From: Magnetococcales bacterium
Lineage (GTDB): Bacteria; Pseudomonadota; Magnetococcia; Magnetococcales; Magnetaquicoccaceae
Assembly (NCBI GenBank): GCA_002753095.1
Contig: PDZU01000002.1
Location: forward strand, 62,001-126,000
DNA: 64,000 nucleotides
Direction of reading: 5' to 3'
A program made the translations under genes and the position numbers. Each line of letters opens with the position of its first letter. Position 1 is the first letter of the stretch. This document shows, piece after piece, positions 1 through 64,000 of the stretch. Under the pieces are notes generated by a model. The model worked only from the letters and a program-made list of their open reading frames with translations, searched no databases and was not told where the DNA came from.

Positions 1-1189
1 TCTTGTGATTGGCACGATTGATTGCCATAACCTCTTGGTAACCTTCAGAATAGATTCCTGGTGGCCACCAATCGACACTGCCATCTTCTTTAATCTCAAT
101 CGGTTTAAGGGTGCTGCAGCCCTCTGGAGATTCGTCAACCCAATACAGAGCAACCAGCTTTGCATCCGCGCTACCTTCGGCAATGCGGCGGCGAATGCGC
201 AGCAGCAGATTTTCCGAATGGGTTTCCACCAAAACTTGCCCCCGCCCAAGCTTGGCTGTCTCCAAGAATAGATCCCCCAGGGCTGCCTGTGCCGCTGCAT
301 GGAGACTGTTCTCCGGTTCTTCTACCAAATCCAGGAAAGAATCAATCGAGGAAGTATGGTAACGGTGGGAGAGTTGTAAAGCAACGACGGGCAAAATCTG
401 TTGCATCCCTTGGCCTGCATCGGCCAAATTAATGGCAATCCCCTTTTTGCGCAGAACGCACTCCACTGCTTTGCCGAAAGTGTCCAAATCGAGGCGCCAT
501 CCATCCAAATTTTGCGTAAACCATTCTCCAACTTCGGCAAGTAGTTGCCCATTGTTCGCCAACCAGTTAATACAACCATTGCCGTTGAATGATACGGTAT
601 CCACTTGACCAAGTTTGTAAACATGCTCAGCATGTGCCCGTGCAGGGCCAAGATGCTGCAGGCGGTTCTCATGTCTTTCAATGAGGAACTCCCATTCTCC
701 TTGAATACGCTTATCGATTGAGCCCTCGATGAATCCAAGTACTATCGCACTATTTGACTTGTGAAGATTTATGACATGCTCGATATTTTCTGCTTTGATT
801 TCGAGAATATCCTTATTGAGGCGAAGATTCGTAACCAAAGGTTGATCATTCATCGCATCTTGAACATGTTGTAAGGTCAAGGAAAAATCTCCTTCACCCA
901 GGTTTGTATCCTCAAGAGTTAGAGAAAAGTCAATGCTGTTGTTGGGTGACTTTCCGTGAACAAGGTCAAGGAAGGTGTGACCATAAATAAGATGATCTAT
1001 TTTTAATGGAAATGGCGTGTGTAAAGTTCGATGGCTGAACATGCTCAACAATAGTCTAATCAGCCTCAGAATGGCCGATTTTCCGCTACTGTTCTTGCCA
1101 TAGAACAGGGTGAGAGGACGCACATCGACCGTGACTGGATCGCGAAAAGCCTTGTAACGCGCACAACCGAAGGAGCGAATTTTGATCAT
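1..1189 (-). CDS. AAA-type ATP-binding protein (partial, cut by window edge)
   Basis: 396 codons are visible and no stop occurs before the window edge, so the C-terminus is missing. The ATG at 1189 opens with a strand and a Walker A loop, GKNSSGKS (about residues 31-38). A signature-like stretch (LADAGQGMQQ) follows, then a Walker B segment (LDLVEEPENSLH, near 290) and a switch-like VETHSENLL (near 321). This order is typical of SMC/RecF-like AAA ATPases of the OLD/DUF3696 type, in which the ATPase partners a nuclease or effector. Base composition is visibly more AT-rich at the N-terminal end than in the rim genes beside it, which could mean acquisition. The substrate is unknown; a defence or DNA-repair role is possible but unsupported without the missing flank. 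Confidence 0.8.
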   Translation of the reverse strand, partial: MIKIRSFGCARYKAFRDPVTVDVRPLTLFYGKNSSGKSAILRLIRLLLSMFSHRTLHTPFPLKIDHLIYGHTFLDLVHGKSPNNSIDFSLTLEDTNLGEGDFSLTLQHVQDAMNDQPLVTNLRLNKDILEIKAENIEHVINLHKSNSAIVLGFIEGSIDKRIQGEWEFLIERHENRLQHLGPARAHAEHVYKLGQVDTVSFNGNGCINWLANNGQLLAEVGEWFTQNLDGWRLDLDTFGKAVECVLRKKGIAINLADAGQGMQQILPVVALQLSHRYHTSSIDSFLDLVEEPENSLHAAAQAALGDLFLETAKLGRGQVLVETHSENLLLRIRRRIAEGSADAKLVALYWVDESPEGCSTLKPIEIKEDGSVDWWPPGIYSEGYQEVMAINRANHK

Positions 1190-1294
1190 TTGCTGTCATC
1201 CCCAGGAAAAGCCATCATTTAAAGAATGCAACGATTGCTCTCGCAAATCATACTCAAACATCCGGCGTCTCGCCAGATTCTCTGTTTTGCTTTC

Positions 1295-1807
1295 TTACCC
1301 CTTCCGATTCCGATAAGCGGCAATGTGGCGGGCAGCGACAGGGCTGTGTGGTACGCTGGGTGCGGGTGTTGTCAGCGGGGGGGATGGCACAGCGGGGGCG
1401 GTTGTTGTCGTCGGAACCTGCAGACGTTGCAGCAGCTCCTGCCGACTGGCCGGGCTGGCCGCCGGTTTGCTCTGCGGGGCGGCGGTGGCCGCTACGGTCG
1501 GGGTAGTGGTTCCTCCGGTGCCCAACGCCTGCAGCATGCCGCTTTGTCGTTCGGCCAGGGAGAGAGGAATGGGCTTGATGCCGGTCTGTTCGCGCAAATA
1601 GTCCAGCAGATGTTGCAAGGAGACCCCCTGCTCCGCCAACGTAACCCCAGAAGGTGGGGCAGGGGCAGCGGGTGCCGGAAGCTCCGGGGCAAAAATGGAG
1701 AGCATGCCGCTCTCTCTCTCGGCACGGGAGAGGGGCGTGGGCTGAATGCCTGTCTGCTGACGCAGATGGTGCAACAACGCCTGCCAAGGATCTTCCGTAT
1801 TGCCCAT
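1295..1807 (-). CDS. small Pro/Ala-rich protein with duplicated motif, coupled to rimK
   Basis: A 170-residue protein I do not recognise. It starts at ATG 1807 with GGAGG about 7 nt upstream inside the end of rimK, so translation is probably coupled. The N-terminal half holds two copies of one motif, LLxxLRxQTGIxPxPLSxAER followed by xSGML, near residues 10-35 and 68-95, joined by a Pro/Ala linker. The C-terminal half is low complexity (T, A, P, V) and ends in a basic tail. There is no signal peptide or membrane segment. Position as last gene of the rsh-rimB-rimK operon suggests a substrate, adaptor or regulator of RimK; that is inference. The reverse strand also carries long open frames here, a by-product of high GC. 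Confidence 0.65.
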   Translation of the reverse strand: MGNTEDPWQALLHHLRQQTGIQPTPLSRAERESGMLSIFAPELPAPAAPAPPSGVTLAEQGVSLQHLLDYLREQTGIKPIPLSLAERQSGMLQALGTGGTTTPTVAATAAPQSKPAASPASRQELLQRLQVPTTTTAPAVPSPPLTTPAPSVPHSPVAARHIAAYRNRKG

Positions 1808-1809
1808 GT

Positions 1810-2769
1810 TCAACCCTCCGGTTCGCTTGCCGGACGGGGGGCGCGGGCACGATTGCGCGGCGAGCGGCTCTGGTTGGCGCTGCTGCGTGCCCGTTCCTCA
1901 ACCTTTTTTGCCAAAAATTCAATCATCTTTCCCGCTACATCGATGCCTGTGGCCGTCTCCAACCCCTCCAGGCCGGGCGAAGAGTTGATCTCCAACACCA
2001 CCGGTCCATGCTTGCTGCGCAACATGTCCACCCCCGCCACCGAGAGCCCCATCAATTTGGCAGAACGGACCGCAACAGAGCGCTCCTCTGGCGTGATCCG
2101 CACCGCCGTGGCCGTGCCACCCCGATGCAGGTTGGAACGAAATTCACCACTTTTGCCCTGCCGCTGAATGGCAGCGACCACCCGATCCCCCACCACCAGA
2201 CAACGCAGGTCACGGGCATTGGCCTCGCGAATATACTCCTGCACCAGAATGTTGGCGTGAATGCCCCGAAACGCCTCGATCATGCTCTTGGCCGAGCGCG
2301 GCGTCTCAGCCAAGACCACGCCGATGCCTTGCGTTCCCTCCAGCAGTTTGATCACCACCGGCGCACCCCCCACCATGGCGATCAGATCATCGGTAAATTG
2401 GGTCGAGTGGGCAAATCCAGTCACCGGCAAACCAATCCCCGAGCCAGCCAACAGTTGCAGGCAACGCAATTTATCACGGGAGCGGGCAATGGATTCGGCG
2501 TTGTTGAGCGGATAGACTCCGGTCATCTCAAACTGGTTGAGAACCGCCAGACCATAGAAGGTGATGGAGGCGCCAATGCGCGGAATCACCGCATCAAAAC
2601 CACGTAACACCTCCCCCTTGTAACGAATTTCTGGACGGTTGGAGGTGATGTTCATGTAGACCAGCAAGGTGTTGATCACCTGGATGGTGTGGCCCCGCTG
2701 TTCGGCCGCCTCGACCAGACGGCGGTGGCTGTACAGCGTGGGATTGCGTGCCAGCAAAACAATTTTCAT
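1810..2769 (-). CDS. rimK: RimK-type ATP-grasp glutamate ligase
   Basis: A 319-residue ATP-grasp ligase. The family adds glutamate residues to the C-terminus of ribosomal protein S6. The N-terminus ([18 protein letters not shown]) and the blocks [31 protein letters not shown] and the Mg/ATP-binding [14 protein letters not shown] are all RimK-like. Residues 290-319 form a basic, Ser/Arg/Pro-rich tail longer than in E. coli RimK (about 300 aa). The start overlaps the rimB stop by 4 bp (ATGA). The operon order rsh-rimB-rimK places an alarmone enzyme and a retropepsin-like protease upstream. In Pseudomonas RimB modulates RimK activity, which supports a functional module here. Confidence 0.92.
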
Positions 2770-3317
2770 GAGATCTCCCCCTCTGTGGCCGCCGGAATGT
2801 GCAGACTGTGGGTCAGTGCTGGAACAGATTCTTGCAGAAAAGAGGCGGCGGGATCCACTAAAAAGCGTTTGCGGATGGCGCTGCGGCCAATCAATAGGCG
2901 AAAGCCCATGCGCGCGCGATTGCTGAGCGTCAGTTCAATGGGCCATGTGGTATGGCCGATCTGCAGGCGGGTTTTGACGACATAACGGTAGCGCTTGCAG
3001 CCACTGGAGCTGCGCACGGCCCGTCGGTCGATCAAGGGGGCGACACACAGTTGGGTCTGCTGCGCATCGTGCAAAGCGACCGGCACGGAAAAACGGACAA
3101 ACCGCCTGTGGCCCTTGCGGAAAGGTTGCATGTCAAGGCCGTGCAAGGAGGAGGTGCGGGCCCCGGTGTCTATTTTGGCCTTGATGCGGGCAATACCCAG
3201 TTGCGGCAGGCCAACCCACTCCCGCCATCCCAGCAGCGGTTTATCGGTTCGCCCGCTTTGCGTCGCTGCGCCGTCATCACAGGGAGAGTTGCCGGGTGCT
3301 GTCACAACAGCGCTCAC
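2766..3317 (-). CDS. rimB: RimB-like retropepsin-fold (ATP-dependent zinc protease family) protein
   Basis: A 183-residue protein with the single-domain retropepsin-like fold often annotated as ATP-dependent zinc protease. The diagnostic block is [24 protein letters not shown] near residues 35-58 (quoted in pieces: [12 protein letters not shown]), with the Asp-Thr-Gly catalytic triplet. A later block, [13 protein letters not shown], matches the family's second conserved region. The start is GTG at 3317, which overlaps the TGA of the upstream rsh gene (GTGA), so the two are translationally coupled. The stop overlaps the rimK ATG. In Pseudomonas RimB acts with RimK and controls its glutamylase activity. 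Confidence 0.88.
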
Positions 3318-5218
3318 GCGTTGCTGAAACTGGTTTTCCAGGCATAGCTGAGAACCTCCTGAACGGAACCATTCAGCACCAACTGGTTGAGAAACTGGCC
3401 GAGGGTCAGGGAGGGCTTGCCATCCAGTTCCATGGTGATCAGGTAGGAGTCGGCAGAGCGTCCCTTGCCTTGGATGGAGTGACCGTTGATGTCAAATTGG
3501 GCGATGAGCTTGAGTACAGTGAGCAGGGCGCCGGTACGGTGACCGACAGTGAAGGTGATATGCAGGCTTTCGTTGTTGTCGCTGATCATCCATTCCCCCT
3601 TTTCCCATTGATTGCGTTGAATCTTGTCGCAATCGGCGCGGTGGATGATCCAGTGGGCATCTTCCGAGAGGCGGCCCACAATGGGTACGTTGGGGACAGC
3701 CAGACAGCAGTTGGACCAGATGATGTCCGGGCTGGCCAACTCGGTCAACTGAAAACGTCCCAGGTTGGGACGCAGGATGCCACGGACGGAGATGTTGGGA
3801 TTTTTCAGAGCCTGCTTGATCAGGGTGCGGGCGCGGGCGGTCTTGACCACATCCAGCCAAGCCCGTTGCGGTTGGGCCTGTTTGGCGGTCAGAATGCGCA
3901 CGACATCGCCATCGCGCAGCGGGTATTCCGGGGGGCGCTGTATGCCGTTGATGCGGGCCCCCGTGCAATGCTCGCCCAGTTCGGTATGGACCAGATAGGC
4001 AAAATCAACCACCACCGAATCCACCGGAAAGGTAAAACGGTCTCCCTTGGGGGTGTAAACATCCAGTTGGTCCGGCAGTACATGGGCGTGTACCTCGGAC
4101 ATGCGCAAATCGCTGTCGCCCAAAGTGGCCAGCAGGCGCATGTAACGGGCAGGATCCGGGCCACTGACGCCCCATTCGGCCAGAATGCCGAGGCGGTTGG
4201 CCAGATCATCCTGGTGACGGACGACCTGGACGTTCAAGGGATGCCCATCCCAGATGATGCGCGTGGTGAGCGCGTGAAAACCGTTGACACGGGGTGCGTT
4301 GAGATAGTCGCGCACATGGCGCGGCAATGGACCGAAATGGCTGTGCATTTTGCCCAAAACCCGCCAGGCCGCTTCGTCATCCTCCACCAGCAGGCGCACG
4401 CGGTAGGTAGGCCAACTCACACGCATCAACTGCCCGGTGCCAGGCTGCTCGGTCAGAAAAAAATAATCGCCCAGCGTGCGGGCCTCAATGACATAATCCT
4501 GGGCATAGCCCGGCTTGAGAACCACCTCCAACTGGTCGGCGAGCTGTTCCATGCCGGGCGCGCCACGGGCCTGCATCTCTTCCAGTGTGGCACGGGCACG
4601 GTGATACTGCACCGGCATAAGGTGGGGCAAAATACGTTCGATGAGCGCATCAGCCAGGGCCATGATGCCTAAACGGCGCGCTACCCCCACATAAATCAGG
4701 GCCAGACTGGCCTTGTTCTTGGCGTTGACCTTGCCATGCACCTCCAGGCTGGCTGAATTATGGTAGACATCAAATATTTTGATCACCAAAACGCGCAGAT
4801 CCTTGGAAGCGGCACTCAGAATGCGCCGATAGGTGGCGGGCAGATCACCACTGCCCGTTTGCAGACTGCGAATTTTGGAAAGCGATTGGACAATTTCGTA
4901 GACATGGGCATCAAACTCCATCAAACGGCGTTCCGGTTCCATGTGGTCGGGTGCGTCTTCAATGGTATCATGCAGGAGGGCAGCACAGGTTCCGGCGACA
5001 TCGGTCATGCCCCAGGAGAGGGCGTGGTGGGCTACCTCGACGCAATGGATGACGTAAGGGCTGCCATCCAATTTACGGACCTGGCCATGATGGAACTCCT
5101 GGGCAAGCTGGGCGGCATGGGCAACCTTGCGGGTTCCTTCTTCGCCGAGCTGGGACTGACTCAAAGCCAATAGCTCAGCCACTTTCTCTTCGAGGGTCTG
5201 GATATGGTCAGGGTTCAT
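3314..5218 (-). CDS. divergent RelA/SpoT homologue, probable (p)ppGpp hydrolase
   Basis: 634 residues with the usual RSH order: HD hydrolase, degenerate synthetase, TGS, zinc-finger/helical and ACT. Hydrolase residues look intact: the VIH histidine near 58, HDTIED near 84, and KIFDVYHN near 150. The synthetase region is still alignable (RVLGKMHSHFGPLP, VRDYLNAP) but lacks key residues. GYQSLHT reads GFHALTT, EVQIRT reads NVQVVR, and the catalytic Asp of the DxYAFR block is missing. TGS (DVYTPKGDRFTFP) and the Cys-Cys-His-Cys motif are conserved, and an ACT-like domain ends the protein. A monofunctional, SpoT-like hydrolase is therefore likely. It heads an operon with rimB and rimK, which might link alarmone turnover to S6 modification. 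A bifunctional Rel is presumably elsewhere. Confidence 0.88.
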   Translation of the reverse strand: MNPDHIQTLEEKVAELLALSQSQLGEEGTRKVAHAAQLAQEFHHGQVRKLDGSPYVIHCVEVAHHALSWGMTDVAGTCAALLHDTIEDAPDHMEPERRLMEFDAHVYEIVQSLSKIRSLQTGSGDLPATYRRILSAASKDLRVLVIKIFDVYHNSASLEVHGKVNAKNKASLALIYVGVARRLGIMALADALIERILPHLMPVQYHRARATLEEMQARGAPGMEQLADQLEVVLKPGYAQDYVIEARTLGDYFFLTEQPGTGQLMRVSWPTYRVRLLVEDDEAAWRVLGKMHSHFGPLPRHVRDYLNAPRVNGFHALTTRIIWDGHPLNVQVVRHQDDLANRLGILAEWGVSGPDPARYMRLLATLGDSDLRMSEVHAHVLPDQLDVYTPKGDRFTFPVDSVVVDFAYLVHTELGEHCTGARINGIQRPPEYPLRDGDVVRILTAKQAQPQRAWLDVVKTARARTLIKQALKNPNISVRGILRPNLGRFQLTELASPDIIWSNCCLAVPNVPIVGRLSEDAHWIIHRADCDKIQRNQWEKGEWMISDNNESLHITFTVGHRTGALLTVLKLIAQFDINGHSIQGKGRSADSYLITMELDGKPSLTLGQFLNQLVLNGSVQEVLSYAWKTSFSNA

Positions 5219-5413
5219 CCGTTGCTCTCTCTTCCGTGTTGCGCTGCATCATCCTGGTAGCATGATCTGAGTCTGCGGCGGAAAAAGCAAGTCTTTGAAA
5301 ATTTCTTTGCAGAAATGTCAAAGAGAGTTTCCTTGTAGGTGGGATGCGGGTTACAATGAGGGATGCGTGTTTTGCCTACTGTCTATTGATCGCTACTACT
5401 GCAAGGATAGGCC

Positions 5414-6247
5414 ATGATGACTGGATTGTTTAAATGGGTTTTCAGGCAGTTTCTGCCTTATGTAATTGGGGCACTGATTGGAGTCGGGTTTTTTTTCTTA
5501 TTGATATATATTGTCCCGCATTTGCCTGAGGGGTCGCTTTGGGATTGGTCCAAGGCGAGACTTTCTTTTGAATTACCGTTTGAATTGCCGTTTGAACTGC
5601 CGTGGGAGAGTGGCAAGAAGGAGCATGTGGCTGCGGTAGCCCAGCAGAGTGTTGCGGTGGTGAGCGTACCCGTTGCGGTCCCAGTGTCCAAGCCGGTGGC
5701 ACCGGCGGTGCCTGCGGTCACGACGGCGGCTCCTGCGGTTCCAGCGCCGGTTGCGACGCCAGCGCCGGCAGTCGCTCCGGTTGTCGCCGCTGCGGCTCCG
5801 GTGGTGCCGTCTGTCCCCGAAGCCAAACCGGAAGCTTTGGCCAGCGAATCCTCCATGGCGGGTCCACCTCTGGATGCGGAGTTGGAGCGGGATCCGGTAG
5901 AGATGGTGGAGTCTTACCAAGCGGCGCCTGCGGCCAGAGTGGCAGAGCATCATGCCACGCGTGGCGGTGCCGTGGGTGATGCTGGCATGAAAGGGATGGA
6001 TTGTGGCATGCCGCCATCCCGCCCTGGTCCTGGCATGGAGTATTATTTGGCCTGCCAGTGGCGGACAGAGTGTTTGGCCCGTCTGGAGCGGGCGCGTGGC
6101 ATGATCGAGCAGGAGCGGCGGCGTTGCCCCACCGTGGGGGGGGAGGCGCAAGCGTGCCAGTCCTATTACTACGCGCTGGAGCAGCAATATCACCCGGCCT
6201 TGTGTGGGCGTGGCTGGCCAGGGACGCAGATGCCGGGGTGGCGGTAA
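5414..6247 (+). CDS. membrane-anchored Pro/Ala/Val-rich protein, unknown function
   Basis: 277 residues, not recognised. An N-terminal hydrophobic segment (about residues 14-36) follows a short basic stretch, giving a single-pass signal anchor. Next comes a tetrapeptide repeat, FELP three to four times, encoded by a 12-bp tandem repeat near 5565-5605. A long Pro/Ala/Val linker (residues 70-140) could span the periplasm, much like TonB or RodZ linkers. The C-terminal 80 residues are compact and Cys-containing (DCGMPP, ACQWRTECLARLERARG, CPTVGGEAQACQ), suggesting a small disulphide-bonded periplasmic domain. RBS AAGGA precedes the ATG. The next gene is convergent. Confidence 0.75.
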   Translation: MMTGLFKWVFRQFLPYVIGALIGVGFFFLLIYIVPHLPEGSLWDWSKARLSFELPFELPFELPWESGKKEHVAAVAQQSVAVVSVPVAVPVSKPVAPAVPAVTTAAPAVPAPVATPAPAVAPVVAAAAPVVPSVPEAKPEALASESSMAGPPLDAELERDPVEMVESYQAAPAARVAEHHATRGGAVGDAGMKGMDCGMPPSRPGPGMEYYLACQWRTECLARLERARGMIEQERRRCPTVGGEAQACQSYYYALEQQYHPALCGRGWPGTQMPGWR

Positions 6248-6275
6248 AGTTTACCTGTTTTGCGGGGTGAGGAAG

Positions 6276-6308
6276 AAAAATTTGCCGGGCTGAATGGGGC
6301 CCGGCAAA
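6276..6308 (-). terminator. intrinsic terminator (minus strand)
   Basis: A 10-bp perfect stem (TTTGCCGGGC at 6281-6290 with GCCCGGCAAA at 6299-6308) and an 8-nt loop. Read on the minus strand it is followed by TTTTTC. It lies just past the stop of the minus-strand gene 6370-6708 and may also serve the convergent plus-strand gene. Confidence 0.7.
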
Positions 6309-6369
6309 AGCTTCAAACCGTGGTGTATGCCGGGGCGGCAAGCGGGCAGAGGGGCTGTGCCAACGGGTT

Positions 6370-6708
6370 TTAGTGGACCCGATGCAGCTTGGAGGTCTCT
6401 GTTACGCCTGCGTCTGCTCCGAGTTTTTCTTGCATTTCCAATGCGGTGGCATGGATTTGTTCGACCGGGATACCCAGATAGCGCGACATGACTTCGATGG
6501 ACCAGAAGGGTTCGCCCTCATCGCTGTAGCCGGTGGGCGTGGGGTAGGGGCCAAAGGTCTCTTCCATGGCCATGCGCATGGCAAGACGAATATCGCTGTG
6601 TTTGCTCAGGGCGAGGGTTTCCCAAGCGGCATCAAAATCAGGATGTTGCGGACCATCTTCGACAATTTGCAAGGCTGTTTGCAGTGGTTGTGTCAAGCTG
6701 GTGATCAT
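6370..6708 (-). CDS. small conserved-looking acidic protein, unknown
   Basis: 112 residues, not recognised. It starts at ATG 6708 with a GGGGAG Shine-Dalgarno about 9 nt upstream and ends before a strong terminator at 6276-6308. The composition is globular and acidic with mixed helices (PDFDAAWETLALSKHSDIR, VMSRYLGIPVEQIHATALEM). There is no signal peptide, membrane segment or cysteine cluster. The region ETFGPYPTPTGYSDEGEPFW may be a conserved loop. It sits convergent to the 5414-6247 gene and divergent from mtnA. No function can be proposed. Confidence 0.65.
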   Translation of the reverse strand: MITSLTQPLQTALQIVEDGPQHPDFDAAWETLALSKHSDIRLAMRMAMEETFGPYPTPTGYSDEGEPFWSIEVMSRYLGIPVEQIHATALEMQEKLGADAGVTETSKLHRVH

Positions 6709-6883
6709 GCGGTTACTCCCCGTTGGTCAAGATGATGATGGTCACAGGCCATCGTGCCGAGCTGGTCTGGGTTCCCTGGCTGCAAGATGTGTGCAAATTT
6801 ATCGGGGGTGGAAAAATAACAGTGCGTGATGCTTGCGCTGCATAAAGCGGCATCGTGACGGTGGCGGACTGAAAGGAGCGGTG

Positions 6884-7942
6884 ATGGCGGTATTTGATGT
6901 GGCCGTTTGGCGGGCGGGCAAGGTACGGATGTTGGATCAACGTGCCTTGCCGTTGCAGGAGATTTATCTGGAGTATGGTTCGGCGCAGGAGGTGGCGGAG
7001 GCGATCCGGGCGATGGTGGTCCGTGGAGCCCCGGCGATTGGGTGTGCGGCGGCTTTTGGTGTGGCTGTAGAGGCGTTTCGTCTGGCGGCCCAGGGGATGC
7101 CGGCCTCATGGGAGGAGGCGTTGGCACCGGGCATGGCGGCGTTGCGGGAGAGTCGGCCCACGGCGGTCAATCTGGTGTGGGCGTTACAGCGGATGTCGCG
7201 GTTGTTGCAGGGGTTGGAGGCGGATCGGGTACCGGAGCGGTTGTTGTGTGAGGCGGAGGCGATTCGGCAAGAGGATATTGAGTCGTGTCGGGAGATGGGG
7301 CGTTTGGGGGCGGACTATCTGCTGGTGCGTGGGGGGCAGCGGCCATTGACCCTGTTGACCCATTGCAATGCCGGGGCGTTGGCCACGGCGGGTTATGGTA
7401 CGGCATTGGGGGTGATTCGGGCGGCGGTAGACCGTTTTACGCAGGTCAGGGTTTATGCGTCGGAGACGCGGCCTTATTTGCAGGGGGCCCGGTTGACGGC
7501 CTGGGAGTTGCTGCGTGACGGTATTGAGACGACGTTGATCACCGATGGCATGGCGGGCCATTTGATGCAGAGCAGGGGGGTGGATGCGGTGGTGGTGGGT
7601 GCGGACCGGGTGGCGGCCAATGGGGATGCGGCCAACAAGATTGGCACTTATTCGTTGAGTGTGTTGGCGGCGCGGCATGGCATTCCCTTTTTGGTGGTGT
7701 GTCCTTTATCGACGATTGATTTGGCCACGCCCACTGGTGCGGGCATTCCCATTGAGGAGCGTGCGGCAGAGGAGGTGACCCATTATGCTGGCCAGCGCAC
7801 GGCGGCCATGGGGGTTCAGGTGTTCAATCCGGCATTTGATGTGACGCCAGCCGAGCTGATCACGGCGTTGGTAACGGAAGAAGGGGTTGTCGAGGGGCCG
7901 GATGCGGCTAAAATTGCTGGCTTATTTGCCCGGCGTGGCTAG
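6884..7942 (+). CDS. mtnA: methylthioribose-1-phosphate isomerase
   Basis: 352 residues from ATG 6884, chosen because AAAGGAG lies 5 nt upstream; upstream in-frame starts lack an RBS. The enzyme converts 5-methylthioribose-1-phosphate to methylthioribulose-1-phosphate in methionine salvage. Family blocks are clear: RGAPAIGCAAAFGV near 48-61, THCNAGALATAGYGTALGV near 160 (catalytic Cys), ETRPYLQGARLTAWEL near 197, TDGMAGHLM, and VGADRVAANGDAANKIGTY near 238-256 with the catalytic Asp. The length matches the family (about 340-370 aa). It stands alone with no other mtn genes visible, so its partners must lie elsewhere. The related aIF2B-like proteins are excluded by the Cys and Asp motifs. Confidence 0.95.
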   Translation: MAVFDVAVWRAGKVRMLDQRALPLQEIYLEYGSAQEVAEAIRAMVVRGAPAIGCAAAFGVAVEAFRLAAQGMPASWEEALAPGMAALRESRPTAVNLVWALQRMSRLLQGLEADRVPERLLCEAEAIRQEDIESCREMGRLGADYLLVRGGQRPLTLLTHCNAGALATAGYGTALGVIRAAVDRFTQVRVYASETRPYLQGARLTAWELLRDGIETTLITDGMAGHLMQSRGVDAVVVGADRVAANGDAANKIGTYSLSVLAARHGIPFLVVCPLSTIDLATPTGAGIPIEERAAEEVTHYAGQRTAAMGVQVFNPAFDVTPAELITALVTEEGVVEGPDAAKIAGLFARRG

Positions 7943-8090
7943 GGGTGTTTTGGGGCATGGAGAAAATGCAAAAAGGATTGCCCTGTCATGAATTACCTTG
8001 AGAATGGGTGTTAATTGTCTTACGCTACGCGTCGGGGTGGGCTGTTTGCGGGGGAAGTGTGGCCGGTTGCTGGGGTGAGAGAGGCGTTGC

Positions 8091-8681
8091 GTGGTACAAT
8101 ATCATGATACGGAGGTACAGCGGCGGGCGTATGCGCGGGTAGAGGATATGCTGCCTCTCAACTGGCGGCAGGTCAGCGCGGAGGAGTATGCGCGAGTAGC
8201 GGTATATTTTGAGCAGTACCATGATTTTCCGCCTGAGCCGGGGGATGATGCGCGGCGCGTTTTGACTGCGGTCAGTGCCAGTCATGAGATCAACGAATTG
8301 CGCCAGAAGCAGCCGAACGTCGCCTATATTTTCGAGCAATTGGATGCCAAGTTAAATCTGATTTTGCGCCAGTTGCATCCTAATTTACAGGATCGGGTTT
8401 TGCAGGTGACGCGCACTGTCATCAGTGGCAGTGGCATTGCGTTTTGGACCGAGGCGGCGGAGTTGGCGGTTGGTGACTGTTTGGAGATGCAGGCCCGTTT
8501 GGCTGTGGATGCTTTGGCGACGGTTGATTTTTTTGTCCGGGTATTGCGTTTGGAGTATCAGGACGGCTTGACGCAGGTTTCCTGTTGTTATGATCCGATT
8601 GCTGATGTGCCACGGGAGCAGATCATTCAGCATGTTTTTCGGCGCCAGGGTGACATGTTGCGTGCGCAGCGTGGCATGTAG
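8091..8681 (+). CDS. PilZ-like (c-di-GMP receptor type) protein upstream of motA
   Basis: 196 residues from GTG 8091, with a GAGAGAGG purine run 6-7 nt upstream. The C-terminal half has the alternating strand pattern of a PilZ barrel (ISGSGIAFWTEAAELAVGDCLEMQARL) and ends with a typical PilZ tail, QIIQHVFRRQGDMLRAQRG. The usual RxxxR and DxSxxG c-di-GMP motifs are at best degenerate: I see SGSGIAF where DxSxxG normally lies and no clear RxxxR. The N-terminal 100 residues are helical, resembling the N-terminal part of flagellar-brake-type PilZ proteins. Position 100 bp before motA supports a motility role. Ligand binding is doubtful. Confidence 0.65.
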   Translation: MVQYHDTEVQRRAYARVEDMLPLNWRQVSAEEYARVAVYFEQYHDFPPEPGDDARRVLTAVSASHEINELRQKQPNVAYIFEQLDAKLNLILRQLHPNLQDRVLQVTRTVISGSGIAFWTEAAELAVGDCLEMQARLAVDALATVDFFVRVLRLEYQDGLTQVSCCYDPIADVPREQIIQHVFRRQGDMLRAQRGM

Positions 8682-8784
8682 TTTTTTTGGAATGATAGAG
8701 ATAAGCGCCTTGGATGCGGTGACCCGGCGGTAGGCGGGCGTGGTTCCTCTTTTTTGATCGACACGAACACGAGGTATACGAGCG

Positions 8785-9528
8785 ATGGATTTGGCAACGA
8801 TTATTGGTCTTGTCATGGGCTTTGGCCTGATGGTGGTGGCGGTCCTGCTGGGGGGATCGTTACGGATGTTTATTGACCTGCCGGGCATGATGATCGTGTT
8901 TGGGGGGGTATTGGCGGCTTTGTTTGTGAAGTATCGTCTTGGGGAGGTATTATCGACGATAACGGTGATTGCCAAGGCGTTTGTCAACAAGCAGCCGGAT
9001 GTGGAGCGGGTGATTGCCCAGGTGATTGAGATGGCCAATGTGGCCCGCAAGGATGGCATTCTTGCGTTGGAGAAGGTCAAGTCTAACGATCCTTTCTTGC
9101 AGAGTGCGATCAACCATTGTGTGGATGGTGCGGATCCGGACTTTTTGGAGATGGTGATGCGCAAGAATTTGGACTATCTCATTGGGCGGCATCAGCGCAG
9201 TATCAGCATTTTGGACACGATTGCTGAGATGGGGCCGGCATTTGGCATGATTGGCACTTTGATCGGTTTGGTGCAGATGTTGGCGAGCATGTCGGATCCG
9301 AACACGATAGGACCGGCGATGGCGTTGGCGTTGATGGCCACTTTGTATGGGGTCACTTTGTCGGCGTTGGTTGCTGCTCCGTTGAGTGGCAAGTTGACGT
9401 TATACAGTGAAGATGAGCGGGTGGTGCGTCAGGTGATCATTGATGGCATGGTGGGGATTCAGAAGGGGATCAATCCGCGCATGTTGCAAGAGGCCCTGCG
9501 GGCGGCCTTGCCACCGAAGCGTCGTTAA
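8785..9528 (+). CDS. motA: flagellar motor stator protein MotA/PomA
   Basis: 247 residues with four membrane segments in the usual 2+2 arrangement. TM1 is about 5-27, TM2 about 30-50, TM3 about 145-168 and TM4 about 178-200, with a large cytoplasmic loop between TM2 and TM3. The loop contains RKDGILALE. TM3 carries the conserved Pro in AEMGPAFGMIGTLIGLVQML, and TM4 the second Pro in VTLSALVAAPLSGKL. It looks like a functional ion-channel subunit of the PomA/short MotA class. The gene is 17 bp upstream of a MotB-like gene, forming a stator pair, and follows the PilZ-like gene. Whether it conducts H+ or Na+ cannot be told. Confidence 0.93.
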   Translation: MDLATIIGLVMGFGLMVVAVLLGGSLRMFIDLPGMMIVFGGVLAALFVKYRLGEVLSTITVIAKAFVNKQPDVERVIAQVIEMANVARKDGILALEKVKSNDPFLQSAINHCVDGADPDFLEMVMRKNLDYLIGRHQRSISILDTIAEMGPAFGMIGTLIGLVQMLASMSDPNTIGPAMALALMATLYGVTLSALVAAPLSGKLTLYSEDERVVRQVIIDGMVGIQKGINPRMLQEALRAALPPKRR

Positions 9529-9545
9529 GGATTGGGGGGAGGGGG

Positions 9546-10232
9546 TTGCTGTTTTCCCGTTGGTTGCGACGATCCGGTTTGGTATTTGCCGGGGTTGTGT
9601 TGATTTTATTGTGCTGTTTGGTGTGGTTGTTATCGGTTTCGCACGTATCGCGCGCACGTTTTGACAAGGCGGCGGAGTCATTGCGGGTTGTTTTGGCTGG
9701 GCGCCGTGCGGTACCTGTTGCGCCTGTGTTGGTGGATGAGGGGGAGAAGGATCGGGCCTTTCAGCAGGAGGTTGTCTTGGTTCGGGTACGGGAGAAGATT
9801 GGCATCCTGTTATCGGGCTTGGTGGACCAGGGGGATGTTGATCTGTTTGATCTGGAGCAGGGTGTGGTGGTACGGATCAACAACCGGGTTCTTTTTGAGG
9901 AGGGTTCGGTGGTGTTGCGCGATGCCATCAAGCCGCAACTGCAGCAATTGGGTGCGTTGTTGGCGTTGGTGGGCAATCCGGTGCGGGTGATTTCGCACAC
10001 GGATGATCAGAGCGTGGAGTTGTCGGGGGGGTTGCGAGACCATTGGGCCATTTCGGCGGTTCGGGCAGCGGCGGTGGTTTATTTTCTGGTTGTGGAAGGT
10101 GGGGTAGCGCCGCGTCGTTTGGAGGCGGTGGGGCAGGGGCAGGCTCTGCCCAGGGGGGAGAATGGCAGTGAGGTTGGGCGTGCCAGGAATCGTCGTACTG
10201 AGTTGTGGATTCTCAGGCAGGGGGTGCATTGA
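9546..10232 (+). CDS. MotB-like OmpA-domain protein lacking the ion-binding Asp
   Basis: 228 residues from TTG 9546, just after a G-rich RBS; no earlier in-frame start is plausible. One N-terminal membrane helix (about 10-32) is followed by a periplasmic linker and an OmpA/MotB peptidoglycan-binding domain (HTDDQS, WAISAVRAAAV, GRARNRRTELWIL). The helix aligns without gaps to the MotB/PomB pattern FADLMxLLLxFFVLLLSFS, but here it reads FAGVVLILLCCLVWLLSVS. The ion-binding Asp (D32 in E. coli MotB) is Gly (codon GGG). The GHTD motif is SHTD. It pairs with motA by position. It may be a non-conducting stator partner, an anchor, or a decayed copy; another MotB may exist elsewhere. Confidence 0.82.
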   Translation: MLFSRWLRRSGLVFAGVVLILLCCLVWLLSVSHVSRARFDKAAESLRVVLAGRRAVPVAPVLVDEGEKDRAFQQEVVLVRVREKIGILLSGLVDQGDVDLFDLEQGVVVRINNRVLFEEGSVVLRDAIKPQLQQLGALLALVGNPVRVISHTDDQSVELSGGLRDHWAISAVRAAAVVYFLVVEGGVAPRRLEAVGQGQALPRGENGSEVGRARNRRTELWILRQGVH

Positions 10233-10270
10233 TCATTTATTTTTTTTAATTATTTTTATTATAAATTATT

Positions 10271-10307
10271 GCGGGGTCCAGGGGCGATCATCGCCCCTGG
10301 ACCCCTT
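10271..10307. repeat. dispersed repeat, solitary module-A hairpin
   Basis: A 15-bp perfect stem (10273-10287 with 10291-10305) and a 3-nt loop, preceded by ATTATTGC. The sequence equals the first hairpin of the large repeats at 36175, 51975 and 60541. It lies between two convergent genes (motB-like and K+ channel), where it can act as a bidirectional terminator; an AT-rich run at 10238-10270 precedes it. Confidence 0.8.
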
Positions 10308-10346
10308 GGAACTTTAAGGTGCGGTTTCTGCGGCAACTTTCCCGCT

Positions 10347-11882
10347 TCACAGTTTGCTGCCCGGATCGATAAACTCACGCAGGCGCTGCATATCATCGGC
10401 ATTCCCCAAACAAACCAACGTGTCACCAGGACGAATGATCACATCACCCCGTGGGTTGAATACCATTTTGCCCTTCTTGGGCAATATGCCAACCACAATG
10501 ACATTAAAGTCAGAACGCAGGTTGGTGTTGTGCAACGAAACATTGGAAAAAGGAGATTGCAATGGCAACGGTATCTCCTCCATCTCCAACTCGGCATAAT
10601 CCGTCTTCATCACCAAATCCAGAAAATGCAGCGCCGTCGGTCGCAGAGCAGAATGGGTCAACTGCAAACCACCAATCACACTGGGTGACACAACACGGGT
10701 GGCCCCCAACTTGAGCAGGCGCTTCTCAGCACTCGGCGTCGTGCCGCAGGCAACAATGGTGCAGTAGGGCGACATCTCCCGCACAATCAACACAATGGAA
10801 ATGTTGGTGGTCTCATCGTCGGTGGTAATAATCACCCCTTTGGCCTTGGTAACATTCAACTGCTTCCAGGTCTGCTCATCCTGGAGCATGCCCTGCGTGG
10901 CAATCCAACCTTCGCGAATGGCCGCCTCGACACGGTCTTGCCGGTGATCAATGCCAACAAAAGATTTTTTTTCGGCGTGCAAATTGGCGCACACAATGCG
11001 CCCCATATCGGAGAGTCCGCAGATAATGTAATGAGCACGTAACTGCGTGATTTGTTGCTCCATGCGCGTCTCCCTTAAATGAAGCAGATGTTCAGTCATG
11101 GCAGAGATCAATACCACTGAAATGAAAGTCGTGGTGATGATGCCAACAACACAGCCAAGCATCACCACCAGTTGCCCGTCCGGGGTGTGGGGGACAATAT
11201 CACCATAGCCCAAAGTGGCTACAGTCACCACCATCCAGTAATACGCATCCCACAAGGTGTGCAGACGAGGGTTGTGACCGTGCTCGACAACATAAAAGGC
11301 AATGGCAACCAGACTCCAACTGATCGCGGCAATGATCAAAACAGCCGCAATCTCCTGGGAGTGTCCCTTCATGGCGGTCGTAATGATGGAACTTTGCCGG
11401 GTGTAACGAAACAGCTTGAGCAGGCAGAAAACGCGCAGTAAAGCAATGCCGTTGAAAAATGGCAGCAAAGGAAACCAGGCCAGCAGATCAATAATGGCCA
11501 TGGGCTGTTTCATCCAAAGCCACTTGTGGGTGGCCGCAAATCGGATGGCTCGCCAAATGGAAGCCAACTCACTGGTTTGATGGCGGCGGCGATGACGATG
11601 ATAGGCATAATGCCAGTTGATGACCGCATCCGATGCCGCCCACCAGCGTAATACATATTCAAGCAAAAACAGCAGGTGACAAAAAAATTCAAGCGTGTTG
11701 TAAAGCGATCTCTCCGCTTGACTCAATTCCGGGTTGCTGTCGAGAATCACCAATCCAATGCTTGCCAGAACAACCAACGCCAGAAGAAAATCAATAGGGG
11801 TACGATAGGGCGTGTTTGCCTTGACCAGCAGTTGGTGTACCAGAAGTTTCACCTTTTTCCGGTCGAAGGCAACGGGTATCAT
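10347..11882 (-). CDS. Kv-like potassium channel with RCK (TrkA-N/TrkA-C) domains
   Basis: 511 residues from ATG 11882 (AAGG 6 nt upstream; the upstream TTG at 11906 is less likely). The N-terminal membrane domain has about six helices and ends in a pore with the selectivity filter TLGYGD (about 223-228). An S4-like helix (LLRVFCLLKLFRYTRQSS) carries several basic residues, but fewer than true voltage sensors. A Rossmann RCK domain follows (HYIICGLSDMGRIVCANL near 305), then a TrkA-C-like domain (GDVIIRPGDTLVCLGNADDM). It should be a ligand- or nucleotide-gated K+ channel of the inner membrane. It is convergent with the motB-like gene and close to dedA, but not clearly in one operon. Confidence 0.9.
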   Translation of the reverse strand: MIPVAFDRKKVKLLVHQLLVKANTPYRTPIDFLLALVVLASIGLVILDSNPELSQAERSLYNTLEFFCHLLFLLEYVLRWWAASDAVINWHYAYHRHRRRHQTSELASIWRAIRFAATHKWLWMKQPMAIIDLLAWFPLLPFFNGIALLRVFCLLKLFRYTRQSSIITTAMKGHSQEIAAVLIIAAISWSLVAIAFYVVEHGHNPRLHTLWDAYYWMVVTVATLGYGDIVPHTPDGQLVVMLGCVVGIITTTFISVVLISAMTEHLLHLRETRMEQQITQLRAHYIICGLSDMGRIVCANLHAEKKSFVGIDHRQDRVEAAIREGWIATQGMLQDEQTWKQLNVTKAKGVIITTDDETTNISIVLIVREMSPYCTIVACGTTPSAEKRLLKLGATRVVSPSVIGGLQLTHSALRPTALHFLDLVMKTDYAELEMEEIPLPLQSPFSNVSLHNTNLRSDFNVIVVGILPKKGKMVFNPRGDVIIRPGDTLVCLGNADDMQRLREFIDPGSKL

Positions 11883-11924
11883 GGGCAACCTTGAGTGCTG
11901 TGGCAAACCATCTCGAAAAGGCTC

Positions 11925-12503
11925 TCAGGCGGGAGGAGGGGCGCTGTTTTTGGACCGATTGCGCAAAAAAATGAAACCGATCAAAAAAACAACAGCAGTA
12001 ATCATGTGCCACTTGTACTGGTCAAGCCACTGCTCCAAAACTTTGCCGAGGAAAAATCCCCCCAGGGTGAAAGAGGCCGCCCAAAGGGCAGAGGCAATAA
12101 AATTCAGCAGCAGAAACCGCAACGGTGGAATACCGCCAACCCCGACCACAAAAGGGCTGACGTTGCGGACACCGTAAATAAAACGGTACGACAGAATGAA
12201 TGGTACCTCCCCCCGGCGCAGCAACTCAAAACCCCGCTCCGCTTTGGCGGCCAACTTGGGGCGCGAGGCCAGGAATGGGGTGCCATAAAATCGGCCCAGA
12301 TAATAGAAAAGCTGGTCCCCCGCCATGGTGCCAACCGTGGCGCACGTGGCCAGCAGGGGCAGATTGATAAAAGGCGCAGAGGTGGCCGCCAACGCCGAAA
12401 CAACCAAGACGATGGTCTCACCCTCGAAGAAGGTCCAAACCAAGACCAGCGGGTAGATCAGATAACCGTGTTCGTTGATGAAGGTGAGAGCAAACTCTTC
12501 CAT
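11925..12503 (-). CDS. DedA family (VTT domain) inner membrane protein
   Basis: 192 residues. Conserved family pieces are FFEGETIVLVVSALAA (about 25-40), GDQLFYYLGRFYG (62-74) and the amphipathic RFIYGVRNVSPFVVGVGGIPPLRFLLLN (106-133, quoted here as RFIYGVRNVSPFVVG). DedA/VTT proteins are lipid scramblases or transporters of undecaprenyl-phosphate or phospholipid carriers. Here there are two re-entrant segments and a final membrane helix near 165-182 with a basic C-terminal tail. It starts at ATG 12503, downstream of fkpA-like and upstream of the K+ channel on the same strand. The substrate cannot be assigned. Confidence 0.9.
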   Translation of the reverse strand: MEEFALTFINEHGYLIYPLVLVWTFFEGETIVLVVSALAATSAPFINLPLLATCATVGTMAGDQLFYYLGRFYGTPFLASRPKLAAKAERGFELLRRGEVPFILSYRFIYGVRNVSPFVVGVGGIPPLRFLLLNFIASALWAASFTLGGFFLGKVLEQWLDQYKWHMITAVVFLIGFIFLRNRSKNSAPPPA

Positions 12504-12538
12504 AGTGCCGCTTGACCAATGCCAGTGTGTAAACGAGA

Positions 12539-12562
12539 CTCCCGCTGCCGGAGCAGCGGGAG
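12539..12562 (-). terminator. stem-loop after the FKBP gene
   Basis: A 10-bp perfect stem CTCCCGCTGC / GCAGCGGGAG with a CGGA tetraloop, 12 nt past the stop of the minus-strand FKBP gene. On the minus strand it is followed by TCTCGTTTAC, so the U-tract is weak and termination may be partial, allowing read-through into dedA. Confidence 0.6.
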
Positions 12563-12574
12563 CCTGTGGCGCAT

Positions 12575-13273
12575 TTATTTGACGATCTCAAGCAATTCAA
12601 CCTCAAATTGCAGGGTGGCGTCGCCACCAATCTTGGGCGGAGCGCCCCGTTTGCCATAGGCCAACTCCGAGGGGATGAAAAAGCGGTATTTGCTACCCAC
12701 TGGCATCAACTGCAGCCCTTCGGTCCAACCAGGGATAACCCGATCCAGGGGGAACGTGGCCGGTTCCTTGCGCTTGTAGGAGCTGTCGAACTCGCTGCCA
12801 TCAATGAGCGTGCCTTGATAATGGACCTTGACGGTATCGGTTGCCTTGGGTTTTGGGCCGCTGCCGGGGGTCAGGATCTCATACTGCAGACCACTGGGCG
12901 TGCTGACCACCCCCTTGCGCTCCTTGTTTTTGGCCAGAAACAGCTCACCCTCGCTGCGGTTCTTGTTGGCGGTGCTTTGCGACTCTTTTTGCATCTCCTC
13001 CAACATCCCCTTTTGGAACTCCTCCTTGGCTTTGCCCACCTCTTCCGGGGTCATCAGCAATTTTTTGCCGGCCAACTGGTCCTGGATGCCGCGTATAAAA
13101 AAATTGGCGTCCAATTTATCCTTCATTTGGCTGATGTCGGTACCAATTTGCAGGCCGAGGGCATAGCTGAAGCGATCTTTGAGGGCTTTTGGCGCGTCGT
13201 CAGCGTGGGCGGAAGCGAGGGAGAGTGCGCCGAGCAACAGGAGGGTGGCAGAGCGGGCCAGGAGGGTTTTCAT
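12575..13273 (-). CDS. periplasmic FKBP-type peptidyl-prolyl isomerase (FkpA/Mip-like)
   Basis: 232 residues from ATG 13273 (GAAAGG upstream). A signal peptide (about 1-23, MKTLLARSATLLLLGALS, cleavage after SAHA) directs export. Residues 25-115 are the helical dimerisation domain of Mip/FkpA proteins (FSYALGLQIGTDI, FFIRGIQDQLAG). The C-terminal FKBP domain holds KVHYQGTLIDGSEFDSS, the IPGWTEGLQLMPVGSKYRF core and AYGKRGAPP. It should speed proline isomerisation and chaperone folding in the periplasm. A stem-loop follows the stop. Length and layout match FkpA rather than the smaller FklB proteins. Confidence 0.93.
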   Translation of the reverse strand: MKTLLARSATLLLLGALSLASAHADDAPKALKDRFSYALGLQIGTDISQMKDKLDANFFIRGIQDQLAGKKLLMTPEEVGKAKEEFQKGMLEEMQKESQSTANKNRSEGELFLAKNKERKGVVSTPSGLQYEILTPGSGPKPKATDTVKVHYQGTLIDGSEFDSSYKRKEPATFPLDRVIPGWTEGLQLMPVGSKYRFFIPSELAYGKRGAPPKIGGDATLQFEVELLEIVK

Positions 13274-13384
13274 GCGCGACCTTTCATCACAAAGTGGGGG
13301 TGAAGCAGCCAAAGGAGGCAATTATACAACAGTTGCTGCAAATTGCATGGTGTTAAACGCGTATTTCTGCAAAAAGGGTCTGGC

Positions 13385-14587
13385 TCAGCCGATCACGCTG
13401 CCCATTTGGAAAATGGGCAAATACATGGCCACGACCAGACCGCCAATCAGCGTGCCGAGAATGACCAGGATGATCGGTTCCAACAGGGCGGTCAGGCTTT
13501 CTACGGCCCGGTCCACCTCCTCTTCGTAAAAGTCGGCGATTTTTTGCAGCATCAACTCCAGATTGCCGGTGGACTCGCCAATGTGGATCATCTGGGTGAC
13601 CATCAGGGGGAACAGACCGGAAGCCTCCAGTGGTTCACTGAGGGAACGGCCTTCGGAAATGGAGGTGCGGGCATTGCGGATGGCCTGTTGAATGGGGCGA
13701 TTGCCGGCTGTATTGGCAACATTTTCCAAACTGTCCAGGATGGGTGTCCCGGCGGCCACCATGGTGCTGAAGGTGCGGGCAAAGCGGGCCACGCTGGCCT
13801 TGCGCAAAATGGTGCCGAACACAGGGATATGCAGGGCGAGGTGATCCATGGCCAGATGAAAGGCATCATTTTTTCGGTAGGCGTGCTGTGCAGCGGAACC
13901 GCAGGCAGCCAACGCCAGCAACAACCACCACCCATTCTGTTGGGTCCATTGCGACAGGTGGATGACAATGCGGGTAGGCAGGGGCAGTTGGGCGCCAAAA
14001 CTGGCAAAAAGATCGGCAAAGGCCGGTACAACAAAAACCATCAAAATGCCGGTAATGACAAAGGCGATCACCAGCACGGCAATGGGATAGGTCATGGCCG
14101 CTTTGACTTTGGCGCGCAGTGCAGCCGCCTTCTCTTTGTACAGGGCCAGACGATTGAGCACCGTATCCAGGATGCCAGACTGCTCCCCAGCGCGCACCAG
14201 ATTGACAAAGAGTTCATCAAACATCTTAGGCTCTTTGAGCAGGGCGTCGGTGAGAGAGTTGCCGGCCTCAATGTCCTGCTTGACGCGCAGCGTGATGTCG
14301 CGCAACGTGGGATTGTCGGCACTCTTGGCAACCAGATCAAAACAGGAGACCAAAGGAAGCCCAGCCCCAACCATGGTGGCCAGTTGTCGGGTGAAAATGA
14401 CAATCTCTTTGTCCGTGATGCGCTGCCGCTGCATCCAACCGCTCTTTGCCCTTTTCTTGCGGGTTTTTATCTCCCTGAACCCCTGGCGACGCAGCTGGGC
14501 CTGCAGCATGCCCACATTTTCCGCCTCCATTTGGCCGCTGCGTTTGCCGCCATTTTTGCCCACTGCTTCCCAAAGATAAAGGTCCAT
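13385..14587 (-). CDS. pilC: type IV pilus / type II secretion inner membrane platform protein PilC/GspF
   Basis: 400 residues from ATG 14587, whose N-terminus (MDLYLWEAVGKNG) matches the usual PilC opening; the upstream TTG extension is not family-like. Two T2SSF domains are visible (about 70-190 and 270-390). The first begins with FTRQLATMVGAGLPLVSCFD and the second with FARTFSTMVAAGTPILDSLE. Membrane helices lie near 170-195, 220-240 and 375-395 (LEPIILVILGTLIGGLVVAM). It forms the membrane platform that transmits force from the PilB/PilT ATPases. No pilB, pilD or pilA is adjacent, so the gene is separated from the usual pilBCD cluster. Confidence 0.93.
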   Translation of the reverse strand: MDLYLWEAVGKNGGKRSGQMEAENVGMLQAQLRRQGFREIKTRKKRAKSGWMQRQRITDKEIVIFTRQLATMVGAGLPLVSCFDLVAKSADNPTLRDITLRVKQDIEAGNSLTDALLKEPKMFDELFVNLVRAGEQSGILDTVLNRLALYKEKAAALRAKVKAAMTYPIAVLVIAFVITGILMVFVVPAFADLFASFGAQLPLPTRIVIHLSQWTQQNGWWLLLALAACGSAAQHAYRKNDAFHLAMDHLALHIPVFGTILRKASVARFARTFSTMVAAGTPILDSLENVANTAGNRPIQQAIRNARTSISEGRSLSEPLEASGLFPLMVTQMIHIGESTGNLELMLQKIADFYEEEVDRAVESLTALLEPIILVILGTLIGGLVVAMYLPIFQMGSVIG

Positions 14588-14799
14588 CGGCTGCCATGAA
14601 AAAGGGGTCTGAGGGAGGATCGAATGGTCATTGTAAGGCCGGGAGAATCCCGATTGCAACCGGGGCTCTTGTTGCCCATGGCGGAAAAAAGATTGACAGC
14701 AGAAGGGAAAAGGAGTCAGTCTATAATCATTCTTGATGTCAAGCTGACGTTGCGCCGAGGAAATGCTTGGTTAACGCTTTGCAGGGGAAGGTTGAAACT

Positions 14800-15180
14800 G
14801 TGGAAGATTTGATATTGGCAGCCACACCATCGTCACCGGAAATTCGCTTTCGTGTGGCAGAGAATCGTTTAAGTTTTAAGGGTAAGTCCTACATTGAGAA
14901 TACGGCGCAATTTTATGGGCCGGTCTTTGCGTGGTTGAATGACTATTTGGCCCAGGTAGAGGAGCAGGCCATTACAGTGGAGTTGGCGATTGTCTATTTC
15001 AACAGCAGTTCATTCAAGGTGTTCATGAATTTGTTCGATTTGTTGGATCAGACGGCCTCTTCCGGGAAGAGCCAAGTGACGATCAATTGGTATTATGACC
15101 CAGATGACGACATGTCACAGGAGTATGGCGAGGAGTTCAGGGAAGATTTACAACATGCTCATTTTCATCAACCACCGTAA
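14800..15180 (+). CDS. siaC: SiaC family phosphoprotein (DUF1987)
   Basis: 126 residues from GTG 14800, chosen because AGGGGAAGG lies 8 nt upstream and the length fits the family; the TTG at 14767 adds 11 residues with no RBS. Conserved pieces are TPSSPEIRF, FKGKSYIENTAQFYGPVFAWL and YFNSSSFKVFMNLFDLLD. In Pseudomonas SiaC is phosphorylated on a Thr in the YFNTSS motif; here that site is Ser in YFNSSS. SiaC is dephosphorylated by SiaA and phosphorylated by SiaB, and its unphosphorylated form activates the cyclase SiaD. siaB follows within 10 bp. A consensus -10 TATAAT lies at 14722, but its -35 partner is poor. Confidence 0.9.
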   Translation: MEDLILAATPSSPEIRFRVAENRLSFKGKSYIENTAQFYGPVFAWLNDYLAQVEEQAITVELAIVYFNSSSFKVFMNLFDLLDQTASSGKSQVTINWYYDPDDDMSQEYGEEFREDLQHAHFHQPP

Positions 15181-15190
15181 AAAAGTGCCA

Positions 15191-15787
15191 ATGAGTCACC
15201 ATTTTGAACAGGCCACGGAACAGTCGGAGAGGCAGCAGTGCCACGGTCAGGCGCTGCTGCCCTCCTATTTCAAACAGGCAACGGATGATGGGGTGATTTT
15301 TTGTATGCGCGGCCCCATGAACCAGAATGTCATCGAAATGCTGGAGCATGTCTTAAAAAAGCGGGCTGTCCAAGAACACGGGGATCACAACAAGAGTATA
15401 CGGGTCTTTTCGGTCTTCGTGGAGCAGGTGCAGAATATCATCCGCTACTCGGAAGAGAGGGTGCAACTGAGCGACGAGGGAGGCGAAGCGGGCGTGGGGA
15501 TGGTTATGGTCGGCTATCGCCAGGGGGCCTTTTATGTCTCCTGCGGCAACCTGATCAAGGAGGGTGACCAACCGCGCCTGCAGCAACAACTGCTCCTGTT
15601 GCGTGGCATGGATAAAGATCAATTGCGCGCCTATTTCAAAGAGAGAGGCCGCAGTCCGGCCCCGGCGGGCAGCAAAGGGGCCGGTTTGGGGTTGATCGAA
15701 ATCGTCCGCCGCGCCACCTCCTTCGATTATTTCTTTACCCCTTGGCAAGGGGGGTTGATGCTGTTTACCTTGCAGGTGAGTATATAG
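15191..15787 (+). CDS. siaB: SiaB family protein kinase
   Basis: 198 residues from ATG 15191. An ATG at 15155 with AGGGAAG upstream would overlap siaC and add 12 residues; I cannot decide firmly. The fold is a GHKL-like kinase of the SiaB family (DUF6272): GVIFCMRGPMNQNVIEML near the N-terminus, the VEQVQNIIRYSEE N-box, and the glycine-rich GSKGAGLGLIEIVRRAT ATP-lid near 155-172. SiaB phosphorylates SiaC and opposes the phosphatase SiaA. No SiaD-type diguanylate cyclase is next to it, unlike the Pseudomonas siaABCD operon. The SiaA-like phosphatase lies 2 kb downstream at 17879. Confidence 0.87.
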   Translation: MSHHFEQATEQSERQQCHGQALLPSYFKQATDDGVIFCMRGPMNQNVIEMLEHVLKKRAVQEHGDHNKSIRVFSVFVEQVQNIIRYSEERVQLSDEGGEAGVGMVMVGYRQGAFYVSCGNLIKEGDQPRLQQQLLLLRGMDKDQLRAYFKERGRSPAPAGSKGAGLGLIEIVRRATSFDYFFTPWQGGLMLFTLQVSI

Positions 15788-15869
15788 GGATGGCCTGTTC
15801 CTTGCTTGTAGCATGCTGAGAGGGGGTATTTGCAAAAGAATTGACTCTGGCATCTATAAAGGAATGAAT

Positions 15870-16667
15870 ATGAAAAAGTTATTGGCAGTTTGTGCGTTGA
15901 CAGTCATGCCGTTTTTGGCTCAAACGGTTCTGGCGCAAGAGGCGGAAGCGGACAAAAACAAAGTGGCCGGTTTGACCCTGTCGGGTAACCTGACCGTGAT
16001 GAGCGACTATGTTTCTCGGGGGTTGACCGCTTCAAATCATGGTCCGGCCCTGCAGGGTACCGTCAATGCCACGCATGAGAACTCTGGATTCTACGTGAAT
16101 GTTTTTGCGTCCAGTATCAACCTCAATGATGGCAGTAATGCCTCTTTGGAACTGGATCCCTCGTTGGGTTGGAGTAAAGAGTGGGAAAATGGTGTGAGTT
16201 TCGATCTGGGCATTTTGCAGTATCTTTATCCCTATACAAAAGCGGGAATTAATTATAACTACCGCGAATATTATGTTGGCGGTGGTTACAAGGTAGGCAA
16301 CGCTGCCCTGCAGGGTAAGTACTCTTATTCCGATGCCTACATGGGCAATCAGTTGGATGCCAATGATCATTCGGCCTCCTATCTCGAAGCCTAGGTGACC
16401 TATGAACTGCCGGAGATGTTGCCTTTCAAGACAACCTTGAAGGGGCATGCCGGGCGGACCTTTGGCGACTATGTCACGGATTCTGCCAAGAAGAACAATC
16501 TCAGTATGGATGCTTTCAACGACTACAGTGTCGGTGCGGCGGCTGAGTTTGCGGCTGGTTTGGGGGCTGCTGTGGATTGGGTCTTCGTTGACCAGGATGG
16601 TCGTCGCCTTGCCGCTGGTGGGGATGCGGATAAACGTTTGATCGCGAATGTTTCCAAATCGTTCTAG
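15870..16667 (+). pseudogene. TIGR02001-type outer membrane protein, interrupted by in-frame TAG
   Basis: It starts at ATG 15870 with AAAGGA 6 nt upstream and a clear signal peptide (MKKLLAVCALTVMPFLAQTV, cleavage at LAQ). The mature part has beta-barrel strands (SGNLTVMSDYVSRGLTAS, GGYKVGNAALQGKYSYSD). At 16392-16394 the frame meets TAG, and the same frame continues at once with VTYELPEMLPFKTTLKGHAG to a natural end (ANVSKSF) at 16667. Total length would be 265 residues with a C-terminal Phe, as outer membrane proteins need. A single C-to-T change (CAG to TAG) explains it. It may be a true nonsense mutation, an assembly error, or suppressible read-through. A strong terminator follows. Confidence 0.85.
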
Positions 16668-16710
16668 TGCTGTGTGATGGCTGGCAGTGTCGGATCGTTT
16701 TGACTCGGTT

Positions 16711-16748
16711 GAGCAGGCGGAGGCAGTGTCTTCCGCCTGCTCTTTTTT
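16711..16748 (+). terminator. strong intrinsic terminator
   Basis: An 11-bp stem GAGCAGGCGGA (16711-16721) / TCCGCCTGCTC (16732-16742) is followed by TTTTTT. It closes the interrupted outer membrane protein unit and separates it from the PotD-like gene. Confidence 0.9.
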
Positions 16749-16780
16749 GGGCGTATTTTGCGGTTGTGTGCGGGGGAAAA

Positions 16781-17854
16781 ATGGTCAACGCAGTGAGGGG
16801 CACACGAAACTGGTTGGCATGTTTGTTGTTGTTGGCCGGGTTTTGGTCAGGGGGGCCTAAAGCAGCCTTCTGTGGCGAAGAGTTGGTGTTGCTCAACTGG
16901 GAAGAGTACATGGATCGTTCGCTTCTGGATGCGTTTGAAAAGGAGAGCGGCATTCATGTGCGGGAGCTTTTCTTTGAAACCGAGGAGGCGCGCGATGCGC
17001 TTTTGGCGCAGACCGGGGGGGAGGGCTATGATCTGGTCGTGGTGCAGGCCAAGGATATTCAAGCCTATGCCCATTCTGGCTGGCTGGCCCCGATTCCGGT
17101 GGACAAAATTCCCAATCTGAAACAGGTTGCCGCCAAATGGCGCTCTACCTATCCAGAGGCGGAGCAGTACGGGGTGCCTTGGTTGTGGGGCACCTTAGGG
17201 ATTGGCTACCGTGCCGATCTGGTCAAGGGACCGGTCAACAGTTGGTTGGAGTTGTTGCGACCCGATGCAACGCTGAAAGGGCGGATCATGATGTTGAGTG
17301 ATGCCATTGCCATGCGTACCATCGCCATGAAGGCGTTGGGTCACTCGATGAATGATGTGAGTAAAGCGGTATTGGAGGGGTCGGCAGAGTTATTGCGGGC
17401 GCAAAAGCCATTTGTGCATACCTATGGCTACATGGGGCTGGGGGAAAAGTCGCCGTTGATCACCGGCCAATACTGGATGGCGTTGATGTTCAATGGCGAT
17501 GCCATCACCCTGAGCAACATGGAGCCCAATATTGCCTTTGTGGTGCCCAAGGAGGGCACCTTGTTGTGGGTGGACTGTTTTACCATTGCCAAGGCTTCCA
17601 AAAAGCAGGAACAGGCTGCCCGTTTGATTGATTTTCTGCATCGGCCAAAAAATGCGGCCCGTCTGGCAGAGCATCTCCATTTTGCCACGGTCAACGAGGG
17701 AGCAGCGCCCTTTTTGTCGGCAGAGTATCGCCGCAATCCAATCATCAATCCCCCCCAGGAGGTGATGGAGCGTTCGGAGTTTCCCAAAAATCTGCCGCCC
17801 AAAGTGATCAGTCAGTTCAAAAGTCTGCATACGCAGTTGACGCACCAGGATTAA
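16781..17854 (+). CDS. PotD/PotF-like periplasmic polyamine-binding protein
   Basis: 357 residues from ATG 16781 (GGGGGA upstream). A signal peptide covers about 1-30 (LACLLLLAGFWSG). The mature protein starts ELVLLNWEEYMDRSLLDAFEKESGI, the classic PotD entry. Other family pieces are GEGYDLVVVQAKD, VPWLWGTLGIGYR, YWMALMFNGDAI and AFVVPKEGTLLWVDCFTIAK. The family binds spermidine or putrescine. No permease or ATPase gene is adjacent; the next gene, 24 bp away, is the membrane phosphatase SiaA-like. A sensory role like NspS of Vibrio, which hands polyamine signals to a membrane c-di-GMP enzyme, is therefore plausible. Ligand residues were not checked against a structure. Confidence 0.85.
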   Translation: MVNAVRGTRNWLACLLLLAGFWSGGPKAAFCGEELVLLNWEEYMDRSLLDAFEKESGIHVRELFFETEEARDALLAQTGGEGYDLVVVQAKDIQAYAHSGWLAPIPVDKIPNLKQVAAKWRSTYPEAEQYGVPWLWGTLGIGYRADLVKGPVNSWLELLRPDATLKGRIMMLSDAIAMRTIAMKALGHSMNDVSKAVLEGSAELLRAQKPFVHTYGYMGLGEKSPLITGQYWMALMFNGDAITLSNMEPNIAFVVPKEGTLLWVDCFTIAKASKKQEQAARLIDFLHRPKNAARLAEHLHFATVNEGAAPFLSAEYRRNPIINPPQEVMERSEFPKNLPPKVISQFKSLHTQLTHQD

Positions 17855-17878
17855 CCATTTCGGCAGACGGAGGGTAAT

Positions 17879-19879
17879 GTGAAACTGCGGGGACAATTGG
17901 CCCTCACACTGGTGCCCATGGTGGTGCTGCCGTTGTTGTTGTTTGGCTGGTTGGCAGGCCGTTATCTGGAAGAGTCGCGGCGGCAGGCTGTGCGCAGTGA
18001 GATGAGTACCTTGCTCGAACAGATGGAGACCAATGTGTCCACCCATCTGCAGGCGATTCGGGCCAACGTGGAGGCGTTGGCCCGTTCCAAACTGGTGACC
18101 GGCTATCTGGGTGTGGAGGAGGAGCAGACCCGCTACACGGTGTTGCAGGCGCCCATGTTGCAGCTTTTTGCGGATACGGCCAAGGTTTATCCAGACTATT
18201 ATCTCTTTCGCATTCTGATGCCGGACGGGTCGGAGGATGCCCGTTATGCAGTGCATGAGACGGGTGTCTCGGGCGACGATGCCACGATTCCCCCCTATTT
18301 TGCCCGCATTCTGCAGCAGGAGGCCGATTATTATCAGGAGTTTCTGCGCGACCCAGACAGTGCGCAGGCGGCCTTGTTGGCCAGCAAGCGGATCGCGGTG
18401 CAAACGTCCACCCGCACTGGGCTGGGCAAGGAGCCGTTGCAGGGCTATCTGTTGTTGACGGTGCAGCCCCGTTTTCTCGCCTCCCATGTTCAGCCACTGC
18501 ACATCGGGCAGCAGGGGTTTGCCTTTGTTGCCGATGGGCAAGGGCGTGTTTTGCTTGGACCTTCCTGGCGCACGTTACCCGAGCAGTTGACGGCAAGCGA
18601 ATGGCAGACCCTGAGCCGGGCGGCAGAGGAGCGCACCTTCATCCATTTGCCCTGGATGGGGGCCCGTTATCTGTTGCGCGGCATTGCTCTGGATCGTTCG
18701 CTCTATCTTTTTACGGTGGTTGATGAAAATGAGTTGAGCGCCGGAACCTATGCCCTGTACGGGCAGGTGGTTGGCGTGACGTTGGCGGCCATTTTGTTGC
18801 TTTTTCCCCTATTATACATGGCGATTCAACGGCAGTTCATTCGACCAATTCTCTATCTGTCACAGGTCAGTCAGGCGGTGGGGCGGGGCCAGTTTACCCT
18901 GCCTGCCCTGCCCAAAGGGGTAGGCGGTGGTGGGCAACAGAATGAACTCAATGGGTTGCTGACGGCTTTTGCCCATATGGTGGTCGATCTGGACCGTTTG
19001 CATTCGGCCTTGCGCGACCATGCGGCGGCTTTGGAGGAGAAGGTGGCGGAACGAACCGCCGAACTGCACAGCAAAAATCTTGCTTTGGAAGGTTCTCTGC
19101 TGACCATTGCCGAGGCCAATCGCAAGATTCAGGACAGCATTCAATACGCCCGCACCATCCAGCAATCGTTGTTGCCCAATCCGGCCTTGTGGCAGTCGGC
19201 CCTGCCGGAGAGTTTTGTCATTTGGCAGCCACGGGATGTGGTGGGGGGTGACATCTATTTTGTCGATGCCACGGCGGAGAGTACCCTGCTGGCCCTGATT
19301 GACTGCACCGGCCATGGGGTGCCTGGGGCCTTCATGACCATGATTGCGGTGGCCGGTTTGCGCCGCATCGTGCGCGAAGAGGGAATTGGGCAACCCCATC
19401 TGCTGTTACAGGCTTTGAATGGTGCCATCAAGACCACCTTGCAGCAGGATACCGAACATGCCCTTTCCAATGACGGGCTGGATATTGGCCTGATTATGGT
19501 GGACCGCCGCAACCGGCAATTGCAGTTTGCGGGGGCCCGTGTGGCCTTGCTGTTGGTGCGTGATGGTGTGCTGGAGGTGCTCTCCGGGGAGCGCAAAAGC
19601 CTGGGCTACAAGGAGTCGCGTCTGGACCAGAGCTACACGGTACACACGCTCCCTCTTGAAAGCGGTCTGGTGACCTATTTGACCAGCGACGGGGTGACCG
19701 ATCAACTGGGGGGCCCCAAGGGGTTGCCTTTGGGAAATCGGCGTTGGCAGGCGCTTTTGCTGGAACATTGTCACCAGCCGATGGCCTGGCAGAAGGAGTT
19801 GTTGTTGGAGGCTTTGCAGCACTACCAGGGTGAGATGGAACGTATGGATGATGTGACGGTGATCGGCGTGCGTTGGTAG
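17879..19879 (+). CDS. siaA: SiaA-like membrane PP2C/SpoIIE phosphatase with sensor and HAMP domains
   Basis: 666 residues from GTG 17879 with GGAGGG upstream. TM1 is about 8-26 and TM2 about 296-317, enclosing a periplasmic dCache-like sensor. A HAMP segment and coiled coil follow (RPILYLSQVSQAVGRG; AALEEKVAERTAELHSKN). The C-terminal SpoIIE/PP2C phosphatase starts at KIQDSIQYARTIQQSLLP (about 417). Metal-binding Asp motifs are DVVGGDIYF (451), DCTGHGVPGAFM (475), TSDGVTDQ (602) and MDDVTVIGV at the end. It should dephosphorylate SiaC (14800) in response to a periplasmic signal. The preceding PotD-like gene may supply the ligand-bound partner. The next gene starts 6 bp after its stop. Confidence 0.87.
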   Translation: MKLRGQLALTLVPMVVLPLLLFGWLAGRYLEESRRQAVRSEMSTLLEQMETNVSTHLQAIRANVEALARSKLVTGYLGVEEEQTRYTVLQAPMLQLFADTAKVYPDYYLFRILMPDGSEDARYAVHETGVSGDDATIPPYFARILQQEADYYQEFLRDPDSAQAALLASKRIAVQTSTRTGLGKEPLQGYLLLTVQPRFLASHVQPLHIGQQGFAFVADGQGRVLLGPSWRTLPEQLTASEWQTLSRAAEERTFIHLPWMGARYLLRGIALDRSLYLFTVVDENELSAGTYALYGQVVGVTLAAILLLFPLLYMAIQRQFIRPILYLSQVSQAVGRGQFTLPALPKGVGGGGQQNELNGLLTAFAHMVVDLDRLHSALRDHAAALEEKVAERTAELHSKNLALEGSLLTIAEANRKIQDSIQYARTIQQSLLPNPALWQSALPESFVIWQPRDVVGGDIYFVDATAESTLLALIDCTGHGVPGAFMTMIAVAGLRRIVREEGIGQPHLLLQALNGAIKTTLQQDTEHALSNDGLDIGLIMVDRRNRQLQFAGARVALLLVRDGVLEVLSGERKSLGYKESRLDQSYTVHTLPLESGLVTYLTSDGVTDQLGGPKGLPLGNRRWQALLLEHCHQPMAWQKELLLEALQHYQGEMERMDDVTVIGVRW

Positions 19880-19884
19880 GACAG

Positions 19885-20889
19885 ATGGGCGATTTTATCC
19901 TGCAGGGGCAACGCCTCGCGCCTGGGGAGCGCGGTCGGGTGGATATGCCGGTCACCTTGTTGTCCAACCATATGCCGGTCCATCTTTCGGTGCAGGTGCA
20001 GCGGGGACGACGTCCCGGTCCGGTGCTGTTTCTGAGTGGTGCGGTGCATGGCGATGAGATTATCGGGGTGGAGATTATTCGTCGCATCTGGCAACTGCCT
20101 CTTTTGCGTGGTTTGCGGGGTACTTTGTTGTGCATCCCGATTGTCAACGTGCATGGTTTTATCGCCCACACCCGTTATTTGCCGGACCGACGCGATTTGA
20201 ATCGCTCATTTCCTGGTTCGGCAACAGGTTCGTTGGCTGCCCGTCTGGCCCACCTTTTCCTGGAGGAGGTGGTGGGGCGCAGTGACTATGGCATTGACAT
20301 GCACTCGGCAACCTTGCACCGTTGCAATTTGCCCCAGATACGCATTGCGCCTGGGGATGAACGTTTGCGCCGTTTGGCGGTGGCCTTTCAGGCACCGATC
20401 ATCATCGAGGCGCCTGTGCGGGCTGGTTCCCTGCGTGAGGCGGCCAGAGAGCGGGCGGTTCCGGTGTTGTTGTATGAGGCTGGGGCTGGCTTGCGTCTGG
20501 ACGAGAGCAGTGTGCAGGGTGGCATACGCGGTGTTGTGGCGGTGATGCGTACCTTGGGCATGCTGCCTGTGCAGCGCGAGCGATCTGGGTTGCGCCGTGA
20601 ACCGGTCATGGCCAGCAAAACACAGTGGATTCGTGCGCCCATGAGCGGTTTATGGCAGGCGTGTCGCCGCATTGGTGAGACGGTGGAGAGCCAGGATCTG
20701 CTGGGGGTCATCTCCGATCCCATTGGCGACAGTGCCAGTGAGGTGCGTGCCACCCAAGCGGGTCTGCTGATTGGCTGTGCCGAACTGCCGGTGGTCAATC
20801 AAGGGGATGCCTTGTTTCATGTGGCTCTGTCGCCAAGGATGGCAGAGTTGAGTACCGATCCCTTGTTTGACGAAGATGAGATTGTTTGA
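19885..20889 (+). CDS. succinylglutamate desuccinylase/aspartoacylase family zinc enzyme
   Basis: 334 residues from ATG 19885; a TTG at 19873 would overlap siaA. Zinc-site motifs are GAVHGDEIIG (near 51, His and Glu), DLNRSFPG (103) and DMHSAT (137, second His). A barrel-like C-terminal domain (residues 230-320, with SGLWQACRRIGETVESQDLLG) is typical of the RimK-linked branch of this family. In many gammaproteobacteria such genes sit in rimK-rimB operons. Here rimK lies 16 kb away, and this gene instead follows siaA closely, perhaps by read-through. It likely hydrolyses an N-acyl or glutamyl amide bond; the true substrate is unknown. Confidence 0.87.
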   Translation: MGDFILQGQRLAPGERGRVDMPVTLLSNHMPVHLSVQVQRGRRPGPVLFLSGAVHGDEIIGVEIIRRIWQLPLLRGLRGTLLCIPIVNVHGFIAHTRYLPDRRDLNRSFPGSATGSLAARLAHLFLEEVVGRSDYGIDMHSATLHRCNLPQIRIAPGDERLRRLAVAFQAPIIIEAPVRAGSLREAARERAVPVLLYEAGAGLRLDESSVQGGIRGVVAVMRTLGMLPVQRERSGLRREPVMASKTQWIRAPMSGLWQACRRIGETVESQDLLGVISDPIGDSASEVRATQAGLLIGCAELPVVNQGDALFHVALSPRMAELSTDPLFDEDEIV

Positions 20890-20991
20890 CGCTGTCTGCG
20901 CCAAAGAGCGCCTTGTTTTTTGGTGTCGGCGCTGTTGGGCTGGCCTATGTATTGGTAATATCATTGATTTCATTATTATATTTTACTCTGA

Positions 20992-21021
20992 TTGATTGGT
21001 ATATTCTTTGCTTGCTATAAC
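20992..21021 (+). promoter_or_regulatory. putative sigma-70 promoter
   Basis: TTGATT (20992-20997) and TATAAC (21016-21021) are 18 bp apart in an AT-rich stretch. A short hairpin, GCTGTGT / ACACAGC, follows at 21030-21047 in the presumed leader of the 21136 gene. Confidence 0.4.
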
Positions 21022-21135
21022 GCTGCATGGCTGTGTCACCACACAGCGGGCTAAACGTGACCTGAGCAGGAGACAGGTTGGATGTTATGGCAAGTCAACT
21101 CTGTGAGATGTTATTCAGCCAGGGAGAGATAAAAT

Positions 21136-21528
21136 ATGAATTATGTTATCAATATGGACCTAGGGGGGAAGGTGACGAACGCTGCTGTGCAGGCGGGTTT
21201 CCGTTGGCAGCCGGTGGTACCTCCTTTGGTATTGCCGGATGTGATGGGGCGGGCGGAGTCGTTGTTGGAGTGTGCCAGTCAGTTGATCGTGGATCATGGA
21301 GAAAATTTGACGCCGTTGTTGGTTCAGGAGATGATGGCGGCCATGGCGGATTTGCGTTCGGCTTTGCACAATGAGGGGGAGCCTTTTTCTTTCGAGAGCA
21401 ATCGGCGTCTGGTGGCGTTGATGGATATTGTGCAGGGATGGTATGGGCAGGGGGTACAGGAGGTGCGCCGTAACGGTTGGTTGGCGCAGGCGGAGGATGA
21501 GGGCGAGTGGCTGGCCTGGGCCAATTGA
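21136..21528 (+). CDS. hypothetical cytosolic protein
   Basis: 130 residues, not recognised. The start is ATG 21136 with GGGAGAGA upstream. It is mostly helical and acidic: residues 35-60 (MGRAESLLECASQLIVDHGE) and 62-95 form likely helices, and the end is EDEGEWLAWAN. There is no signal sequence and only one Cys. An AT-rich 250-bp leader with a candidate promoter at 20992-21021 precedes it, and ppnP follows 47 bp later, so the two may be cotranscribed. Its codon use resembles its neighbours, so it looks native. No function can be assigned. Confidence 0.7.
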   Translation: MNYVINMDLGGKVTNAAVQAGFRWQPVVPPLVLPDVMGRAESLLECASQLIVDHGENLTPLLVQEMMAAMADLRSALHNEGEPFSFESNRRLVALMDIVQGWYGQGVQEVRRNGWLAQAEDEGEWLAWAN

Positions 21529-21575
21529 CAAGCAGCAATGACATCAACCATTAGCAGCCGATGAGGGGTAGGACA

Positions 21576-21857
21576 GTGTTCAAAGTCAATGAATACTATG
21601 GTGGCAAGGTCAAATCGATTGCCTTTCAGAGTTCTGATTTGCCGGCCACGGTGGGCGTCATGGCGCCGGGGGAGTACACCTTTGATACTTCCAGCCAGGA
21701 GACCATGACGGTGATCAGTGGCATGCTGGCGGTGCAGTTGCCTGGGGTATCGGATTGGCGTGCCTTTGCGGCGGGTGAATCTTTTGTGGTGGCGGCGGGG
21801 CAGGCTTTTCAGTTGCGGGTGGCGGAAGATACGGCCTATTTGTGTACTTACGCATGA
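21576..21857 (+). CDS. ppnP: pyrimidine/purine nucleoside phosphorylase PpnP
   Basis: 93 residues from GTG 21576. This start gives the family opening (F)[13 protein letters not shown] and the usual length of about 94; the ATG at 21561 would place its own RBS inside the gene. Conserved pieces are [43 protein letters not shown] and DTAYLCTYA, a single cupin fold (formerly DUF1255). The enzyme splits nucleosides with phosphate to free base and ribose-1-phosphate in the cytosol. A dispersed repeat begins about 30 bp after the stop. Confidence 0.93.
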
Positions 21858-21888
21858 GTGGTGCGGGATAATCGCATTTAAAAGTGGT

Positions 21889-22047
21889 ATGGGGTCAAGG
21901 GGAGATTATCTCCCCTTGCGGGTTGCAAGGGTGGAACCCTTGCTTGTATGGCGCGCTTTTACATAAGCCAATTTGCGCAGCAAATTGGCGCAGCGCGCCC
22001 AAATTTGTGCCCCGCAGGGGCACGCTTTGGGAGGGCGGCAGCCCGAC
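21889..22047 (+). repeat. dispersed hairpin repeat, 5' half
   Basis: Modules A-D only. A: GGGGAGATTATCTCCCC stem. B: TGCAAGGGTGGAACCCTTGC. C: inner stem CAATTTGCGCAGCAAATTG within outer GGCGCGC/GCGCGCC. D: GTGCCCCGCAGGGGCAC and GGGC/GCCC. The element stops 10 bp before the HIT gene start, so it forms that gene's 5' leader. Confidence 0.85.
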
Positions 22048-22057
22048 ATGCACGGTG

Positions 22058-22519
22058 ATGTCTGAGCAACGACAGGAAAAAATCCAAACGCGATTGCCCT
22101 GGGGTGAGGTAGCCGTCGCGTTGCATCCCCGATTGCGGGAGGACACTGTTTATTTAGGGTGTTTGGCGGTTTGTCAGGTGTTGTTGATGAATGACAGTCG
22201 CTATCCCTGGTTGATTTTGGTGCCCAATCAGGAGGGGTTGAGTGAGTGGGATCAACTCTCCCGTCCGTTGGTTGTTGGGCTCCATGAGGATATTTGTCGC
22301 GCCAGTCAGGTGTTGCGGGATCTGTTCAACCCTGACAAGTTGAATGTGGCCGCTTTGGGCAATGTGGTGCCGCAGTTGCATATTCATGTGGTAGCGCGTT
22401 TTCAGGGGGATGCTGTTTGGCCGAGACCGGTGTGGGGGGCGTTGCCCGCGTTGCCCTATCCGCAGGAGGAGGGCCAAGCGTTGGTGGAGCGATTGCGTGT
22501 CGCGCTGGCCCTTGTTTGA
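22058..22519 (+). CDS. HIT domain protein (histidine-triad hydrolase)
   Basis: 153 residues from ATG 22058, the first Met after the repeat element. The histidine triad PQLHIHVVARF lies near 104-114, preceded by LNVAALGNVVPQLHIH. An earlier block, PWLILVPNQEGLSEWDQL, matches the N-terminal strand-helix of HIT proteins. These enzymes hydrolyse or transfer nucleotidyl groups from dinucleoside polyphosphates, adenylated compounds or AMP-amides. No convincing Shine-Dalgarno is seen; the upstream 160 bp are repeat sequence, so the native leader may have been replaced. Open reading frame continues upstream through the repeat, but that part is not family-like. Confidence 0.87.
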   Translation: MSEQRQEKIQTRLPWGEVAVALHPRLREDTVYLGCLAVCQVLLMNDSRYPWLILVPNQEGLSEWDQLSRPLVVGLHEDICRASQVLRDLFNPDKLNVAALGNVVPQLHIHVVARFQGDAVWPRPVWGALPALPYPQEEGQALVERLRVALALV

Positions 22520-22535
22520 TGGCTTCATCGTCTTG

Positions 22536-22565
22536 ATATCTTGTCAAAATATATCTTGTCAAAAT
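22536..22565. repeat. two tandem copies of a 15-bp unit
   Basis: ATATCTTGTCAAAAT occurs twice back to back, ending directly at the left edge of the element that starts at 22567. It may be a target-related duplication or slippage product. Confidence 0.8.
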
Positions 22566-22566
22566 C

Positions 22567-22740
22567 ATTGCGGGGTGCAGGGGCGATCATCGCCCCTGCT
22601 GGGTGCAGAGCAGAGCCATGCTTGCAATGTGCGGCGTTTTACAGAAGCAAATGCGTAGCATTTGCGCACGCCGCACAGATTTGTGCCCCGCAGGGGCGCT
22701 CTTTGGGAGGGCGGACGCCCGACTTTTAACATCGTTGTAA
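22567..22740 (+). repeat. dispersed hairpin repeat, 5' half (left part of split element)
   Basis: Starts ATTGCGGGGTGCAGGGG with module A (GGGGCGATCATCGCCCC). Module C uses outer stem GTGCGGCG/CGCCGCAC and inner GCAAATGCGTAGCATTTGC. Module D ends in GGGCGGACGCCC, and then CCGACTTTTAAC at 22719-22730. It breaks off where the full copies at 36175 and 51975 continue; the missing 3' half resumes at 23884. Confidence 0.85.
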
Positions 22741-22779
22741 GGCCAACGCTTGCAGGGTAATGCGCGGGTGGCATCGGTT

Positions 22780-23748
22780 TTACGACGGGTCCACCAGCAC
22801 ACTCTCCAATGTCTGTGCATCCAGGATTCGGAGACTCCACTTTTCCAGCGCAGACAGATCAGCATCGGCTATTTTCTGACTGGCCCATGGCGGTAGATCG
22901 CCGAAGCGGCGTTGGAGTTGGCGGGTCAGCATGGATGCCCCCTCTTTTTGTCTGCCCGTGTGCAACCACTCCTGCTGTTGTTTGGCGCGCCACGTCTTCA
23001 TATTCTCTTGTAACATGATCTGTGCCTCCATCAGGTCTTTGGGAAAGGTTTTCCTGGCTACGGACTCCCCAGTCAACGTAACCATGGCATACCAGAGCAT
23101 GTCAGCCAATATCCTGGCCACATTTTCAAATTCTGGATGACGGGTGATCATTTGGAACAGTTCTTCAGCCAAACCGGGCAACTCTTCTGGATCCATGCAC
23201 TGGTCGATCCGGAATAATAACGCCGACACAGCCTCCATTTGCCTCAGCAGATCTGGTGGAAGACGTCCCTGATCGATCAAAAAAAATTGTCCGTCCGGCT
23301 GAAATTTCCACAACGGGGATCCTTCCGGCAAACCGATCAGATCCCGCAACCGCACAGGAGCTAGCCAAGGATGTTCACCATTGTAGATGACGGCAGGGAA
23401 AATCGGTGGCAAAGATCCATCCGACGCAAGCTTTTTCTCATGAACCAACTGCAACCAAAGCAGGTTGGTATATGCGACAATGCGCACGGCCATCATCCAG
23501 TTGACCGCAGACTGAAATTCCAACATCACGAGCAGATACACCATTGCGCCTGAGTGAGTCGGAATTTGCCAAACCACGTCACCCTCGCGTTTTGGCAGAA
23601 ATCGGAGGTGAAACTTGGTGTTGAGCCTCTGCATGTGGGTGAAATCCAGTTCCTGTACCCATGGCTCGTTGACAAAATGCACCATTAAATCCGCTACCAT
23701 GTGCGGATCTGTGTAAACCTGGTGATAGGTGCCATCGTGATCAGCCAT
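22780..23748 (-). CDS. Rpn family recombination-promoting nuclease (PD-(D/E)XK, DUF4351)
   Basis: 322 residues from ATG 23748. The N-terminal nuclease domain has the family's EGDVVWQI (catalytic Asp, about 55-62) and LEFQS (E-x-Q, about 77), followed by VNWMMAVRIVAYTNLLWLQL-type helices. The C-terminal 55 residues are DUF4351 (GASMLTRQLQRRFGDLPPWA, end AQTLESVL). Rpn/YhgA-like proteins are DNA endonucleases that raise recombination and are often annotated as putative transposases. It looks intact and is the only gene between the two halves of a dispersed repeat. A host defence or recombination role is also possible. Confidence 0.88.
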   Translation of the reverse strand: MADHDGTYHQVYTDPHMVADLMVHFVNEPWVQELDFTHMQRLNTKFHLRFLPKREGDVVWQIPTHSGAMVYLLVMLEFQSAVNWMMAVRIVAYTNLLWLQLVHEKKLASDGSLPPIFPAVIYNGEHPWLAPVRLRDLIGLPEGSPLWKFQPDGQFFLIDQGRLPPDLLRQMEAVSALLFRIDQCMDPEELPGLAEELFQMITRHPEFENVARILADMLWYAMVTLTGESVARKTFPKDLMEAQIMLQENMKTWRAKQQQEWLHTGRQKEGASMLTRQLQRRFGDLPPWASQKIADADLSALEKWSLRILDAQTLESVLVDPS

Positions 23749-23883
23749 GCCCCACCTGTCTGGTTGTGCGCAAGGACCGGAAAATGAAGGCAGTGTAACA
23801 GGTTGGCCGATGGAGTTCTACCGGAATCGCAGGAGCACGGACAAGTCGCGTCTCGTTCCGGCATGCCCCAATCGTGACGCATT

Positions 23884-24130
23884 CCGACTTTTAACTTCGA
23901 GGTATTGAGCTCCCAACGGGGAAAACCCATTGGGAGGGTGTTTGAATTGGCGCAGAAAAGCGCGCCAATCCAAACACCTTGCGTCAATTAGGCGCGCTTG
24001 CGCCGATGCAAAAAACGCATCGGCTTATCGTGAAAAGCGCGCCAGAAGAGCAAAGTCAAAAGATAAAAGATTAAAATCCCAGGGCTCCGCCCTGCACCCG
24101 CCAGGGAGCCAGCTCCCTGGACCCGCAATT
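23884..24130 (+). repeat. dispersed hairpin repeat, 3' half (right part of split element)
   Basis: Begins CCGACTTTTAAC, then CCCATTGGGAGG, a long stem TGTTTG..TTGGCGC / GCGCCAA..CAAACA, GCCGATGC / GCATCGGC, an AAAAGATTAAAAT-type run, and two final hairpins ending CTCCCTGGACCCGCAATT. It corresponds to the second half of the full copies. It lies downstream of dapF (minus strand) and may terminate it. Confidence 0.85.
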
Positions 24131-24140
24131 GTTTTCTGAA

Positions 24141-25172
24141 TCAACGGGTTATGCAAGATTCCAGAGATGTGCCCCGCAACAGGGCACGGTCAAACAAACT
24201 CCGCTGCTCTAAAAGATTGAAACGTTCCTCTTCTTCCGGGAATCTCTTTTCAATCACGACAGCTTCCATGCCAGCAAAACGGATGACCTGCTCATCCAGG
24301 ATCAAAGTGCTGTGACCGCTATAAATCCAGGTCGCATTGCCAGTCAATTGGGCCAGCAGCGCTTGTCCATCCACATGCGGGGTCACCCAGACAATTCCCC
24401 CAGCAGTATGCACCGCAATGGGCTGATGATTGTCCACCGTATCATTGAGTACCTGCGCCACCACAGAGGCGGTCATGCCGGTGCCACAGGAGAGAGTCAA
24501 ACCAGCCCCACGCTCATAGGTCTGTACCAATACCGTGCGCCGATCGATGATCTGTACAAAACTGACATTGGCGCGATTGCTGAACATCGGATGCTGCTCC
24601 AAAGCATGACCCAACCCCATCAGATCAACCTGCCCAAGCGCCGGGACAGTGACAATCAAATGCGGATTGCCCACCGAAAGAATGGTGCCAATAATACTCT
24701 GTTCCCCAACCAATACGGACTGGTTCAGGAACGGTGTGCTGCTGCCACTGCGCAAAATCTGACTCGGATTGGTCGAAAGCGGCGCCGTGCTCACCCGCAC
24801 AAAGTGCAGTTGGTGCTCCGAAGAATAAAAATTTTCCGTCTTGAAAATGCCCCCCAGCGTGTGGAACAACAACGGATCAATACCGGCAAAGTCGCCCGCA
24901 AACGCCGCCCGCGCCGCACAGCGAATGCCGTTGCCACACATCTCTGCCTCGCTGCCATCCGGGTTGAAAAAGCGCATGCGGGGCTGCTGCGGGGTGACCG
25001 CAGAGAGATAAACGACCCCGTCAGCTCCAATGCCACCCTGGCGATCACACAGCAGACGGGTGCAGGCGCCCTTGAACGCCTCCGGGATGCGCTCACCCCG
25101 ACATTCATCCAGGATGATAAAATCGTTGCGGGTGCCATGGCCCTTGATCAGGGGCAGGGTGATGGTTGGCAT
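24141..25172 (-). CDS. dapF: diaminopimelate epimerase
   Basis: 343 residues from ATG 25172 with GAGGAGAG upstream. The enzyme turns L,L-diaminopimelate into meso-DAP for lysine and peptidoglycan. The two catalytic cysteines are C79 in EMCGNGIRC and C229 in SCGTGMTAS. The substrate-binding GHGTRNDFII opens the protein and SVGNPHLIV lies midway. At 343 residues it is about 65 longer than usual; the extra C-terminal tail (ending TSLESCITR, with an EEEERFNLLEQ helix) is of unknown role. hisC lies 10 bp upstream on the same strand, so they form an operon. The 3' side is a dispersed repeat. Confidence 0.95.
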   Translation of the reverse strand: MPTITLPLIKGHGTRNDFIILDECRGERIPEAFKGACTRLLCDRQGGIGADGVVYLSAVTPQQPRMRFFNPDGSEAEMCGNGIRCAARAAFAGDFAGIDPLLFHTLGGIFKTENFYSSEHQLHFVRVSTAPLSTNPSQILRSGSSTPFLNQSVLVGEQSIIGTILSVGNPHLIVTVPALGQVDLMGLGHALEQHPMFSNRANVSFVQIIDRRTVLVQTYERGAGLTLSCGTGMTASVVAQVLNDTVDNHQPIAVHTAGGIVWVTPHVDGQALLAQLTGNATWIYSGHSTLILDEQVIRFAGMEAVVIEKRFPEEEERFNLLEQRSLFDRALLRGTSLESCITR

Positions 25173-25182
25173 GCTCTCTCCT

Positions 25183-26250
25183 CTATGCAAGTAAACGATC
25201 AATGGCGGCAAGCAATTGTTGCATCTCCTCAGGGGTGCCGATGGTAATGCGCAACTGCTGGCGCAACGCCGGATCGCTGCCAAAATAACGCACCAGAATC
25301 CCCTCCTGCCGCAAAGTAGCCAGCCAGTCAGCCCCGGAACGTGGACCAGGTGGCACAGTGGCCAGGACAAAGTTGGCCTGACTGTCGGGTACCTGGAAAC
25401 CACGCTGCCGCAGAGCGCTGCTAAGCCGTTGCCGCTGCTGCCGGATGGCCTGCAAACTGGGTTGATAGGCGGCCAGATTGCCCAAGGCAGCCACAGCCGC
25501 CAGTTGTGACAAACGGTTGACATTGTAAGAGTCGCGGACCTTGTGCATCTGCTCAATCAGAGCCGGGCTGGCAAAGGCCAGACCAATGCGCAAACCCGCC
25601 AACGCCATGGACTTGGAAAAAGTGCGAATAATGACCAGATTTTCCTCGGTGTGCAGCAGGGCAAGCCCGTTATCATCGGCAAAGTCCACATAGGCTTCGT
25701 CCAACACCACAATGCCAGGGCTCTGTTGACAGAGTGCGGCAACCTGCTGCAACGGTACCACATGCCCGGAAGGCGCGTTGGGACGGGCCAGAATCAGCAG
25801 GGCCGCCTGCTGCGCCAACAACGCCGATAACGGCAGTTGCCAGCCATCGTGCCAGGGAATGCCAACAAAATGTCCCCCCTGAAGCTGACACAAACTGTGA
25901 TACAAAGAGTAGGTGGGTTCGGGCACACAAACAGTCGCACCAGGTGCCACAAAGGTGCGCATCAAAATGGTGAGCAGATCATCCGAACCGTTGCCTACCA
26001 AAATCTGCTCAGGCCGCAGACCATACGCCGCCGCCGCCGCCTCCCGTACCGGACGGGAAGAGGGTTCTGGATAAAGACGCAAACGGCTGCAATCAACCTC
26101 CGTCAACGCCTGCAGAACCGCAGGCGGCGCATCATAAGGGTTTTCGTTGGTGTTCAGTTTAATCAAAGGACGGGCGCCATCCGGCTGTTCACCAGGCTGA
26201 TAACCGGCCATGGCCAGCACCTCGGGCCGTACCCAACGGCGAATATTCAT
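25183..26250 (-). CDS. hisC: histidinol-phosphate aminotransferase
   Basis: 355 residues from ATG 26250. A PLP fold-type I aminotransferase acting in histidine biosynthesis. Landmarks are IKLNTNENPYDAPP (30-43), LVGNGSDDLL (84), DEAYVDF (184-190) and RTFSKSMALAGLRIG, in which K213 binds PLP. It ends 10 bp before dapF, so the pair is probably cotranscribed. nadE is divergent across a 111-bp gap that must hold both promoters; a TATACT near 26283 is a possible -10 for nadE without a good -35. The open frame continues far upstream into nadE antisense, which is not coding. Other aromatic aminotransferase functions cannot be ruled out. Confidence 0.93.
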   Translation of the reverse strand: MNIRRWVRPEVLAMAGYQPGEQPDGARPLIKLNTNENPYDAPPAVLQALTEVDCSRLRLYPEPSSRPVREAAAAAYGLRPEQILVGNGSDDLLTILMRTFVAPGATVCVPEPTYSLYHSLCQLQGGHFVGIPWHDGWQLPLSALLAQQAALLILARPNAPSGHVVPLQQVAALCQQSPGIVVLDEAYVDFADDNGLALLHTEENLVIIRTFSKSMALAGLRIGLAFASPALIEQMHKVRDSYNVNRLSQLAAVAALGNLAAYQPSLQAIRQQRQRLSSALRQRGFQVPDSQANFVLATVPPGPRSGADWLATLRQEGILVRYFGSDPALRQQLRITIGTPEEMQQLLAAIDRLLA

Positions 26251-26361
26251 GAGCGAACCTTTTCGTTTGTGATCCGGGAGGATATACTCGGCACGACGTG
26301 GATTGCCGATGAGGCGATCATCGTGCGCGTTATTCCAACAACCCTGGTGACCGTTACTCCG

Positions 26362-28047
26362 ATGGAATTTATCCTGGCGATAGCCCAAGTCAACCCCCAT
26401 GTCGGCGCATTGCAAGAGAACATGCGCATGATGTTGCGTCACGTTCGGGCAGCACAGGCAGCCGGGGCGGCGCTGGTTGTCTTTCCCGAACTGGTCCTGA
26501 CCGGCTATCCCCCAGAGGATTTGTTGCACAAGCCACTCTTTTTGCAACGTTTGGCCGAAACAGAACAGCAGTTGCACCAGGAATTGACCACCATCGGTAT
26601 CGATGTGATTTATGGCACAGTCCGGCACGGGGGGGAAGGGTTGTTTAACGCCGGTGTCTTTACCTGGGCCGGACAGGAGGTCGGCTATGCCGCCAAATGG
26701 CGCCTGCCCAATTACGGCGTCTTCGATGAACAGCGCTATTTTATCCCCGGGGAACGGGTAAAAACCTTTCCCTATCGCGGGGTAATGCTGGGCATCACCA
26801 TTTGCGAGGATATGTGGCATACAGGCGACCCTCTGGCCCGCTTGGCCGCCGAAGGGGCAGGATTGATCATCAACCTGAACGCCTCCCCCTATCATCTGCA
26901 AAAACAAAACGAACGCGAAAGGGTGATCCAGCAACGGATCGAGGAGTATGGTATCCCTGTGGTCTATGTCAATCAGGTCGGCGGCCAGGATGAACTGGTC
27001 TTCGATGGCGGCTCCTTCGTGATGGGCCGGGATGGCCATGGAACACTGCAACGTCTGCTGCGTTGCCGTCCCTTTGCCGAAGATGTGCGCCTTCTGCGCG
27101 TTGGCCCGCGCACCGAGGCCCCGGTATGGCTGCAGGCCGTGACCGGCGTGGAAGAGAGTGCCCCGTTGACGCCGGAAGAGGAAATTTATCAGGCGCTGTG
27201 TCTGGGATTGCGCGATTATGTCACAAAAAATGGCTTTTCTGGCGTAGTGCTGGGCCTGTCGGGTGGTATCGATTCGGCTTTGACGGCAGTGATTTGTGCC
27301 GATACCCTGGGGGCAGAGCGGGTGGAAGCGCTGATGATGCCCTCCCGCTTTACTGCCCCGGAAAGTCTGGAAGATGCCGCCGCAGAGGCCAGGATTTTGG
27401 GCGTGCGCCTGTCGGAGGTGGCCATCGATGGGCTGTTCACACAGTTCCGCCAACAACTGGCACCGTTATGGCAAGCCGAACAGAGTACGACTGCGGGCGA
27501 AGATGTGACCGATGAAAATCTGCAACCCCGTATCCGCGCTACCCTGCTGATGGCTGTGGCCAACAAACGGCATAAACTGTTGATCACCACCGGCAACAAA
27601 AGCGAAATGAGCGTGGGGTACGCCACGCTGTACGGCGACATGGCAGGCGGCTATTCGGTTCTCAAGGATCTCCTCAAGGGGATGGTCTATCGGTTGGCAA
27701 GCGCCCGCAACCAGTGGGCAATCATGCGCGGGGAAGAACCACCCATCCCGGAACGGGTGTTGACCAGAGCCCCGACCGCAGAGTTGCGCCCCAACCAGAA
27801 AGATTCGGACTCCTTGCCGCCCTATCCGGTGTTGGACGATATTCTGGAACGCTACGTGGAACAGGAACAAAGTCTGGAGGAGATGGTCGCCGCAGGCATC
27901 GACCGGCAAACAGCGCGGCAGGTGATCGAGCGGGTGGACCGCAACGAGTATAAACGACGCCAGGCACCACCTGGAGTGCGGATTACCCAACGGGCTTTTG
28001 GCAAGGATCGCCGTTATCCCTTGACCAACGGTTTTTCCGTCCAATGA
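26362..28047 (+). CDS. nadE: glutamine-dependent NAD+ synthetase
   Basis: 561 residues from ATG 26362, which gives the family start MEFILAIAQVNPHVG; the RBS is weak. An N-terminal nitrilase-type amidase (1-260) has the Glu-Lys-Cys triad: E43 in FPELVLTGYPP, K112 in KWRLPNYG and C148 in GITICEDMWH. The C-terminal synthetase has the P-loop LSGGIDSALT near 299 and the adenylation motifs TTGNKSEMSVGYATLYGD. It makes NAD from nicotinate adenine dinucleotide using ammonia released from glutamine. The stop overlaps the ATG of the pilW-like gene (ATGA), so this enzyme heads the pilW-der gene block. Confidence 0.95.
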   Translation: MEFILAIAQVNPHVGALQENMRMMLRHVRAAQAAGAALVVFPELVLTGYPPEDLLHKPLFLQRLAETEQQLHQELTTIGIDVIYGTVRHGGEGLFNAGVFTWAGQEVGYAAKWRLPNYGVFDEQRYFIPGERVKTFPYRGVMLGITICEDMWHTGDPLARLAAEGAGLIINLNASPYHLQKQNERERVIQQRIEEYGIPVVYVNQVGGQDELVFDGGSFVMGRDGHGTLQRLLRCRPFAEDVRLLRVGPRTEAPVWLQAVTGVEESAPLTPEEEIYQALCLGLRDYVTKNGFSGVVLGLSGGIDSALTAVICADTLGAERVEALMMPSRFTAPESLEDAAAEARILGVRLSEVAIDGLFTQFRQQLAPLWQAEQSTTAGEDVTDENLQPRIRATLLMAVANKRHKLLITTGNKSEMSVGYATLYGDMAGGYSVLKDLLKGMVYRLASARNQWAIMRGEEPPIPERVLTRAPTAELRPNQKDSDSLPPYPVLDDILERYVEQEQSLEEMVAAGIDRQTARQVIERVDRNEYKRRQAPPGVRITQRAFGKDRRYPLTNGFSVQ

Positions 28048-28892
28048 AACCATGGCCCGGAATCAGGCTGCTCTGGATGGCGGTGCTGCTGCTGGGTGCC
28101 TGTACGACCGGGCGAGACGAGGGTGGCGAACGGGAGGTGGCGATGCTGCTGGACAAGGGGCGGGCCTACCTGCAGCGCGGCAATGCAGAGATGGCGCTGT
28201 TCTCCCTGCAACGGGCACAACAGTTGCAACCGCATCAGGTGGAGGTGTTGACCCTGCTGGGGCTGGCCTATGATCGGGTCGACAGACCGTTGCAGGCGCT
28301 GGAAAGCTTGCAGGCGGCACAACGCCTGCAACCTGCTGGGGGAGAATTGAACAATAACCTGGGGGTGGCCTGTCTGCGGGTGCATGCGCTTACCTGTCAG
28401 AATGGAACGTCAGAGGAGGGGTGTCGCCGTCTGCTGGAACAGGCCGGTGCGGCCCTGCAACGGGCGTTGGCAGATCCGGCTCTGCGGGCACCGGAAGATG
28501 TCTATTACAACCTGGCCTTGCTGGCCCGGCAGCGCGGCGAGGAGGAGCAAAAATACCTGGACTTGCTGCTGCGCGCGCTGGCCATACGACCCCATTTTTT
28601 GGCGGCCCGTTTGGCCTTGGCAGAAAGCTACCGGCAGATGGGGCGCGCCGACCTGGAACGGCAACAGTTGCGTCAAGCTCTGGCGGCCTATCCAGACCAG
28701 GTTGAGGTGTTGCAAAGATTGGTGGAAAGTTATCGCTGGTCAGGCAAGGGGGCGGGCAGATTGCTGGATGGGGTGACAGGACAAGAGCGGTTGGAATTGC
28801 ACACCTGGTTGTCTCGGATACAGGCTTTATCTCCCGGCAGTGAATGGGCGCAGCGGGCGGCGCAACGCAGGGCGTTATTGGATGAAAAGTGA
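28044..28892 (+). CDS. pilW: TPR lipoprotein, PilW/PilF-like
   Basis: 282 residues with a lipoprotein signal: lipobox LLGAC with C20. At least four TPR units follow (for example LLDKGRAYLQRGNAEMALFS, LLGLAYDRVDRPLQALESL and the ALAIRPHFLAARLALAESY region). PilW/PilF assists secretin assembly of type IV pili in the outer membrane. Its place before rodZ and ispG is the conserved order of proteobacteria, which is the best support for the name. Overlaps: ATGA with nadE upstream and 1 nt with rodZ downstream. The sequence is divergent and a generic TPR function is possible. Confidence 0.8.
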   Translation: MKPWPGIRLLWMAVLLLGACTTGRDEGGEREVAMLLDKGRAYLQRGNAEMALFSLQRAQQLQPHQVEVLTLLGLAYDRVDRPLQALESLQAAQRLQPAGGELNNNLGVACLRVHALTCQNGTSEEGCRRLLEQAGAALQRALADPALRAPEDVYYNLALLARQRGEEEQKYLDLLLRALAIRPHFLAARLALAESYRQMGRADLERQQLRQALAAYPDQVEVLQRLVESYRWSGKGAGRLLDGVTGQERLELHTWLSRIQALSPGSEWAQRAAQRRALLDEK

Positions 28893-30376
28893 TGAATGTG
28901 TTCAAAAAAGGGTCGCGATCACGATCTGGGCGTGGTAACCATGTGCGGGAAGACTCCTTTGCAGCGACGGTGGCGCAAGGGGCGGCGGAGTCCGGTCCTG
29001 CCGCACCGCCCAGTGCCGCCCAGGTGGGCGTTTTTCTGCGTCAGGCGCGAGAACGGCAAGGGTTGAGCATCGCTGAGATTGCCCGTCGTACCCGCATTCG
29101 TGATGTCTATCTGCTGGCGTTGGAGGCCGGTGAGGTTGAAAAACTTCCTGGCATGACCTTCGTTGCCGGTTTTTTGCGGTTGTATGCCGAAACTCTGGAG
29201 TTGCCGGACCGGGCGCTGATTGAACGCTATCTGGAGAGTTCCGAGAACGAAGGTACCCTCAGCACCCGTTTTGTGCCAGCACCGACCGCCTCACGCCATC
29301 GGCCAGCGGTCATTTTGGTCCTGGGTGGGGTGTTGACTCTGTTGATGCTGTTTTATGTGTATGAAAATTATATTGCCCCCTTTTCGGCCTCGTTGAAGCC
29401 GCCGCAGTTGCCCACCACCCAACCGATGCGTGCCGATTCGCTGCCGGCAGGGGCAGCACGCAGCCATGCGGATCAACCGGATCCAGTGCTGCACGATGGC
29501 AACGAAAAGGATAACTTTGCTGAGGATATGCTGGAGCGTTTCTTTGAGCAGTCCGGGGTCGGTGAGGAGGAAGAGGAGGAGGAAGAAGGGACAGCGGAAG
29601 GGAGTGCGCCTGGCAAAGGTGGCAACGCGACGGCCCGACTGGGGCAGGCAGAGGAGGCAACGACTGCACCGGGTGGAGGAGAAGCAGCGCCAGGGACGAT
29701 GCAGCGCTTCAAAGAGTGGTTCCAGCGTTTGCTGCCAAGTGGTGAGAGTGATCGTGCTGCGGGTGAGAGTCGTTCGGTGGCGCTGCCGGTCATGCCACTG
29801 GCAGCCCCACCGAAGCCGACGGGGACAGCAAAGGTGGTGGAGGTGATCAAGCCGCCAGACCCCGTTAAAACTGCAGAGCCCCCCAAAGCGGTTGAGCCGC
29901 CCAAGGTGGTAGAACCCGCCAAAACGGTTGAGTTGCCCAAAACGGTTGCGGCGCCCAAGGTTGCTGAACCGGCCAAGGTGGTGGAGGCGCCCAAGGTGGT
30001 GGAGACGCCACGCAAGCCGGTGCCACAGGAGAGTGGCGACCCTTCGACGATCATTCGCGGTCGTTATCAGGAGAAGGTGAATGGTCCGGCGGATTTGCAG
30101 GCAGACTCGGAGCAGTCGGTCTCCCTGTTGGCCAGCGAGATGGTCTGGGTGCAGATTCAGGATGACAAGGGGCAGATCGTCAAGGATATGGTGATGCAGC
30201 CCAACCATATTTTCCGCCTGCCCAAGGGGGGCCATTTCAAGGCCACATTGGGCAATGCGGCGGCGGTGCGGGTGCGTGTCGGCCAGCGGGATCTGCCCTA
30301 CCTGGGGGCGGCGGGGGCGGAGGTTGGCGATGTCGATCTGACACCGGAGGCCCTGTTGAAGCGGGTGAAACCATGA
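28892..30376 (+). CDS. rodZ: cytoskeletal protein RodZ-like (HTH, TM, periplasmic repeat linker)
   Basis: 494 residues from ATG 28892 (a GTG 3 nt earlier is equally possible). The helix-turn-helix domain (about 48-105) has VGVFLRQARERQGLSIAEIA and the RodZ-typical GMTFVAGFLRLYAE. A membrane helix lies near 133-150 (PAVILVLGGVLTLLMLFYVY). The periplasmic part holds a poly-Glu run near 230, then about ten loose copies of a PPKxVE/PAKxVE motif (310-375) that can span the periplasm. A DUF4115-like domain ends the protein (MVWVQIQDDKGQIV). RodZ links MreB to the wall machinery and keeps rod shape. It is longer than E. coli RodZ (337 aa) because of the linker. Confidence 0.87.
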   Translation: MNVFKKGSRSRSGRGNHVREDSFAATVAQGAAESGPAAPPSAAQVGVFLRQARERQGLSIAEIARRTRIRDVYLLALEAGEVEKLPGMTFVAGFLRLYAETLELPDRALIERYLESSENEGTLSTRFVPAPTASRHRPAVILVLGGVLTLLMLFYVYENYIAPFSASLKPPQLPTTQPMRADSLPAGAARSHADQPDPVLHDGNEKDNFAEDMLERFFEQSGVGEEEEEEEEGTAEGSAPGKGGNATARLGQAEEATTAPGGGEAAPGTMQRFKEWFQRLLPSGESDRAAGESRSVALPVMPLAAPPKPTGTAKVVEVIKPPDPVKTAEPPKAVEPPKVVEPAKTVELPKTVAAPKVAEPAKVVEAPKVVETPRKPVPQESGDPSTIIRGRYQEKVNGPADLQADSEQSVSLLASEMVWVQIQDDKGQIVKDMVMQPNHIFRLPKGGHFKATLGNAAAVRVRVGQRDLPYLGAAGAEVGDVDLTPEALLKRVKP

Positions 30377-31491
30377 AGGAGAGTGCCCTAACGGCGCCAC
30401 GGCGGACCACGCGCCCGGTACGGGTGGGGGCTGTGCAGGTAGGGGGCGGGGCACCCATCAGTGTGCAATCGATGACCAACACCGATACCCGACAGGTTGA
30501 CGCCACGGTGGCCCAGATTCAGGCTCTGGCCGAGGCGGGGGCGGACATGGTCCGTTTATCCTGTCCAGACAGCGCGTCTGCGTTGGCGGTGGGGGCGATT
30601 CGGCAGCAGGTGACGGTGCCCTTGATTGCCGATATTCATTTCGACTACCGCTTGGCTGTGCTGGCCCTGCAGCAGGGGATCGACGGGCTGCGCATCAATC
30701 CGGGCAATATCGGTTCCCGGCAACGGGTGGCAGAGGTGGTCCAAGCGGCACGGGAGCGCCATGTTCCCATTCGGATCGGGGTGAATGCCGGTTCGCTGGA
30801 AAAAGATCTTTTGGCCCGTTACGGTGAACCTTGTGCCGAGGCGATGGTCGATTCGGCGCTGCACCATATTCGTATTTTGGAAGATTTGGACTATCCAGAG
30901 ATCAAGGTCAGCCTGAAGGCCAGTCAGGTGGGGATGACGGTGGCGGCCTATCGTTTGTTGGCGCAGCAGGTGGCTTATCCACTCCATTTGGGCATCACCG
31001 AGGCGGGCGGATTGCTGAGCGGTACGGTCAAATCTTCGATTGGTTTGGGGTTGTTGCTGGCCGATGGTCTGGGCGATACCTTGCGGGTATCGTTGTCGGC
31101 GGATCCGGTGCAGGAGGTTCGGGTTGGTTTTGCCATCCTCAAGGCGTTGGGGTTGCGCAATCGGGGGGTGAACATCGTCTCCTGCCCGACCTGTGCCCGG
31201 CAGAGTCTGCCGGTGATCGAGGTGGTGGCCCGTTTGGAGGAGCGTCTGGCCCATATTCGCGAGCCGGTGCGGGTTTCGGTAATGGGCTGCGTGGTCAACG
31301 GACCGGGCGAGGCGCGGGAGAGCATGGTGGGTTTGGTGGGCGGTGAGGGGGGCAATTTGCTGTATCGGCATGGGGCGCCGGTGGGCAAGGTGAGCGATGC
31401 GGAGGCGTTGGAACGGTTGGTGGCCGAGGTGGAGCAGGCGGCGGCAGCGCTGCGGGCCGAGGCGGTGACGACCGGTCAAGCGGCGGGATAG
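30373..31491 (+). CDS. ispG: 4-hydroxy-3-methylbut-2-enyl diphosphate synthase
   Basis: 372 residues, start overlapping the rodZ stop (ATGA). Methylerythritol-phosphate pathway enzyme with a 4Fe-4S cluster. The TIM-barrel opening VQSMTNTDT, then LIADIHFDYRLA, GLRINPGNIG and LGITEAGG are all present. The cluster ligands are in SCPTCARQ (two Cys) and MGCVVNGPGEA (third Cys). This places the organism on the MEP route for isoprenoids. It sits in the conserved rodZ-ispG-hisS order. Length is normal for the bacterial short form. Confidence 0.97.
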   Translation: MKESALTAPRRTTRPVRVGAVQVGGGAPISVQSMTNTDTRQVDATVAQIQALAEAGADMVRLSCPDSASALAVGAIRQQVTVPLIADIHFDYRLAVLALQQGIDGLRINPGNIGSRQRVAEVVQAARERHVPIRIGVNAGSLEKDLLARYGEPCAEAMVDSALHHIRILEDLDYPEIKVSLKASQVGMTVAAYRLLAQQVAYPLHLGITEAGGLLSGTVKSSIGLGLLLADGLGDTLRVSLSADPVQEVRVGFAILKALGLRNRGVNIVSCPTCARQSLPVIEVVARLEERLAHIREPVRVSVMGCVVNGPGEARESMVGLVGGEGGNLLYRHGAPVGKVSDAEALERLVAEVEQAAAALRAEAVTTGQAAG

Positions 31492-31548
31492 TGGGTGATG
31501 GGGCAGCCACAGGCTGCGGATCTGTTTTGTTGCTGAGATGGGGTAGGG

Positions 31549-32802
31549 ATGACGATCACAACGGTACGCGGAGTCAGGGATATTTTACCGGAGGAGATGG
31601 TGGTCTGGCACGCTTTGGAGCAGAGTGCCCGGCAGATTTTTACCGCCTACGGTTATCGGGAAATTCGTACCCCTCTGTTTGAAAAGACGGAGCTTTTTGC
31701 CAGGGCGGTGGGGGCCACCAGTGATATTGTCGAGAAGGAGATGTACACCTTCAGCGACCGTGGTGGAGATTCGCTCAGTTTGCGACCGGAAGGGACGGCC
31801 TCGGTGGTGCGTTCCTTCATCGAGAACAATTTGCACCGTTCGTTGCCGTGGGCGGTCTATTACATGGGACCGATGTTTCGTTATGAGCGACCGCAGAAGG
31901 GGCGCTACCGGCAATTTCATCAGATGGGCTGTGAGCTGTTTGGGGCGGAAGGGCCGTTGGCGGATGCCGAGATGATGGCCATGATTTTGCGGCTGTTGCG
32001 CACGCTGCAGATTGATGATTCGCTGACCTTGGAGATCAACTCGCTGGGGTGCGGCACCTGTCGTGCGCCCTATCGGGAGGGGTTGTTTGCCTTTTTGCAG
32101 GCACGGCAGGAGCAGTTGTGTGACAACTGTCGGCAGCGTCTGCAGCGCAATCCGTTGCGGATTTTGGATTGCAAGAATGAGGGGTGTCGGGCCATTGCCC
32201 GGCAGGCCCCGGCCATGAAGGATGCCTTGTGTGTGGGGTGTGCCGACCATTTTAGCGGGTTGCAGGCGCTTTTGGACGGCATGGGTCTGCCTTACACGGT
32301 CAATCCGCTGATGGTACGTGGTTTGGATTATTACACGCGCACGGCTTTTGAGGTGACCACGACGGCCTTGGGGGCGCAGAATGCGGTGGCGGCGGGGGGC
32401 CGTTATGATGGTTTGGTGGCCGAGATGGGTGGGCAGGCGGTTCCGGCCATTGGTTTTGCCATGGGGATGGAGCGTCTGGCGTTGTTGCTGGAGGGCAAGC
32501 GGGCGGGCAAGAGTGGGCAGGTCGGCAATTATCTGGTAGCGGTGGGTGATGCGGCCACTCGGCAGGCTCTGTTGTTGGCGGAAGAGTGGCGTGCGGCGGG
32601 TGTGCCGTTACAGATGGATTGGTTGGGTGGCTCATTGAAGGCGCAGTTGCGGCGGGCGGATCGGGCGGCGGCGTCCCAGGTATTGATTTTGGCGGAGCGG
32701 GAGTTGGCGGAGCGGGCAGTGTTGGTCAAGGATATGCGGGATGGTGGGCAGCGCCTGTTGCCGTGGGAAGAGGTGGCGGCGGTTTTGGGGGCGTTGCGTT
32801 GA
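31549..32802 (+). CDS. hisS: histidyl-tRNA synthetase
   Basis: 417 residues, class II synthetase. Motif 1 region is near 40-75 (YGYREIRTPLFEKTELFARA). Motif 2 is FRYERPQKGRYRQFHQMGCE near 108-127. The His-specific motifs LVRGLDYYTRTAFEV (here MVRGLDYYTRTAFE, about 255-268) and GGRYDGL are present, with motif 3 as FAMGMERLALLL. The C-terminal anticodon-binding domain begins around 325. ATG 31549 follows GGGTAGGG. The gene is 57 bp after ispG and 22 bp before yfgM, in one operon. Confidence 0.97.
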   Translation: MTITTVRGVRDILPEEMVVWHALEQSARQIFTAYGYREIRTPLFEKTELFARAVGATSDIVEKEMYTFSDRGGDSLSLRPEGTASVVRSFIENNLHRSLPWAVYYMGPMFRYERPQKGRYRQFHQMGCELFGAEGPLADAEMMAMILRLLRTLQIDDSLTLEINSLGCGTCRAPYREGLFAFLQARQEQLCDNCRQRLQRNPLRILDCKNEGCRAIARQAPAMKDALCVGCADHFSGLQALLDGMGLPYTVNPLMVRGLDYYTRTAFEVTTTALGAQNAVAAGGRYDGLVAEMGGQAVPAIGFAMGMERLALLLEGKRAGKSGQVGNYLVAVGDAATRQALLLAEEWRAAGVPLQMDWLGGSLKAQLRRADRAAASQVLILAERELAERAVLVKDMRDGGQRLLPWEEVAAVLGALR

Positions 32803-32824
32803 AGCGGGCAGCAAAGGAGAGGTG

Positions 32825-33475
32825 ATGCAAGATATTTTCGAGCAGGTGGATGAGCAACTGGAAGCGGATCGGGTGCAGAAGTGGTGGGTTGCCAACCGCC
32901 GGTGGGTGATTGCCGGTTTTGTATCCTTTTTTGCTGCGCTGTTTGCCTATGTGGGTTGGCAGGATTATCGCACTAGGCAGAATCAGGCTGCATCGGACTA
33001 TTTTCTGGTGGTGCAGGATCTGTATGCCAAGGGGGATGTGGAGGGTGCGGAGCGGCAGTTGCAACTGTTGCTGCAGCACCATTCCGGGCATGCCTATGGT
33101 CTATTTGGTCATTTGTTGCAGGCCAAGGCGCTGGCGACGGCGGGCAAGGCGGAGGCGGCGTTGCAGCAGTTGGAGGTGGTGATCAAGGCGGCGGATCTTG
33201 CGTTGTTGCGGGATTTGGCGTTGTTGAATGCGGCCTATCTGACGGCGAGCGAGAGCGGTAAGGCGGAGGGATATTTGCAGCGCATGGAGAGTCAGTCGCC
33301 TTATCGTGGTCATGCTTTGGAGTTGCGGGGTGTGTTGGCGGCGCAGCGGGGTGATCTGCAGGCGGCGGCAGCCCATTATCGGGAAGCGCGGGCGGCGAGT
33401 ACGGAGGGAGGCAGTTTGCGGGCCCGTTTGGAAAGCCGGTTGGAACGGATGGGTAGTGGGGAGGAGAAAAAATGA
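32825..33475 (+). CDS. yfgM: YfgM-like ancillary SecYEG/periplasmic chaperone subunit
   Basis: 216 residues from ATG 32825 with AAAGGAGAGG upstream. A short cytoplasmic head is followed by one membrane helix (about 26-44, WVIAGFVSFFAALFAYVGW), then a periplasmic TPR-like region (DYFLVVQDLYAKGDVEGAER and later helices, with KAEAALQQLEVVIKAADL). YfgM of E. coli binds SecYEG and hands proteins to periplasmic chaperones. The order hisS-yfgM-bamB-der is the conserved arrangement. It overlaps bamB by 4 bp (ATGA). Confidence 0.9.
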   Translation: MQDIFEQVDEQLEADRVQKWWVANRRWVIAGFVSFFAALFAYVGWQDYRTRQNQAASDYFLVVQDLYAKGDVEGAERQLQLLLQHHSGHAYGLFGHLLQAKALATAGKAEAALQQLEVVIKAADLALLRDLALLNAAYLTASESGKAEGYLQRMESQSPYRGHALELRGVLAAQRGDLQAAAAHYREARAASTEGGSLRARLESRLERMGSGEEKK

Positions 33476-34683
33476 GACTGTGGCAGACGATCGGTGGTGT
33501 CCTGTTGTTGCTGTTGGTCAGTGGTTGTTCGACGATCAGCAACTTGAACCCTTTCAAGGATGGTCCAGAGAAGAGCAGTGCCAGCAAGGATGTGACAGGC
33601 ATACCGGCTTTTGTGGAGCCGCAGGTGCGGGAATCGACGGGTTTGACGCGTATATGGAAAGAGTCGGTTGCCCGTTCGGCGGGTAAGTTTCGCCAGCATC
33701 CGGGCCAGATTGTGGTGACGGGTGAGGATGTTTTTGTGGGGACTTATCAGGGTCGGGTGGTACGGGTTAGTCGGGAGAGTGGTCGGAGCTTGTGGGAGGT
33801 GACCATTGGTGAGCAGGTCACGGGTGGGGTAGCGGTTGACGAGCGTCGGGTATTTGCCGGGACGCGCACGGGTGAGATGGTGGCGTTGTCGCGGGATACG
33901 GGCGAGGTCTTGTGGCGCACGGGTGGTTTTTCTCCAATCGCTTCGGCTCCGGCGGTGGGGGGTGGCCGGGTGGTTTTTATGACGCTGGACAATCAGACTT
34001 ATGCCTTGAATGCGACGGATGGCAAGCGGATGTGGAAACATTCCACACCGCCGGAGGCGTTGGTGGTGCAGGGGGCGGCCACTCCGGTCATTGAGGGACC
34101 GGTGGTTTTTGTGGGGTATTCGTCTGGGGATCTGTTTACGCTGCATTTGGAGAGCGGCAATGTGCTGTGGACGGAGAATCTTTCGGTCAGTGGTGGCCGC
34201 AGTGAGTTGGATCTATTGCAGGGGATCAAGGCCAGCGTCGTGGTTGGTCGGGATGAGGGGCCCATGGCGGGTGGCAGAAAGTTGTATGCGGTCAACCATC
34301 AGGGGCGGGCGGTTGCCTTATTGCCGCGCAACGGGGCGCGCATTTGGGAGCACAAAATGTCGGCGGTACGGCGGCCATGGTTGGGCAATCGGCAGCTTTA
34401 TTTCAGCGACATGGATGGGTATGTCGTGGCTTTGAGTGCCGGGGAGGGGTTGGAGTTGTGGCGGACGCGGGTCAGTGATGGTTTGCTGTCGGCGCCGGTC
34501 TCTTTGGGCAACAAGGTGGTGGTAGCCGATGATCGGGGTCGTTTGTTGGCTTTGGACAGCAGTTCGGGACGGGTGATTGGTATGGATCGTCTGGGCGATG
34601 CCATTTTGGCGGATCCGGTTTTGCTGGATGATCGTTTGTTTCTCTGGAGTAATGACGGGAATTTGATGCGGTATGATTTCTGA
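33472..34683 (+). CDS. bamB: outer membrane assembly lipoprotein BamB
   Basis: 403 residues. Lipoprotein signal with lipobox LVSGC (C19). The rest is an eight-bladed PQQ-type propeller, visible as repeats such as VRVSRESGRSLWEV, VALSRDTGEVLWRT, YALNATDGKRMWKH, LHLESGNVLWTEN and ALSAGEGLELWRT. BamB binds BamA and assists beta-barrel insertion at the outer membrane. It lies between yfgM and der, as in most proteobacteria, and its end overlaps der by 11 bp. Confidence 0.95.
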   Translation: MRLWQTIGGVLLLLLVSGCSTISNLNPFKDGPEKSSASKDVTGIPAFVEPQVRESTGLTRIWKESVARSAGKFRQHPGQIVVTGEDVFVGTYQGRVVRVSRESGRSLWEVTIGEQVTGGVAVDERRVFAGTRTGEMVALSRDTGEVLWRTGGFSPIASAPAVGGGRVVFMTLDNQTYALNATDGKRMWKHSTPPEALVVQGAATPVIEGPVVFVGYSSGDLFTLHLESGNVLWTENLSVSGGRSELDLLQGIKASVVVGRDEGPMAGGRKLYAVNHQGRAVALLPRNGARIWEHKMSAVRRPWLGNRQLYFSDMDGYVVALSAGEGLELWRTRVSDGLLSAPVSLGNKVVVADDRGRLLALDSSSGRVIGMDRLGDAILADPVLLDDRLFLWSNDGNLMRYDF

Positions 34684-36130
34684 GCCTGAAGTAATTCCGG
34701 TCTTGCCGTTGGTGGCCTTGGTTGGTCGTCCAAATGTTGGCAAATCTTCTCTTTTTAATCGCTTGACGCGCAGTCGCGCGGCGTTGGTGGATGACACGCC
34801 GGGTTTGACCCGTGATCGGCAGTATGGCACGGCATTTTTGGAGGGGCGTTCTTTCCGGGTAGTGGACACGGGTGGTTTTGAGGCTGAATCGCCGGAGGCG
34901 GTGGTACAGGGGATGCGGGAGCAGACCATGGTTGCCATTGAGGAGGCGGAGGCCATTATTTTTGTCACGGATGCGCAATCGGGTCCGTTGGCGGATGATT
35001 GGGTGGTGGCGGAGTTATTGCGTCGTTCTGGCAAGCCGGTGATTTGTGCGGTCAACAAGGCGGAGGGGCGCAACGGCCAGGAGATGGTGGGTGAGTTTCA
35101 CCGTTTGGGATTGTATCCGTTGTTGGGTATTTCGGCGGTACATGGTGTGGGCATGGATGGGCTGGCGGATGATCTTCTGGCGTTGTTGCAGGCGCGGGGG
35201 ATTATTTTGCCGCGTGCTGCGACGGTGATGGAGGGGGTTCGGGCGGATGATGGCGAGATTCGGGTTGCCGTGGTGGGGTGTCCCAATGCGGGCAAGAGCA
35301 CGTTGATCAACCGTATTGTGGGTGAGTCGCGTTTGGTGGTTTCCGACCAGCCTGGCACGACGCGGGATGCCATTGATCTGCCGGTAGAGGATGGGGAGGG
35401 GCGTCGTTTTATTTTGGTGGATACTGCCGGGATTCGCAAAAAGAGTCGCATTTCCTTGCGTATTGAAAAATATTCGGTTTTAGCGGCCATGCGGGCCATG
35501 GAGCGGGCGCAGGTAGCCATTCTTTTGTTGGACGCTTTACGTGGGATTACTGACCAGGATCGGCGGGTTGCCAATTTGGCCACGGAGGCGGGGTGTGGTT
35601 TGATTTTGGCGGTCAACAAGTGGGATGCCATCAACCAGTTGGAGGAGGGGCGTTGGGGTTGGAGTAGCACCCGTGAGCGGCGTGGTGGGGGCAGCAAGAA
35701 GCAGGTGCAGGAGCAGTTGCATTTGGCTTTGCCGCAGTTGACGCATGCGCCGATTGTGTTTGTTTCGGCGAAGAGTGGCATGGGGGTTGGTGCGTTGTTG
35801 CCGGCGGCCCATCAGGTGTGGCAATCGAACCGTTTACGTATTTCGACTGGGGCGTTGAACCGTTGGTTGATGGAGGTGACGGCGCAGCATCCGCCGCCGC
35901 GTCAGGGGGGGCGTGTGGTGAAGATTCGCTATGCCACGCAGGTATCGATCAATCCGCCGACGGTGGTATTATTCACCAATCGTGAGATTGCGGTGCATGA
36001 GACCTATCGGCGGTATTTGGAGAACCAGTTACGGGATCATTTTCGTTTTGTTGGGGTACCGATTCGTATTTGGTTTCGGGCCAGCACCAGTGAGAACCCC
36101 TATGTGACGGATGGGCGGTCGTCGTCTTGA
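34673..36130 (+). CDS. der: ribosome-assembly GTPase Der (EngA)
   Basis: 485 residues with two GTPase domains and a C-terminal KH-like domain. The first G1 is GRPNVGKSS (18-26) with DTPGLTRDR and DTGGFE; its NKAEG replaces the usual NKxD as NKAE. The second G1 is GCPNAGKST (about 201) with DQPGTTRDA, DTAGIRKKS and NKWD. An insertion rich in Arg and Gly (STRERRGGGSKK, about 342-353) interrupts the second domain. Der matures the 50S subunit. Its start lies inside bamB. A large dispersed repeat follows the stop and may terminate this long operon. Confidence 0.96.
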   Translation: MISEPEVIPVLPLVALVGRPNVGKSSLFNRLTRSRAALVDDTPGLTRDRQYGTAFLEGRSFRVVDTGGFEAESPEAVVQGMREQTMVAIEEAEAIIFVTDAQSGPLADDWVVAELLRRSGKPVICAVNKAEGRNGQEMVGEFHRLGLYPLLGISAVHGVGMDGLADDLLALLQARGIILPRAATVMEGVRADDGEIRVAVVGCPNAGKSTLINRIVGESRLVVSDQPGTTRDAIDLPVEDGEGRRFILVDTAGIRKKSRISLRIEKYSVLAAMRAMERAQVAILLLDALRGITDQDRRVANLATEAGCGLILAVNKWDAINQLEEGRWGWSSTRERRGGGSKKQVQEQLHLALPQLTHAPIVFVSAKSGMGVGALLPAAHQVWQSNRLRISTGALNRWLMEVTAQHPPPRQGGRVVKIRYATQVSINPPTVVLFTNREIAVHETYRRYLENQLRDHFRFVGVPIRIWFRASTSENPYVTDGRSSS

Positions 36131-36174
36131 GTCAGTCGAGTCACACAAAGAAAACAAAACTACTCACATAAACT

Positions 36175-36552
36175 AATGCGGGGTGCAGGGGCGATCATCG
36201 CCCCTGCCGGGTTGCAAGGGCGGAGCCCTTGCTTGTAATGGCGCGCTTTTACCGAAGCAGATTTGGCGCAGCCAAATCTGCGCAGCGCGCCCAAATCTGT
36301 GCCCCGCAGGGGCACTCCTTGGGAGGGCGGAGCCCGACTTTAACCGTGTTGTTGTAAGTTACCGACGGGGAAAACCCATTGGGAGGGTGTTTGGGTTGGC
36401 GCTTAAGCCGATGCAAAAGACGCATCGGCTTATCGTAAAAAGCGCGCCAAAAAACAAGGCTAAAAGGCTAAAAGATTAAAATCAAAAGAAAAATTCCCAG
36501 GGCTCTGCCCTGGACCCGCCAGGGGGGTGACCCCCCTGGACCCACAATCATT
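36175..36552 (+). repeat. dispersed hairpin repeat, full-length copy
   Basis: About 378 bp between two convergent genes (der and 36586). Module order: A GGGGCGATCATCGCCCC; B GCAAGGGCGGAGCCCTTGC; C AGATTTGGCGCAGCCAAATC inside GGCGCGC/GCGCGCC; D GTGCCCCGCAGGGGCAC; CCCATTGGGAGG; GCCGATGC/GCATCGGC; AAAAGATTAAAA run; two end hairpins CCAGGGCTCTGCCCTGG and GGGGGGTGACCCCCC. It ends CTGGACCCACAATCATT. The middle long stem is shortened compared with the 51975 copy. Confidence 0.9.
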
Positions 36553-36585
36553 TTGGAGTGTCGGGCGCTGGACAACCAGACGCAG

Positions 36586-37710
36586 CTATTTTTTACCCAT
36601 ACGCCGAAAATAATCAACAACCGCATGGATGGGGACAAAACCACGCAAAGTTCCACGACCACTCACCACAGGCAGAGCGTGCAACTTGTGACGCTGCATC
36701 AGATCAGCCGCTTCGTTGATGGTCCCGTTAACAGAAATCTTCACCAACTGCTGCTGCGTGTGAAACTTGCCAATCGGTAAACCATACAACGCCTTGTCAC
36801 GCGGCGTCACCGGTCCTGCACCATAAAATGGACCCATGACCTGATAAATATCACTCTGACTGAGAACGCGAATCAACGCCCCCTTCTGCTCAATGCCAAT
36901 ATAACGGTACCCATCCTGCGTGATGGCCGTAATCCCACGCATGACCTTCTCCTCATCCTTGAGAGAGAATGGTGTCTCCGTCATCACCAACCGTACACTG
37001 CCCACCACCTGCGGCGCCAATAACTCACCAGGGGCCGTATGCGGCAACTCAGCCTCCTCTTCCTCCAACATCTCTTCCTCACTGACACCAGCCGCCAAAG
37101 CCATCTCTTTCGGAGAACCAGGGATGGGAATGCCGATCATGGCCGCCGCAAAACGCCGCGAAACCAGCCAATGCGCCATGAATGCACCAAATTCAGCAAC
37201 CGTGATCTCTAAACTGGCCAGCAAATACGTGGTGTCCGCAGACACAGAAGGCGGCATCGTTTCCGCCTCCGTCTTGCGCACAGTGGCCAGAAAAAGATGC
37301 CCCCCATCCGGAACCGTGGACTCCAACAAACGGTTGAGAGCCGCAAAAATTTGCGTGGCAACCTCACGAAACCCCTCGTGCGTCTCCTCGTCATAATCGC
37401 GACTATCCAACTTGGCGCGGATGGCCTCCTCGTTGGTCATCATCATCAACCCAGCCAAAGCGATGGACAGGTTGGTGTCGAAAACCAAATGCAAATCACC
37501 CAGCCCGCTGGAATCCTCCTCACCCCGCGCAACACTGCGCTCTGCAGCAAAAAGAGGTGCCAACTCCTCCGCCCCACGCAGCATGCCACAATCACTGAGC
37601 GTGCAGGTGACCGAACTGGTGGTCAGAGTGTTGAGCTCTTCAGAAAGAGAAAGACAATAATTGGTAAAAAATTCCCTGGCTTTGCTGCTGATCGGATCGG
37701 GTGTTTCCAT
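36586..37710 (-). CDS. CheC/CheX-like domain fused to CBS pair
   Basis: 374 residues, not assigned to a named family. Residues 1-200 look like the CheC/CheX/FliY-type fold: DLHLVFDTNLSIALAGLMMM, an acidic EGFREVATQIFAALNRLLE helix (the Glu/Asn pattern of CheC/CheX phosphatases reads FREVATQ) and a second such half. An acidic linker (EEEMLEEEEAELP) follows. The C-terminal 120 residues contain a CBS pair; the second is clear (VNGTINEAADLMQRHKLHAL, then GTLRGFVPIHAVVDYF). CBS domains bind adenine nucleotides. It lies just downstream of a response regulator/phosphatase gene on the same strand, so a role in the same signalling output, perhaps chemotaxis or motility, is likely but unproved. Confidence 0.7.
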   Translation of the reverse strand: METPDPISSKAREFFTNYCLSLSEELNTLTTSSVTCTLSDCGMLRGAEELAPLFAAERSVARGEEDSSGLGDLHLVFDTNLSIALAGLMMMTNEEAIRAKLDSRDYDEETHEGFREVATQIFAALNRLLESTVPDGGHLFLATVRKTEAETMPPSVSADTTYLLASLEITVAEFGAFMAHWLVSRRFAAAMIGIPIPGSPKEMALAAGVSEEEMLEEEEAELPHTAPGELLAPQVVGSVRLVMTETPFSLKDEEKVMRGITAITQDGYRYIGIEQKGALIRVLSQSDIYQVMGPFYGAGPVTPRDKALYGLPIGKFHTQQQLVKISVNGTINEAADLMQRHKLHALPVVSGRGTLRGFVPIHAVVDYFRRMGKK

Positions 37711-37785
37711 TCTGGTGACTCGCCTATTCGTTCAAAATGGGGCAGAGAATTTGCGGATGTTACCGCACGTCAAACCGGCATATTA

Positions 37786-39495
37786 TTATATTGTCCAGCG
37801 ATAAACAACATCCGCACAATTACCCGCTTCGTTATAGGACAATTTTGTGCACAGAGAACGTACCAGCGCAATCCCCCGCCCCCCATGACCCAAATTGCCA
37901 TCCAGCGTGGAGTGAACATGCTGGTGGTCAAAACCAGGCCCACCATCCTCAAGACGGATATGCATTTCGCCGCCAATTTTTTGTTGTTTCTCATCATACT
38001 GCGGAATATGGGTCAGTTCCAGGCGAATAAAACCATGATCCAACGCCGCCAAACGCTCCTCACGCTGCGTGTAGTAACGCATGAACCCCTCCGGCGTCTG
38101 CTTGGTGCGTGTGTCCAACCCCAGCAAACCATGGTCCAGAGCATTGGAAAATAGCTCCGCCAACGTGGTGTAAATGCGCTCCCGATGCCCAGCCGGAGCC
38201 TGCAAATTCATGACCGAATTGACAATGGCCGGTAGAGGGTCAACCGTCTGCAGCAACTGAGGACTGAAGAAAAATGAAAGACTCCAGTTGGTGGGGGGAA
38301 TAAATTTCTTGCGGGCATGGGCAACCGAATCACTGACCGGTTCTTCATGGGCACGGGCACAGTTGATCTCCAAAAGGGTGATGTCATCACTCTGCTGCGC
38401 CCCAGCACGAAAACCATCCAAATCCGCAATAATGGCGTCAAAAAGCGTCTCCGGCAATAAACGCCCCTCAAAATGCTGCTCAAGACGCTCACTGCCATAC
38501 ATGAGATTGTCGTGGCGCGTGGCCTCAGTCAAACCATCCGAATAAAGAAAAATACGCGTATCCGTGCGCAACTCAAAAATGCTGACCTTGCGGTCGTCCG
38601 GATTGAAAGGACGAATCCCTAAAGGCAAATGATAGGAAGAGATCCGCTGCTGCAGATTCCCTACCCCATCCACCAACAAAATATCCGGCAACCCCCCATT
38701 CCAAACCATCAAACTCTGCTGGCGAATGTCTACCTCCAGCAAACAGGCCGCACAAAACATGCGCGTGGGCATGATGGAAAGCAACTTGGCGTTCATCTCA
38801 TCCGCAATATCGCCAATGGAATAACCCTGCGCCGTCATGCCATAGAAAATTTCGGAAAGAGGCATGGCCCCAACCGCAGCCGAAAGCCCATGTCCGGTAA
38901 AATCACCCAACATGATGTGCAAACCACCCGCCGGGTTGTAACTGGCTACCAAAAGATCACCGTTAAACTGCGACATGGGCCGGGAAATATGGCGCAAACA
39001 CGGCGCATCCAGCAGATTGCCAGCACGCACAATATTGGAGAAAAGATGCTGACTAATGTCAAGCTCTTGCTGAACACGCTCCTGATGGCGCTCCAACTCC
39101 TCCTTCTGATTGTGCAACTCAGTATGAAGACGCCGAATCCGCTCCATGGCCTCAATCTTGGCCTGCAACAGCGTGCGATTGAACGGCTTGGTGAGAAAAT
39201 CATCCCCCCCAGACTCAATGCACTGCACCAACCCCTCTTCGTCAGTGACGGCAGTCAGGAAAATGATCGGCACGAAACGATCGGAACTGAGACGCTTGAT
39301 TTCACGCGCCGCCTCATAACCGTTCATGCGCGGCATGCGGATGTCCATCAAGACCAGTTCCGGTCGCTCGCTGTCAAACATCTCTACCCCCGCCTGGCCA
39401 TCTTCCGCAGAGAAGACGTGGTGTCCTTCGCGGCTCAGGAGGCGGTGGAGGATGGTGCTGTTGATCCGGTCATCGTCAACGATCAGAATTTTCAT
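37786..39495 (-). CDS. response regulator with PP2C phosphatase and HATPase anti-sigma kinase domains (HsbR-like)
   Basis: 569 residues from ATG 39495. Receiver domain 1-120: IVDDDRINS acidic pocket, phospho-Asp in LVLMDIRMPRMNG, and Lys in FLTKPF. A coiled coil follows (KEELERHQERVQQEL). The SpoIIE/PP2C domain (about 150-350) has FNGDLLVAS, GDFTGHGLSAAVGAMPLSE and YSDGLTEAT. The C-terminal HATPase domain resembles RsbW (LAELFSNALDHGLLGLD, DGGPGFDHQHV, GGRGIALVRSL). This three-domain layout equals HsbR of Pseudomonas, which switches the STAS protein HsbA between phosphorylated and free states. The adjacent STAS gene (39528) is the obvious partner. Confidence 0.88.
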   Translation of the reverse strand: MKILIVDDDRINSTILHRLLSREGHHVFSAEDGQAGVEMFDSERPELVLMDIRMPRMNGYEAAREIKRLSSDRFVPIIFLTAVTDEEGLVQCIESGGDDFLTKPFNRTLLQAKIEAMERIRRLHTELHNQKEELERHQERVQQELDISQHLFSNIVRAGNLLDAPCLRHISRPMSQFNGDLLVASYNPAGGLHIMLGDFTGHGLSAAVGAMPLSEIFYGMTAQGYSIGDIADEMNAKLLSIMPTRMFCAACLLEVDIRQQSLMVWNGGLPDILLVDGVGNLQQRISSYHLPLGIRPFNPDDRKVSIFELRTDTRIFLYSDGLTEATRHDNLMYGSERLEQHFEGRLLPETLFDAIIADLDGFRAGAQQSDDITLLEINCARAHEEPVSDSVAHARKKFIPPTNWSLSFFFSPQLLQTVDPLPAIVNSVMNLQAPAGHRERIYTTLAELFSNALDHGLLGLDTRTKQTPEGFMRYYTQREERLAALDHGFIRLELTHIPQYDEKQQKIGGEMHIRLEDGGPGFDHQHVHSTLDGNLGHGGRGIALVRSLCTKLSYNEAGNCADVVYRWTI

Positions 39496-39527
39496 GTGCC
39501 GAGGAGCACCTTGGACGTTCAAAGAGA

Positions 39528-39842
39528 TCAGGTGATTTTGAACAGGCGCTGAAAGTTGGCAGTCTCCAAAATTTTCCGAATCTCCGGACGGGCGTTGGCA
39601 ATCTCAATGTCGGCATCCGTGGTACCAGCCTCTTCGCGGAGCAGCAACAACATGCCCAACGCGGACGAGTCGATGTATTCAGTACCGGTCAGATCAATGA
39701 CAAAGCGGCGACTGCGGCTTTTATCGACCGTCTCTTCCTGGTAGGCGGAGCGAAATTGGGAATGCATCTCAAAGTTGAAGCGCCCTTTGATGCTGATGGT
39801 GGTTTCCTGATCGGTGCGCGCAATGGAAATGGTGCCGGACAT
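39528..39842 (-). CDS. STAS-domain anti-sigma factor antagonist (HsbA-like)
   Basis: 104 residues, a single STAS domain. The phosphorylatable Ser lies in EYIDSSALGMLLLLRE (about 57-72), and the RRFVIDLTGTEYIDS strand precedes it. Such proteins are phosphorylated by RsbW-type kinases and dephosphorylated by PP2C phosphatases; both activities are fused in the next gene, 32 bp downstream. In Pseudomonas the equivalent HsbA controls the anti-sigma factor FlgM and a diguanylate cyclase; flagellar genes start 2.2 kb away here. A good sigma-70 promoter lies upstream at 39899-39926. Confidence 0.92.
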   Translation of the reverse strand: MSGTISIARTDQETTISIKGRFNFEMHSQFRSAYQEETVDKSRSRRFVIDLTGTEYIDSSALGMLLLLREEAGTTDADIEIANARPEIRKILETANFQRLFKIT

Positions 39843-40431
39843 GTTCAGTCACTCCTTATAAAATCATCCATCAAGATGAATCGAAACAATAGGGCACAAG
39901 GATAGCTATTAATATCGAGATGTCAACGACGATTCGCAGCGGAGTGTCATGTTGGCAGTTTGTTGGATGTTTTATTGGGATAACAGTGACTTAAGCAAGG
40001 ATTGTCTGGGGGGATGATTTTTTGCTGTGCTGCCGCATTTTTTTGTACCATTTCCTGATACAATTTGCTACATTGCTCTTCGCACTTGAGAGGGTGAGGT
40101 CAATGATGGCCCTGGCTTAAGCAAGCATGGTCCAACATGGTCCGGTAGGCTTGCCATCTATGTCGGTTTATTGTTGTAGAAATGGCCGTTGTGCATGTCT
40201 GAGAGTCGATTTGCTTGACATAAGTTTTATTTCGTTGGGGGGGTAGGAAAATCGGGCAGCATCAGCGTTCCATGATGTTTTGCGCCCGAATGGCTCGCAT
40301 GGGCGGTGCAACCAAAGGAGTCTCAAAGAAACGGTTGTTGCTGGATGATAGACTGCGTAAATCGAAATACGGATGAATAAAGGCCCGCCCAGGCCGGAAC
40401 ACCTTAACTACGTGAGAGGTTGAGCGTTCTT
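39843..40431. other. 589-bp intergenic region
   Basis: Separates the divergent STAS operon and the 40432 gene. It holds the promoter at 39899-39926, a hairpin built on GCAAGC/GCTTGC around 40119-40153 with a repeated CATGGTCC inside, and a G-run near 40236. No ORF with an RBS and no tRNA is seen. A TTGACA at 40215 lacks a matching -10. Confidence 0.6.
39899..39926 (-). promoter_or_regulatory. sigma-70 type promoter for STAS/HsbR-like operon
   Basis: On the minus strand a perfect -35 TTGACA (39926-39921), a 16-bp spacer and TATCCT as -10 (39904-39899). The start would fall about 45 bp before the STAS ATG, which gives a normal leader. Confidence 0.6.
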
Positions 40432-40830
40432 ATGAAGAAATCAATGGTTTCGGAAGTGATCAGCGATGCAGTTTGCGATAATAACGATACCCACTTGTGG
40501 ATGGCGGTGATGGATCGTGCGGTTCGTGATCTGGTGGCGCTGGAGCGGTATCGCCAGGATCCAGCCATCATGGAAGATCCTGTTTTTCGTTATGACTATC
40601 GCACCCTGAAAAAATGGTTTCATTCCACATCGATGGAACCTGGGTCGTTCAATTGGATCTGCTCGCTGGTCAATATCGATCCGAAATGGGCGCTCAATCG
40701 TCTGGAGGATCGTCTGAAAGTCTGTCTGGTACCGGATTCGCGGCGCACCCGGCCACGGGATATGGGCGTGGGCGAGGGGGTACTGGCCGATGATCTTCTG
40801 GATGTGGATGAAGAGGCTGAGGCCGCTTGA
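40432..40830 (+). CDS. small protein of a two-member family in this window, unknown
   Basis: 132 residues from ATG 40432. The core is helical: LWMAVMDRAVRDLVALERYR, then YRTLKKWFHS, FNWICSLVNIDPKWALNRLE and an acidic end (DLLDVDEEAEAA). The same pattern recurs in the protein at 61073: LWxAVxxxAxxD, R..(K/R)WF, (I/V)C.L.N.DP. The two are paralogues about 21 kb apart. The DP-containing helix pair resembles a small DNA-binding fold seen in phage-type proteins, but I cannot name it. A hairpin terminator follows. An upstream TTG start is possible. Confidence 0.7.
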   Translation: MKKSMVSEVISDAVCDNNDTHLWMAVMDRAVRDLVALERYRQDPAIMEDPVFRYDYRTLKKWFHSTSMEPGSFNWICSLVNIDPKWALNRLEDRLKVCLVPDSRRTRPRDMGVGEGVLADDLLDVDEEAEAA

Positions 40831-40867
40831 GTGGATCGTCTTTACCTTTGCTGTCGTGCAGTCAGTG

Positions 40868-40894
40868 ACCGGGCTTTTGCCCGGTCTTTGCTTT
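40868..40894 (+). terminator. intrinsic terminator after 40432 gene
   Basis: Stem ACCGGGC / GCCCGGT (7 bp) with a TTTT loop, followed by CTTTGCTTTT. It sits between the small gene and the nitronate monooxygenase, only 17 bp before the latter's ATG. Confidence 0.7.
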
Positions 40895-40910
40895 TGGGGA
40901 GGATCTGGAG

Positions 40911-41906
40911 ATGAGTCAGCAGTCAAAATGGGAATCATGGCAGCGGGGATGTGCCTTTTTGGGGGTGCGGCATGCCGTATTGGGTGGCGCCATGTCCTGG
41001 TTATCGGAGCGGCATTTGGTCTCTGCCATCTCCAATGCCGGCGGCTTTGGCGTGTTGGCTGGGGGGGGGATGCCGGTGGAACTGCTGCGTAGCGAGATTC
41101 GCGCCACGCGGGAACGGACAGCCGAACCCTTTGGGGTCAACCTGATCACCATGCATCCAGAACTGGCAGCGCTGGTACAGATGGTGGCAGAAGAGGGGGT
41201 GACGCACTGTATTCTGGCCGGCGGCTTGCCCGAACAGGAGACCATGCGTGCCTTGAAAGATGCCGGGGTCAAGGTGGTGGTTTTTGCCCCCTCTCTGGCC
41301 CTGGGGCAACGCTTGATCCGGCGTGGGGCCGATGCGCTGATCATCGAGGGACATGAAGCCGGGGGGCATGTGGGGCCAGTTTCAACCAATATCCTGGTCC
41401 AGGAAATTTTGTACCATGTCACCTCTGTACCGGTATTTGTTGCCGGTGGCATCGGCAGTGGACGTATGGTGGCCAGCCTGGTGGCCATGGGGGCAGCCGG
41501 GTGTCAGTTGGGTACCCGCTTTGTCTGTGCCAGCGAATGCATCGCCCACGACAATTTCAAACAGGCCTTCTTGCGGGCCCAGGCGCGGGATGCCGTGGTC
41601 ACGGCTCAATTTGATCCCGTCTTGCCCGTCATCCCCGTGCGTGCTTTGGTCAATAAGGGCACGGCTCTTTTCAATCAAAAACAGTTGGCGTTGATCGAAG
41701 AGGTCAAGGCTGGACGCAAAGAGCGCAAGGATGCCCTGCTGGAATTGGAACATTTCTGGGTGGGTGCCCTGCGTCGTGCCGCCATCGATGGCGATGTGGA
41801 ACAGGGTTCCGTGATGGCTGGGCAGAGTGTCGGGATGGTCAAAGCGATTCAACCGGTTGCCGAAATCATTCAAGAGTTGGTGGCTGAAATTCTTGCCGCT
41901 GCGTGA
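40911..41906 (+). CDS. nitronate monooxygenase / FabK-like FMN enzyme
   Basis: 331 residues from ATG 40911 (GGGGAGGATC upstream). TIM-barrel flavoprotein of the NMO/2-nitropropane dioxygenase family: VLGGAMSWLSERHLVSAISNAGG near the N-terminus (quoted in part: AISNAGGFGVLAGG), PFGVNLIT, ADALIIEGHEAGGHVG near 148, PVFVAGGIGSGRM and AGCQLGTRFVCASEC, which binds FMN phosphate. NMO oxidises alkyl nitronates; FabK relatives reduce enoyl-ACP. The sequence has the EGHEAGGHxG motif shared by both, so the exact reaction is open. A strong terminator follows at 41922, isolating it from fliK. Confidence 0.88.
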   Translation: MSQQSKWESWQRGCAFLGVRHAVLGGAMSWLSERHLVSAISNAGGFGVLAGGGMPVELLRSEIRATRERTAEPFGVNLITMHPELAALVQMVAEEGVTHCILAGGLPEQETMRALKDAGVKVVVFAPSLALGQRLIRRGADALIIEGHEAGGHVGPVSTNILVQEILYHVTSVPVFVAGGIGSGRMVASLVAMGAAGCQLGTRFVCASECIAHDNFKQAFLRAQARDAVVTAQFDPVLPVIPVRALVNKGTALFNQKQLALIEEVKAGRKERKDALLELEHFWVGALRRAAIDGDVEQGSVMAGQSVGMVKAIQPVAEIIQELVAEILAAA

Positions 41907-41921
41907 TCGGCGGGCAAAAAC

Positions 41922-41952
41922 GGGCAGGGGGCAGAAACTGCCGCCCCTGCCC
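41922..41952 (+). terminator. intrinsic terminator after NMO gene
   Basis: Arms GGGCAGGGG-GCAG and CTGC-CG-CCCCTGCCC with a 3-nt AAA loop and a 2-nt bulge, followed by a pyrimidine-rich stretch (GTTTCTTTCCTT). Confidence 0.75.
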
Positions 41953-42029
41953 GGCGTTTCTTTCCTTGTTCTGCGGGCATTCCCTGCCGTAAATCCATAA
42001 AAACCAATAAAATACATATATTTGAATTG

Positions 42030-42045
42030 TGGCATGTCGGTTGCT
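42030..42045 (+). promoter_or_regulatory. sigma-54 promoter for fliK
   Basis: TGGCATGTCGGTTGCT matches the -24/-12 consensus TGGCAYG-N4-TTGCW exactly, with GG at 42031 and GC at 42043 (12 bp apart). An AT-rich stretch upstream (ATAAAATACATATATTT) could aid bending. The start would be near 42056, 47 bp before the fliK ATG. Confidence 0.8.
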
Positions 42046-42102
42046 TTGCCCAGTAGTGAACCGATAGTGGTATGGCTTTGTTCACGATTGAGGAATGTGC
42101 CG

Positions 42103-43527
42103 ATGACTCCTACAAGTGTCACTGCGTCATCGCCTTCGCCGGCGGTTGACTGGATGGCGGTGTTGAGCAGGTTGTCGAATACGTCCACCTCCGGGCAAGG
42201 AGGCGCGGCGTCGTTTGATGCGACGTTGGGGCAGTTGCTGAGTAACAGGAGTGGGAGCAGTAGAGCATCCCTGAGCAGGGGGGCAAGCGGGCACGCGGAG
42301 AATAGTCGCGTCGAGCGTAGTCGCGTTGCGGCGGCAGACAGGAAAGAAAATGGTGCGTCGGCAAGAGAGGCAAAAGAGTCGTCGCAGGCAGCCCGTGAGG
42401 GGGATGTGCGCCCAGGCAGGGTGAGTGCAGAGCGCAAGGAGCCCACGCAGACGGAGTCCACACAAGCGGCGGATGATGCGCTCTCTGCGCAAGACTCCTC
42501 CACCGTTGCGGACGGGGGGGAGCAGCCCACTCAGGTGGCGGCAGAGGGCGATGAGGGAGCGACAGGCGAGGCCAAACGTTCCGGCGGACGCGGCAAAGCA
42601 GGTGATGGACAAGAGTATGCCGGAGAGCACGGTGTGGATCTTTCCGAGCAGGTGCTGGCGCGCTTGCAGCGCTTGGCGCAGTCTGGTGAGGGTGGTTTGC
42701 TGAGTGCGCATGGTGCCAAATCTGGGCAGGGCGCGCTGACGCCGGAAGAGTTGATGTTGCATCTCTCTTTACTCGGTCTGGATGGGCAGAGCGGTGCGGG
42801 AGAAGGGGCACCCGTTCCGACCCTGATGGCAGAGGCAGGCAATAAAGCCGCCGCTGCGTTGTTGCCGACGGCCAGCATGGCCCTGTTGGCAGAAAAGATG
42901 ATACAGGCCCGTACCGTGAGTAGAGCCGGTGGCTCGGAGGAGGTTGCCGAGGTTTTGGGCAAGCTGCAGGCGGTGGGTGATGCGGGCATGGGAACGGAAA
43001 CTGCGTTGCGGGCAGGAGCCAATGGCCGCGCTACAGGGAGTTCCGGTCCATTGTCGGCGGAGTCGCCACAGTTTGCCGATGAGTTGATGGATCGGGTTGG
43101 CAAGATGCGTCTGCTGACGCGCAGCGGCATGACGGATCAGTTGCGCGTGACCCTGGATCCAGAGGATCTGGGCACCATTGATCTGCGCCTGCGTGTGGAT
43201 GGGCAGAACCAGGTACACCTGTTGATCACCACCCAATCGGAGTTGACCAAAGATCTCCTGCATCGGCAGTTGGGGCAGTTGCGTGAGGCGTTGGCCCGGC
43301 AGGAGATGGGCTTTGGTGAGGTGGTCGTGCAGGTTGGGGATCAGGGGCAACAGGATCAATATGCGGCGGCACAATGGAGTTTTGCCGATCAGCAGGCCCA
43401 GCGGGAAAATTTGCTGGCCCGTGGCTCAGGTCGCTTGGGTGTAGAGACGATTCGGGTCATCGATCCGATTGAGGTGTTGCAAAGACCGATGGTTTCGGCG
43501 GCTGATGGTGTCAGTATCATCGTTTAG
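42103..43527 (+). CDS. fliK: flagellar hook-length control protein FliK
   Basis: 474 residues from ATG 42103 with AGGA 9 nt upstream. Residues 1-340 are low-complexity, rich in Ala, Ser, Gly, Glu and Gln, as in the ruler part of FliK. The conserved C-terminal Flg_hook domain spans about 345-440 (LRVTLDPEDLGTIDLRLRV, then VHLLITTQSELTKDLLHRQL and REALARQEMGFGEVVVQV). FliK senses hook length and switches export specificity through FlhB. It heads the fliK-flgD-flgE unit under a sigma-54 promoter. Confidence 0.92.
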   Translation: MTPTSVTASSPSPAVDWMAVLSRLSNTSTSGQGGAASFDATLGQLLSNRSGSSRASLSRGASGHAENSRVERSRVAAADRKENGASAREAKESSQAAREGDVRPGRVSAERKEPTQTESTQAADDALSAQDSSTVADGGEQPTQVAAEGDEGATGEAKRSGGRGKAGDGQEYAGEHGVDLSEQVLARLQRLAQSGEGGLLSAHGAKSGQGALTPEELMLHLSLLGLDGQSGAGEGAPVPTLMAEAGNKAAAALLPTASMALLAEKMIQARTVSRAGGSEEVAEVLGKLQAVGDAGMGTETALRAGANGRATGSSGPLSAESPQFADELMDRVGKMRLLTRSGMTDQLRVTLDPEDLGTIDLRLRVDGQNQVHLLITTQSELTKDLLHRQLGQLREALARQEMGFGEVVVQVGDQGQQDQYAAAQWSFADQQAQRENLLARGSGRLGVETIRVIDPIEVLQRPMVSAADGVSIIV

Positions 43528-43671
43528 GATGGTTGGAATGGGCCGACGGCGGGGTTGAGTGGATGGCCGGTCGGCGGAGAAATGAGGGCGTGTCAATGGA
43601 TCTTTGCCGTTGCCGGCAGGTTTGCTCGCTCACAGTCAGGGTATATCGCGCGGCGTTAAGGAGAGAAGGTC

Positions 43672-44346
43672 ATGGGAACGACTCCAATTTATGGAACGAT
43701 TCCGACTACCAGTAGCACTGGGAGCACGTCGGGGAGCAGCACGGCGAAAAGTGCAGATCAATTGCAGTTGGATTTTTTAAAATTGTTGACCACGCAGTTG
43801 CAGTACCAGGATCCGATGAGCCCGACGGACAATACGCAGTTCACCTCGCAGATGGCCCAGTTCAGTAGTCTGGATGCGCAGAATCGCAGCAATACCTTGT
43901 TGCAAAAACTGCTGGATGCCCAGGGCAGTGGCGGCATGAATCAGGCGGTTTCCTATATGGGCAAGTGGGTGATCAGCGCGGGGAACCAGACAACGGTGAA
44001 TGATGGGGCGGCGGCGGTACGTTTCCAAATGCCGCAGGCCGGTAACGTCAACATTCGCATTTACGATCAATCTGGCCAGATGGTCAAGAATGTGAATGCC
44101 CTGAACGTGGCGGCAGGCGAACAAAATCTGGCCGTGGATGGCATTGCGGCAGACAATGGCGCCTATCGCTTTGCGGTGACTTTGCTGGAGAGCGATGGTG
44201 GACAGACGGCTCTGAGCACGTTGCAGTCGCAACAGGTGACGGGCGTGGTCAATGCCGGTACTGCCGGGGTCATGCTGCAGTTGGGCAATCAGTTGATTGC
44301 GTTGACAGATGTGACACGGGTTGAATTGAACAATACACCGGGGTGA
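43672..44346 (+). CDS. flgD: flagellar hook assembly scaffold protein FlgD
   Basis: 224 residues. The N-terminal export/cap region is typical: FLKLLTTQLQYQDPMSPTDN and QFTSQMAQFSSLD (35-75). A FLN-like domain (VRFQMPQAGNVNIRIYDQSG, then GEQNLAVDG and GAYRFAVTL) and a Tudor-like C-terminal part follow. A Ser/Thr-rich N-terminal spacer precedes the conserved part. FlgD caps the growing hook. ATG 43672 has GGAGAGAAGG upstream. It lies between fliK and flgE. Confidence 0.95.
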   Translation: MGTTPIYGTIPTTSSTGSTSGSSTAKSADQLQLDFLKLLTTQLQYQDPMSPTDNTQFTSQMAQFSSLDAQNRSNTLLQKLLDAQGSGGMNQAVSYMGKWVISAGNQTTVNDGAAAVRFQMPQAGNVNIRIYDQSGQMVKNVNALNVAAGEQNLAVDGIAADNGAYRFAVTLLESDGGQTALSTLQSQQVTGVVNAGTAGVMLQLGNQLIALTDVTRVELNNTPG

Positions 44347-44434
44347 CCCGATAATCGATAGAGAATCATAAAGAAAATTGCATCGATGCCGGACCGCAAG
44401 GTTCGGCATGTCCAACGCATTTTGGGAGAACAGC

Positions 44435-45886
44435 ATGTCCATTACACAAGCGATGTATGCGGGCGCCAGCGCATTAACCAACTTCAGTGAATCGATCACG
44501 GTGATTGGTAACAACTTGGCCAACTCCAACACCACGGCGTTCAAGGCAAGCCAAGCCTCGTTTGAGGATGTATTGATTCAGACGGTTGGTAACAACGGTT
44601 CCGGCAATGCCAATCAGGTGGGTACGGGTATGGGCTTGGCGGCAGTGCAGCAGAACATGACACAGGGTTCGTTTGCACCGACGGTCAATGTGACCGACTT
44701 GTCGGTTGATGGACGTGGCTTTTTTGTAGTCAAGGATCTGAGTGCGGCGGGCAAAACCGATTCAACCGGGTCGCCGGTGGATACATTCTATACGCGGGCG
44801 GGCAATTTCCGGCAAAACGAGCAGGGTTACTTGGTCACGCCGGGTGGTTTGGTGCTGCAGGGCAAAGAGATTGGTTCGAGCATGACGCCGATTGACATCA
44901 ATTTGAAGCCGTTTGAGCGCGATGCCGGTTTGGCGACGACGTTGGTCAATTTTGGCGTCAATCTGGATACCTCGGCGACCGTGTTTGATCCGGCGGCCAG
45001 TTTTGATCCAAATGATTCGGCAACCTATAATTTCTCGACCTCGGTGCGGGTGTATGATTCGTTGGGGGCGGGACACAACCTGGAGGTGCAGTTTCGCAAG
45101 ATTGGCGACAGCACTTGGCAGTGGCAGGCGGCCGTGCAGGCCAGTGAGGTGACAGAAGGGGAGACCGGACTGCAGGTGTTGACCTTTGGCTCGGTTCCGG
45201 CCAGCGGCACGGCCCCCACCACCCCCTACACACCGGGTTTGTTGGAGTTTGATGACCATGGCCGTCTGTTGCTGGAAGGCTCGACACCGATGACGGTGCA
45301 GTTTTTAGGCGGCACGAGTTCGCAGGATATCCTGGTGGATTTTGGCCAGGCGGTGGACTCTGGAGGTGACTCTACCAACGACTTTGTCCTGAAGGAAGAG
45401 GGCGATCTGGCCTATGATTCCACCCTGACAGCCTGGAATGTGGATACTTCGACCAGCAATAGCAGTAGCACGACCAGTGTGTTTGGTGGTTTTTCCACCA
45501 CCAAACAGGATCAGAATGGTTTCCCCCGTGGCAATCTGGATAAAATTTCGATCAGCGGTGATGGCATCATCTCCGGCAGCTATACCAACAGTCGGACCAT
45601 GGAGTTGTGTCAGATCACTCTGGCAGATTTTGATGATGAGTCGGCCTTGTCGCAAAAGGGCAGCAACCTGTTTGCGGCGACGACGGCCTCTGGTGCGGCC
45701 CATATCAATGTGCCGGAAGGGGATCGCTTGGGCAGTATCGTGGCCTATTCGTTGGAGCAGTCCAATGTGGACATGTCCAGTGAGTTTGTGCGCATGATTG
45801 CCACGCAACGTGGTTTCCAGGCCAACTCGCGTATTGTTTCGGTGGTGGATGGTATGTTGGAGGAGTTGCTCTCCCTGAAGAGGTAA
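44435..45886 (+). CDS. flgE: flagellar hook protein FlgE
   Basis: 483 residues from ATG 44435 (GGGAGAA upstream). The N-terminal rod/hook helix contains the ANNLANSNTTAFKA-type motif (NNLANSNTTAFKASQASFED, 29-48). The central domain D2 contains Ser/Thr-rich loops (STSNSSSTTSVFGGFS). The C-terminal helix ends with SNVDMSSEFVRMIATQRGFQ and ANSRIVSVVDGMLEELL. A GGCATG..GC sequence 20-35 bp upstream only half-fits a sigma-54 site. A strong bidirectional terminator follows at 45959. Confidence 0.95.
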   Translation: MSITQAMYAGASALTNFSESITVIGNNLANSNTTAFKASQASFEDVLIQTVGNNGSGNANQVGTGMGLAAVQQNMTQGSFAPTVNVTDLSVDGRGFFVVKDLSAAGKTDSTGSPVDTFYTRAGNFRQNEQGYLVTPGGLVLQGKEIGSSMTPIDINLKPFERDAGLATTLVNFGVNLDTSATVFDPAASFDPNDSATYNFSTSVRVYDSLGAGHNLEVQFRKIGDSTWQWQAAVQASEVTEGETGLQVLTFGSVPASGTAPTTPYTPGLLEFDDHGRLLLEGSTPMTVQFLGGTSSQDILVDFGQAVDSGGDSTNDFVLKEEGDLAYDSTLTAWNVDTSTSNSSSTTSVFGGFSTTKQDQNGFPRGNLDKISISGDGIISGSYTNSRTMELCQITLADFDDESALSQKGSNLFAATTASGAAHINVPEGDRLGSIVAYSLEQSNVDMSSEFVRMIATQRGFQANSRIVSVVDGMLEELLSLKR

Positions 45887-46263
45887 AAGGACCAGTTTCT
45901 TGAGTAGATAACACGGTTAATTTACTGTGAAATAAATCCGTTTACTGGTGGACAACAAGACAAAACCGGCGGGGCGCAAGTCCCGCCGGTTTTGTCCGTC
46001 AACGGGTCGTGCCGGAAATATTTGCCAAGATAAAAGAGAGGATGTAGATTTTGGGTATTGCATTCCTGTGCTTTGCCGGCTATCCTCTGCACCGTAAGGG
46101 TCGCCGTTCCTGTGCCGATTCTGTGCTGAAGGGTAACTTCGGAGTGAACAGAAGAAGATGAAGGGTTTCTTCCTTCGGAGTGGGCAGAGAGGAGATGGGC
46201 GTAAGAGGTAAGCAGCGTGGCCGCAGGAAACGCATTTGAAACCGAGAGTGAAGGGATCAGACC
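45887..46263. other. 377-bp intergenic region between flgE and fliL
   Basis: It contains the terminator at 45959-45996 and a purine-rich stretch with the near-repeat CTTCGGAGTG(A/G)(A/G)CAG near 46139 and 46173. No clear sigma-54 or sigma-70 site is evident and no ORF is convincing. The fliL promoter is probably within it. Confidence 0.5.
45959..45996. terminator. strong bidirectional terminator
   Basis: A 15-bp perfect stem GACAAAACCGGCGGG / CCCGCCGGTTTTGTC with an 8-nt loop. The stem itself supplies TTTT on both strands. It closes the fliK-flgD-flgE unit. Confidence 0.85.
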
Positions 46264-46779
46264 ATGGCGGAAGAGGCAGAGAAGGAAGGCAAGGAGTCGG
46301 GTGGGGGCGGTCTGGGAGGGTTGTTGAAGATTATCATCCCGGTAGTCGCGCTTTTGTTGGGAGCTGGTGGGGGATACATGGCCGGCAGCAGTTCGGCGGC
46401 CAAACAGGTGGAGGAGGCCAAGGCCATTCAACCGGAACCCAAGGCCGGCGATGTGGCCAAGGACACCCATGCCATGGTGGGGGATATGTATAAATTGGAA
46501 CCATTTGTTGTTAACCTGAATGAGCCCAAGGGGAGTCGTTACCTGAAGGCGACCATTCAGTTGGAGATGAGCACCTCTGATTTGAAATCGGAGTTGGATC
46601 GGCGGGCGGCGCAGTTGCAGGATGTGATTTTGGCGTTGTTGACTTCCAAGACATTTCAGGAGTTGCAGTCTTTGGAGGGAAAATTCCGCCTGCGGGAGGA
46701 GTTGTTGTCCCGGATCAACGCGCTGTTGGTTAACGGTACGGTAGCGCGCGTCTACTTTACCGAATTTGTCATTCAGTAG
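46264..46779 (+). CDS. fliL: flagellar basal body-associated protein FliL
   Basis: 171 residues. A short acidic cytoplasmic head and Gly run are followed by one membrane helix (about 20-40, LLKIIIPVVALLLGAGGGYM). The periplasmic FliL domain has YKLEPFVVNLNEPKGSRYLK, ATIQLEM and LREELLSRINALLVNGTVAR, ending YFTEFVIQ as is usual. FliL rings surround the stator and stabilise it. fliM begins 26 bp later, and fliL-fliM-fliN-fliO-fliP is the normal order. Confidence 0.95.
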   Translation: MAEEAEKEGKESGGGGLGGLLKIIIPVVALLLGAGGGYMAGSSSAAKQVEEAKAIQPEPKAGDVAKDTHAMVGDMYKLEPFVVNLNEPKGSRYLKATIQLEMSTSDLKSELDRRAAQLQDVILALLTSKTFQELQSLEGKFRLREELLSRINALLVNGTVARVYFTEFVIQ

Positions 46780-46805
46780 TCTTATTCTGGTTCCAAGATA
46801 CGCAC

Positions 46806-47795
46806 ATGACGCAGATCCTGTCCGAGGAAGAGATCAATGCCCTGATGCAGGGGTTGGAGGAGGGCACGCTTGAGTTGGAGCCTCCTGGCAAGCCGGAGAA
46901 GGTCAAAGAAGATAAAAAGGTAACGCCTTTCTTTTTTGGCCAGCGGACGGCGATACGTGTTGGTGCGATGCCTGGGCTCGACATGATCAACGAGCATTTG
47001 GCATCGCAGTTGTCCTTCAAGTTGAGTCAGAAGGTAGGCCGTGAGGTGCATGTACAGCCCAAGGCGACCACCAATCAGATTTTTGGTCGGTTTTTGCACT
47101 CGTTGGATCCGCCGATTTTCATTAATATTCTGCGGGTTGAGCCTTCGCAGTCGATGTGTTTGATCTCCATTAGTGGTGATGTGATGTTCCACATTTTGGA
47201 GAGTTTTTTTGGTGGTGCGGGATCCACAGAGCGTCCGTTGCGCAATTTTTCCCCGTTTGAGATGAAGGTGATCGACCGGGTGATGGAGGTGACGCGGGAG
47301 CAGATTGAGTTGGCTTGGAAGAAGATGGACTCTTCGTTCCGGTTGGTGATGACCCGTTGGGAGAATCAGCCGCAGTTTGCGGCGGTGGTTCCGTTGGATG
47401 AGACGGTCTTTTTGATCACCTTTGGGGTAGAGGTTGGTGATACGGAAGGGACGTTGACGATTTGCTATCCATCGGTTGTTTTGGAGTTGTTCAAGCAGCA
47501 GCTTAAGGTAGGGTTTCAGCGCGAGCAGGTGGAGGGGGCTTCGGCGTGGATGGATACCATGTTGGAGCAGTTGGATCAGGTATCGTTACGGCTTTCGCCG
47601 GTGGTATCGCGGGAGACCATGAAGGTGCAGGACATGTTGCATCTGAAGGTAGGGGATGTGGTCACTTTGAGTCATGATATTGCGGCGGAGATGCCGATTG
47701 AGGTAGAGGGTTTGGTCAAGTATCATGGCATGGCGGGTGTTGTGGATGGGCGGCGGGTGATGCGGGTAACCCGTATTCACGAGGAGAACCCGTAG
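46806..47795 (+). CDS. fliM: flagellar motor switch protein FliM
   Basis: 329 residues. The N-terminus has the CheY-binding motif in the form ILSEEEINALM (consensus LSQDEIDALL). The middle CheC-like domain has GLDMINEHLASQL, FINILRVEPSQSM and a GGAGSTERP loop. The C-terminal SpoA domain includes VSRETMKVQDMLHLKVGDVV and LVKYHGMAGVVDGRRVMRV. FliM forms the C-ring and receives CheY-P. The fliM-fliN gap is 195 bp with no identifiable feature, unusually long for this operon. Confidence 0.96.
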   Translation: MTQILSEEEINALMQGLEEGTLELEPPGKPEKVKEDKKVTPFFFGQRTAIRVGAMPGLDMINEHLASQLSFKLSQKVGREVHVQPKATTNQIFGRFLHSLDPPIFINILRVEPSQSMCLISISGDVMFHILESFFGGAGSTERPLRNFSPFEMKVIDRVMEVTREQIELAWKKMDSSFRLVMTRWENQPQFAAVVPLDETVFLITFGVEVGDTEGTLTICYPSVVLELFKQQLKVGFQREQVEGASAWMDTMLEQLDQVSLRLSPVVSRETMKVQDMLHLKVGDVVTLSHDIAAEMPIEVEGLVKYHGMAGVVDGRRVMRVTRIHEENP

Positions 47796-47990
47796 CGGTG
47801 TGGTTGTTACGAATGGCTGGGTGTGCGGTGTCTTTTTGGGGTACTGTGGGGTTGTGCCTGTTTGATTGATGAGCGGGTATTGTGTTGATAGGTGCGGTGC
47901 TGGTGTGCCGGAGGGCGGGGCAGCCGAAGAGGACTGGCCGACATGGCAACCTGTTGAGGGTTTCTTGGATTTGATATTGGAGATTTAAAA

Positions 47991-48284
47991 TTGTCCGATT
48001 CAGGCTACGGAGAAGAGTCACATTCCAGGAACATGGAACTTTTGATGGATGTTCCATTAAATGTTTCCGTGCGATTAGGTCATGTGCGCATGCAGATTCG
48101 GGATCTGCTGAAGTTGAACAAGGGGTCATTGATTGAGTTGGAGAAGGAGGCTGACGAGCCGTTAGAGATCCATGTCAATGATCGTTTGTTGGCCTATGGC
48201 GAGGTTGTGATGATCAAGGATAAGTTAGGCATCCGCATCACGGACATTGTCTCGTTGGCCGAGCGGTTGGAGAATTTGCGCTGA
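47991..48284 (+). CDS. fliN: flagellar motor switch protein FliN
   Basis: 97 residues from TTG 47991, with GGAG about 9 nt upstream; an ATG at 48033 would remove 14 residues and has no RBS. The SpoA domain is complete: LLMDVPLNVSVRLGHVRMQI, RDLLKLNKGSLIELEKEADE and IHVNDRLLAYGEVVMI, with GIRITDIVSLAERL at the end. It builds the lower C-ring with FliM. The stop overlaps the fliO ATG by one base (TGATG). Confidence 0.93.
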   Translation: MSDSGYGEESHSRNMELLMDVPLNVSVRLGHVRMQIRDLLKLNKGSLIELEKEADEPLEIHVNDRLLAYGEVVMIKDKLGIRITDIVSLAERLENLR

Positions 48285-48886
48285 TGCGTTGCTTTGGGGT
48301 GGATGTTCGGCGCCTCTTGAGTTGGTTGGTGGTATTGAGTGTCGTGGCTTGGGGTGGCGTTGCGACGGCATTCGGTGCGCAGCCGCCGGCGGCGATGGTG
48401 GAGGGCAGGCCTGCGGCGATGGAGAGCAAGCCGGTGGTAGAGAGTAAGACTCTGCCGGAGAGCAGGGGGATGTTCGCTGAGGTAGCGAAGATGGTTCCGT
48501 TCCAGGATCAGCTTGGGGATGCCTTTTGGAAGGTTGTGGGGGCGTTACTGGTCTTTATTGCGCTGGCGTTATTGGTGATTCGTTTAGGTCGTCGTATTCG
48601 TCCGCAGTGGCGTAATGGGGGGCCGATTTTTGTTGAGGATGGGCGTAATTTAGCGCCTGGGGTTGGGGTGCGTTTGTTACGGGTAGGTTCTCGGTATTGG
48701 TTGGTTGGGGTGACTCGGGAGCGGGTGACTTTGATTGGCGAGTTAAGTGAGGAGGATTTACTGGACGAGGTTGTGGAGGAGGAAGAGGCGGATGTAGAGT
48801 TTGTGTCGTCTCGTGTGGGGCGGCATGGGCGAGCGGTTCAGCAGGGGAGTGAGCCGTCGTTATTGGATCGGGATATGCGGCGGTGA
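48284..48886 (+). CDS. fliO: flagellar biosynthesis protein FliO
   Basis: 200 residues. A signal-peptide-like N-terminus (WLVVLSVVAWGGVATAFGA) is followed by a periplasmic stretch. One membrane helix lies near 85-103 (VVGALLVFIALALLVIRLG). The cytoplasmic FliO domain contains NLAPGVGVRLLRVGSRYWLV and ERVTLIGELSEEDLL. FliO assists FliP ring assembly in the export gate. Identification rests on its place between fliN and fliP as much as on sequence. The stop overlaps the fliP GTG start (GTGA). Confidence 0.9.
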   Translation: MRCFGVDVRRLLSWLVVLSVVAWGGVATAFGAQPPAAMVEGRPAAMESKPVVESKTLPESRGMFAEVAKMVPFQDQLGDAFWKVVGALLVFIALALLVIRLGRRIRPQWRNGGPIFVEDGRNLAPGVGVRLLRVGSRYWLVGVTRERVTLIGELSEEDLLDEVVEEEEADVEFVSSRVGRHGRAVQQGSEPSLLDRDMRR

Positions 48887-49656
48887 GTCGGCGTTTTTGT
48901 TATGGTTGGGCTGGCTTATTGCTGGCTTTATTGGTATTTTTTGTGCCTCAGTGGGTTCATGCGGCGGATATTTCTTTACCGGGGGTCACTTTTTCCACTG
49001 GGGGTGTTAGTGGCAAGGCGGATCCGGAGCAGGTAGGGGTTGGTTTACAGATTTTAGCGTTGATGACGTTGTTGTCGTTGGCGCCCAGCATTTTGATCAT
49101 GGTGACTTCGTTTACGCGGGTTATTGTGGTCATGTCATTTGTCCGGCAGGCCATGGGTTTGCAGGGGCAGCCTCCCAATCAGGTTTTGATTGCCTTGTCG
49201 TTATTTGTTACTTTTTTCATTATGGGGCCGGTATTTGACCGGGTTCATGATGATGCTTTGCGTCCTTATTTAGACAAGCAGATTTCTGAGGAGCAGGCTT
49301 TGGAGAGGGCGTTGGTGCCGATTCGTGGTTTTATGGTGCGGCAGACGCGGGAGAAGGATCTTGCTTTATTTTTGCGTTTATCTGGGGTACAGAAGGCGCA
49401 GAGTCCGGAGGAGGTACCGTTACGTTTATTGATTCCTTCGTTTATGATTTCCGAGTTAAAGACGGCCTTTCAGATTGGGTTCATGATTTATTTACCTTTT
49501 TTGATTATTGACATGGTGGTAGCCAGTGTGGTTATGTCGATGGGTATGATGATGTTGCCGCCGTTGGTGATTTCCATGCCGGTCAAGTTAATTTTATTTG
49601 TGTTGGTGGATGGTTGGGCGTTGGTGGTTGGTTCGTTGGTGCAGTCGTTCAAGTAG
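48883..49656 (+). CDS. fliP: flagellar export gate protein FliP
   Basis: 257 residues from GTG 48883. A signal peptide (LLLALLVFFVPQWVHA) precedes an export gate core: LALMTLLSLAPSILIMVTSF, TRVIVVMSFVRQAMG, PPNQVLIALSLFVTFFIMGP and the C-terminal IDMVVASVVMSMGMMMLPPL. FliP forms the five-fold ring of the export channel with FliQ and FliR. The usual next genes fliQ, fliR and flhB are absent: a 450-bp dispersed repeat begins 25 bp after the stop and the following gene is unrelated. Confidence 0.96.
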   Translation: MSRRFCYGWAGLLLALLVFFVPQWVHAADISLPGVTFSTGGVSGKADPEQVGVGLQILALMTLLSLAPSILIMVTSFTRVIVVMSFVRQAMGLQGQPPNQVLIALSLFVTFFIMGPVFDRVHDDALRPYLDKQISEEQALERALVPIRGFMVRQTREKDLALFLRLSGVQKAQSPEEVPLRLLIPSFMISELKTAFQIGFMIYLPFLIIDMVVASVVMSMGMMMLPPLVISMPVKLILFVLVDGWALVVGSLVQSFK

Positions 49657-49680
49657 GATCCCGATATTTTCATATCTTAG

Positions 49681-50127
49681 AATTATTGCGGGTCCAGGGA
49701 GCTGGCTCCCTGGCGGGTCCAGGGCAGAGCCCTGGGAATTTTTCTTTTGATTTTAATCTTTTAATCTTTTAATCTTTTAATCTTTTAATCTTTTAATCTT
49801 TTATCTTTTATCTTTTAATCTTTTGCCTTTGGCGCGCTTTTCACAGTAAGCCGATGCGCCTTTTGCATCGGCGCAGCGCGCCTAATTGACGCAAGCATTG
49901 CACATTGGCGCGCTTTTCTGCGCCAATGTGCAATGCCTCCCAATGGGTTTTAATACCTCGACGTTAAAAGTCGGGCTCCGCCCTCCCAAAGAGTGCCCCT
50001 GCGGGGCACAGATTTGGGCGCGCTGCGCAGATTTACTGCGTAAATCTGCTTGTGTAAAAGCGCGCCATTGCAGCAGGGCTCTGCCCTGCACCCGCAAGGG
50101 GAGATAATCTCCCCTTGACCCCATGAT
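49681..50127 (-). repeat. dispersed hairpin repeat, full-length copy in reverse orientation
   Basis: About 447 bp, reading on the minus strand in the same module order as the 51975 copy. It has the long stem GCATTGCACATTGGCGC / GCGCCAATGTGCAATGC and GCCGATGC/GCATCGGC. Module C is AGATTTACGCAGTAAATCT, and D is GTGCCCCGCAGGGGCAC. Module A is GGGGAGATTATCTCCCC, as in the 21889 copy. Its A/T spacer is expanded into tandem TTTTAATC units. Confidence 0.9.
49751..49820. repeat. tandem TTTTAATC array
   Basis: Six perfect 8-bp TTTTAATC units, two 7-bp TTTTATC units and one more 8-bp unit. It lies inside the 49681 repeat, where other copies have only one or two units (for example near 24066 and 36468), so length varies by slippage. 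Confidence 0.9.
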
Positions 50128-50249
50128 CCTTCTAAAGCCTTTCCAGGGGCAATGGCCCTGCCAAATTAAACTTGCAAATTTTTGGCAATCGTCTTAAATA
50201 GAACCATGGATCACCACACCCTGTTACAGGTCGCAGCGAGTACGTTTTT

Positions 50250-50975
50250 ATGCCTCCGTCCCATATCGAACCGCTGCTGATTGGTCTGTTCAGTACCGTG
50301 CATTGTCTGGTCATGTGCGGGGGCATTGTGGGTGCCTTAACGGTCAGCCTACCGGTTGCGGTCCGTCGGGATCCCCGGCAGTTGTTGGCCTACCTGATCG
50401 CCTATCATGCCGGACGTTTGGGCAGCTACGCCATGGCCGGATTGCTGGCAGGGTTATTGGGGGAGACGGTGGTCAACCTCTTCAACCTGGGACCGGCCCA
50501 TGCCAATTTTCTCTTCTTGCTCAACAGTCTGATTCTGCTTGGCATGGGGTTTTATGTGGCGGGCTGGTTGCCGGGGATCGGTTGGCTGGAACACTTGGGG
50601 GGGCGTGTTTGGAGCCACATTGAGCCTGTCGCCCAGGGGTTGTTGCCGGTGCAGTCACACCGTCACGCGTTATTTTTTGGCGCCATCTGGGGTTGGTTCC
50701 CGTGCGGTCTAAGCTACACCGTGCTGCTCTGGGCTGCCGTCAGCGGTGACATGGTCAAGGGGGCGCTGGCCATGGCCGCCTTTGGTGTTGGCACCTTGCC
50801 GGGCCTCTTCATGGCCAGCTTTTTTTCTGGTCATCTGGCCCACTGGCGCCAACATCGGTTGGTAAAGAAGTTGTTGGGTGTGGGGATTATTTTGTTGGCT
50901 CTTTCGGCAGGATTTTCGCATCCCCCCCCGGTTGCAGACCATCACCACCATTCGCATATGGAGAATCTTCCATGA
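50250..50975 (+). CDS. DsbD/UreH-like (TauE/SafE-annotated) membrane protein with His-rich tail
   Basis: 241 residues, about six membrane helices. Conserved cysteines sit in HCLVMCGGIVGAL (near 20-30) and FFGAIWGWFPCGLSYTVLLW (near 140-160). This pattern belongs to the UreH_2/DsbD_2 transmembrane family, seen near cbb3 oxidase maturation (FixI/CcoS) and metal transport genes. The C-terminus ends in a histidine run (ADHHHHSHMENLP), suggesting metal binding. The stop overlaps the ATG of the following activator gene (ATGA), so the two are cotranscribed. A copper or reductant-transfer role is possible; no partner genes are visible. Confidence 0.78.
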   Translation: MPPSHIEPLLIGLFSTVHCLVMCGGIVGALTVSLPVAVRRDPRQLLAYLIAYHAGRLGSYAMAGLLAGLLGETVVNLFNLGPAHANFLFLLNSLILLGMGFYVAGWLPGIGWLEHLGGRVWSHIEPVAQGLLPVQSHRHALFFGAIWGWFPCGLSYTVLLWAAVSGDMVKGALAMAAFGVGTLPGLFMASFFSGHLAHWRQHRLVKKLLGVGIILLALSAGFSHPPPVADHHHHSHMENLP

Positions 50976-51940
50976 GCATCGTTGCCGAGAGCATGCTGGG
51001 TCACGCCCCGGAGTTTCGATCCGTGCTCCGTGCTGCCGCTTTGGTTGCCCCCACCGATGCCACTGTGTTAATCAGTGGTGAAAGCGGCAGTGGCAAGGAG
51101 TTGCTTGCCCACGCCATTCACCATCAGAGTCGTCGCCGTCACGCCCCGCTGATTACCATCAACTGCGCTGCCCTGCCCGAATCCTTGGCCGAATCGGAGC
51201 TTTTTGGCCATCAGAAGGGGGCTTTTACAGGCGCTGTACACCAGCAGACTGGGCGGGTGCAGGCGGCCAACGGTGGCACGCTTTTTTTGGATGAGATTGC
51301 AGAAATTTCCCCCACCGTACAGGCCAAATTGCTGCGCCTGCTGGAAAGCGGTGAGTGCCAGACTGTGGGTTTGCCGCATACCTCCAAGGTGGATCTGCGC
51401 ATCATCGCGGCAACCAATAAAAATTTACATGAGTGGGTCCGTTTGGGTCGTTTTCGTGAAGATCTTTATTTTCGCCTGAATGTGGTTCCTTTGGAGTTGC
51501 CCGCCCTGCGGCAACGCCGGGAGGATGTGCCGTTGTTGATGGACGCTTTTGCCAGCCATTTTGCCCGTCGTAACGGGTTGCAGCCCCCTCAGTATGGTGT
51601 GTGCGCTCTGCAGTTGTTGAAAAATTATGCTTGGCCGGGCAATATCCGTGAGTTGCGCAATTTTTGTGAGCGTATGGCCATCCTGCACGCTGGGCAGGCT
51701 ATCATGGCGACCGATCTGCCGTGGGAGATGCGGCAGGCGGCTGCCGTGGCCACGCCGATGACAGCGCCGCAGCTTTTTGCTTTGCCTGTTGAAGGGGTTG
51801 ATTTTGAACAGTTGGAACGCCATTTGATCGATCAGGCTTTGGAACGCTCCGGTGGTAACAAAAGTCGGGCTGCCCGCCTGTTGGGTTTTTCCAGAGATAC
51901 CTTTCTTTACCGCTTGAAAAAATTTTCCATCCCGGTGTAA
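50972..51940 (+). CDS. sigma-54 interacting transcriptional activator without receiver domain
   Basis: 322 residues. The AAA+ domain starts almost at the N-terminus (Walker A GESGSGKE near 36). GAFTGA lies in HQKGAFTGAVHQQTGR (about 85), followed by GGTLFLDEIAEISPTVQAKL (Walker B), the sensor motif RIIAATN and WPGNIRELRNFCERM. A Fis-type HTH ends the protein (GGNKSRAARLLGFSRDTFLYRL). With no receiver, GAF or PAS domain, its activity is presumably set by synthesis or a partner protein. It is coupled to the membrane protein before it. A sigma-54 promoter controls fliK 9 kb away, so it might be the flagellar activator. Confidence 0.9.
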   Translation: MSIVAESMLGHAPEFRSVLRAAALVAPTDATVLISGESGSGKELLAHAIHHQSRRRHAPLITINCAALPESLAESELFGHQKGAFTGAVHQQTGRVQAANGGTLFLDEIAEISPTVQAKLLRLLESGECQTVGLPHTSKVDLRIIAATNKNLHEWVRLGRFREDLYFRLNVVPLELPALRQRREDVPLLMDAFASHFARRNGLQPPQYGVCALQLLKNYAWPGNIRELRNFCERMAILHAGQAIMATDLPWEMRQAAAVATPMTAPQLFALPVEGVDFEQLERHLIDQALERSGGNKSRAARLLGFSRDTFLYRLKKFSIPV

Positions 51941-51974
51941 ATGCGCCTCCTGCCAATAACTGTTTGCCAATAGG

Positions 51975-52360
51975 ACTGCGGGGTGCAGGGGCGGTCACCG
52001 CCCCTGCTGGGTGCAGGGCAAAGCCCTGCTTGTAATGGCGCGCTTTTACCGAAGCAGATTTGCGCAGCAAATCTGCGCAGCGCGCCCAAATCTGTGCCCC
52101 GCAGGGGCACTCTTTGGGAGGGCGGAGCCCGACTTTTAACGTCGAGGTATCAAAACCCATTGGGAGGCATTGCACATTGGCGCAGAAAAGCGCGCCAATG
52201 TGCAATGCTTGCGTCAATTAGGCGCGCTGCGCCGACGCAAAAACCGCGTCGGCTTACTGTGAAAAGCGCGCCAAAAGCAACAGATAAATTCAACAGATAA
52301 GTTCCCAGGGCTCTGCCCTGGACCCGCCAGGGGGGTGTCCCCCCTGGACCCACAATCATT
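51975..52360 (+). repeat. dispersed hairpin repeat, full-length copy
   Basis: About 386 bp between two convergent genes (activator and preP). Module A is GGGGCGGTCACCGCCCC and C is AGATTTGCGCAGCAAATCT. The long stem is GCATTGCACATTGGCGC / GCGCCAATGTGCAATGC. The next stem reads GCCGACGC / GCGTCGGC, a compensated variant of GCCGATGC/GCATCGGC. It ends CTGGACCCACAATCATT, the inverted counterpart of the left end. This is the best intact reference copy. Confidence 0.92.
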
Positions 52361-52370
52361 ATAACCTCCT

Positions 52371-55280
52371 CTATAGACTCTGGATCTGCCAACCCTCGGC
52401 TTCCTTCGCCAAAGTACCAGGATTACTGACAGCCGCCATCACCGCCTTCTCAGGAAGCAAGTACCGCTCGGCCACCCGCAACAGATCCGCCTGACTGACT
52501 TGCAAAACCCGACTGCGGAACTGCCGCCGTACCTCCGGCGTGCGCCCATGCAAAGCGTCATGGAAGGCACGTCGGGCATCCCCCGCCGGCGATCCAGGCC
52601 GATCGATGCCGCTGATGACACTGAGAATGGCCTGCTCCAACGCTTCCGGCTCATGTTTGTTCTCGGCCAACCAATGCACGGAACGGTCAAAATCCAGCAA
52701 AGTTTCACTAAAGCGAGGATCCCGGTAAGAGAAGAAACGGAAAACACCCGCATCACTATCCAAACCGGCCCCACTGCCATAGGCCCCCCCCCGTTCACGA
52801 ATGGCCTTGTGCAAATAACCATGCTTCAGGAAAGTACCCAACACGGCCAAAGAGGGAGCATCAGGGTGATTATAAGGTACCGCCGGATAGGCCTTGGCGC
52901 AAAAATGGACCGTGGTCACCGTGCTCCAGGCAATTTTGTTCTGGAACGCCACCGCTACCGTCGTCAACGGAGCAACATGTCGAGCCTGCGCCATGCTTTC
53001 CCACTGCTGCCGCAATGCCTCGGTGACCTCCGCCATATCCGCAGCCTCGGCAGCAACCATCAACTGACTCGGTGCCTGACGCAACGCTTGCCAAATACTC
53101 TCCAACCGCCGGGCAAAGCCCGCCAGGTTGTCCGGGTCATCCAAAGCATCATCCAGAGCTTGTAAACGGGCGACCGCCTGCAAGCCACTCCAACGATCAT
53201 GGATGGCAGCAATGGGGTTGAGCGCCGCTGCCGCCGCTGCCATGGCCAACACATGCCCGTTACTGGTTACACGGGTCTCTGCCGCTGCCCGATGCTGGGC
53301 AATCAATTCACGCAGACGGGCGAGCTCGTCAAAACGGGGCGCATGAAAAGTCTCCCAAACCAGTTGGTTAAGCGCCTGCCGATTACGGGTCAACGCCTTG
53401 GCCGAGACCACAAATTGCGCCCGGAAAGCGTCGGAATGATCAATCGCCCCACGCGCAGAAGCCTGCGCGCTGATGCCACCACTAATGGACGACTGCCAGT
53501 TCTGTGTCTGTAAATAGTCCCGACCACCACAACCAATTTCCGTCAGACAGGCAGAAAAAAGAGGCAACACGTCAATCAGTTCATCCGGCAAAGCAGGTAG
53601 GTCGCTGATCAATTGTTGATAAACCAGACGGTTGGTGGTGCAAGGATAGAGCGCAACAGGCAAGGAACCAATCATCTGCTGCGTGCCGCTGGGAATGGCC
53701 AAGTCAGCAGGAATGTCAGCAATGTGCAGTTTGGGCAGAATGTTGGGATCATCCACCTCTTCCTGCCGTTGTTGCAACTGCTTGGCCGCATCGACCAACG
53801 CCTGCAGCCCCTCCGGTTGCAACGTGGCTCGATAGGCCGCCAAACGCTGCCGCTCCTCTTCAGCACGGCGCGCATTCAGTTGGGTGTCCGGTTCCATGAC
53901 CAGAAGAACCCGGTGCGGATTGTCCAACAACCACTCCTGCGCCAGTTTCTTGATGAAGTCAGGATTTTTAATCTCCTCCCGCAACTGCTCCAACATGTCA
54001 TCCATGGCCAAAGCAGGAACCGGATCGGCATGATACAGCATGGGCGTCATGGCGGTCAGCAGCATGCGCAAACCATACGGCAGCCCATCCCCGCTGATCT
54101 CCCGGCGGCTCAACTCCAGTTGATGCAGCACAGCCTCCATCTGTGGCAAAGGAACCCCCTCTTCAGCAACTTTTTGCAAGACCGAAAGAATCATCCCTTC
54201 CACCGCATCCGCATGCTCCGGCGCGGAACCCTCCAAACCACAGAAAAAGGCCATCTCCTTGCCAGACGCATCCAAACCCAACATGGGCGAAGGGGCGCTG
54301 CCGTAAGGAGAGGTCTCCAACGCATGCATCAAGGGGGCAGCACTGTTGTTGAGCAATACACCACTCAACAGTTGTGCCTTGAGCGCCTCCTTTTGATCAC
54401 TGCTGTGGCCTAACAGCCAGCCCATCTGAAGGTAGGTTTTGTTCTGGGTCTCCTCCTGACCATCCAACGCGTAAGTGGCATGGGTGCGCACCGGTTGCGT
54501 CAAACGCTGCTCATCATCCACCCGCACATCTACCGCCTGATGGCCGAAAGCGTGCAAAACCCGATCCTGGAAGGTGGCCTGATGCTCGGCAGCACTGATG
54601 TTGCCAAAGGTCATGAAAATGGCGTTGGATGGGTGGTAGTGGCGCGCATGAAAAGCCCGCAACTGCTCCCAGGTCAGCTTGGGAATGACGGCCGGATCGC
54701 CGCCGCTGTTGTAACGGTAAGTGGTCACAGGGAACAGAGCCTGCGAAATCGCTTCGCTCAACGCACGCCCCGGACTGCTCATGGCCCCCTTCATCTCGTT
54801 GTAGACGATACCCTTGTAAATCAACGGCGATTGCAGATCCTCAGGGTCAGTCAGTTCAATGCGATACCCCTCCTGGGCAAAATCCAGACGGCTTAAATGA
54901 GGGAAAAAGGCCGCATCCAAATAAACCTGCATCAGGTTGTCAAAATCCTTGCGCGACAGACTGGAAAAAGGATACCCAGTCCACTCGGCCCCCGTAACCG
55001 CATTGATAAAGGTGGCCAAAGAACGCTTGGTCATCATGAAAAAAGGATCACGCACCGGATAACGTTGGCTGCCACACAAGGCCGTGTGCTCCAAAATATG
55101 GGCCACACCTGTGGAGTCGCTGGGCACAGTCAAAAAAGCGACCAGAAAAGCATTGTGCGGGTCGTCGGCAACCAGATGCAGATGACGGGCACCCGTGCTG
55201 CGGTGGCGATAAAACTCCACAGTCAGATTGAGGGCCTCCACCGGTTGGCGGCGCAGCAACTCAAAGGCGGGATGGCTCAT
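52371..55280 (-). CDS. M16C metallopeptidase, PreP/Cym1-like
   Basis: 969 residues from ATG 55280 (GAGAGGAA upstream). Two M16 halves of about 450 residues each. The inverted zinc motif HILEH (H61, E64, H65) is followed by the distal acidic region KGIVYNEMKGAMSS near 156-170. Features of the PreP branch are VEFYRHRSTGARHLHL at the N-terminus, FATFINAVTGAEWTGYPF (here SLATFINAVTGAEWTGYPFS, about 88-107) and the end DLLRVAERYLLPEKAVMA. Bacterial relatives degrade small unstructured peptides. The gene has no signal peptide, so a cytosolic enzyme is expected. Its 3' side is a dispersed repeat. Confidence 0.93.
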   Translation of the reverse strand: MSHPAFELLRRQPVEALNLTVEFYRHRSTGARHLHLVADDPHNAFLVAFLTVPSDSTGVAHILEHTALCGSQRYPVRDPFFMMTKRSLATFINAVTGAEWTGYPFSSLSRKDFDNLMQVYLDAAFFPHLSRLDFAQEGYRIELTDPEDLQSPLIYKGIVYNEMKGAMSSPGRALSEAISQALFPVTTYRYNSGGDPAVIPKLTWEQLRAFHARHYHPSNAIFMTFGNISAAEHQATFQDRVLHAFGHQAVDVRVDDEQRLTQPVRTHATYALDGQEETQNKTYLQMGWLLGHSSDQKEALKAQLLSGVLLNNSAAPLMHALETSPYGSAPSPMLGLDASGKEMAFFCGLEGSAPEHADAVEGMILSVLQKVAEEGVPLPQMEAVLHQLELSRREISGDGLPYGLRMLLTAMTPMLYHADPVPALAMDDMLEQLREEIKNPDFIKKLAQEWLLDNPHRVLLVMEPDTQLNARRAEEERQRLAAYRATLQPEGLQALVDAAKQLQQRQEEVDDPNILPKLHIADIPADLAIPSGTQQMIGSLPVALYPCTTNRLVYQQLISDLPALPDELIDVLPLFSACLTEIGCGGRDYLQTQNWQSSISGGISAQASARGAIDHSDAFRAQFVVSAKALTRNRQALNQLVWETFHAPRFDELARLRELIAQHRAAAETRVTSNGHVLAMAAAAAALNPIAAIHDRWSGLQAVARLQALDDALDDPDNLAGFARRLESIWQALRQAPSQLMVAAEAADMAEVTEALRQQWESMAQARHVAPLTTVAVAFQNKIAWSTVTTVHFCAKAYPAVPYNHPDAPSLAVLGTFLKHGYLHKAIRERGGAYGSGAGLDSDAGVFRFFSYRDPRFSETLLDFDRSVHWLAENKHEPEALEQAILSVISGIDRPGSPAGDARRAFHDALHGRTPEVRRQFRSRVLQVSQADLLRVAERYLLPEKAVMAAVSNPGTLAKEAEGWQIQSL

Positions 55281-55394
55281 GATATTCCTCTCAAACGATT
55301 CAGAAGGGCAAAAAAAAATAGGGGAGCACCTCATTCCACCTGGAAACAATTTTGATGATATAGAAACAAAATGCAACAGGCGACAGAAAAAAAT

Positions 55395-55422
55395 TTGCAT
55401 ACAACGAACTCGTTGCTAGAAT
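55395..55422 (+). promoter_or_regulatory. putative promoter with operator-like palindrome for qmo operon
   Basis: TTGCAT (55395-55400), 16-bp spacer and TAGAAT (55417-55422). The spacer contains the inverted repeat AACGA-AC-TCGTT, where a repressor or activator could bind. It lies about 130 bp before qmoA. Confidence 0.4.
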
Positions 55423-55558
55423 CCGCTAAATCAGAATTTCAGCATATAAGAATTTTCTGGTTTCCGGAACGGATGGAGGTTAGGATAAGGATTGGCGGGC
55501 GGATGGCCGTTTTGCCAAATCTGGAAGCGTTATCAACACCCTTAGACAGAGGTGCAAC

Positions 55559-56821
55559 ATGGCGGATGATCAAGCCGCAGGTCGGACCATATTGGTCGTC
55601 GGTGGCGGAATCAGTGGTCTGACCGCAGCCGTGGAGGCGGCGGAGGTGGGATACACCGTACTCCTGGTTGAGAAGGAACCCCAACTGGGGGGGCGGGTTT
55701 CCCAACATTTTCAGTATTTTCCTAAACTGTGTTCTCCCTCATGCGGACTGGAGATCAACTATCAGCGGATCAAGAACAATCCGCGTATTCGGGTGTTGAC
55801 TTTGGCAGAGGTGGAAGCGATCATCGGGCAGGAGGGAGATTTTACCGTTCGCATTCGCCAACATCCCCGTTTTGTGACCGAAAAGTGTACGGCCTGTGGC
55901 GAGTGCGGCAAGGCGTGTACCGCGCTGGTGAGCAATCCGTTCAACTTTGGTATGGATCAGGTCAAGGCGATTCGCAACAGCCATGCCATGGCCTACCCCA
56001 ACTGGTATTTCATGGATGCCGATTATGCGGCCAGTGCCGAGGCGCGCAGTCTGCCTTGCCCGGTCGGGGCGATTGATCCAGACATGACCGCCACCGTTCT
56101 GGAAGAGAAGGTGGGCAGTATTGTCTGGGCCACGGGTTGGCAGCCGTATGATGCCGAAAAGATCCATCCCTACGGTTTTGGTCGTCATGCCAACGTGAGC
56201 ACCAACATGCGTTTTGAGCGTCTGGCCAACTCCTATGGTCCCACCGCTGGGCGTCTGCTTCGTCCATCCGATGGCAAAGAGGTCAAAAAGATTGCTTTCA
56301 TTCAGTGTGCTGGATCGCGGGATCACAACCATTTGCCCTTTTGCTCGCGGGTCTGCTGTCTGGCCTCGATGAAACAGGCGACCTATGTGCGTGAGCAGTA
56401 TCCAGATGCCCAGATCACGATCTATTACATCGATCTGCGGGCCATGGATCGTTACGAAGGGTTTCAGAAGAAGGTGGAGACGGACCCAGGCATTACCTGG
56501 ATCAAGTCCAAACCGGCGCGCATTGATGAAGATCCGGTGAGCAAGGATCCGATTGTCATCGGAGAGAACACCCTGACCGGCATCCGCTATGCGGACAGCT
56601 ATGATCTGGTGGTGTTGGCCACCGGCATGGAGCCCACCTCGGCGACGACGGCGCGGGTGCCCGGCAACAATGCAGCCTATGACGAATATGGATTTGTGGT
56701 CAAAGGTGGGCAGGTGCTCTCATCGGGATGCGCGGCCGCACCATTGGATGTGGCTGGCGCGGTACAGGCGAGCACGGCTGTAGCGCTCAAGGCGATTCAA
56801 GCTGCCGCAAAGAGAGGATAG
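55559..56821 (+). CDS. qmoA: QmoA/HdrA-like FAD iron-sulfur protein
   Basis: 420 residues. The N-terminal FAD motif VVGGGISGLTAAVEAAEVGY (13-32) is followed by QLGGRVSQHF and the HdrA/QmoA signature FPKLCSPSCGLEINY with two Cys. A 4Fe-4S motif lies in KCTACGECGKAC (about 110). Later blocks FIQCAGSRDHNHLPFCSRVC and VLATGMEP are HdrA-like. At 420 residues with one cluster motif it fits QmoA, the flavoprotein that passes electrons between APS reductase and the membrane quinone pool, and not the longer HdrA (about 650 aa). It heads a four-gene operon. aprAB is not in the window. Confidence 0.9.
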   Translation: MADDQAAGRTILVVGGGISGLTAAVEAAEVGYTVLLVEKEPQLGGRVSQHFQYFPKLCSPSCGLEINYQRIKNNPRIRVLTLAEVEAIIGQEGDFTVRIRQHPRFVTEKCTACGECGKACTALVSNPFNFGMDQVKAIRNSHAMAYPNWYFMDADYAASAEARSLPCPVGAIDPDMTATVLEEKVGSIVWATGWQPYDAEKIHPYGFGRHANVSTNMRFERLANSYGPTAGRLLRPSDGKEVKKIAFIQCAGSRDHNHLPFCSRVCCLASMKQATYVREQYPDAQITIYYIDLRAMDRYEGFQKKVETDPGITWIKSKPARIDEDPVSKDPIVIGENTLTGIRYADSYDLVVLATGMEPTSATTARVPGNNAAYDEYGFVVKGGQVLSSGCAAAPLDVAGAVQASTAVALKAIQAAAKRG

Positions 56822-56822
56822 A

Positions 56823-59042
56823 ATGACGATGGAAGCGAAAAAGATCGGTTGTTATATCTGCACGGGATGCGGCATTGCGGAAGCGCTGAATGTTGCCGCG
56901 TTGGAAAAGATTGCCAGCAAAGAACAAAAGCTGCCGGTAGCCCGTACCCATGGGTTTTTGTGTGGGGCGGAAGGGTTGCAGATGATCCGTGATGACATTG
57001 CCAACGAGGGGGTGAATGCCCTGTTGATTGCCGCCTGTTCGCACCGGGTCAAGACGGACGAGTTTGAGCGTTTTGGCACGCCCCTGCTTGATCGGGTGGA
57101 TCTGCGCGACAAGGCGTTGTGGGTGCAGGACATTTCGGCTGGCAAAGAGGCCAAGGAAGATTTGCAGATGATGGCGGCGGACTACCTGCGTATGGGTAGT
57201 GTGAAGCTCAAGAAGATGAACGCCCCGGATCCTTTCCAGGATGAGGGGTTTTCGCGCGATGTGCTGGTGGTGGGTGGTGGTATCGCTGGTTTGACGGCGG
57301 CCAAAGAGGTGGCGGCGACCGGATACCGGGCCATCGTGGTGGAGAAAAGTCCCGCCCTGGGGGGCATGGTGGCGCGGATGCACAAGGTATCGCCGACCCT
57401 GCCGCCCTATCGGGTGTTGGAAGAGAATCCGATTCAGGGCTTGATTGCGGCAGTGCAGGGGGAGAGTCGCATCAAGGTGTACACCAATGCGACCATCCAG
57501 AGCACCAAGGGTGCGCCGGGTCTGTTTGATGTGGAGATCAAGAACGGCGACACGGTGAGCACCGAACGGGTGGGCAGCATCATTCTGACCACCGGTTATA
57601 ATCTCTATGATGCAAGCAAGTTGGATGCCCGGCTTGGCTATGGTGTGTCGCCGGATGTGGTGACCAGCCTGGAGTTTGAAGAGATGGCCAAGGCGGGTCA
57701 ACTGGTGCGCAAGTCGGATGGCAAACCGGCCAAGCGGGTGTTGTTCTCCCTCTGTGCCGGCCAGCGCGACGCCAACCATCTGGAATATTGTTCGGGCGCG
57801 TGTTGCACCTATTCGCTCAAGCAGGCGTTGTATGTGTTGGAGCAGCAACAGGATGGTGCGGCTTTCATGCTCTTCCAGGAGATGCGGACGCCCGGTCAGA
57901 TGGAAGAGTTCTATCGCCGGGTGCAGGAAGAGGGCGGTGTCATCATCAAGGGTGACGTAGAGCAGGTTGGCAAGGGGGCTTCCGGCGGTTTATCGGTGCA
58001 GATTACCGACAAGCTGTTGCGCGGCAAGGAGACCCTGGAGGTGGATCTGTTGGTGTTGGCCACCGGCATGATCTCTACGGTGGATACCCAGGATCCCAAC
58101 AAGCCCTCTCCCGTGGGGCAGGTGGCGGAAGAGACGGCCAAATCGGTGCTCAATCTGGAGTATCGGCAAGGGCGCAGCATGCCGGAGCTGAAATGGGGCT
58201 TTCCCGATTCGCACTTCATCTGTTTTCCGTATGAGACGCGGCGTACCGGTATTTATGCAGCAGGTCCGGCGCGGCGGCCCATGGGTATCGCCGAGACGGT
58301 TACCGATGCCACCGGTGCGGCCTTGAAGGCGATTCAGGTGGTGGAGGCGGTGGCCAAGGGGGCAGCGGTTCATCCCCGTTCTGGCGATCTTTCCTATCCT
58401 TCGTTCCGTCGTGAGGGGTGTACCCAGTGCAAACGGTGTACCGAGGAGTGTCCGTTTGGCGCCATCAACGAGGATGACAAGGGCAATCCGCTGTTCAATC
58501 CCACCCGTTGCCGCCGTTGCGGTACCTGCATGGGCGCCTGCCCGCAGAAGATCATCTCCTTTGCCAACTATTCGGTGGACATGATCGGTTCGATGATCAA
58601 GGAGGTGGAGGTTCCACCCGCCGATGACGAGAAGCCGCGTATTTTGATCTTTGCCTGCGTTAACGATGCCATTCCGGCCTTGGATATGGTGGGGCAGAAA
58701 CGGGGGGCCTTGAGTCCGTATGTGCGCATTATCCCGTTGCGCTGCATGGGTTCGATGAACCTGGTGTGGATTGCCGATGCCATGTCCAGTGGCTTTGATG
58801 GGATTATGTTGATGGGCTGTCGGCATGGTGATGATTACCAGTGCCACAATGTGCGTGGTTCGGCGTTGGCGGAAATTCGCTTGAGCAAGGTTTCCGAGAC
58901 CCTGAACCGGTTGCAGTTGGAGTCGAGCCGGGTGAAGATGGTGGAGATCAACATCATGGATGCCGATCAGTTGCCCACGATCATCAATGAATTTGCCGAG
59001 CAGATCGGTTCCATGGATCTCAACCCATACAAGGAGTTCTAG
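56823..59042 (+). CDS. qmoB: QmoB/HdrA-MvhD-like FAD iron-sulfur protein
   Basis: 739 residues. The N-terminus has Cys motif CYICTGCG (10-17). The HdrA-type FAD domain begins at VVGGGIAGLTAAKEVAATGY (near 149), and there is a CAGQRD..CSGACC block near 312-330. Two ferredoxin-type 4Fe-4S motifs, CTQCKRCTEECP and CRRCGTCMGACP, lie near 533-575. A C-terminal MvhD-like domain (from about 600, RILIFACVNDAIPALDM, LMGCRHGDDYQCHN) completes the QmoB layout. It overlaps nothing but starts 1 bp after the qmoA stop. It may support flavin-based electron confurcation during sulfur or sulfite oxidation or sulfate reduction. Confidence 0.92.
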   Translation: MTMEAKKIGCYICTGCGIAEALNVAALEKIASKEQKLPVARTHGFLCGAEGLQMIRDDIANEGVNALLIAACSHRVKTDEFERFGTPLLDRVDLRDKALWVQDISAGKEAKEDLQMMAADYLRMGSVKLKKMNAPDPFQDEGFSRDVLVVGGGIAGLTAAKEVAATGYRAIVVEKSPALGGMVARMHKVSPTLPPYRVLEENPIQGLIAAVQGESRIKVYTNATIQSTKGAPGLFDVEIKNGDTVSTERVGSIILTTGYNLYDASKLDARLGYGVSPDVVTSLEFEEMAKAGQLVRKSDGKPAKRVLFSLCAGQRDANHLEYCSGACCTYSLKQALYVLEQQQDGAAFMLFQEMRTPGQMEEFYRRVQEEGGVIIKGDVEQVGKGASGGLSVQITDKLLRGKETLEVDLLVLATGMISTVDTQDPNKPSPVGQVAEETAKSVLNLEYRQGRSMPELKWGFPDSHFICFPYETRRTGIYAAGPARRPMGIAETVTDATGAALKAIQVVEAVAKGAAVHPRSGDLSYPSFRREGCTQCKRCTEECPFGAINEDDKGNPLFNPTRCRRCGTCMGACPQKIISFANYSVDMIGSMIKEVEVPPADDEKPRILIFACVNDAIPALDMVGQKRGALSPYVRIIPLRCMGSMNLVWIADAMSSGFDGIMLMGCRHGDDYQCHNVRGSALAEIRLSKVSETLNRLQLESSRVKMVEINIMDADQLPTIINEFAEQIGSMDLNPYKEF

Positions 59043-59045
59043 ACA

Positions 59046-59636
59046 ATGGCGTATGATCTGTCATTTGCCCAGGATGTATACAAAAATTCCGAAATGGGGC
59101 ATTGGATCAAGATGTGCAAGCAGTGCGGTGTGTGTGCGGGTTCCTGCCCGCTGGGGCCGCATTGGGAGTATTCGCCCCGGCAGTTGTTTCAGTTGGTGCG
59201 GGGCGGCAAGAAAGAGGAGGTGTTGAAGAGCAGTTCCATGTGGATGTGTACCTCTTGTTACAACTGCATTGTGCGTTGTCCGCGTGGTTTGCCGATCACC
59301 CACATTGTGCATGGTTTGGCGCGGTATGCTTCGGTGAAGGGGTATGCGGATCCGGATCAGGTGACCAACCGTTTTGCCACGAAAATTTTTTGGGGCAACA
59401 TTGTCAGCACGGGTCGGGTTGGTGAGGCGTTGTTGACCATGCGGCTTTATTTTGTCGATGGTCTGGCGTCGGGCATCAAGAGAGGGTTGGAGATGAAGGA
59501 TTCGGCCTTGGGCATGTTGATGACCAAGCGTTTGAACCCGATTCCGATTCGTGGCAAAATCAAGGGGTATGCCGGGTTTACGGCGATGATCGCCAAGGCG
59601 CAGGAATTGGAAGCGAAGAGGGAGGCTGGGGCATGA
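59046..59636 (+). CDS. hdrC: HdrC-like ferredoxin subunit
   Basis: 196 residues. Two 4Fe-4S motifs: CKQCGVCAGSCP (about 20-31) and CTSCYNCIVRCP (about 71-82), each followed by the helices of HdrC proteins (PRQLFQLVRGGKKEEVLKSS between). The C-terminal 90 residues are helical and basic, without membrane segments. So this is not QmoC, which carries a fused cytochrome b domain. It overlaps hdrB by 4 bp (ATGA). Together with qmoAB it forms the qmoAB-hdrCB arrangement described for some sulfate reducers and sulfur oxidisers. Confidence 0.9.
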   Translation: MAYDLSFAQDVYKNSEMGHWIKMCKQCGVCAGSCPLGPHWEYSPRQLFQLVRGGKKEEVLKSSSMWMCTSCYNCIVRCPRGLPITHIVHGLARYASVKGYADPDQVTNRFATKIFWGNIVSTGRVGEALLTMRLYFVDGLASGIKRGLEMKDSALGMLMTKRLNPIPIRGKIKGYAGFTAMIAKAQELEAKREAGA

Positions 59637-60517
59637 AGGAGTATACATTTTTCCCGGGGTGCAGTTCGGAAAAGAATGCCTCGGCGGCCAACATGGAGCA
59701 TTCCGTGCAGGCGCTGTGCAAGATTCTGGGCATTCAGCTCAATGAGATTGACGACTGGAACTGCTGCAGCGCCTCGATTGGCTATGCCGGTGGTGGGCAG
59801 TTACCCCGTTTGGCGATGTCGGCGCGCAACTTTGCCTTGGCGCAGCAGCAGCGTGGCATGACTGATCTGGTTGCGACCTGTGCTGCCTGTTGGTTGGCGA
59901 TGCGGGAGACGGCGGAGCGGATTGAGCATGAACCGCAGGTACGGGCCGACATCAATATTGCCCTCAAAGAGGCGGATCTCTCCTATGAGGGGGGTATCAA
60001 GACCCGTCATCTGGTGGAGGTATTGATTGAGGATTTTGGCTGGGATGCGTTGAAGGCCAAGGTCAAGAAGCCGTTGACTGGTTTGAAAGCGGCGGGCTAT
60101 GTGGGTTGTCAGACCAACCGTCCGTTTGGTATTGCTGGGGAGAGTTTTGAAAATCCGCTCTATCTGGACAAGATGATCGAGGCGACGGGTGCCACGGCGG
60201 TACCTTATGCCAAGAAGGTGGCCTGTTGTGGTGGGGCTTTGATGTTCACCGAGGTAGAAAAATCCTGTGCGTTGGTGCGGGATCTGTTGCAGTGTGCGGT
60301 GGACAATGGGGCGGAGGTGATTGTCACGCCGTGCCCGGTGTGTCAACTGAATGTTGAGGTGTATCAAGACAAGATCAATCAACTGTTTGGCACCAATTTC
60401 AATATGCCGGTGATCTACTATTCGCAGTTGTTTGTGCTGGCGTGGGGTGGCAGTTGGGAGGATGCGGCGTTGCATCAGCAGGTGGTTTCTGCCGAGGCGT
60501 TGCGGCGTTTTGCTTGA
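59633..60517 (+). CDS. hdrB: HdrB-like CCG-domain subunit
   Basis: 294 residues with two CCG (Cys-Cys-Gly) domains. The first has FFPGCSSEKNASAANMEHS, then DDWNCCSASIG and TCAACWLAM. The second has GYVGCQTNRPFG, KVACCGGALMF and VTPCPVCQLNVEVYQ. CCG domains hold the non-cubane clusters of HdrB that reduce disulphides or act as electron gates. The order qmoA-qmoB-hdrC-hdrB with tiny gaps or overlaps shows one operon, with HdrCB taking the place of the membrane-bound QmoC. A repeat and then an intrinsic terminator follow. Confidence 0.92.
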   Translation: MKEYTFFPGCSSEKNASAANMEHSVQALCKILGIQLNEIDDWNCCSASIGYAGGGQLPRLAMSARNFALAQQQRGMTDLVATCAACWLAMRETAERIEHEPQVRADINIALKEADLSYEGGIKTRHLVEVLIEDFGWDALKAKVKKPLTGLKAAGYVGCQTNRPFGIAGESFENPLYLDKMIEATGATAVPYAKKVACCGGALMFTEVEKSCALVRDLLQCAVDNGAEVIVTPCPVCQLNVEVYQDKINQLFGTNFNMPVIYYSQLFVLAWGGSWEDAALHQQVVSAEALRRFA

Positions 60518-60540
60518 GCATAAAAAGGCGTTAAAACATC

Positions 60541-60695
60541 TGCGGGGTCCAGGGGCGGTCACCGCCCCTGGCGGGTGCAGGGCAGAGCCCTGCCTGTAAT
60601 GTGCGGCGTTTAAAGTAAGCAAATGCGCAGCATTTGCGCACGCCGCACAGATTTGTGCCCCGCAGGGGCACTCTTTGGGAGGGCGGACGCCCGAC
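60541..60695 (+). repeat. dispersed hairpin repeat, 5' half
   Basis: Modules A-D in about 155 bp. A is GGGGCGGTCACCGCCCC, B GCAGGGCAGAGCCCTGC, C outer GTGCGGCG/CGCCGCAC with inner GCAAATGCGCAGCATTTGC, D GTGCCCCGCAGGGGCAC then GGGCGGACGCCC. It lies 24 bp past the hdrB stop and shares the C-stem type of the 22567 copy. Confidence 0.88.
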
Positions 60696-60758
60696 ACGCA
60701 CCATGAGGGTTGTGTAAAGGTCGGGAAAACTTTCAGAAGTGATCGTTGTGAGCCAGAG

Positions 60759-60787
60759 GGCGGGAAGCGATAATCCCGCCTTTTTTT
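60759..60787 (+). terminator. strong intrinsic terminator after qmo operon
   Basis: 7-bp stem GGCGGGA / TCCCGCC with an 8-nt loop, followed by TTTTTTT. The repeat at 60541-60695 lies between it and the hdrB stop, so the repeat is probably within the transcript. Confidence 0.85.
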
Positions 60788-61072
60788 ATTGGGGTTGTCA
60801 GGGGGGTGCGTATTCTGCCTGCAACTATTTTTTACGTTCGCACTGTCGTGTGTAAAAAAATATTTGCCGGGTAGCGCACGCAATTGGGCCATATCTGGCG
60901 AAAGATATACAAAATTATATCGTAATTTTATTTATCTTTCCTATTGATAATCACCTGTTATCCTGTAGCTGTTGAATTGCTGGGCAGAAGTGAAAGTTTG
61001 GCCTGTGGTTTGCCATATGAAAGGCAAGAGCGATGACAAACAGAGGGTTTGTCAGATAAGGTGGAGGGAGAG
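60788..61072. other. AT-rich intergenic region
   Basis: 285 bp without a gene. It holds an AT-rich tract (60890-60960) with the small inverted repeat GATATA/TATATC. The promoter of the 61073 gene is probably within it but no good hexamer pair stands out. Confidence 0.4.
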
Positions 61073-61393
61073 ATGGACTCTTCGCGTGGGTATTGGGTAT
61101 CTCCTTTGATGGAGGCCGAGCAAAAATTATGGGTGGCGGTATTGGAGACGGCGTTGAATGATGCGTTGTCTGGTTCCAATCCGTCGCGGCGCGAGACAGC
61201 GCGGCGCTGGTTCCTTGAGGGTGGGCAAAATTTTCGCATGGTCTGCGATTTGGCCAATTTTGATCCAGATTTTGTCCGCATTAAATTGTTGGCCATCATC
61301 GATCGGCGGGATGCCAATCAAACGGTGGAGATCAGGGCGCCTCGGCGCCGTGCAATCAAGCAAGAGATGGTGCAGATGGAGAGTGTTCTGTGA
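61073..61393 (+). CDS. small protein, paralogue of the 40432 gene
   Basis: 106 residues from ATG 61073 with GGAGG 5 nt upstream. The core LWVAVLETALNDAL, RRWFLEGGQNFRMVCDLANF and DPDFVRIKLL matches the 40432 protein (LWMAVMDRAVRDLV; KKWF; ICSLVNIDPKWALNRLE). It is shorter in the loop between the two helical parts and has a basic tail (APRRRAIKQEM) instead of an acidic one. A WF..F..VCDLA..DP pattern suggests a compact helical domain, possibly nucleic-acid binding. The gene stands alone. Function is unknown. Confidence 0.72.
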   Translation: MDSSRGYWVSPLMEAEQKLWVAVLETALNDALSGSNPSRRETARRWFLEGGQNFRMVCDLANFDPDFVRIKLLAIIDRRDANQTVEIRAPRRRAIKQEMVQMESVL

Positions 61394-61489
61394 AGCGGAG
61401 GGCAATCCCATCGGTGCGGCTGGACTAAGTTCAGAGCCAGACCGCACCGTATGGAGAGCGCATGCAGATAAACTTCCCGGCTTAAGGGG

Positions 61490-61705
61490 TCAGATTTGCG
61501 GAAGAGGGGGAAGAACACCTTTCAGTTCGTTGAGTCGGTTTTCCAGTTTGGCAATTTTCTTGGCACGTTTGGCTTCAACCCGCAGATCCTCCATGCGTAG
61601 TTTCAACGTCTGTTGTTGAATCTTGTACGCCTCTTTGGCCGCTTTTTGTTGTTCCTTCAGGGTAGACAACTCCAACTCCGCTGTTGCTTCATCCATTGGT
61701 GGCAT
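61490..61705 (-). CDS. small coiled-coil protein
   Basis: 71 residues from ATG 61705 with AAAGGAG 11 nt upstream. Residues 5-60 form one charged coiled coil (TAELELSTLKEQQKAAKEAY, then LRMEDLRVEAKRAKKIAKLE) with heptad-like Leu spacing, ending GVLPPLPQI. No cysteine, signal or membrane part. It lies between the 61073 gene (convergent) and the TonB-dependent receptor gene on the same strand, 160 bp downstream of that. It may be real since it has a good RBS and typical codon use, but no family is recognised. Confidence 0.55.
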   Translation of the reverse strand: MPPMDEATAELELSTLKEQQKAAKEAYKIQQQTLKLRMEDLRVEAKRAKKIAKLENRLNELKGVLPPLPQI

Positions 61706-61811
61706 CCTTGTTAGCTCCTTTCTGAAAGAGTCACTGTAAGAGCGCAGTGTAGCACTCTTGCCTGCCTGGGTGTTACGAAAAAATCATCGGCGTGCCCGGA
61801 AAGCGGTGTTG

Positions 61812-61838
61812 CGCAAGGTGCGCGGTGCGCACCTTGCG
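61812..61838. other. perfect 12-bp hairpin
   Basis: CGCAAGGTGCGC / GCGCACCTTGCG with a GGT loop, 28 bp past the stop of the TonB-dependent receptor gene. There is no U-tract on either strand, so it is a stabilising or Rho-type element and not a classic terminator. Confidence 0.7.
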
Positions 61839-61865
61839 TTGCGGGGGCTGGATGTACAAACGAAA

Positions 61866-64000
61866 TCAGAATTTAACGCTCATTTCAGCCAGATATGAGC
61901 GACCAGGGCCGGGGACATTAAGACCGTACTTCGGCGCATCTGCCATACTCATGCTCATGGTTCTTCCTTGACCAAGATAGAGTCCCGCCAGGGGATGCTC
62001 ATAATATTGATCAAGAATATTTTCGACGCCTACACCAAAACGGAATTGTTGCCAGTCGTAATGACTCTTCCAATTGAGCAGTCCAAAACCGGCGGTTTTG
62101 ACCTCCTTGCGTGTTGTTGAGACATCGCTTTTGCCATCTACCAACTGCCATTCCATGGTGTTACCCCAACTTTCCCGTTGGTGATCAAGGGCTACTTTTC
62201 CGTTCAGTGGCATGATGTTGTACAGGTTGTCACCGCTATCATCATTCTTGCCGCGTACATAGTTGATCGTGGCTTTGGCGGAAAAGTCACCATATGCCGG
62301 GGAAGAGAAGAGAGGCAAAAAGCCAGCGATGTCTATGCCATACAGCGTAGCGTCCTGATTAACAAATTCTAGAACGGTGTTGTTTCCTGTCGCTGAGTTA
62401 GCTGGAGACGTAGTGGTTTGCCGAGCATCAATAAAATCTTCCACTTTGCTATAATATGGAGTGATTTGGACGCCCCATTTTTTGCTGGGATCATGCCAGT
62501 CTGCGGTAATGCTGACAGTACGGGCAATTTCCGGATTGAGATCCAGATTACCGACATAGCCATTACCATCCCCAGCAAAATTGACCATCGCCGAGGCCAT
62601 TGTACCGTGTGACCAAGCGTACCGCTCATACAAGTTTGGCGAACGGGTTTTTTGTGCAACAGCAAAGTCAAACGTTTTGCCGCTATCCGGGATGAAACGG
62701 GTAGAGGCTGTTATGTCCACGTTGTGATCTGTACGTTTGTGATCACGTGCATTGAAGTTTGCGACATCCGTTGTGTAGGTTGCGGCGGTGTCATCGTAGC
62801 TGTGTACATCGTCAGTGTTCGTCACGACATTGGCACTGCGGATGCCGAACAGGCTGCTCCATTGTGGATTCCACTGTTTTTCCCATTCAGTAAAAAGATC
62901 AAAGCGATCTCGTTGACCATTGTTAATGTTTTGGAATGTGTCTGGTGCCATCCCGCCACCAGAGGGTGGCCACCAATCGTCCAGGCGATAGCGTTGATAT
63001 TCGGTGCCAACACGCAAAATATCATGATTGGCCAGAGTGATGTCGGCTTTGACAATCGCTCCGATGGTTGTGCCTTCTGTCTCCATAGGCATGCCGGGAA
63101 TTGTAGCTGCGCCGCCATACCAGAACACTTTGTTTTCCAGATAGTTCATGCTATGCCGGGTATGTTCCCGATAAAGGCGGGAGTCCAACTGACCCCATTG
63201 AAATTTTTCCAGGTGGTGCAGATTGATCTGTTCGCTCTGATTGTCGGTCATATCCATGCGTTGATTGGGAAAGCCCTGGTAGGGGATCTGTTGCACGCCT
63301 AATTTCAGTTCCAGCAGGCGTTCATCGCTGCGCAGGGCCAGATTGATGGCGTGGTTGTCGCTCTTGTACATGGAAGAGGCCACCTCATCCCCGTCGATGT
63401 AGGAGGTTTTGCTGGGGGTATTGGCGTTGGTTTGCGTGGCTGCCGCTTTGAAGGCACGGGCTGCCTTGTAGTTGTCGGATTGGGCTGTAGATCCGCTATA
63501 GGTCATGCTGGCTTTTTCGTTGGCCAGGGTGGCGGTCAGATTGGCCCCGTAGCCATCGCCGTTGCTGTTGTAGTGGGCACCGCCCTCCCCTTTGAAGAGG
63601 GTGCCTTGGCCCGGTTTGGCAAACTCTGGCGCGCGGGAATCGACCTTGATGGCGCCGCCCAAGCTGTCACCGCCGACACTGACCGGAGAGACATTGTTGA
63701 ATACCGTGATCGAGCCCACATTGCCTGGCGCGATGTAGGAGAGCGGTGGATTCATGTGGTTGGCGCAGGAGGAGACCAGATCCATGCCATCCACCTGAAT
63801 GCGCAGGCGATCGTCTCCCATCCCGTCCAGTACCGGCAGTGCGGAAACTCCCCCAGCCCCATAGTTGCTCATGCCCGGCAGGTTGGAGAGCATCTTGGCG
63901 GTATCATCGGTGCCGTGCCGCAGGGGGGCAAGCTGTTTTTCACCCATCTGGTGCTGGGCATGGTCATGCTCTGCCGGGGCGGTAACCACCACCTCTTTCA
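61866..64000 (-). CDS. OprC/NosA-like TonB-dependent copper receptor (N-terminus cut)
   Basis: At least 711 residues are visible; the frame is open to the window edge and starts KEVVVTAPAEHDHAQHQ, so only the signal peptide and a few residues are missing. The plug has DDRLRIQVDGMDLVSSCANH and ANHMNPPLSYIAPGNVGSIT. The CxxxM pair in SCANHM and a later HSM in YREHTRHSMNYLEN match the copper site of OprC (CxxxM plus HxM). The barrel ends with a C-terminal Phe (AEMSVKF). It should import copper across the outer membrane with TonB. A hairpin follows. Confidence 0.87.
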   Translation of the reverse strand, partial: KEVVVTAPAEHDHAQHQMGEKQLAPLRHGTDDTAKMLSNLPGMSNYGAGGVSALPVLDGMGDDRLRIQVDGMDLVSSCANHMNPPLSYIAPGNVGSITVFNNVSPVSVGGDSLGGAIKVDSRAPEFAKPGQGTLFKGEGGAHYNSNGDGYGANLTATLANEKASMTYSGSTAQSDNYKAARAFKAAATQTNANTPSKTSYIDGDEVASSMYKSDNHAINLALRSDERLLELKLGVQQIPYQGFPNQRMDMTDNQSEQINLHHLEKFQWGQLDSRLYREHTRHSMNYLENKVFWYGGAATIPGMPMETEGTTIGAIVKADITLANHDILRVGTEYQRYRLDDWWPPSGGGMAPDTFQNINNGQRDRFDLFTEWEKQWNPQWSSLFGIRSANVVTNTDDVHSYDDTAATYTTDVANFNARDHKRTDHNVDITASTRFIPDSGKTFDFAVAQKTRSPNLYERYAWSHGTMASAMVNFAGDGNGYVGNLDLNPEIARTVSITADWHDPSKKWGVQITPYYSKVEDFIDARQTTTSPANSATGNNTVLEFVNQDATLYGIDIAGFLPLFSSPAYGDFSAKATINYVRGKNDDSGDNLYNIMPLNGKVALDHQRESWGNTMEWQLVDGKSDVSTTRKEVKTAGFGLLNWKSHYDWQQFRFGVGVENILDQYYEHPLAGLYLGQGRTMSMSMADAPKYGLNVPGPGRSYLAEMSVKF

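What the first reader, a model, noticed from the sequence alone, without database searches (positions are those of the whole stretch)
22567..24130. Rpn-family nuclease gene sits inside a split copy of a dispersed repeat
The repeat at 22567-22740 is the 5' half and that at 23884-24130 the 3' half of the full copies at 36175 and 51975. Between them is one gene, an intact Rpn/DUF4351 nuclease, bordered by the 12-bp direct repeat CCGACTTTTAAC (22719-22730, 23884-23895). The outer ends are imperfect inverted repeats. A simple reading is a mobile element whose nuclease gene is lost in the other copies, giving MITE-like relatives. Rpn proteins are known to promote recombination, but I know of no description of an Rpn gene carried in a structured repeat. 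The alternative is a chance insertion of rpn into a repeat.
Basis: partly seen in the sequence, partly recalled or inferred. Interest (0 to 1): 0.9.

Follow-up and report, generated by a model that had tools for sequence, protein, structure and literature searches.

The report
Nuclease gene inserted into fused MITE
A gene for an Rpn-type DNA-cutting (toxin/defence) protein has landed in the middle of one of this magnetotactic bacterium's hundreds of small dispersed mobile repeats, splitting it and duplicating 12 bases; the gene is a guest there and not the engine of the repeat.

Summary
Window 22567-24130 is one copy of a dispersed repeat ("A" + "B") split by 1,153 bp that carry a single rpn gene (PF04754 + DUF4351), with CCGACTTTTAAC on both sides. 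In intact copies the 12-mer is present once, exactly between A and B. The whole unit is missing at the orthologous convergent HIT/dapF site of two sister genomes.

The main interpretation, a mobile element that encodes rpn and whose deletion gave the MITE-like copies, is not supported. In sister genome G005, A and B are two separate MITE families: A is 246 bp with ISAs1-type ends and 9-10-bp target duplications; B is 259 bp with ends GTAACTATTCA, shared with an IS66 transposase element in the window's own genome, and 8-bp duplications. Neither carries rpn. Of 30 Rpn match loci in this genome only 2 lie near A or B, below the random rate.

Best reading: rpn, with its own upstream region, was inserted once into a fused A-B element at its joint, duplicating 12 bp. 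How it was inserted is unknown. The repeats are new MITE families with a strongly covarying stem. A second A-B joint split by a BrnT-type toxin locus leaves open a weaker idea, that the joint is a preferred landing site.

The parts
22567..22718 (+). Module A (5' half of the split repeat): four hairpins, ends GGGAGGGCGGACGC
   Evidence: conserved in sister genomes
22719..22730 (+). Left copy of the joint 12-mer CCGACTTTTAAC
22731..23883 (-). Inserted segment, 1,153 bp, holding rpn, its upstream region and 49 bp downstream of the stop; no terminal inverted repeats seen
   Evidence: boundaries from comparison with intact A-B copies
22780..23748 (-). rpn, 322 aa, Rpn/YhgA-like PD-(D/E)XK nuclease with C-terminal DUF4351; motifs GD(56-57)...E77-F-Q79; possible internal RpnS starts at codons 245 and 273 preceded by GGAGG / GAGGGGG
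23749..23867 (-). rpn upstream region, about 75% identical to that of the paralogue at G000:C30 (L032)
23884..23895 (+). Right copy of the joint 12-mer CCGACTTTTAAC
23896..24130 (+). Module B (3' half): joint remnant CGAGGTATTGAG..., long covarying hairpin, further hairpins, end CCCTGGACCCGCAATTGTTTT
   Evidence: sister-genome B is a 259-bp MITE
22058..22519 (+). HIT-domain gene, left flank of the site (convergent)
24141..25172 (-). dapF (diaminopimelate epimerase), right flank of the site (convergent)

Best explanation
An A-B composite, built from two different miniature inverted-repeat elements, entered the short convergent intergenic gap between a HIT-domain gene and dapF. Later a 1,153-bp segment holding an intact rpn gene and its upstream region was inserted once at the A/B joint, duplicating CCGACTTTTAAC. 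The rpn gene is a guest and does not mobilise the repeat. The repeat modules move, or moved, through ISAs1-type (A) and IS66-type (B) transposases acting in trans. Rpn itself probably works as in the published Rpn toxin-antitoxin/defence genes: a nuclease held in check by its internally translated C-terminal DUF4351 domain. Shown here: split, 12-bp duplication, empty sites, separate MITE identity of A and B in a sister genome, lack of association with other rpn genes. Inferred: the order of events, the insertion enzyme (unknown), the transposases acting in trans, and the function of rpn.
For: Intact A-B copies carry the 12-mer once at the joint, and removing 1,153 bp plus one 12-mer from the rpn copy gives that consensus. 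B with an intact joint but no adjacent A occurs only here in 43 B cores. HIT and dapF are 31 bp apart in G004 and 114 bp apart in G005, with no repeat and no rpn. In G005, A is a 246-bp MITE with TIR CAGGGCAATCGCATTT; of 26 copies 16 have a 10-bp flanking duplication at <=1 mismatch (shuffled mean 0.6, max 4) and further copies a 9-bp one. In G005, B is a 259-bp MITE with TIR GTAACTATTCAG and an 8-bp duplication in 11 of 26 (shuffled mean 0.5, max 5). An IS66-family transposase element with inverted ends GTAACTATTCACCACCC is in the window's genome. ISAs1 ends (14-22 bp, starting CAGGG, 10-bp repeats) and IS66 ends (starting GTAAGCG, 8-bp repeats) are described in PMC11946415. Rpn paralogues are not enriched near A or B. 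The paralogue at C30 shares the rpn upstream region to within 17 bp of the right border and has no A or B nearby.
Against: The inserted segment has no terminal inverted repeats and no transposase of its own, and the Rpn preprint reports no target duplications for rpn gene arrays and variable region ends (PMC10327210), so a 12-bp duplication lacks a known enzyme. The bases after the left 12-mer (ATCG) resemble those after stand-alone A copies (next base A in 14 of 19 stand-alone against 2 of 33 A-B copies), although the following sequence is not significantly like their tails. No occupied/empty pair differing only by rpn is available, so the order of A-B and rpn arrival is inferred.
Confidence: 0.65

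Rival explanations
1. Recombination product: an independent stand-alone A copy next to rpn was joined by recombination to an A-B copy whose own A was lost at the 12-mer, so the two halves come from two different repeat copies.
For: The left joint continues ATCG as stand-alone A copies mostly do, while the right continues TTCGAGG as A-B copies do. Repeats are dense (71 A hits in 738 kb), so ectopic recombination is plausible.
Against: The tail similarity beyond ATCG is not significant (about 10% of shuffles do as well). It needs an unrelated break falling exactly at the first base of the 12-mer. A directly matching A-B consensus is restored by removing the insert.
Confidence: 0.2
2. Cargo cassette: A-rpn-B is a mobile insertion cassette or mosaic MITE in which the outer ends carry rpn as passenger, and the whole 1.6 kb moved into HIT/dapF as one unit.
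For: The whole unit is absent at the orthologous site in G004 and G005. The outer ends are imperfect inverted repeats. Known MITE-derived mosaic elements and cassettes carry passengers (PMC4133298, PMC5444012).
Against: No second copy of A-rpn-B in the genome or its six genus relatives. No target duplication at the outer ends of this copy or of the other A-B copies examined (12 in all). The A-B copies in this genome have lost the ISAs1-type and IS66-type terminal repeats.
Confidence: 0.1
3. One reading: rpn is the native recombination gene of the element and the A-B copies are deletion derivatives.
For: One intact rpn lies exactly at the A/B joint; Rpn nucleases promote RecA-independent recombination (PMC5350276).
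Against: A and B are separate MITEs with different transposase-type ends in G005. Rpn is not enriched near A or B. Rpn proteins are judged not to be transposases (PMC10327210).
Confidence: 0.03

Closest known systems
MITEs with ISAs1-type ends
   Same: Sister-genome A: 246 bp, non-coding, 16-bp TIR starting CAGGG, 9-10-bp target duplication, 221 first-look candidates; ISAs1 description in PMC11946415
   Different: No matching autonomous ISAs1 element found; PF13808 gives no match in G005 and one locus in G000 without matching ends. In the window's genome the ends are decayed
MITEs with IS66-type ends
   Same: Sister-genome B: 259 bp, ends GTAACTATTCA, 8-bp target duplication; an IS66 transposase element with the same ends is in the window's genome
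   Different: TIR is GTAACTATTC and not GTAAGCG as in the published description; in the window's genome B has lost these ends and is nearly always fused to A
Mobile insertion cassettes / TIME mosaic elements
   Same: MITE-type modules on either side of a passenger gene
   Different: Here the gene interrupts the internal joint of one composite, with a 12-bp duplication at the joint, and no second copy exists
Rpn (YhgA-like, Transposase_31) nucleases with RpnS
   Same: PF04754 N-terminus, E-F-Q motif, DUF4351 C-terminus, possible internal starts, many paralogues per genome, stand-alone DUF4351 pieces as described in PMC10327210
   Different: Flanked by an exact 12-bp duplication inside a repeat; published rpn regions have variable ends and no such duplications

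Membership tests
MITE (modules A and B, sister genome G005) | Short, non-coding, multicopy | tested here: met
   246 and 259 bp, at least 40 scored copies each of 221 and 286 candidates
MITE (modules A and B, sister genome G005) | Terminal inverted repeats and target site duplications | tested here: met
MITE (A-B composite in the window's genome) | Target site duplications at outer ends | tested here: not met
   12 A-B copies, no offset with shared flanking words
IS66-mobilised MITE (B) | Same ends as an autonomous IS66 element | tested here: met
   L344 ends GTAACTATTCACCACCC against B right end; mobilisation itself not tested
ISAs1-mobilised MITE (A) | Autonomous ISAs1 element with the same ends | tested here: not met
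   end type and duplication length do fit the published ISAs1 description
Mobile insertion cassette | Passenger gene between transposase-recognised ends, unit moves as a whole | tested here: inconclusive
   single copy, no outer duplication, but the whole unit is absent in sister genomes
Rpn nuclease | PF04754 above cut-off and catalytic D...E-x-Q motif | tested here: met
   motif read from the sequence, residues compared with D63/E82/Q84 of RpnA in PMC5350276
Rpn toxin-antitoxin (RpnL/RpnS) | Internal translation start giving a C-terminal inhibitor | not testable with these tools
   candidate ATGs with GGAGG/GAGGGGG upstream exist at codons 245 and 273

The most novel reading that the evidence does not exclude
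The conserved joint CCGACTTTTAAC of these repeats is a preferred integration site at which small toxin-antitoxin or defence genes are captured between A and B, like a cassette at an attachment site. Two A-B joints in the genome are split, one by rpn and one, decayed, by a BrnT-type locus (C128:30259-31760), and in both the B half resumes at CCG(AC)TTTAAC.
Probability: 0.08. Interest if true: 0.6.

Novelty: new member of a known kind. Interest (0 to 1): 0.33.

Why it matters
Rpn genes are known to spread between genomes without any recognised ends. Here the two borders of one rpn acquisition can be read to the base, with a 12-bp duplication, which makes the mode of entry testable. The finding also describes two abundant MITE families in Magnetococcales, one with a matching IS66 element, that in one lineage have fused into a composite with a covarying stem.

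Tried and rejected
Rfam gave no match in the window or at low threshold in 22400-24300. PADLOC gave no match to the rpn protein. Other A...A or A...B pairs 0.6-1.6 kb apart mostly enclose ordinary chromosomal genes (for example ones that look like hemC and ccmC), so proximity of two repeats is no sign of cargo. The tail after the left 12-mer was tested as a decayed stand-alone-A tail: not significant. Terminal inverted repeats of the rpn insert were looked for by eye: none. A matching ISAs1 element was not found. The L044 Rpn locus lies between A fragments but has an N gap and about 400 bp between A and rpn, so it was not counted as a second case.

Full report
WHAT IS THERE. The window lies in a draft genome (3.58 Mb, 177 contigs) from a group near Ca. 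Magnetaquicoccus inordinatus and other Magnetococcales, judged from the named organisms that carry the same repeat motif. At 22567-22718 is a hairpin-rich module, A; at 23896-24130 another, B. A is followed and B is preceded by CCGACTTTTAAC, and between the two 12-mers lie 1,153 bp with one rpn gene on the minus strand.

IS IT A SPLIT REPEAT? Yes. Alignments of many intact copies show A, then CCGACTTTTAAC (or CGACTTTTAAC), then a short joint, then B. In 1.09 Mb of the same genome there are 43 B cores; 36 follow directly on A, most of the others lack the joint, and the rpn copy is the only one that has the full joint without A. Taking out the insert with one 12-mer restores the joint consensus. 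A is not only half of a longer repeat: it also stands alone in many places.

EMPTY SITES. The unit sits between a HIT-domain gene and dapF, which are convergent. The two are 31 bp apart in genus relative G004 and 114 bp apart in G005, with no repeat and no rpn. In G001 the same gap holds a TPR-like gene and two inverted A-type repeats, so the gap has taken in repeats more than once. About 57 bp of non-repeat sequence remain around the unit in the window.

WHAT THE MODULES ARE. In G005, A is the core of a 246-bp element with 16-bp ends CAGGGCAATCGCATTT; of 26 copies with both ends, 16 have 10-bp flanking duplications at up to one mismatch (shuffled mean 0.6, maximum 4), and others have 9-bp ones. 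B is the core of a 259-bp element with ends GTAACTATTCAG / TGAATAGTTAC and 8-bp duplications in 11 of 26 (shuffled mean 0.5, maximum 5). The first fits the published description of ISAs1-family ends; the second fits IS66 in duplication length and in the GTAA start. An IS66-family transposase element in the window's own genome has ends GTAACTATTCACCACCC, the same as the B element's right end. So the two "halves" are two different MITEs that became fused in this lineage. The A-B copies of this genome have lost those ends and show no target duplications at their outer ends (12 copies); how the composite itself spread is open.

STRUCTURE. The long stem of B changes in sequence from copy to copy but keeps pairing: 13 pairs have changes on both sides in 24 copies, while the linkers hardly vary. 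The hairpin is conserved; these data do not say whether it is kept as RNA, as single-stranded DNA during transposition, or by hairpin-directed repair.

THE RPN GENE. It has the PF04754 and DUF4351 domains, the E-F-Q motif, and two internal ATGs preceded by ribosome-binding-site-like sequences that could give a separate C-terminal protein, as published for Rpn genes (PMC10327210). Its upstream region is about 75% identical to that of a paralogue on contig C30 up to window position about 23867, 17 bp from the right border, and homology ends just after the stop codon. The segment therefore looks like a gene with its own upstream region. Of 30 Rpn match loci in this genome (some adjacent or overlapping), 2 have A or B within 1.5 kb, against 22.9% of random 3.2-kb windows; in relatives 2 of 29. 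One of the latter is a B element just downstream of an rpn gene in G005, not around it. There is thus no general link between rpn and these repeats.

MECHANISM. The best-supported account is a single insertion of the rpn segment into an A-B composite at its joint with a 12-bp duplication (confidence 0.65). The insert has no inverted ends and no transposase, and published rpn regions show no such duplications, so the enzyme is unknown. The main rival is recombination between a stand-alone A and an A-B copy, suggested by the base that follows the left 12-mer (14 of 19 stand-alone copies have A there, only 2 of 33 A-B copies), but the similarity does not extend significantly further. A passenger cassette is possible but there is no second copy and no outer duplication.

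VERDICT. A real, well-resolved but essentially ordinary event: a horizontally mobile defence-type gene inserted in a MITE composite. The MITE families look undescribed: two targeted paper searches found nothing on repeats or MITEs in this group, and a term search of the UR-1 genome paper found no mention of repeats or transposable elements. A second, decayed A-B joint split by a BrnT-type locus is the only hint that the joint may be a preferred landing site.

Noticed in passing
window 21864-22101: A stand-alone A element with decayed ISAs1-type ends lies at the 5' end of the HIT gene; its right end reads into the gene, so the start codon and first residues (MSEQRQEKIQTRLPWG) appear to come from the element. 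In relatives the similarity to HIT begins only at residue 15-20.
   Followed up: partly
G000:C128:30259-31760 (L173): A second A-B pair is split by about 1 kb with a BrnT toxin gene (PF04365) and debris; the B half resumes at CCGTTTAAC, a decayed form of the same joint.
   Followed up: partly
window 23938-23979 and the same stem in all B copies: Hypervariable stem: 13 base pairs of B have compensatory changes in 24 copies, while flanking linkers are nearly invariant.
   Followed up: partly
window 49685-50122 and 51977-52356: Two A-B copies in inverted orientation (258 bp, 95% complementary) flank two genes, a membrane protein and a sigma-54-type regulator; the segment could invert.
   Followed up: no
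G000:C30:1-1630 (L032) and other Rpn loci: Stand-alone or tandem DUF4351 C-terminal pieces; this part is often more conserved in DNA between paralogues (up to 86%) than the nuclease part, the reverse of the variable C-termini reported in E. coli.
   Followed up: no
G000:C154 (L344): IS66-family element with inverted ends GTAACTATTCACCACCC about 1.58 kb apart, a probable autonomous partner of the B MITE.
   Followed up: partly
G001:C200 between dapF and HIT (L125): The same intergenic site holds a TPR-like gene and two inverted A-type repeats around a short tandem repeat.
   Followed up: no
window 29800-30003: Tandem 18-bp units, probably protein-coding repeats.
   Followed up: no
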